Source: Marinosulfonomonas sp. PRT-SC04 (GTDB lineage: Bacteria; Pseudomonadota; Alphaproteobacteria; Rhodobacterales; Rhodobacteraceae). Taken from it: a stretch of 22,306 nt of DNA. Where the stretch lies: positions 1 through 22,306 of the forward strand of contig JPUR01000224.1 in NCBI GenBank assembly GCA_001321835.1, given 5' to 3'. Each line of letters begins with the position of its first letter. Within the stretch, counting starts at the first letter, position 1. The notes below the pieces were generated by a model that was not told where the DNA came from, did not search any database, and saw only the letters and a list, made by a program, of their open reading frames with translations. Below are positions 1 to 22,306 of this stretch, in pieces. Made by a program: the position numbers and the translations under genes.

Positions 1-1
1 A

Positions 2-154
2 CGCGAATTTCCAGAGTTGCGCAAACGCTATTGGGGTCAGCGGTTTTGGGCGCGGGGATATTTCTCGACCACCAGCGGAAATGTCACGGACGATGTGATA
101 CTTCAGTATCTGGAATTACATTCCAAACGGGAACCTACCGGCATCTGCCGGTAG
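2..154 (+). mobile_element. tnpA: IS200/IS605-family transposase (TnpA), C-terminal fragment
   Basis: An open frame runs from the window edge to a TAG at 152-154 and gives about 50 residues. It includes the stretch YWGQRFWARGYFSTTSGN followed by VTDDVILQYLELH. This is the usual C-terminal block of the small HUH-type Y1 transposases of the IS200/IS605 family, in which a 'WxRGYF..T.GNVT...I..Y' segment closes the protein and carries the last helix. The catalytic HUH motif and tyrosine would lie upstream, outside the window, so I cannot say whether the element is intact. The stop codon sits inside a perfect hairpin (135-154) that looks like the element's right end. Confidence 0.75.
135..154 (+). 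repeat. Perfect hairpin at the 3' end of tnpA, probable IS right-end (RE) structure
   Basis: CTACCGGCA (135-143) pairs with TGCCGGTAG (146-154) around a 2-nt spacer, a 9-bp perfect stem that contains the tnpA stop codon. IS200/IS605 elements carry subterminal imperfect palindromes recognised as single-stranded hairpins by TnpA, and the right one often abuts the gene end. The exact right cleavage point cannot be fixed from sequence alone. Confidence 0.55.
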
Positions 155-221
155 TCGTTCAGTTCACCTGGCTGGCATCCTTAGCGTAGCGTTCTGTCTC
201 ATATCCGATATGATGACGTGT

Positions 222-266
222 ATATTAGCGGTGCGGCCCTGCCCGGGTTGCGCCGCTAATATTTTT
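222..266 (+). terminator. Intrinsic terminator-like hairpin, plus strand
   Basis: ATATTAGCGG (222-231) pairs perfectly with CCGCTAATAT (253-262) over 10 bp. The loop is a GC-rich 21 nt, and a run of T follows (262-266). The T run is on the plus strand only, so it should stop rightward transcription, presumably coming from the IS transposase or from a short unseen transcript, before it enters the 3' end of tsf. Apart from this hairpin and the tsf terminator, I see no gene between 155 and 343. Confidence 0.55.
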
Positions 267-280
267 AGAACAGCGGCTTA

Positions 281-320
281 AATAAAAACGGCCCCCGCGT
301 TTTAAACGCAAGAGCCGTTT
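281..320 (-). terminator. Intrinsic terminator of the rpsB-tsf operon
   Basis: On the minus strand AAACGGC (complement of 314-320) pairs with GCCGTTT (complement of 286-292), with a second nested GCGTTT/AAACGC stem inside. A T-rich stretch, TTTTTATTT on the minus strand (280-288), follows. It lies about 25 nt beyond the tsf stop codon, the expected place for the operon terminator. Confidence 0.8.
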
Positions 321-343
321 CAATGCTAAAAGGCTGTTTGGGC

Positions 344-1216
344 CTAGCTGTTCATTTTGGCAACTTCAGCTGCAAAATCTTCTTCTTTTTTCTCGATGCC
401 TTCGCCAACTTCTAGACGGGCAAAACCAGTGATTTCGACACCGGCCTCTTTGGCGGCTTCTGCAACAGTCAGATCAGGGTTAACCACAAAGGATTGTCCC
501 AGCAGAGTGACTTCGGCCATGAATTTCTTCATCCGGCCAACGATCATTTTTTCGATCACTTGCTCAGGTTTGCCAGATTCACGGGCTTGCTGGGTTAGGA
601 TCTTTTTCTCATGCTCAACCACGGACGCATCCAGATCAGCTTCGGACAAAGATGCTGGGCTCACAGCCGCGATGTGCATGGCAACTTGACGGCCAAACGC
701 CGCGTTGTCACCTTTTAGCGCGACCAGCACACCAATGTTGCCCATGCCGTCAGTGACCGCGTTGTGCACATATGACACCACTTGATCGCCGGTCAAAACG
801 ACCATGCGGCGCACCGACATGTTCTCGCCAATGATCGCGACTTTGGCAGTGACAACCTCGGCAACGGTTTTGCCATCCATGTCAGCCGCGTTCAATGCGT
901 CAATGTTATCGACCGACAATGCCACCGCAGCGATACCGCCAACCATAGCTTGGAAGTCAGCATTTTTGCCAACAAAGTCGGTTTCAGAATTCACTTCAAC
1001 CGCAACACCTTTGCCGTCTTTGACGCTGACCGCAACCAGACCCTCTGCCGCAGTACGGCCGGATTTTTTGGCCGCTTTGGCCAGGCCTTTGGTGCGCAAC
1101 CAATCGATTGCCGCCTCAATGTTGCCGCCGTTTTCGACCAATGCTTTTTTCGAATCCATCATGTCAGCGCCAGTGCTGTCACGAAGCTCTTTTACCAATG
1201 CAGCTGTAATTGCCAT
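344..1216 (-). CDS. tsf: Translation elongation factor Ts
   Basis: EF-Ts is the cytoplasmic guanine-nucleotide exchange factor that regenerates EF-Tu-GTP. The 290-residue product begins [20 protein letters not shown], the standard N-terminal UBA-like domain (about residues 1-55). It carries the signature TDFV at residues 79-82, which contacts EF-Tu, followed by the core and C-terminal dimerisation domains. Length matches the alphaproteobacterial family. I chose the ATG at 1216: an AGGAG sits 7 nt upstream. An ATG directly before it (1219) is too close to that AGGAG, and the longer open frame back to 1285 would add a non-conserved extension into the rpsB gap. It is the second gene of the rpsB-tsf operon, 72 nt after rpsB, and ends just before a strong terminator. 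Confidence 0.97.
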
Positions 1217-1288
1217 CATCGATCTCCTGAATATGGGTTTCAAAATGTCAGGCGCGGGGCTTGGCCGCACCTGACTTTGTGCCAATGC

Positions 1289-2086
1289 TTATTTAGCAGG
1301 CTTTTCGTCAACGACAGGCGTTTCAACCGGCGCGTCAGCAACAACTTCTTCAACCGGAGCATCTTCCAATGCGCCCAGATCAATGCCAGCCGCGCCCATT
1401 TGGGCGGTCATGCCGTCCAGCGCCGCACGGGCCACCAGATCAGTATAAAGCGCAATCGCGCGCGCCGCATCGTCGTTGCCAGGAATGATGTAGTCAATGC
1501 CATCTGGGTTACAGTTGGAATCAACGATCGCCACAACAGGAATGCCCAGTTTGTTGGCTTCAGCAATTGCCAGCTCTTCTTTGCGCACATCGATGACGAA
1601 AATCAGGTCCGGAACCGAACCCATTTCGCGGATGCCGCCAAGGCTGGCTTGCAGTTTAGTTTGCTGACGCTCAATGCCCAGACGCTCTTTCTTGGTCAGA
1701 CCTTCAGCGCCGCCCTCAAGCAGCTCATCAGCGTCTTTAAGACGTTTGATCGACTTTGAAATGGTCTGCCAGTTGGTCAATGTCCCGCCGAGCCAACGGT
1801 GGTTCATGTAATACTGTGCGCATTTTTCAGCGGCTTCAGCCACAGGCGTCGCGGCTTGACGTTTGGTGCCGACGAACAAAATACGGCCGCCTTTGGCAGC
1901 AACATCACGAACAGCCTGCAAGGCCAGATCCAGCATTGGAACGGTTTGCGTCAGATCCATGATGTGAATGCCGTTGCGAGCGCCATAGATGAATGGGCCC
2001 ATTTTAGGGTTCCAGCGTTGTGTCTGGTGACCAAAGTGTACGCCAGCTTCTAGCAGCTGTCGCATCGTAAATTCAGGTAGCGCCAT
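1289..2086 (-). CDS. rpsB: 30S ribosomal protein S2
   Basis: The 265-residue product opens [20 protein letters not shown], the near-invariant S2 start, and contains the family blocks [36 protein letters not shown] and [18 protein letters not shown]2 binds the back of the 30S subunit at the head-body junction and is needed for S1 recruitment. The C-terminus is an acidic, Val/Pro-rich tail (roughly the last 30 residues), a common alphaproteobacterial extension. An AAGGA lies 7 nt before the ATG. The gene is first in the rpsB-tsf operon, with a clear promoter about 120 bp upstream. By analogy with other bacteria, S2 may repress its own mRNA through the leader, but no specific binding structure is recognisable here. 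Confidence 0.97.
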
Positions 2087-2200
2087 GCATATATCCTTTT
2101 TTTCCGGTTTGTACCTAGGGCGGGGTAATAGAGCATATGCTCAACCGGCGGACATCTGAGGATTTCTCCCTCATCAGCCCAGCCCCACCTGCGGGATTGA
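2087..2200 (-). promoter_or_regulatory. rpsB mRNA leader with small hairpins
   Basis: From the predicted start near 2201 to the rpsB ATG the leader is about 115 nt. It contains a perfect 12-nt palindrome GAGCATATGCTC (2131-2142) and a stem TGAGG/CCTCA (2157-2161 with 2169-2173). Long structured leaders are typical of autoregulated ribosomal-protein operons. Assigning S2 autoregulation here is inference from position only. Confidence 0.35.
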
Positions 2201-2207
2201 AGTTGCG

Positions 2208-2236
2208 CCTATACTAAGGAGCAGACCAATGTGCAA
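2208..2236 (-). promoter_or_regulatory. sigma70-type promoter of rpsB-tsf
   Basis: On the minus strand, TTGCAC (complement of 2231-2236) and TATAGG (complement of 2208-2213) are separated by exactly 17 bp. The -35 element matches TTGACA at four of six positions and the -10 matches TATAAT at four of six. Distance and orientation fit rpsB. The gap from 2087 to 2414 otherwise holds only the leader and the 3' flank of the HupE-like gene, including a weak GCCCCA/TGGGGC hairpin at 2308-2334 that might end that gene's transcript. Confidence 0.65.
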
Positions 2237-2414
2237 GACCCCTGCCCCTAAAAACGCCCCAAACCTTCTTCTTTTCTAGCAATTCGCATTGGCTCGTCTC
2301 AAAATTCGCCCCAATCGTGGGCAGATTATGGGGCTCTTAACTCTAAAGATGTAATGCAAAACGCTATACATATCCGCGCTGCAGGCAGCTTTTGTCTCTT
2401 TTTGGCACTTTAAC

Positions 2415-3542
2415 CTACAAAAACACCCTCTGAATGAACCAATAGGCCCCGATAACAGCAATCACAACCGAAGCCGGAATTGCAATCCGCGCCCGATACC
2501 AAGGCTTGTCCCTGAACCAAACTCCAACCGCCAGAAATGCCAATGAAATCACCGTGACCTGGCCAAACTCGACCCCGATGTTAAAGCCAATCAAAGCCGC
2601 AAAAAACTGATCATCAGGCAGCCCGACATCCCCCAACACCGCCGCAAACCCCAACCCATGCAACAGGCCAAAGCCAAAGATCACCAGCGGTCGCCAACGG
2701 CTCAGCTGTGATGTGAAAATATTTTCAATCGCCACATAGGTGATCGAGGCGGCGATCAACGGCTCAACAATGCTCGGCGACACGCTCACCCAACCCACCG
2801 CTCCCAGCGCCAAAGTTACGGTATGCGCCAGCGTGAACGCGGTGATCTGCCACAACAATGGCCGCAAACGCGTCGAGAGGAAAAATAACCCCAGCACAAA
2901 CAAGATATGATCCAGCCCCTTGGGCAGAATATGGTCAAATCCGGCCGGACTATAACGCGTAAACACCTGCCAACCGCTTTGCTTACTGCCACCCCCGACC
3001 GCAATATCAGGACTGCGCTCACCGCCACTCAGATACCCCGTATAGCCATCTTCGACCCCGTTTTGCCGCAACACAAGCGTGCCAAAGCGCGCATCCCAGC
3101 CAAAACTGATCGCCGTGGTATTGGCCACCAAATCAGCCCTCAGCGTGATGAACGAGGTGCGCGGCACCTCAATATCGCCAACCGCCCCAACCTTGATCTC
3201 TCCCAGCTGCAACGCCAAATCCGCACCGCCAGATCGCAAATGAAACCCACCGCCAACCTCGGGCCACACCGCCTTGAAACGCTGCGCCAACAGATCCGGC
3301 GCAAGTGCCCGCAGACTGTCGTAATCGCCGGATTGCCCAGTTTCATTGGTGTCGGAAATCCCGTCCAGATCAATCTCGGCCACGAAACTCTCCAGATTAA
3401 GTCGCAGCTCCAGCACCCACTGGCCATCACTGGTAGAAAAATCACCAATCGACGGGCTGACCTCATGCGCGGCCACCACAAACGGCAACATCCCCAGCAG
3501 CAGACTTGACAACAGCCGTACAATCGTCAGCTTTATATCCAT
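2415..3542 (-). CDS. HupE/UreJ-family membrane protein (putative nickel/cobalt or other metal permease)
   Basis: A 375-residue protein with a signal peptide (residues 1-25, cleavage near VVAA/HEV), then a periplasmic domain to about residue 195, then a C-terminal membrane domain of about six helices. The membrane part holds the HupE/UreJ_2 blocks: PKGLDHILFVLGLFF (207-221), QITAFTLAHTVTLALGAVG (232-250), RWRPLVIFGFGLLHGLGFA (282-300) and ALIGFNIGVEFGQ (316-328). Conserved histidines (204, 212, 240, 295) could contact a metal. Related proteins are linked to nickel supply for hydrogenase or urease, but neither enzyme is encoded here, so the substrate is open. Start choice is uncertain. ATG 3542 has AAAGGGG 7 nt upstream and gives a normal signal peptide. 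ATG 3575 has a better AAGGAG at 7 nt but adds 11 residues and overlaps the divergent gene more. Confidence 0.8.
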   Translation of the reverse strand: MDIKLTIVRLLSSLLLGMLPFVVAAHEVSPSIGDFSTSDGQWVLELRLNLESFVAEIDLDGISDTNETGQSGDYDSLRALAPDLLAQRFKAVWPEVGGGFHLRSGGADLALQLGEIKVGAVGDIEVPRTSFITLRADLVANTTAISFGWDARFGTLVLRQNGVEDGYTGYLSGGERSPDIAVGGGSKQSGWQVFTRYSPAGFDHILPKGLDHILFVLGLFFLSTRLRPLLWQITAFTLAHTVTLALGAVGWVSVSPSIVEPLIAASITYVAIENIFTSQLSRWRPLVIFGFGLLHGLGFAAVLGDVGLPDDQFFAALIGFNIGVEFGQVTVISLAFLAVGVWFRDKPWYRARIAIPASVVIAVIGAYWFIQRVFL

Positions 3543-4380
3543 GAAATATCCCCTTTGGGCCAGTTTGCGCCGCATCACCCTGCTCCTTTTGGCGATTTCC
3601 AGTCTGGGAATCGCACAGCCACTCTCTGCGCATGAGTTTTGGCTACAGCCGCAGGATTTTCAACCCAAAACCGGCGATACTCTGCAAGTGCAGCTGCGCA
3701 ACGGTCAACAATTCAAAGGCATTGAAATCGGCTATTTCGACAAGCGCATTGAGCGCTTCGAGTGGTTTCAGAACCAAACCAGCGCCGCAGTGATCAGTCG
3801 CGCGGGTGATTTCCCCGCCATGCGCATGACCGCCAAACAAGACGGGCTGATGGTGCTGGCCTATGTGTCGACCTTCAGCATCGTGCAATATTATGCGCTG
3901 GCCAAGTTCCTTAAATTTGCGGCCCACAAAGATTTCCCAAAGGCCGAGGCCGAACACCGGTTTCGCAATCTGCCCAAGGGGCGCTTTAACGAGGCTTTCA
4001 CCCGCTATTGCAAGACCCTGATCGGGGTTGGCAGCGCGGTAGGCCAAGATCTGCAGACCAACATGGAGACCGAATTTGTCGCCCTGTCCAATCCCTATAC
4101 CGATGATCTGTCGCAGGGTTTCACGGTGAGGTTGCTGTACCGAGGCAGCCCCCGTGCCCACGCCCAGATCGAGGTTTTCGCCCGGGATCCAGGCGGAAAA
4201 GTCACAATCAGCCTCCAGCACACAGATGCTCAGGGCCACGCGGTGATCGCGGTGAAACCGGCACATCAATACTTGCTGGATGCGCTTATCTTGCGCGAAC
4301 CTGACGGAACTTTGGCCGCAGAAAACCATGTGGTGTGGGAAACCCTCTGGGCCTCGATGACATTTTACACGCCTAAATAG
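3541..4380 (+). CDS. Secreted DUF4198-type protein (putative periplasmic metal-uptake accessory)
   Basis: A 279-residue product with a clear signal peptide: basic n-region MKYPLWASLRR, hydrophobic LLLLAISSLG, cleavage near LSA/HEF at residue 30. The mature protein begins HEFWLQPQDFQPKTGD and later has ENHVVWETLWASMTF. These are features of DUF4198, the beta-rich family related to periplasmic nickel/cobalt-binding components such as NikK. The mature N-terminal HEF/HEFW histidine is the type of residue used for metal binding in that group. The open frame extends upstream to 3346, but that part reads across the divergent HupE-like gene and is not credible. No good ribosome-binding site precedes ATG 3541; an internal TTG at 3565 is an alternative. 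Its divergent partner is a metal-permease-like protein, suggesting joint work on one metal. That function is inferred. Confidence 0.7.
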   Translation: MKYPLWASLRRITLLLLAISSLGIAQPLSAHEFWLQPQDFQPKTGDTLQVQLRNGQQFKGIEIGYFDKRIERFEWFQNQTSAAVISRAGDFPAMRMTAKQDGLMVLAYVSTFSIVQYYALAKFLKFAAHKDFPKAEAEHRFRNLPKGRFNEAFTRYCKTLIGVGSAVGQDLQTNMETEFVALSNPYTDDLSQGFTVRLLYRGSPRAHAQIEVFARDPGGKVTISLQHTDAQGHAVIAVKPAHQYLLDALILREPDGTLAAENHVVWETLWASMTFYTPK

Positions 4381-4432
4381 TGGCCCAAATAGCCATCTTG
4401 TTATTGCCCGCCACCCGAGTCACAAGACGGAT

Positions 4433-5326
4433 ATGAGCACCCAACCAGAAATTATATGTATCGGCAGCGTCCTTTGGGATGTGATCGGCCGATCTGCCAG
4501 TCATATGCGCCAAGGCTCGGATGTGCCAGGCCGCATCACCCGTTTGCCCGGCGGGGTCGCGATGAACATCGCCATGACCCTGCGCCGCTTTGGTCTGACC
4601 CCGACCCTGTTAACCTTGATCGGCAAGGATGATGAGGGCCACGAGCTGCTCACCGCCTGCAAAACCATGAGCATGAATTGCGACTATATCTACCTGTCCG
4701 AGGATCTGCCGACTGACCGTTATATGGCGGTTGAGGGCGCGAACGGCTTGATCGCCGCGATTGCCGATGCCCATTCGCTCGAGGCGGCGGGCGATAAAAT
4801 CCTGCGCCCCTTGGCCGATGGTCGGCTTGGCAGCCTGAAACAACCCTATAAAGGGGTGATCGCGCTGGATGGTAATCTGACGCTGGCGCTGCTCGAGGAA
4901 ATCGCCGTCAGCCCGTTGTTTGCCGCCGCCGATCTTCGGGTCGCACCGGCCTCGCCCGGCAAGGCCGAACGGCTGGCCCCGCTGCTGGCCCATCCAAACG
5001 CCACGCTATACGTTAATATCGAGGAAGCCGGCCTGCTGTGCCAAACCACCTTCGAGGCCTCGGATCAGGCGGCCAAAGCGCTGCTGGCCCGCGGCGCATA
5101 CGCGATTATGGTGACCGATGGTGGCAGCTCGGCCGCCTTTGGCAACAAAGATGGCGTCATCAGCCAGGTCCCGCCCGAAGTTTTGGTCACCCGCGTCACC
5201 GGCGCTGGCGACACTTTTATGGCCGCGCATATTGCCGCCGAAATCCGTGGTGAGACGCCAGATACCGCGCTCACCAGCGCGCTTGCCGCCGCCGCAACCT
5301 ATGTTTCAGGAGAAACACCCCTATGA
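4433..5326 (+). CDS. psuK: PfkB-family sugar kinase, probable pseudouridine kinase
   Basis: A 297-residue PfkB/ribokinase-fold enzyme. It shows the first family signature around GGVAMNIAMTLRRFG (40-54), an NxxE-type metal/phosphate motif NIEEAG (195-200), and the second signature VTGAGDTF (255-262) with the anion-hole glycines and the catalytic base Asp260. The family phosphorylates the 5' hydroxyl of a sugar or nucleoside. The specific call rests on context: its TGA overlaps the ATG of the next gene by 4 bp (ATGA, 5323-5326), and that gene encodes a pseudouridine-5'-phosphate glycosidase. Together they would convert pseudouridine to pseudouridine 5'-phosphate and then to uracil plus ribose 5-phosphate in the cytosol. 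No dedicated transporter is present here. Another nucleoside or sugar substrate cannot be excluded from the kinase sequence alone. Confidence 0.85.
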   Translation: MSTQPEIICIGSVLWDVIGRSASHMRQGSDVPGRITRLPGGVAMNIAMTLRRFGLTPTLLTLIGKDDEGHELLTACKTMSMNCDYIYLSEDLPTDRYMAVEGANGLIAAIADAHSLEAAGDKILRPLADGRLGSLKQPYKGVIALDGNLTLALLEEIAVSPLFAAADLRVAPASPGKAERLAPLLAHPNATLYVNIEEAGLLCQTTFEASDQAAKALLARGAYAIMVTDGGSSAAFGNKDGVISQVPPEVLVTRVTGAGDTFMAAHIAAEIRGETPDTALTSALAAAATYVSGETPL

Positions 5327-6249
5327 CCATCCAGATGCAGTTCTCGCCCGAAGTGGCCGATGCGCGCGCCAAAAACACCCCGATTGTGGCGCTGGAAAGC
5401 ACCATCATCACCCACGGGATGCCCTATCCGCAAAACGTTGAAACGGCGCGCAAGGTCGAGGCCGTGGTACGGGCTGGCGGTGCAATTCCTGCCACCATCG
5501 CGGTGCTGGACGGGCAGTTGCACATCGGTCTGACCGACGATGCGCTGGAGCAACTCGGCCAAGCTAAAAATGTCGCCAAACTGTCGCGGGCTGATTTTGC
5601 CGCCTGCCTTGCCTCCGGAGGGTCCGGTTCCACCGGTCGGACCGGGGCCACCACGGTTGCGGCCACAATGATTGCCGCAAATCTGGCCGGTATTTCAGTG
5701 TTTGCCACCGGCGGCATTGGCGGCGTGCATCGCGGTGCGGAACTGAGCTTTGACATCTCGGCCGATCTGCATGAATTGGCGCAAACCTCGGTCACTGTGG
5801 TCGCAGCTGGACCAAAGGCGATTTTGGACGTGCCTAAAACGCTGGAAGTTTTGGAAACCTTGGGCGTGCCGGTGATCACCTATCAACAAGACAACATTCC
5901 GGCGTTCTGGTCGCGGGTCTCTGATCTGGTCAGCCCGTTGCGGATGGACAGTGCCGCCGAGATCGCTCGTGCCCAGATTGTCCGCCGCGACATGGGGCTA
6001 CCGGGTGGCCAGCTGATTGCCAATCCAATTCCACTGGCCGATGAAATCCCGCTGGCCGAATTGGCACCCGTGATTGCCCAAGCGCTGCTTGAGGCCGATC
6101 AGCAAGGTATCGCGGCCAAATTGGTCACCCCGTTCCTGTTGCAACGCATATTTGAGCTGACAGATGGCGCATCGCTGACCGCAAACATCGCCTTGGTGAT
6201 GAACAATGCGCGTCTTGCCGCCGAAATTGCGGTTGAAATGAACAAATAA
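5323..6249 (+). CDS. psuG: Pseudouridine-5'-phosphate glycosidase
   Basis: A 308-residue cytosolic enzyme of the PsuG (YeiN/IndA) family, which breaks the C-C glycosidic bond of pseudouridine 5'-phosphate. The family blocks are all visible: VALESTIITHGMPYPQN (22-38, with the conserved Glu25), SGSTGRTGATTVAATM (101-116), FATGGIGGVHRG (127-138), ISADLHEL (145-152), AAGPKAILD (161-169) and the C-terminal LTANIALVMNNA (285-296). Lys165 in the GPK segment corresponds to the lysine that forms the Schiff base with ring-opened ribose in the E. coli enzyme, and Asn288 to the conserved active-site asparagine. Length is normal and no motif is missing. Translation is probably coupled to the upstream kinase through the ATGA overlap. 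A long inverted repeat without a T run follows the stop. Confidence 0.95.
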   Translation: MTIQMQFSPEVADARAKNTPIVALESTIITHGMPYPQNVETARKVEAVVRAGGAIPATIAVLDGQLHIGLTDDALEQLGQAKNVAKLSRADFAACLASGGSGSTGRTGATTVAATMIAANLAGISVFATGGIGGVHRGAELSFDISADLHELAQTSVTVVAAGPKAILDVPKTLEVLETLGVPVITYQQDNIPAFWSRVSDLVSPLRMDSAAEIARAQIVRRDMGLPGGQLIANPIPLADEIPLAELAPVIAQALLEADQQGIAAKLVTPFLLQRIFELTDGASLTANIALVMNNARLAAEIAVEMNK

Positions 6250-6259
6250 CCGGCAAATT

Positions 6260-6297
6260 GCGGCGTTATTCACTGTATTAAAGGTTTTTAACGCCGC
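6260..6297. repeat. 9-bp inverted repeat downstream of psuG
   Basis: GCGGCGTTA (6260-6268) and TAACGCCGC (6289-6297) are perfect complements around a 20-nt AT-rich spacer. It starts about 10 nt after the psuG stop. No T run follows on the plus strand, so it is not a standard intrinsic terminator. It could stabilise the psuG 3' end or act as a weak terminator or binding site. Confidence 0.5.
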
Positions 6298-6359
6298 GGT
6301 CATTGTGAAGTCCCACATGCGCCCCTACATTCCTACTGAAACAAAATCAGGCCGGTGAT

Positions 6360-7076
6360 ATGCCCAAACTCAAAGATTTACCGCACAAACCAGAACGCCG
6401 CAAACGCAGCTGGTTTGGCGGCTTCAGAACCAACTTTTTCACAGGGCTTGTGGTGGTCGCGCCGGTTGGCATGACCCTGTGGCTGATCTGGACCATCACC
6501 GGCAAGATCGACAGCTGGGTTTTGCCCTTCATTCCGACCACCTTCACCCTAAAACCCTACATCGGCATTGATTTACGCGGCCTAGGGGTGATCATTTTTC
6601 TGACCTTCACGGTGCTTATCGGCTGGCTGACCAAGGGCATTGTCGGCAAATCCTTGCTGCGATGGGCCGAAGAAATCGTCGACCGGATGCCGGTGGTCCG
6701 CTCAATCTACAATGGCTTAAAGCAGCTGGCCGAAACCATATTTGCACAATCAGAAACCTCCTTTGATAAGGTTTGTCTGATCGAATATCCGCGCCCTGGT
6801 ATCTGGGCGATTGCGTTTATTTCGACCACCACCAAGGGCGAAGTCAGCGATAAAATTCCGGTCAACGAGCAGATGATCTCGGTGTTTCTGCCAACCACGC
6901 CAAACCCGACCTCTGGTTTTTTGCTGTTCGTGCCAGAATCAGATCTAACAGAACTGGATATGACGGTTGGCGATGCAATGAAGCTGGTGATCTCGGCGGG
7001 GCTGGTTTATCCGGCCGATAAAAACCCCGATCAGCCCAGTTTGGCGTTGGACGATCCAAACACTGACCCTGCCTAA
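6360..7076 (+). CDS. DUF502-family inner-membrane protein
   Basis: A 238-residue protein of the DUF502 family. A basic N-terminus (KPERRKRSWFGGFRTNFFTGL) leads into one membrane helix at about residues 26-48, containing VVVAPVGMTLWLIW. A second helix lies at about 72-93. The family's conserved cytoplasmic block RMPVVRSIYNGLKQ (109-122) follows. The C-terminal half (FISTTTKGEV, VFLPTTPNPTSGFLLFVPESD) is the other conserved part. The molecular role of this family is not established. It stands alone after psuG with a 110-bp gap, and its upstream ribosome-binding site is weak. The terminator-like structure 28 nt downstream points the opposite way. Confidence 0.9.
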   Translation: MPKLKDLPHKPERRKRSWFGGFRTNFFTGLVVVAPVGMTLWLIWTITGKIDSWVLPFIPTTFTLKPYIGIDLRGLGVIIFLTFTVLIGWLTKGIVGKSLLRWAEEIVDRMPVVRSIYNGLKQLAETIFAQSETSFDKVCLIEYPRPGIWAIAFISTTTKGEVSDKIPVNEQMISVFLPTTPNPTSGFLLFVPESDLTELDMTVGDAMKLVISAGLVYPADKNPDQPSLALDDPNTDPA

Positions 7077-7103
7077 GTCTTTGAATATGAATGGGCAAAT
7101 GTC

Positions 7104-7133
7104 AAAAAAAAACGCCAGCACGAAGCTGGCGTT
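7104..7133 (-). terminator. Strong intrinsic terminator, minus strand
   Basis: AACGCCAGC and GCTGGCGTT form a 9-bp perfect stem (7111-7119 with 7125-7133). On the minus strand it is followed by a run of seven further T (7104-7110). No comparable T run exists on the plus strand. Both neighbouring protein genes are plus-strand, so the structure only makes sense for the minus-strand candidate small RNA. Confidence 0.85.
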
Positions 7134-7180
7134 AAGTTATTGAGGCAGGTTTCATACAGGCAAGAAACCTATCGAGCAGT
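7104..7180 (-). ncRNA. Candidate small RNA, about 77 nt, two hairpins
   Basis: This gene-free gap carries a complete minus-strand transcription unit. The promoter has -35 TTGGCG and -10 TATAAA 17 bp apart, predicting a start near 7180. The transcript would form a first stem, AGGUUUC with GAAACCU (complements of 7164-7170 and 7147-7153; 10-nt loop). A single-stranded linker follows, then a perfect 9-bp GC-rich stem (complements of 7125-7133 and 7111-7119, UUCGU loop), and finally a U run. No start codon with a sensible reading frame and ribosome-binding site is apparent, so it is more likely a regulatory RNA than a small mRNA. I do not recognise it as a named family. Rhodobacterales have several conserved orphan sRNAs of this size and shape. 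It is divergent from the peptide-binding-protein gene. Confidence 0.6.
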
Positions 7181-7186
7181 GAAGCC

Positions 7187-7215
7187 TTTATACCCAAACT
7201 TTACCGCCCCGCCAA
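7187..7215 (-). promoter_or_regulatory. sigma70-type promoter of the candidate small RNA
   Basis: On the minus strand TTGGCG (complement of 7210-7215) lies 17 bp from TATAAA (complement of 7187-7192). The -10 matches consensus at five of six positions. It fires away from the solute-binding-protein gene at 7295. A weak plus-strand counterpart (TTGAAC at 7225-7230, TACGTT at 7248-7253, 17-bp spacing) could serve that gene. Confidence 0.6.
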
Positions 7216-7294
7216 GCAAAAAGTTTGAACTGGCGCAATTTCCCCGTTACGTTATCAGGCAAGCTTTAAAGGAACTTGAGGGATTGTTGCTAAA

Positions 7295-9112
7295 ATGAGA
7301 TCAGTTAATTTCCAATACGTCACCGCGATGATCACTGGTATCGCCGCGATTCTAGCCACCGGATTCGCAAACGCTGCCCCCCAGCATGGCATAGCTATGT
7401 ATGGCACCCCCGCCCTACCACAGGATTTTGTGTCCCTACCCTACGCCAACCCCGACGCGCCAAAAGGTGGCCGGATTGTTCTGGGTCAGTCCGGCAGCTT
7501 TGATTCTCTGAACCCGTTGATCCTAAAAGGCCGCGCACCTTGGCAGCTCAGATACCTCGCCTACGAGAGCCTCATGGGTAGAAATTACGACGAGCCATTC
7601 TCGCTATACGGGCTTTTGGCCGAATCGGTGGAAACCGACGCGAATCGTACATGGGTTGAGTTTACCTTGCGTAAAGAGGCGCGGTTCTCGGATGGCAGCC
7701 CCGTCACCATAGAAGATGTGCTGTGGTCCTATGAAACTTTGGGCACCATTGGCCACCCGCGTTATTTGGGGACATGGGGCAAAGTCGAAAAGATGGAGGC
7801 GACAGGCCCCCATAAGATCCGCTTCACCTTCAACACCGAGGATCGCGAATTGGCGCTGATCATCGGCATGCGGCCAATCTTGAAAAAGGCGCAATGGGCC
7901 GGCAAAGATTTCGCCGCCTCATCCTTGCAAGCCCCGATCACCACCGCCCCCTATGTGATCGGTGATTTTGAGCCGGGACGTTATCTGGTGCTGGATCGCA
8001 ACCCTGACTATTGGGGCAAGGATCTGCCGTTTCGTCGTGGCACCAACAATCTGGACCAAATCCGGCTGGAGTTTTTCGCCGACAAAGGTGTGAAATTCGA
8101 GGCCTTTAAGGCTGGCGAAGTTGATCTGATGCGCGAGGCCAATGCCTCTAAGTGGGAAACGCTGTATGATTTTCCCGCGGCCCGCAGTGGTGATGTGGTC
8201 AAATCAGTGATCCCGCATCAGCGCCCAACCGGCATCAACGGGCTGGTGATGAACACCCGCAATCCGATATTTGCCGATTGGCGGGTGCGCGAGGCGTTCA
8301 TGCTGGTGTTCAATTATGAGTTTATCAGCCAGACGGTGAATGGTGCGGCCCAACCTCGGATCAGTTCGTATTTTTCAAATTCGGTTCTGGGGCTACACGC
8401 AGGCGCTGCCACGGGGCAAACGGCTGATCTTCTGGCGCCGTATGCAGCGGATCTGACCCCGGCCACGCTGACAGGTTACACCCTGCCGGTTTCAGATGGC
8501 AGCGAGCGCAATCGCAAGAATATCCGCAAGGCGATGGGGCTGTTGCTGCAGGCTGGATGGGACATTGAAAACGGTGTGATGCAGAACGCCGACGGGGTGC
8601 CATTGCGCCTTGAAATCCTGCTGAAACAGGGCGCGGGCGAGGTGCAAACCATTGTCGACATCTATGTTCAATCACTAAAACGGCTGGGCATTCAGCCCTT
8701 GGTCACCGTGGTCGACAAGGCGCAATATAAGGAGCGCACCAACAATTACGATTTCGATATGGCGCATTATACCCGTGGCATGTCGCTGTCTCCGGGCAAC
8801 GAGCAGCTGCTCTATTGGGGCGCACACGGCGTCACCCAACCCGGCACCCGCAACTGGATGGGGATGAATTCGCCCGCCGCCGAGGCGATGATTGATCATA
8901 TGGTCAATGCCGCGGACCAAGACGGCTTTCGCGCCGCCACCCGTGCGCTGGATCGGGTGCTGACGGCAGGGCGGTATGTGATCCCGTTTTGGGCGGCTGG
9001 CCCGTCGCGGATTGCTCATAAAAAATCGTTACATTTCCCTGCGGAACATCTGCCAATGTATGGAGACTGGATCGGGTTTCTGCCGGATGTCTGGTGGTTT
9101 GAAGGCGAATAA
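7295..9112 (+). CDS. ABC-type peptide/opine transporter, family-5 periplasmic substrate-binding protein (YejA-like)
   Basis: A 605-residue secreted protein with signal peptide at residues 1-27 (cleavage near FANA/APQ). The mature start HGIAMYGTPALPQDFVSLPYANPDAPKGG resembles the YejA branch of SBP_bac_5 proteins, which bind oligopeptides such as microcin C or murein peptides for ABC import. Further family features are GSFDSLNPLILKG, the ligand-gate region FTLRKEARFSDGSPVTIEDVLWSYE, and the C-terminal WMGMNSPAAEAMIDHMV. Length is typical of the YejA group. No permease or ATPase genes lie next to it, so it either works with a transporter encoded elsewhere or is an orphan. A GAGGG lies 12 nt before the ATG, longer spacing than usual; no better in-frame start is visible. 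Confidence 0.9.
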   Translation: MRSVNFQYVTAMITGIAAILATGFANAAPQHGIAMYGTPALPQDFVSLPYANPDAPKGGRIVLGQSGSFDSLNPLILKGRAPWQLRYLAYESLMGRNYDEPFSLYGLLAESVETDANRTWVEFTLRKEARFSDGSPVTIEDVLWSYETLGTIGHPRYLGTWGKVEKMEATGPHKIRFTFNTEDRELALIIGMRPILKKAQWAGKDFAASSLQAPITTAPYVIGDFEPGRYLVLDRNPDYWGKDLPFRRGTNNLDQIRLEFFADKGVKFEAFKAGEVDLMREANASKWETLYDFPAARSGDVVKSVIPHQRPTGINGLVMNTRNPIFADWRVREAFMLVFNYEFISQTVNGAAQPRISSYFSNSVLGLHAGAATGQTADLLAPYAADLTPATLTGYTLPVSDGSERNRKNIRKAMGLLLQAGWDIENGVMQNADGVPLRLEILLKQGAGEVQTIVDIYVQSLKRLGIQPLVTVVDKAQYKERTNNYDFDMAHYTRGMSLSPGNEQLLYWGAHGVTQPGTRNWMGMNSPAAEAMIDHMVNAADQDGFRAATRALDRVLTAGRYVIPFWAAGPSRIAHKKSLHFPAEHLPMYGDWIGFLPDVWWFEGE

Positions 9113-9156
9113 TGAATTTGGGTCGTTTGACTTTATGACTGATAATCTGGCTGGAT

Positions 9157-9285
9157 ATGAAAACATATTCAGCCAGATTGGGCGGCATCACATTGGCCCA
9201 CATCCTGATGTTTATTATCATGCAAATCATCGGTTTGGCGCTGGCGGCGCTGATCCTGCCGCTATTGTTTGACGACCAAGGCTAA
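9157..9285 (+). CDS. Predicted small single-pass membrane protein, 42 residues
   Basis: Between the peptide-binding protein and the acyl-CoA ligase an ATG at 9157 opens 42 codons to TAA at 9283-9285. The product starts MKTYSARLGGITLAHILMF, continues with a long hydrophobic run (about residues 9-38, rich in Ile, Leu, Ala), and ends LLFDDQG. That is a basic N-terminus, one membrane helix and an acidic tail, consistent with an inner-membrane peptide. It fits the gap neatly, 44 nt after the upstream stop and 39 nt before the next start. The ribosome-binding site is poor (GGCTGGAT). I do not recognise a family. It could also be a chance hydrophobic ORF. Confidence 0.4.
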   Translation: MKTYSARLGGITLAHILMFIIMQIIGLALAALILPLLFDDQG

Positions 9286-9324
9286 CCCCTTGCACCACGG
9301 CCCGCTTGCCCGTAGCAAAGTCCC

Positions 9325-10845
9325 ATGGCATCAATCTTCAATCAAGGCCCACCAGCGCCCTGCCCGCATCCATTTAACATGGCGGGGTATGTGCTGAACT
9401 GCGCCCCCGCCTTGGCCGATAAAATCGCGCTGTCCGTTGTCGGCTCAAATGGCCAAGACGACTGGTCCTATGCTGAAATTGAGCGCGCCGTGCGTGGTTG
9501 TGCCACCGGATTGCTGCAAATGGGCCTAAAGCCTGGTGATCGTATTTTAATGCGGCTGGGCAATACGCCGGAATTCCCGATCCTGTTTTTGGCCGCGATC
9601 ACCGCTGGCCTCGTGCCAGTGCCAACCTCAAATCAGTTGACCACGGTTGAGGTTGATAAAATCTGCAAAGATTTGTCGCCAGCGCTGATTGTGGCGGATG
9701 ATGGGATTTCAATGCCATCGGGTGCGCCCTGTCCGGTGCTTGATGCCAAAACCCTACAACAGTTTCACAGCTTGCCACCGGCAGATTACCAAACCGGCGA
9801 TCCCGAGCGTCTGGCCTATATCATCTACACCTCCGGCACCTCTGGCCAATCACGCGCCGTGTGTCACGCGCACCGTGCGATCTGGGCGCGCCGGATGATG
9901 CTGACCGGCTGGTATGGCATGACCGCACATGACCGAATTTTGCACGCGGGCTCCTTTAACTGGACCTATACATTGGGCACCGGATTGATGGACCCGTGGA
10001 CCATCGGGGCCACCGCGCTGATCCCTGCCCCCGAGGTAACGCCCGCCCAATTACCAGCCCTTCTGACCCAGCACAAAGCCAGCATTTTCGCCGCCGCCCC
10101 CGGGGTGTACCGCCAAATGTTGAAAACCGATTTCGCCGCGATCCCGTCCCTGCGCCACGGGTTATCAGCCGGTGAAAAGCTGCCGGATTCTGTGCGCGAT
10201 GGCTGGAATGCCGCCACCGGCACCCAGATTTTTGAAGCCTACGGCATGTCCGAATGCTCCACCTTTATCTCGGGCAGCCCCGCACACCCTGCCCCGCATG
10301 GCGCATCCGGCTATCCCCAAACCGGCCGCCGCGTTGCCATTCTGGGGGACGCTGGCGTCGCCGTACCTTATGATACTGCAGGCGTTTTGGCCATTCACCG
10401 CGATGACCCCGGTCTGATGTTGGGCTATTTGGATGCCGCCGAGGAAACCGCCACCAAGTACAGTGGCGAGTGGTTTTTAACCGGCGACACCTGCAAAATG
10501 GCCGTTGATGGTGCGATCAGCTATCTGGGCCGCGACGATGATATGATGAATGCGGGCGGCTTTCGGGTCTCGCCGCTGGAGGTTGAAGCGGCGATGGCCA
10601 CCCACCCTGACATCCATGAAATCGCCGTGGTCGAAGTCACGGTTAAGGCCGACACCACGGTGATCGCCGCCTTCTACACCTCGGACAAACCACTGGATGA
10701 GGCCATGCTGGCAGAGTTCGCCAAAAAACAACTGGCGCGCTATAAAACGCCGCGTATATTCACCCGGATAGACAGTCTGCCCAAAGGCGCCAACGGCAAG
10801 CTGTTGCGCCGCCATTTACGCAAAACCTATGAGGCCAATTCGTGA
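9325..10845 (+). CDS. AMP-forming acyl/aryl-CoA ligase (ANL superfamily)
   Basis: A 506-residue adenylate-forming enzyme that would activate a carboxylic acid as acyl-AMP and then as CoA thioester. The motif order is complete: P-loop YTSGTSGQSRAV (168-179), YGMSE (306-310), EWFLTGD (382-388), hinge/arginine motif GRDDDMMNAGGFRVSPLEVE (402-421), and C-terminal NGK with the catalytic Lys492. The P-loop deviates from the usual TSGTTGxPKG: the Pro-Lys-Gly positions read Ser-Arg-Ala. The hinge and GGFRVSPLEVE part resembles benzoate-CoA-ligase-like enzymes, but the substrate cannot be named. No Shine-Dalgarno sequence is evident before ATG 9325. The stop overlaps the GTG start of the next gene by 4 bp (GTGA), suggesting coupled translation. 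Confidence 0.88.
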   Translation: MASIFNQGPPAPCPHPFNMAGYVLNCAPALADKIALSVVGSNGQDDWSYAEIERAVRGCATGLLQMGLKPGDRILMRLGNTPEFPILFLAAITAGLVPVPTSNQLTTVEVDKICKDLSPALIVADDGISMPSGAPCPVLDAKTLQQFHSLPPADYQTGDPERLAYIIYTSGTSGQSRAVCHAHRAIWARRMMLTGWYGMTAHDRILHAGSFNWTYTLGTGLMDPWTIGATALIPAPEVTPAQLPALLTQHKASIFAAAPGVYRQMLKTDFAAIPSLRHGLSAGEKLPDSVRDGWNAATGTQIFEAYGMSECSTFISGSPAHPAPHGASGYPQTGRRVAILGDAGVAVPYDTAGVLAIHRDDPGLMLGYLDAAEETATKYSGEWFLTGDTCKMAVDGAISYLGRDDDMMNAGGFRVSPLEVEAAMATHPDIHEIAVVEVTVKADTTVIAAFYTSDKPLDEAMLAEFAKKQLARYKTPRIFTRIDSLPKGANGKLLRRHLRKTYEANS

Positions 10846-11519
10846 TCAAACTTGATATCATTTCCGACCCGATCTGCCCGTGGTGCTATATTGGCAAAAC
10901 CCATCTGGACCGTGCTTTGGCGGCCCACCCCGACCATCCGTTCACCGTTGAATGGCACCCCTATCAGCTTAATCCAGATATGGTGGCAGGTGGCATGGAG
11001 CGGCGCGAATATCTGGAGCTGAAGTTCGGCGGCCAAGAGGCTGCGCTGAAGGTTTATGGCGAGATTGCCAAAAAGGCCGAGGAAACCGGTTTGCAGATTG
11101 ATTTCGCGGCGATCAAAACCACGCCAAACACCATGAATGCGCATCGTTTGATCCATTGGGCGGGCCTTGAGGAGCACCAAGATGCTGTGGTTTCCGCCCT
11201 GTTCAAAGCCTACTTTGTTGAGGGCCGTGATATTGGCGATACTGGCGTTTTGTGCAACATCGCCAGCGAAAATGGCATGAGCGCCGATATGGTCGAGCGT
11301 CTGCTGGCCACCGATGCCGATATGGACGATATCCGCGCCCGCGATGCCCACAGTCGCAAAATGGGTGTCAGCGGGGTGCCGACCTTTATTTTGAACAATG
11401 AATCCGTGTTGAGTGGCGCGCAGGCCCCCGAAACTTGGGGCCAAGTGATTGTCGAGCTGACTGAGCGAAACGAGCTGGATGCTGAGGGTAACGACACGGT
11501 TGAAGATGTGGCCGAGTGA
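10842..11519 (+). CDS. FrnE/DsbA-family thiol oxidoreductase
   Basis: A 225-residue cytoplasmic thioredoxin-fold protein with an inserted helical domain, as in the FrnE and 2-hydroxychromene-2-carboxylate-isomerase branch of the DsbA superfamily. The redox motif is CPWC (Cys12-Cys15) right after beta strand 1, and the cis-proline is in GVSGVPTFI (Pro180). The helical-domain segment TPNTMNAHRL (94-103) is typical of the FrnE group. No signal peptide is present. The gene starts with GTG inside the stop of the upstream CoA ligase (GTGA), so the two are probably translated together. Whether they share a pathway or only a transcript is unknown. The family's physiological substrates are poorly defined. 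Confidence 0.88.
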   Translation: MIKLDIISDPICPWCYIGKTHLDRALAAHPDHPFTVEWHPYQLNPDMVAGGMERREYLELKFGGQEAALKVYGEIAKKAEETGLQIDFAAIKTTPNTMNAHRLIHWAGLEEHQDAVVSALFKAYFVEGRDIGDTGVLCNIASENGMSADMVERLLATDADMDDIRARDAHSRKMGVSGVPTFILNNESVLSGAQAPETWGQVIVELTERNELDAEGNDTVEDVAE

Positions 11520-11565
11520 CACCAAACTAACATTTCTGCAAATGAGAATCCTACAGGCGTAATTA

Positions 11566-12729
11566 ATGAAATCCCCACAAATCCCCTTGAAAAAACCCGA
11601 ATTTGTCGCCCTGATGGCGATGTCATTTGCCACCATCGCGTTCTCGATAGACTCGATGCTGCCCTCGTTGCCAGAAATTGGTGCCGCGTTAACGCCGGAT
11701 AATTTGAACCGCGCACAACTGGTCTTGACCAGCTTTGTTCTGGGCATGGGGTTGGGGACTTTTTTCACCGGCCCACTGTCTGATACCTTCGGGCGGCGAC
11801 CCGTGTTGTTGGGCGGATTTGTGATCTACATGATCGCCTCGATCTGGGCGATGATGGCCGGATCATTGGAAATGTTGCTGGCGGCGCGGATGCTGCAAGG
11901 CATTGGCGTGGCGGGCCCACGGGTGGTGGCAATGGCGGTGATCCGAGACCAGTATTCAGGTCGGCAAATGGCGCAATTGATGTCCTTTGTGATGATGGTG
12001 TTCACGCTGGTGCCGGCCTTTGCGCCCAGCCTTGGGGCGCTGATCATCGCGGTGGTTGGCTGGCGTGGATTGTTCGGGGCGTTCGTGTTGTTTGCGCTGA
12101 TCAACGGCACTTGGTTTGCCCTGCGCCAACCCGAAACCCTGCCGCCAGAATCGCGCCGTGAATTTCGGGCCTCGGTGCTGTGGTCGGGCGTCAAAGAAGT
12201 TCTGTCAAACCGCACGGTGCGGGTGACGATTTTCGTACAAACATTGATTATGGGAGCCTTGTTTTCGATGTTGTCATCGGTTCAGCAGCTGTTTGATATC
12301 ACCTTCGGACAGGGGGATAATTTCCCGCTGTGGTTCGGCTTGGTGGCCATCATGGCGGGCGGCGCTGGGGTTGTGAACGCGTCACTGGTGATCCGTCTGG
12401 GAATGCGCTTGTTGATCCGCGCAACACTGGCGGTGCAGATTGTTATGTCAGGCGTTATGATCTGCCTTTTGGGCTTGGGTATCATGCCCGAGGTGGTTTA
12501 TTTCCCGCTGTTTATACTGTGGATGACCTCGGTGTTCTTCATGGTGGGCATGACGCTGGGAAATCTGAACGCCCTCGCGCTGGAGCCAATGGGACATATT
12601 GCAGGGATGGCGGCCTCGGTGGCCAGCTCAATCTCAACGGTGTTGGCGGTGGTGATCGCAGTTCCGGTCGGGTTGGCGTTTAACGGCACCCCGTTACCCC
12701 TCGCCATCGGGGTATTTGCTGCGTGGTAG
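11566..12729 (+). CDS. Bcr/CflA-type MFS multidrug exporter, C-terminus frameshifted
   Basis: 387 residues are in frame. It is a 12-helix major-facilitator drug:proton antiporter of the Bcr/CflA (DHA1) group, with a start like FVALMAMSFATIAFSIDSMLPSLP, the loop 2-3 motif GPLSDTFGRRPV (69-80) and helix-5-like LVPAFAPSLGALI. The frame closes early with ...AIGVFAAW at TAG 12727-12729, in the middle of what should be helix 12. Reading one base back from there (codons from 12723) gives VVVALGLMHLIRHEPQT and a TAG at 12774-12776, an entirely natural helix-12 end. A single missing base around 12720-12725 explains this. It may be a real mutation or a sequencing error. Loss of half of the last helix could impair folding. 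The original gene would have run to 12776, followed by the terminator at 12784-12827. Confidence 0.85.
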   Translation: MKSPQIPLKKPEFVALMAMSFATIAFSIDSMLPSLPEIGAALTPDNLNRAQLVLTSFVLGMGLGTFFTGPLSDTFGRRPVLLGGFVIYMIASIWAMMAGSLEMLLAARMLQGIGVAGPRVVAMAVIRDQYSGRQMAQLMSFVMMVFTLVPAFAPSLGALIIAVVGWRGLFGAFVLFALINGTWFALRQPETLPPESRREFRASVLWSGVKEVLSNRTVRVTIFVQTLIMGALFSMLSSVQQLFDITFGQGDNFPLWFGLVAIMAGGAGVVNASLVIRLGMRLLIRATLAVQIVMSGVMICLLGLGIMPEVVYFPLFILWMTSVFFMVGMTLGNLNALALEPMGHIAGMAASVASSISTVLAVVIAVPVGLAFNGTPLPLAIGVFAAW

Positions 12730-12783
12730 TCGCGCTGGGGTTGATGCATTTGATCCGCCACGAGCCACAAACCTAGCGGCCTT

Positions 12784-12827
12784 CAGCAAGGTAAATTCAG
12801 CGCCTACTTTGCCTTGCTGGCTTTTTT
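12784..12827 (+). terminator. Intrinsic terminator of the MFS gene, overlapping the mfd 3' end
   Basis: CAGCAAGGTAAA (12784-12795) pairs with TTTGCCTTGCTG (12808-12819), 12 bp including one G-U. The loop is 12 nt, and GC then six T (12822-12827) follow. The second arm and T run lie inside the mfd coding sequence on the other strand, where they encode the Lys/Ala-rich last residues (AEKKASKAK). The opposite strand lacks a T run, so it acts on rightward transcripts only. Confidence 0.75.
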
Positions 12828-15800
12828 CTCGGCAATCACTTTTTGTGCCAGATCGCGGGCGATCGCGTATGCGCCTTTGACCTTGTCAGCGGCCTTGCTC
12901 CAGTCACGCTTAATTACGATCTTGTTGCCCTTAACCTTAGCCATGCCGCGCTCGGCCTCGATGAATTCAACCAAGCCAAGGGGCGAGGCAAATTTATCAT
13001 TGTGGAACTGGATCACGGCGCCTTTAGGCCCCGCATCCAGCCGCGAAATTCCGGCGCGTTTACACATGCCTTTGATCCGAACCACCAACAGCAGTGAGTT
13101 CACTTCTTTGGGCAAGGTTCCAAAACGGTCAATCAATTCCGCCGCAAAACCTTCCAACTCGACCTTGGAATGCAAGGTGGAAAGCCGACGATACAGCCCC
13201 AAACGCACATCCAGATCCGGCACATATTTTTCTGGAATCAGCACCGGCACCCCGAGGTTAATCACCGGCGCCCATTTGCCGCCATCCTCAGGCATGCCAA
13301 TCTCGCCGGAGCGAATTTTGCCAATCGCCTCCTCCAGCATCTGTTGATACAATTCATAACCAACTTCGCGCATCTGACCTGATTGTTCCTCGCCCAGCAG
13401 GTTGCCAGCCCCACGAATATCCAGATCTTGGGACGCTAGAGTGAAGCCCGCCCCCAGCGAATCTAGGCTCGCCAACACCCGCAAACGTTTTTGCGCGGTG
13501 GCGGTGATCGGCGTGCGCGGTTTGGTGGTCATATAGGCATAGGCGCGGATTTTTGAACGACCAACCCGACCCCTGATTTGATAGAGCTGCGAGAGACCAA
13601 ACATATCGGCGCGGTGCACAATCATCGTGTTGGCTGTTGGAATATCCAAACCGGATTCAACGATGGTGGTGGCCAGCAGCACGTCATATTTACCGTCATA
13701 AAACCCGTTCATCCGCTCGTCCAGTTCGCCGGCGGCCATTTGACCATGCACCACGACATAACTGACTTCCGGCACCTGATCGGTAAGGAAAGCCTCAATT
13801 TCGGGTAAATCTTTGATGCGCGGCACCACGTAAAATGATTGCCCGCCACGGTAATGTTCACGCAATAACCCCTCGCGCAAGGTCACCCCGTCAAATTCGG
13901 AAACGTAAGTTCGAATGGCCAAACGATCCACCGGCGGGGTGCCGATGATGCTCAAATCCCGAACGCCTGACAGCGACATTTGCAAGGTGCGCGGGATCGG
14001 CGTGGCGGTTAAGGTTAACACATGCACATCAGAGCGCATTTCCTTCAGGCGTTCCTTATGGGTGACGCCAAAGCGCTGTTCCTCGTCAATCACCAGCAGG
14101 CCGAGGTTCTCGAATTTGACCGACTTGGCCAGCAACGCATGGGTGCCAATGACAATATCAACGGTGCCACGCGCCATGCCTTCGCGGGTCAGATTGGCCT
14201 CACGGGTGCTGACAAAACGCGACAGCTGGCCAATGTTGATCGGAAAACCTCGGAACCGCTCGACGAAAGATTTGAAATGCTGGCGCACCAGCAATGTGGT
14301 CGGCGCGATCACCGCCACCTGATGGCCGGACATTGCGGCGACAAAAGCGGCCCGCATTGCCACCTCGGTTTTGCCAAAGCCAACATCACCACAGATCAAA
14401 CGATCCATCGGATGACCCGAGGCCATGTCGCCCAAAACATCCTCGATCGCAGACATCTGGTCGTCGGTTTCCTGATAGGGGAACCGCGCACAAAAAGCCT
14501 CCCAAGCGTGGTGCTCAGCCTCCATCACCGTGGCGGTGCGCAAGGCCCGTTCTGCCGCCAGACGGATCAGTTTTTCCGCCACCTCGCGGATGCGTTCCTT
14601 CAGCATGGCCTTTTTCGCCTGCCAAGCACCGCCGCCTAATTTGTCCAGCAAACCCTGCTCATGACCATATTTCGACAGCAATTCGATATTTTCAACCGGC
14701 AGGAACAACCGGTCACCACCAGCATATTCCAGCGCGATACATTCATGCGCCGCCCCCATCGCGGCGATGGTCTCAAGCCCTTTGTAAACCCCGACGCCGT
14801 GGTCAACATGCACAATCAAATCGCCCACCGACAGGCTTTGGGTTTCGGTCAGAAAATTCTCGGCCCGACGTTTGCGACGCGGCCCACGGATCAGACGATC
14901 GCCCAGCACATCCTGCTCGGAAATCACCGTGATGCCATTGCCGGTAAAGCCGTGTTCCAGCGCCCAGACCACCAGGTTAAGCCCCGTGCCAATGTCGCGC
15001 ACATCCTTGATTTGGCGCAGACCAATCTGGCCTTCATCCTCCAACAAGCCGGTTAAACGTTCGCGCGCACCTTCGGAATAACTGGCGACAATCACAGGGC
15101 CGTCAGGTTTTTTTACATTAATATAGTCTGATAACTCTTTGAAAAGATTAACGTCTTGGAGCTGTCTCTCTGGTGAGAAATTGCGCCCGATCCGTCCGCC
15201 GCCATCCATCACCCCCAGTCCAGTGCTTTGGGGCAGCGGATTGAGCTGGATCACCCGATGCGGTTTGATCGCTTTGGTGAAGGCCGCGTCATTCAGATAC
15301 AAAAGCTCCGGCGGGCACGGTTTATAAACCGTATCCATCCGGTTTTTGGCCGACATCGCTTCGCGGCGGGTGTCATATTGATCGTCAATCGACTCCCAAC
15401 GCGACAGCCGCGCTGCGGTGTTTTGATCATCCATCACCAGCGAGGCATCGGGCAGATAATCAAACAGGGTTTCCAGGTTTTCGTGGAAAAATGGCAACCA
15501 ATGTTCGGCACCCTGATGTTTGCGCCCCGCAGAAACCGCCTCATAGAGCGGATCATCAAAGCCCGCCGCGCCAAACTCAACGCGGTAGTTTTGCCGAAAC
15601 CGCGCAATCGCCGCCTCGTCCATGATGATTTCCGACACGGGCGCCAGCTCGACACGGGTCAGTTTTTCGGTGGTGCGCTGGGTGGCAGGGTCAAAATGCC
15701 GTGCGCCGTCCAGCACATCGCCAAACAGATCAAGCCGCACCGGACCACCTTTGCCGCCTGTCGACAGCGGTGGATAGATATCGATAATACCGCCGCGAAT

Positions 15801-16268
15801 GGCAAAATCGCCAGGCTCCGTCACGGTCGGCGTGTTCACAAACCCCATGCGGGACAAAAAGCTGCGCAATGCAACCTCGTCAATCCGCTCGCCGACTGTG
15901 GCCCGAAAAGCTGACTGTTTCAAAATGTCGCGGGCCGGCAGCCGTTGGGTGACCGCATTCAGGGTGGTCAACAGGATGAACGGGGTCGGCAGCCCATGCG
16001 CCAGCGCCGCCAATGTGGCCATCCGTGCGGCCGAAACATCCGGGTTTGGCGAGGTCCGGTCAAACGGCAAACAGTCCCACGCCGGAAACTGCAGCACCAC
16101 CGCATCAGGTGCGTAGAATTTCAGCGCCGCCTGCATCGCCACCAGTCGTTTGTCATCACGGGCGATATGCACCACGGGCTGTCCGGTCCTGGCCAACTCT
16201 TGGGCCAGAATATGCGCATCAAAACCTTCGGGCACGCCGCCATAGGTTATGTGATCGGGTTTGGCCAT
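12804..16268 (-). CDS. mfd: Transcription-repair coupling factor Mfd
   Basis: A 1154-residue ATP-dependent DNA translocase that removes RNA polymerase stalled at lesions and recruits UvrA for nucleotide excision repair. Domains in order: UvrB-like N-terminal modules (about 1-340), the RNA-polymerase-interacting domain around VGDLIVHVDHGVGVYKG (481-497), RecA-like lobe 1 with Walker A GDVGFGKTEV (628-637), the DEEQ box (728-731) and motif III TATPIPRTL (754-762). Lobe 2 carries TTIVESGLDIPTANT (867-881) and the QIRGRVGRS segment (897-905). The translocation (TRG) region and a C-terminal TRCF domain of about 150 residues follow. Length is typical and no domain is missing. AGGGGA precedes the ATG. 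It lies 50 nt after the small membrane-protein gene and is probably co-transcribed with it. Confidence 0.97.
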   Translation of the reverse strand: MAKPDHITYGGVPEGFDAHILAQELARTGQPVVHIARDDKRLVAMQAALKFYAPDAVVLQFPAWDCLPFDRTSPNPDVSAARMATLAALAHGLPTPFILLTTLNAVTQRLPARDILKQSAFRATVGERIDEVALRSFLSRMGFVNTPTVTEPGDFAIRGGIIDIYPPLSTGGKGGPVRLDLFGDVLDGARHFDPATQRTTEKLTRVELAPVSEIIMDEAAIARFRQNYRVEFGAAGFDDPLYEAVSAGRKHQGAEHWLPFFHENLETLFDYLPDASLVMDDQNTAARLSRWESIDDQYDTRREAMSAKNRMDTVYKPCPPELLYLNDAAFTKAIKPHRVIQLNPLPQSTGLGVMDGGGRIGRNFSPERQLQDVNLFKELSDYINVKKPDGPVIVASYSEGARERLTGLLEDEGQIGLRQIKDVRDIGTGLNLVVWALEHGFTGNGITVISEQDVLGDRLIRGPRRKRRAENFLTETQSLSVGDLIVHVDHGVGVYKGLETIAAMGAAHECIALEYAGGDRLFLPVENIELLSKYGHEQGLLDKLGGGAWQAKKAMLKERIREVAEKLIRLAAERALRTATVMEAEHHAWEAFCARFPYQETDDQMSAIEDVLGDMASGHPMDRLICGDVGFGKTEVAMRAAFVAAMSGHQVAVIAPTTLLVRQHFKSFVERFRGFPINIGQLSRFVSTREANLTREGMARGTVDIVIGTHALLAKSVKFENLGLLVIDEEQRFGVTHKERLKEMRSDVHVLTLTATPIPRTLQMSLSGVRDLSIIGTPPVDRLAIRTYVSEFDGVTLREGLLREHYRGGQSFYVVPRIKDLPEIEAFLTDQVPEVSYVVVHGQMAAGELDERMNGFYDGKYDVLLATTIVESGLDIPTANTMIVHRADMFGLSQLYQIRGRVGRSKIRAYAYMTTKPRTPITATAQKRLRVLASLDSLGAGFTLASQDLDIRGAGNLLGEEQSGQMREVGYELYQQMLEEAIGKIRSGEIGMPEDGGKWAPVINLGVPVLIPEKYVPDLDVRLGLYRRLSTLHSKVELEGFAAELIDRFGTLPKEVNSLLLVVRIKGMCKRAGISRLDAGPKGAVIQFHNDKFASPLGLVEFIEAERGMAKVKGNKIVIKRDWSKAADKVKGAYAIARDLAQKVIAEKKASKAK

Positions 16269-16318
16269 TTCGTATTTCCCCTAATAGGATCGAGCCTCGC
16301 GGCCAGACAGGCATTGCC

Positions 16319-16846
16319 TTAATGGCCAAGCGCCCCGATTGACAGATTTTGGTACATCCCGAACATTGCAGTGACGAATATTGATATCATTCCAATGGCT
16401 TGGGTGATGACCCGGTGTTTTCTTAAGCACTGAAACAAGGCTTCGCCAAGGGGGGTACCCTCGTCAATCAGCCGCGCGGTGGACAGTGACAACAGGCCAA
16501 CAAGTGTCAGCGGAAAAGCCAATAGGAACAGCGCTTGGGCAAATTCGATCCAGTAGTAAAACCCCAAAAGCCCAAGACCCGTCAGCAGAAAGCTGCCCAG
16601 CCCCAGCAGCCACAGCCCCGAAACCCGACTGATATGCAGCAGCCGGTTGGTGTTGATGCGCACCAGAATTTCCAGATCAATCTGCGATTGGCCGCCATGG
16701 CGACGCGCCCGCAGCGCTATGTCAAATGGCACGCCCAGCACCCAGTGGCTGGTGGTCGACCAAACCACGGCCAGTGCGATCCAATACCAAAGGTTCGAGA
16801 AGGACCGCAGATCGATCACTTCGCGTACAATTTCATACCATTCCAC
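16319..16846 (-). CDS. Conserved small membrane protein upstream of mfd
   Basis: A 175-residue protein with about four predicted membrane helices (roughly 18-38, 75-99, 102-122 and 147-166) and a basic first loop, LRARRHGGQSQIDLE. Rhodobacterales homologues with the SFSNLWYWIALAVVWS start are, as I recall, sometimes annotated 'component of SufBCD complex'. Nothing in this sequence supports an Fe-S role, so I would not carry that name over. It lies 50 nt upstream of mfd on the same strand, likely in one transcript. The AAGGA upstream is 12 nt from the ATG, a weak ribosome-binding arrangement. It is divergent from hemB across a 121-bp gap. Confidence 0.8.
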   Translation of the reverse strand: MEWYEIVREVIDLRSFSNLWYWIALAVVWSTTSHWVLGVPFDIALRARRHGGQSQIDLEILVRINTNRLLHISRVSGLWLLGLGSFLLTGLGLLGFYYWIEFAQALFLLAFPLTLVGLLSLSTARLIDEGTPLGEALFQCLRKHRVITQAIGMISIFVTAMFGMYQNLSIGALGH

Positions 16847-16912
16847 GGTTGCGTCCTTAACTTAATTTCGGCTTTGACGAACCCTATCCGCACCCAGCGG
16901 CAATTCCTACCC

Positions 16913-16940
16913 TTGAGATGATTGAAAATCCATGTATCCA
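16913..16940 (+). promoter_or_regulatory. Possible hemB promoter
   Basis: TTGAGA (16913-16918) and TATCCA (16935-16940) are 16 bp apart, placing transcription start near 16947 and the hemB ATG at 16968 about 20 nt downstream. The match is moderate. If correct, it rules out the alternative in-frame ATG at 16932, which would lie upstream of the transcript start. Confidence 0.3.
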
Positions 16941-16967
16941 GTAGGCAGCCAAAGAGAAAGTGTGAAT

Positions 16968-17966
<999 letters not shown>

Positions 17967-18033
17967 AATGCCTGAGCGGCTGAAATGAATGGCTGAAACA
18001 TGCGCAAAGAATGGCCCAAATCAACATGACAGG

Positions 18034-18062
18034 ATGACACCCTGCGACACAGCGCCTATAGT
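18034..18062 (+). promoter_or_regulatory. sigma70-type promoter of the SYLF lipoprotein gene
   Basis: ATGACA (18034-18039) and TATAGT (18057-18062) are separated by 17 bp, each matching consensus at five of six positions, one of the best promoters in the window. Transcription would start near 18069, leaving a leader of about 78 nt before the ATG at 18147. Confidence 0.7.
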
Positions 18063-18146
18063 TGCATCAGGATCGGCCAAATAAGGTCGGCTAAATGTTA
18101 GGCAGACATAGTTACAGGTCTAAACACAATCATTAAGGGTATTCCC

Positions 18147-18713
18147 ATGAGCAGACTTCTTCCCTCAATTTCCCGACGCTTATTCGTGGCTGGCGCATTG
18201 GCCAGCACAGCAGCCGCTTGCGGCAATGGTATCGGCAGCAATGGCGGCGCTAAAATTGATGCGCGCGTTGATTCCAGCCTGAACTCATTGTACAGTCGCT
18301 ACCCAGCGACGCTGGATTTGAAAGAAAAATCGGTTGGCATGTTGGTGATGCCGTTGATCACCAAAGCCGGATTTGGCATTGGCGGATCCTATGGTCGCGG
18401 CGCGCTGCGGGTCAATGATGTGACGGTTGATTACTACTCGGCCGCCGCCGCCAGCATCGGGTTTCAAATCGGTGCGCAACAGTATTCGCATGTGCTTTAT
18501 TTCATGACAGCGAAGGCCTTGCAGGATTTCCGCAGCGCCTCTGGTTGGGCCGCAGGCGCCGATCTGGAATATGCCCTGAACGACAAAGGCGGCAATGTCA
18601 GCGCCGAAACCACCACAGCACTTTCGCCGGTGATTGCGGTGATCTACGGTCAAGCGGGCCTGATTATCGGAGCGACGCTTGAGGGTACGAAATACACGCG
18701 TATCCTTCCGTAA
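18147..18713 (+). CDS. SYLF (Ysc84-type) domain lipoprotein, probable Tat substrate
   Basis: A 188-residue exported protein. The N-terminus has a twin-arginine motif SRRLFVAG (9-16), a short hydrophobic stretch, and a lipobox-like AAAC with Cys25, suggesting a lipidated periplasmic or outer-membrane protein that may use the Tat route. The mature part resembles the SYLF/Ysc84 domain: VGMLVMPLITKAGFGIGGSYGRGAL and a C-terminal AVIYGQAGLIIGATLEGTKYTRI. Eukaryotic SYLF proteins bind phosphoinositides and actin; the bacterial role is not defined. AGGG lies 8 nt upstream of the ATG. The gene is monocistronic, between a strong promoter and a shared bidirectional terminator. Confidence 0.85.
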   Translation: MSRLLPSISRRLFVAGALASTAAACGNGIGSNGGAKIDARVDSSLNSLYSRYPATLDLKEKSVGMLVMPLITKAGFGIGGSYGRGALRVNDVTVDYYSAAAASIGFQIGAQQYSHVLYFMTAKALQDFRSASGWAAGADLEYALNDKGGNVSAETTTALSPVIAVIYGQAGLIIGATLEGTKYTRILP

Positions 18714-18732
18714 GCCTAAATATTTTTCAAAC

Positions 18733-18769
18733 AAAAAGAGCTGCTGGATTGATCTGGCGGCTCTTTTTT
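18733..18769. terminator. Bidirectional intrinsic terminator
   Basis: AAAAAGAGCTGC (18733-18744) pairs with GCGGCTCTTTTT (18757-18768), 12 bp with one G-U, around a 12-nt loop. T runs follow on both strands. It lies between two convergent genes (SYLF lipoprotein on plus, dehydrogenase on minus) and would end both transcripts. Confidence 0.85.
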
Positions 18770-18808
18770 GTTTATATCATCTGGTTACGATGCAGTATTG
18801 ATGTGCTG

Positions 18809-19681
18809 TTAGCCCATCACCCGCAATCTCTTGATCAAGCTTGAAGTGTCCCACCGTCCACCACCAAGCTTTTGCACATCCTTATAAAACTGATCCACAA
18901 GCGCTGTGATCGGCAGGCTCGCACCATTTTCATCCGCCGTGTCCAGACAAATCCCCAAATCCTTGCGCATCCAATCGACAGCAAAGCCATGCTCGAATTC
19001 ATCGTCAATCATCGTCTCATAACGGTTCATCATTTGCCAGCTGCCAGCAGCCCCACCACCGATCACCTCGATCACATCACGGCCATCCAACCCGGCTTTT
19101 TCCGCGAAATGCAGCGCTTCGGATAAGCCCTGCACCAAACCGGCAATGCAAATCTGGTTGACCATTTTGGTCAGTTGGCCAGCCCCGCTGTCGCCCAGCC
19201 GTTTGCAGGTGCGCGCATAGGCGTCAATCACCACCTCAGCCCGCGCATAAGCCGCCGCATCGCCGCCACACATCACCGACAAAACCCCGTTTTTAGCGCC
19301 AGCTTGGCCGCCAGAAATCGGCGCATCAACAAAACTGATGCCAGCCTCGGCAGAAATCGCCGACAATTCGCGCGTCACTTTGGCCGACACCGTGGTGTGA
19401 TCGACAAACACAGTGCCCGCTGCCATGCCGCCAAATGCGCCATCATCGCTCACGCAAATACTGCGCAAATCATCGTCATTGCCAACGCAAGACATCACAA
19501 ATTCGGCCCCCTGCACCGCCTCACGCGGGGTGGCGGCAAAACGGCCTTTGTGCTCCGTGGTCCAAGCCTCGGCCTTGGCGGTGGTGCGGTTATAAACGCA
19601 AACCTCGTGTCCGGCGGCGGCCAAATGCCCCGCCATCGGATATCCCATCACCCCGAGACCTAAAAATGCGACTTTTGCCAT
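18809..19681 (-). CDS. NAD(P)-dependent beta-hydroxyacid dehydrogenase (3-hydroxyisobutyrate / tartronate-semialdehyde-type)
   Basis: A 290-residue soluble enzyme. An N-terminal Rossmann domain begins VAFLGLGVMGYPMAGHL (4-20, GxGxxG). The end of beta strand 2 is VYNRT (29-33), where Asn-Arg-Thr instead of an acidic residue favours NADP(H). The substrate signature DAPISGGQAGAKNG (119-132) and the catalytic lysine in TKMVNQ (Lys172) are present. The C-terminal helical domain contains WMRKDLGI with Lys240. These place it in the 3-hydroxyisobutyrate / 2-hydroxy-3-oxopropionate / glyoxylate-succinic-semialdehyde reductase family. The sequence does not settle which substrate, and the neighbours (SYLF lipoprotein, penicillin acylase) give no hint. 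AAGGA lies about 10 nt before the ATG. Confidence 0.88.
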   Translation of the reverse strand: MAKVAFLGLGVMGYPMAGHLAAAGHEVCVYNRTTAKAEAWTTEHKGRFAATPREAVQGAEFVMSCVGNDDDLRSICVSDDGAFGGMAAGTVFVDHTTVSAKVTRELSAISAEAGISFVDAPISGGQAGAKNGVLSVMCGGDAAAYARAEVVIDAYARTCKRLGDSGAGQLTKMVNQICIAGLVQGLSEALHFAEKAGLDGRDVIEVIGGGAAGSWQMMNRYETMIDDEFEHGFAVDWMRKDLGICLDTADENGASLPITALVDQFYKDVQKLGGGRWDTSSLIKRLRVMG

Positions 19682-19724
19682 TAGCGTGCTTTCCTTTGAT
19701 TGTCATGTCAGCCATCACCTTGTA

Positions 19725-19749
19725 TTGACGCCTGAACAGGCTGCGTCAA
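19725..19749. promoter_or_regulatory. 25-bp inverted repeat between divergent genes, possible operator
   Basis: TTGACGC (19725-19731) and GCGTCAA (19743-19749) are perfect 7-bp arms around an 11-bp spacer, which itself contains the dyad CCTG-AA-CAGG. It lies in the 83-bp gap between the dehydrogenase (minus) and penicillin-acylase (plus) genes. On the minus strand the right arm supplies a TTGACG -35-like element with AATACA 17 bp away, so a protein bound here could block that promoter. Confidence 0.4.
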
Positions 19750-19764
19750 GTAAAGGAACCCCAT

Positions 19765-22227
19765 ATGGCATTCGCATTTCGCTGGCTGACACGGATATTT
19801 ATCGGGCTGTTTGCTTTGGCCTTGTTGGCTGGGTTTTTGGTCTATTATTTGGCCTCGCGATCCTTGGTCGATTATGACGCCACCCACCAAGTGACAGGCC
19901 TCACCGAGGCCGTCGAAATTGTGCGCGATAATGCCAATGTGCCGCATATTTTCGGCGCCACTGACACCGATGTGTTCTACGCGCTTGGCTTTGCCCATGC
20001 GCAGGATCGTTTGTGGCAAATGACCATGCTGCGGCGCACCGTACAGGGGCGGTTGTCCGAACAATTCGGGATGCAAACGCTGGCAACCGATAAGATGATG
20101 CGCCGGTTTGATCTGTATAATTTGGCGGTGCAGTCGGTGCAGGTGCAAGACGCCGCCACCAAGCTGGTGCTTGAAGCCTATGCCAAAGGTGTGAACGCGT
20201 GGCTGACCGAGATTAACAAAGGTGCTTTGGGCCGTGGTGCACCGGAATTCTTCCTGTTCAGCAGCCAGATCGCCCCGTGGCAACCAGCAGATTCAATCGC
20301 GATTATCAAACTGATGGCGCTGAAAATGTCCTCGCATCTGGACCAAGAAGTGCTACGGGCGCAAACCTCGTTATTGCTGCCAAATCAGCGGTTGCGTGAT
20401 ATCTTGCCAGACGCGCCGGGTACCGCGATTGCCGCGCTGCCAAACTATGCCAGCCTGTTTCCAAATCTGCCGCGCTACGCCGCCAACACCCCTGCCCGCC
20501 GTGACCCGCTGTCGCCGTTCAAATCACGCGCTTTTGCCGGCGCTTCAAACGCTTGGGCCGCAGCACCGAAACGCTCGGCCGCCGGTGGCACCTTGCTGGC
20601 CAATGATCCACATATGAGCTTTAGCGCCCCGTCAATCTGGTATCTGGCACGACTTGAGCTGAAACAGGGCGGCATTATCGGCGGCACCATTCCCGGTGTG
20701 CCCGCCATTTTGGTCGGGCGCAGTGATTTTCTGGGCTGGGGATTAACGGCGGCTTACGTCGATGATCTGGATGTCTATATTGAACGGCTGAACCCAGATA
20801 ATGCCGATGAATACCAAACTGCCAGCGGTTTCAAACCCTTCGTAAGCCGCGATTCAATTATCCGCATCAAAGACGCCACCCCGGTGACGATCAAACTGCA
20901 ATGGAGCGACAACGGGCCAGTGTTGCCCGGCAGCCATTTTGATCTGGCCAGCATCACGCCAGCCGGCCACGTCACCACGGTGGCCTGGACCGCACTTAGT
21001 CCGGTCGACACCACAATGTCAGCGGTGCTGGGCATGATGCAATCACGCAGCATCGCGCAGGCTTTGCGCAACACCAAACGCTATCTGGTCCCCGCCATGA
21101 ACCTGACCTTGGCGGATGGCGATCAGATTGCAATGAAAACCATCGGTGCGATCCCCAAACGCGATATAAATCACCAGACCCAAGGGCGCATTCCCTCGCA
21201 AGGTTGGTTGGCTGAAAATCGCTGGCAGGGTCGGGCTGATTACGCGGACAATCCCGAGTTTTTAAATCCGGTTGGCGGCATCATTGGCAACACCAACAAC
21301 AAAACCGTGGACCGGCCATTTCCGCGCCACGTCAGTTATGTCTGGGGTGATACCCAGCGGATTTTGCGCTGGAAACGGCTGATGCAAAGCCGCGAGGTGC
21401 ACACCCGCGAAAGCTTCATCGAGGCGCAGCTCGACACCGTCAGCTACACCGCCCGCGCCCTGCTGCCACTGATTGCCGCCGATCTGTGGTTCACTGGCGA
21501 AGCCGCCGCCGAGGGCAGCAAGGCGCACCGCCGCCAACAGGCGCTGGATATGCTGGCCAATTGGAACGGCGAGATGAACGAACATCTGCCCGAGCCGCTG
21601 ATCTACGCCGCGTGGTTGCGGGCGTTGCAAGAGCGACTGATTAAGGATGAACTGGGACCGCTGGCCGCCAAATACAGCCACGTCGAGCCGCTGTTCATTG
21701 AGCGGGTTTATCGCAACACGGGAGGTGCGAAAATCTGGTGTGATGTGCTGCAATCTGCTGTGATCGAGAGCTGCACTGATATTGCGCGACTGGCGCTGGA
21801 TGACGCGCTGTTATGGATCACCGAAAACCACGGCACAGCCCTTGAAGCGCTGCGCTGGGGCGACGCGCATCAGGCCACCCATGACCATCAGGTGCTTGGC
21901 AAAATTCCGGTGCTAAAATGGTTCGTCAACATCCGTCAATCGACCTCTGGCGGCGACAATACCTTGATGCGCGGGCTGAGCAGTGGACAGGATCCGACCC
22001 CGTTTCAAAACGTGCATGGTGCCAGTTTTCGCGGGGTTTACGACTTTGCCGATCCCGACAGTTCGGTGTTTGTGATCCCGACCGGACAATCGGGGCATCC
22101 GCTGTCACGGTTCTATGATAATCTGGGTGAACTTTGGCGGCGCGGCGAGTATATTCCGATGTCACTTGACCCTGAATTGGCCCGCGCGGCGGCGGCTGGG
22201 ATAGCCCATTTGCAGCCTGTACAATAG
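19765..22227 (+). CDS. Penicillin-acylase-family Ntn hydrolase (membrane-anchored precursor)
   Basis: An 820-residue protein of the penicillin/acyl-homoserine-lactone acylase family (peptidase S45 type), which matures by self-cleavage into alpha and beta chains. An N-terminal hydrophobic stretch (about 8-30) may be a signal or membrane anchor. The alpha part has IVRDNANVPHIFGATDTDVFYALGF and AHAQDRLWQMTMLRR. The beta chain would begin at Ser261 in AFAGASNAWAAAPKRSA, the predicted N-terminal nucleophile, followed by GTLLANDPHMSF (275-286) and the later family block GGIIGNTNNKTVD. Family members hydrolyse amide bonds of beta-lactams, acyl-homoserine lactones or other N-acyl compounds; this one's substrate is unknown. 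AAAGGA lies 8 nt upstream of the ATG. The gene is complete and ends 79 bp before the window edge. Confidence 0.9.
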   Translation: MAFAFRWLTRIFIGLFALALLAGFLVYYLASRSLVDYDATHQVTGLTEAVEIVRDNANVPHIFGATDTDVFYALGFAHAQDRLWQMTMLRRTVQGRLSEQFGMQTLATDKMMRRFDLYNLAVQSVQVQDAATKLVLEAYAKGVNAWLTEINKGALGRGAPEFFLFSSQIAPWQPADSIAIIKLMALKMSSHLDQEVLRAQTSLLLPNQRLRDILPDAPGTAIAALPNYASLFPNLPRYAANTPARRDPLSPFKSRAFAGASNAWAAAPKRSAAGGTLLANDPHMSFSAPSIWYLARLELKQGGIIGGTIPGVPAILVGRSDFLGWGLTAAYVDDLDVYIERLNPDNADEYQTASGFKPFVSRDSIIRIKDATPVTIKLQWSDNGPVLPGSHFDLASITPAGHVTTVAWTALSPVDTTMSAVLGMMQSRSIAQALRNTKRYLVPAMNLTLADGDQIAMKTIGAIPKRDINHQTQGRIPSQGWLAENRWQGRADYADNPEFLNPVGGIIGNTNNKTVDRPFPRHVSYVWGDTQRILRWKRLMQSREVHTRESFIEAQLDTVSYTARALLPLIAADLWFTGEAAAEGSKAHRRQQALDMLANWNGEMNEHLPEPLIYAAWLRALQERLIKDELGPLAAKYSHVEPLFIERVYRNTGGAKIWCDVLQSAVIESCTDIARLALDDALLWITENHGTALEALRWGDAHQATHDHQVLGKIPVLKWFVNIRQSTSGGDNTLMRGLSSGQDPTPFQNVHGASFRGVYDFADPDSSVFVIPTGQSGHPLSRFYDNLGELWRRGEYIPMSLDPELARAAAAGIAHLQPVQ

Positions 22228-22282
22228 CGAGGCGAACAAGATGAGAGTCGAGTTTTTACTTTCCACGAATAGGTTTTAAGCC

Positions 22283-22299
22283 ACCGGCTTCCAGCCGGT
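22283..22299. repeat. Perfect hairpin at the window edge, possible IS200/IS605 left-end (LE) structure
   Basis: ACCGGCT (22283-22289) and AGCCGGT (22293-22299) form a 7-bp perfect stem with a 3-nt loop. The ACCGGC/GCCGGT core is shared with the hairpin at 135-154 beside the transposase fragment. A TTTTTAC lies at 22255-22261, and short T-rich tetra- or pentanucleotides are typical target sequences just outside the left end of these elements. No transposase frame is visible because the window stops here. Confidence 0.4.
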
Positions 22300-22306
22300 T
22301 CGCTTC

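Follow-up and report, generated by a model that had tools for sequence, protein, structure and literature searches.

We describe a small RNA (sRNA) gene in a stretch of 22,306 nucleotides from Marinosulfonomonas sp. PRT-SC04 (hereafter, the window) that is very probably real and previously unclassified. Its conserved partner is very probably the 5' leader of the dcw division cluster, together with UpsM, the sRNA released from that leader. The gene, its conservation across Rhodobacterales, and the specificity and position of its complementarity to the leader can all be read from genome sequences, and on this basis the predicted pairing of the sRNA with the dcw leader is well supported.

A small RNA gene on the minus strand

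The original prediction had placed a promoter, a hairpin, a linker and a terminator in this order on the minus strand, and had read them as a stand-alone RNA of about 77 nt transcribed from its own promoter. All of these elements are present in the sequence and backed by conservation. Their positions in the window are as follows:

7210..7215, minus strand: −35 element TTGGCG (consensus TTGGA), from sequence and conservation
7187..7192, minus strand: −10 element TATAAA, from sequence and conservation
7180, minus strand: predicted start of the sRNA, the A of ACUGCUCG
7104..7180, minus strand: sRNA transcript, 77 nt, from the predicted start at 7180 to a 3' end inside the U run
7140..7180, minus strand: sRNA core, nt 1-41, nearly invariant (157 loci; 112 distinct sequences)
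7147..7170, minus strand: hairpin 1, AGGUUUC(UUGCCUGUAU)GAAACCU, 7 bp with a 10-nt loop; by folding, arms at 7170-7164 and 7153-7147 and loop at 7163-7154
7111..7133, minus strand: intrinsic terminator stem-loop with a 9-bp stem, after which the U run reaches 7104

The −35 (7215-7210) and −10 (7192-7187) elements are separated by a spacer of 17 bp, and the promoter can be written in its conserved form as CTTGGA-N17-TATAA. A promoter scan under a strict rule retrieved no promoter, the sRNA promoter included (1.1 expected), so the consensus match by itself is no proof. For the 77-nt RNA, the predicted fold has an energy of -24.8 kcal/mol (z = -4.5), a value equalled by none of 200 shuffles, and its terminator ranks best among the 5 terminator-like sites in the 1.6 kb scanned (2.2 expected).

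We regard the unit as real because conservation sets in at the predicted start, the −10 and −35 elements are conserved and the terminator covaries; a stand-alone minus-strand RNA remains the best reading of this region. Its sequence has the features of an Hfq-type trans-acting sRNA, namely its own promoter, an intrinsic terminator with a U tail, and an unpaired conserved seed; the RNA is predicted to be expressed and to depend on Hfq. A small peptide, MKPASIT, encoded within the sRNA was considered and rejected, since non-triplet indels follow the core in other species.

Conservation and phylogenetic distribution

A covariance model retrieved one sRNA match per genome in 121 of 121 genomes of the order Rhodobacterales, and BLAST found one apiece in 146 of 149 family genomes. 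A search with DUF502, the gene that flanks the sRNA in the window, returned seven loci, five from Rhodobacterales and two from Verrucomicrobiota, and all five Rhodobacterales genomes carry the sRNA. The resulting alignment comprises 157 loci: 146 from the family, the locus of the window itself, one from a Paracoccus plasmid record, four from additional genomes, and five duplicates; seven loci with no match, two from Verrucomicrobiota and five secondary hits, were left out.

Across the 157 aligned loci, the near-invariant 41 nt begin exactly at the predicted start of the sRNA, and upstream of it the TATA of the −10 element and the CTTGG of the −35 element are conserved. Among the 112 distinct sequences, 7 of the 8 counted pairs of the terminator stem have undergone compensatory changes, and the U run is kept. 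For the whole structure, the covariation score is 0.179 versus a shuffle mean of 0.048, and none of 500 shuffles reaches 0.179. Six of the seven pairs of hairpin 1 never vary among the same 112 sequences, and this invariant stem therefore offers no compensatory changes. Compensatory changes in both stems had been named as evidence that would support the unit, and the outcome is partly as hoped: the terminator displays them and the first stem does not.

Beyond the order, a class-level search of 385 genomes produced 5 strong matches, each from a genome that also belongs to the order set, and 15 further class genomes with scores of 26-31 bits that look like chance. Plasmid records matched only in four Paracoccus entries, and the phage records searched gave no match. 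Three family genomes were found to lack the sRNA (G138, G038 and G152), and a close intact orthologue of the neighbouring peptide-binding-protein (SBP) gene was seen in none of them. In G138, an SBP piece of ~45 residues at 64% and a dcw leader carrying the antisense site described below (site A) with one mismatch suggest that the missing sRNA reflects an assembly gap; G038 retains just the core of site A, and G152 gave no usable mraZ.

The original prediction could not place the sRNA in a named family, and Rfam supplies none. The Rfam 15 search of the window returned no family at the gathering threshold, and that of the corresponding region in R. sphaeroides numbering (L350) returned no match. 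The highest sub-threshold score for the sRNA was 23.9 bits, for SpF41 (threshold 52).

An antisense match to the dcw leader

The loop and the linker had been proposed as pairing regions, and this now appears likely in view of an extended complementarity to the leader of the dcw cluster. A 1.2-Mb target scan of one genome (G050, with 942 crudely called genes) pointed to this cluster. Secondary search hits had already coincided with a stretch antisense to nt 20-38 of the sRNA, a place that in G002 lies upstream of mraZ. The sRNA segments concerned are:

7145..7162, minus strand: sRNA nt 19-36 (loop, 3' arm and linker), antisense to dcw-leader site A, GCAGGUUUCAUACAGGCA
7173..7179, minus strand: sRNA nt 2-8 (CUGCUCG), complementary to leader site B (CGAGCAG)

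Site A, whose consensus is given above, is located in the dcw 5' leader, ~200 nt ahead of mraZ, and is conserved amid variable leader sequence. We compared each sRNA core with the leader of its own genome in 60 mraZ-upstream regions. Thirty of these came from an even draw of 32 genomes, 31 of which matched and 30 of which yielded a locus; 29 came from a chosen set of 30 genomes that included variant-core genomes, two StsR genomes and three known site carriers, and the last from G050. A Watson-Crick run of 9 pairs or more was present in 57 of the 60 (1 for shuffled and 4 for reversed leaders); 44 reach 12 pairs and 27 reach 16, lengths attained by no shuffled or reversed leader. The three leaders with no 9-pair run belong to G005, G064 and G013, and in G034 the longest run falls outside site A. 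Leaders bearing indels mostly retain two blocks, GAGGCAGG and CAUACAGGC, and the R. sphaeroides site A has one mismatch to the sRNA.

Over 59 leaders (G024 was excluded because a contig end cuts its leader), the predicted duplex energy averages -43.3 kcal/mol with a mean z of -4.5, single genomes ranging from -6.5 to -1.8 (the weakest being G034). Net of unfolding, pairing averages -20.6 kcal/mol in the 46 leaders with an exact CATACAGGC.

Compensatory evidence for the interaction is mixed. Changes that seemed promising by eye were put to a swap test in five genomes variant in sRNA nt 19-36, where the genome's own sRNA outperformed the consensus sRNA in G005 and G107, lost in G064 and G034, and fell short by 0.2 kcal/mol in G020. 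With support in two of five genomes, we rejected these changes as compensatory proof of pairing. Outside this count are G022, which has no leader, and G035, which varies outside the region and whose site was missed by the test window.

A second contact, between the 5' end of the sRNA and site B, is suggestive only. The motif CGAGCAG occurs between -260 and -60 of the mraZ leader in 43 of the 60 genomes, and in predicted duplexes it lies ~50 nt downstream of site A; some genomes lack it, and the part of the leader around it is structured and conserved, so that its conservation may have a different cause. We also observed that the leader region GCGAGCAGACATCCCCCCAGGTGGCGCGC (e.g., in L337 and L286) is strongly conserved beyond the needs of site B and may have another ligand or partner.

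Specificity of the match

In the G050 scan, which covered 1.2 of 3.29 Mb, the dcw leader ranked first both in a comparison of the regions upstream of all 942 called genes and among 19,996 windows (-47.3 versus a mean of -27.4, sd 4.0). At up to one mismatch, the 16-mer CAGGTTTCATACAGGC was found in 61 of 61 order genomes and its reversed control in none. At least two copies were present in 46 of these genomes (three copies in 6 of them) and one copy in 15; of these copies, the 30 for which a locus was returned consisted of 19 sRNA genes and 11 mraZ leaders.

The Shine-Dalgarno sequence of mraZ, GAGGCAGG, was considered as a second target and set aside, as it was seen in G050 and was not evident in the leaders inspected. 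As a separate observation, short seeds of the sRNA also match the start regions of four dcw-cluster genes in G050 (L281), which we take to be mraZ, ftsL, ddl and ftsA.

Leader structure and the RNase E cut

For R. sphaeroides, a dcw 5' UTR of 268 nt has been reported, from which termination releases UpsM, an sRNA of 206 nt; RNase E, together with Hfq, converts UpsM to a 130-nt fragment, and the same study describes a long dcw leader across Rhodobacteraceae (PMC5089854). We found the sRNA SorY at 1,632,645 in genome G056, and its published position in R. sphaeroides 2.4.1 is 1,632,642 (PMC6238624); on the strength of this agreement, G056 was taken to follow the 2.4.1 numbering. The relevant positions in G056 are:

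1,444,071 to 1,443,996, minus strand: the sRNA, with its start at 1,444,071
694,904: mraZ
694,689-694,705: site A

The RNase E cut in the leader, published at 694,720 (PMC6238624), falls ~15 nt downstream of site A in this numbering. In the folding model, a long-range leader helix would enclose site A in its loop, immediately before its 3' strand, and the cut would lie at the helix 3' end. The two strands of this helix differ among species yet match each other: own strands average -17.8 versus -12.5 kcal/mol for swapped strands, and own beat swapped in 40 of the 44 leaders with an exact CATACAGGC. For R. sphaeroides, the model predicts that binding of the sRNA leaves the strand of the helix that follows site A much more open. 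Across species, the modelled unpaired fraction of the cut region changes little on average, from 0.44 to 0.49 (up in 14 and down in 2 of 46), in a model that permits no pseudoknots and therefore cannot decide the matter.

Comparison with known RNAs

A close functional parallel is StsR (formerly RSs0827), a short sRNA ending in a terminator. It is reported to base-pair with both UpsM and the dcw 5' UTR, thereby promoting cleavage by RNase E (PMC8307010). The window sRNA would likewise pair with the dcw leader, as judged by complementarity alone, but at a different site: the best predicted leader site for StsR, calculated using an approximate 5' end for that RNA, begins 142 nt upstream of mraZ. 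The StsR Northern probe sequence, taken from PMC11354728, places StsR at 858,073 in G056, 586 kb from the window sRNA at 1,444,071. At up to one mismatch, the probe was found in only 2 of 394 family genomes (L316 and L317), so that StsR looks lineage-restricted or fast-evolving. Identity of the two RNAs was rejected: in both genomes holding the probe complement the loci are separate, and the sequences at the StsR loci do not resemble the window sRNA, which probably acts on the same leader as StsR. UpsM (RSs0682), for its part, is the dcw 5' leader holding site A; it is the proposed partner and not the window sRNA.

Other comparisons concern architecture. The GcvB and AbcR sRNAs have pyrimidine-rich single-stranded pairing regions and regulate the binding proteins of ABC transporters. 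The window sRNA resembles them in having such regions, but its deeply conserved site is the division-cluster leader, and its pairing with the adjacent SBP mRNA, which would be expected of a GcvB/AbcR-like RNA, does not exceed that of shuffled sequences in 107 loci (see below). Similarly, alignments of the Rhodobacter sRNAs SorX (RF02784) and SorY (RF02651) display a 5' hairpin, a pyrimidine-rich linker and a terminator; the window sRNA, however, scores 18.8 bits against a gathering threshold of 46.6 for SorX and 18.7 bits against 111 for SorY, and other targets have been reported for both (PMC8307010).

In P. denitrificans, 'Intergenic 134' and 'Intergenic 60' are reported as expressed RNAs of 80-84 nt with homologues across Rhodobacteraceae (PMC5107571), and one of them may be the window sRNA. 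We discarded an assignment of the R. sphaeroides RNA to RSs1368, a guess by locus-number interpolation whose term was not found in the literature searched. That literature, limited to freely available papers, yielded no report of a second UpsM-binding sRNA; given this scope, the window sRNA itself may have been detected before, for instance in the 2009 R. sphaeroides sRNA list.

Proposed mechanism and the sponge alternative

We consider it likely that the window encodes a trans-acting base-pairing sRNA that pairs with the dcw leader and UpsM and thereby tunes RNase E processing. In this mechanism, the loop, the hairpin 3' arm and the adjoining linker (nt 19-36) would act as one contiguous antisense to site A. 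The first contact is probably made by the exposed loop and linker, from where pairing would invade the sRNA hairpin, and the 5' end, CUGCUCG, may add a second contact at site B. Once bound at site A, the sRNA would open the cut region and alter RNase E processing, and altered processing would shift the amounts of UpsM and dcw mRNA. We infer the physical pairing, the effect on RNase E and the direction of that effect from the complementarity and leader models described above. A point against this mechanism is that UpsM cleavage in R. sphaeroides already has a reported cause in StsR, which depends on RpoHI/II (PMC8307010).

The main rival to the RNase E mechanism reverses the roles of the two RNAs: UpsM, very abundant in exponential phase, would titrate the sRNA through site A, and the true targets would be other mRNAs reached through shorter seeds, such as the anti-Shine-Dalgarno-like CCUGCCUC. 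We regard this sponge model as possible, though rather unlikely. A near-perfect match of 17-18 nt would suit a sponge as well as a target, and UpsM is described as the most abundant sRNA, accounting for ~60% of Hfq-bound sRNA (PMC5089854). Several G050 genes have ribosome sites of the GAGGCAGG type to which the linker is complementary. At the 0.5, 1 and 5% quantiles, its best energies surpass those of each of six scrambled linkers, although scrambling the linker also destroys its anti-Shine-Dalgarno character. The 5' and loop seeds, by contrast, were indistinct from scrambled seeds in the one partial genome analyzed, and the extended site appeared nowhere else among the 30 loci returned.

The divergent peptide-binding-protein gene

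The sRNA had also been noted to be divergent from a peptide-binding-protein gene, an arrangement of back-to-back promoters that conservation supports. The features on this side of the argument are:

6360..7076, plus strand: DUF502 gene, which flanks the sRNA in the window; context only
7212..7229, no strand assigned: conserved box, consensus CCAAGCTAAAAGTTTGAA, formed by two back-to-back −35 elements of the divergent promoters
7225..7253, plus strand: predicted SBP promoter, TTGAAC, 17 bp, TACGTT, read from the sequence, with TA...T conserved
7295..9112, plus strand: SBP_bac_5 peptide-binding-protein gene, the usual divergent neighbour of the sRNA

The SBP gene adjoins the sRNA divergently in 149 of the 157 loci, and the distance from the sRNA start to the SBP start codon is 112-115 nt in 107 of these 149; TTGAAC/TACGTT is its probable promoter. 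The DUF502 neighbourhood is incidental: elsewhere its distance ranges from 27 nt to over 2 kb, or the gene is on the opposite side or not seen within the fetched flank. At up to one mismatch, the box CCAAGCTAAAAGTTTGAA occurs in 26 of 41 genomes, always in single copy and beside the sRNA (a reversed-pattern control gave 1 hit); with one occurrence per genome no regulon emerged, and its role as a regulon operator was rejected.

Such a conserved arrangement invites the reading that the sRNA is primarily a local regulator of the SBP gene, which we consider improbable. Over the 107 loci, the SBP start region pairs with the sRNA no better than mononucleotide-shuffled sequences do (-22.0 versus -22.2 kcal/mol), and we therefore rejected it as a target. 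An SBP hit is absent beside the sRNA in 8 of the 157 loci; a contig end accounts for three of them (L003 and L011, from one genome, and L113), whereas the other five (L058, L093, L099, L148 and L161) are not at a contig end and keep the sRNA core intact. An apparent 8-nt match, CAGGCAAG, in the SBP leader of the window was also dropped, as L002, read by eye, does not share it. That the region is instead a DNA-level element or an untranscribed relic with incidental hairpins is barely credible, since only a transcribed unit would be expected to retain its U run while the terminator stem changes in a compensatory way, and to show conservation beginning at the predicted start.

Some further observations were made in this neighbourhood. 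The motif GGGATTGTTGCCAAAATG runs into the SBP start codon (7280-7297 in the window) and is conserved in the 107 start-aligned loci. Two Marinosulfonomonas MAGs (L001 and L004) carry ~1 kb between DUF502 and the sRNA that is absent in the window and contains, as read by eye, at least one small glycine-rich ORF. The window also holds two housekeeping genes above the NCBIfam cut-off, mfd (12804-16268, minus strand) and hemB, encoding porphobilinogen synthase (16932-17966, plus strand).

Implications for division control in Rhodobacterales

The unusual length of the dcw leader in Rhodobacteraceae, and its shedding of the abundant UpsM, have so far been only partly explained. An order-wide sRNA antisense to this leader offers a concrete trans-acting partner for it, and one that probably helps to set the amount of division machinery made. 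Tentatively, and with less confidence than for the RNase E mechanism itself, we suggest an ancestral, order-wide division switch. By docking in the dcw leader loop, the sRNA would set how RNase E processes that leader and thereby dcw expression, its supply would be tied to a promoter region shared with a peptide-uptake gene, and StsR would be a later, stress-driven input in the R. sphaeroides lineage. With one interaction predicted to the nucleotide, control through the dcw leader becomes testable in any model roseobacter.
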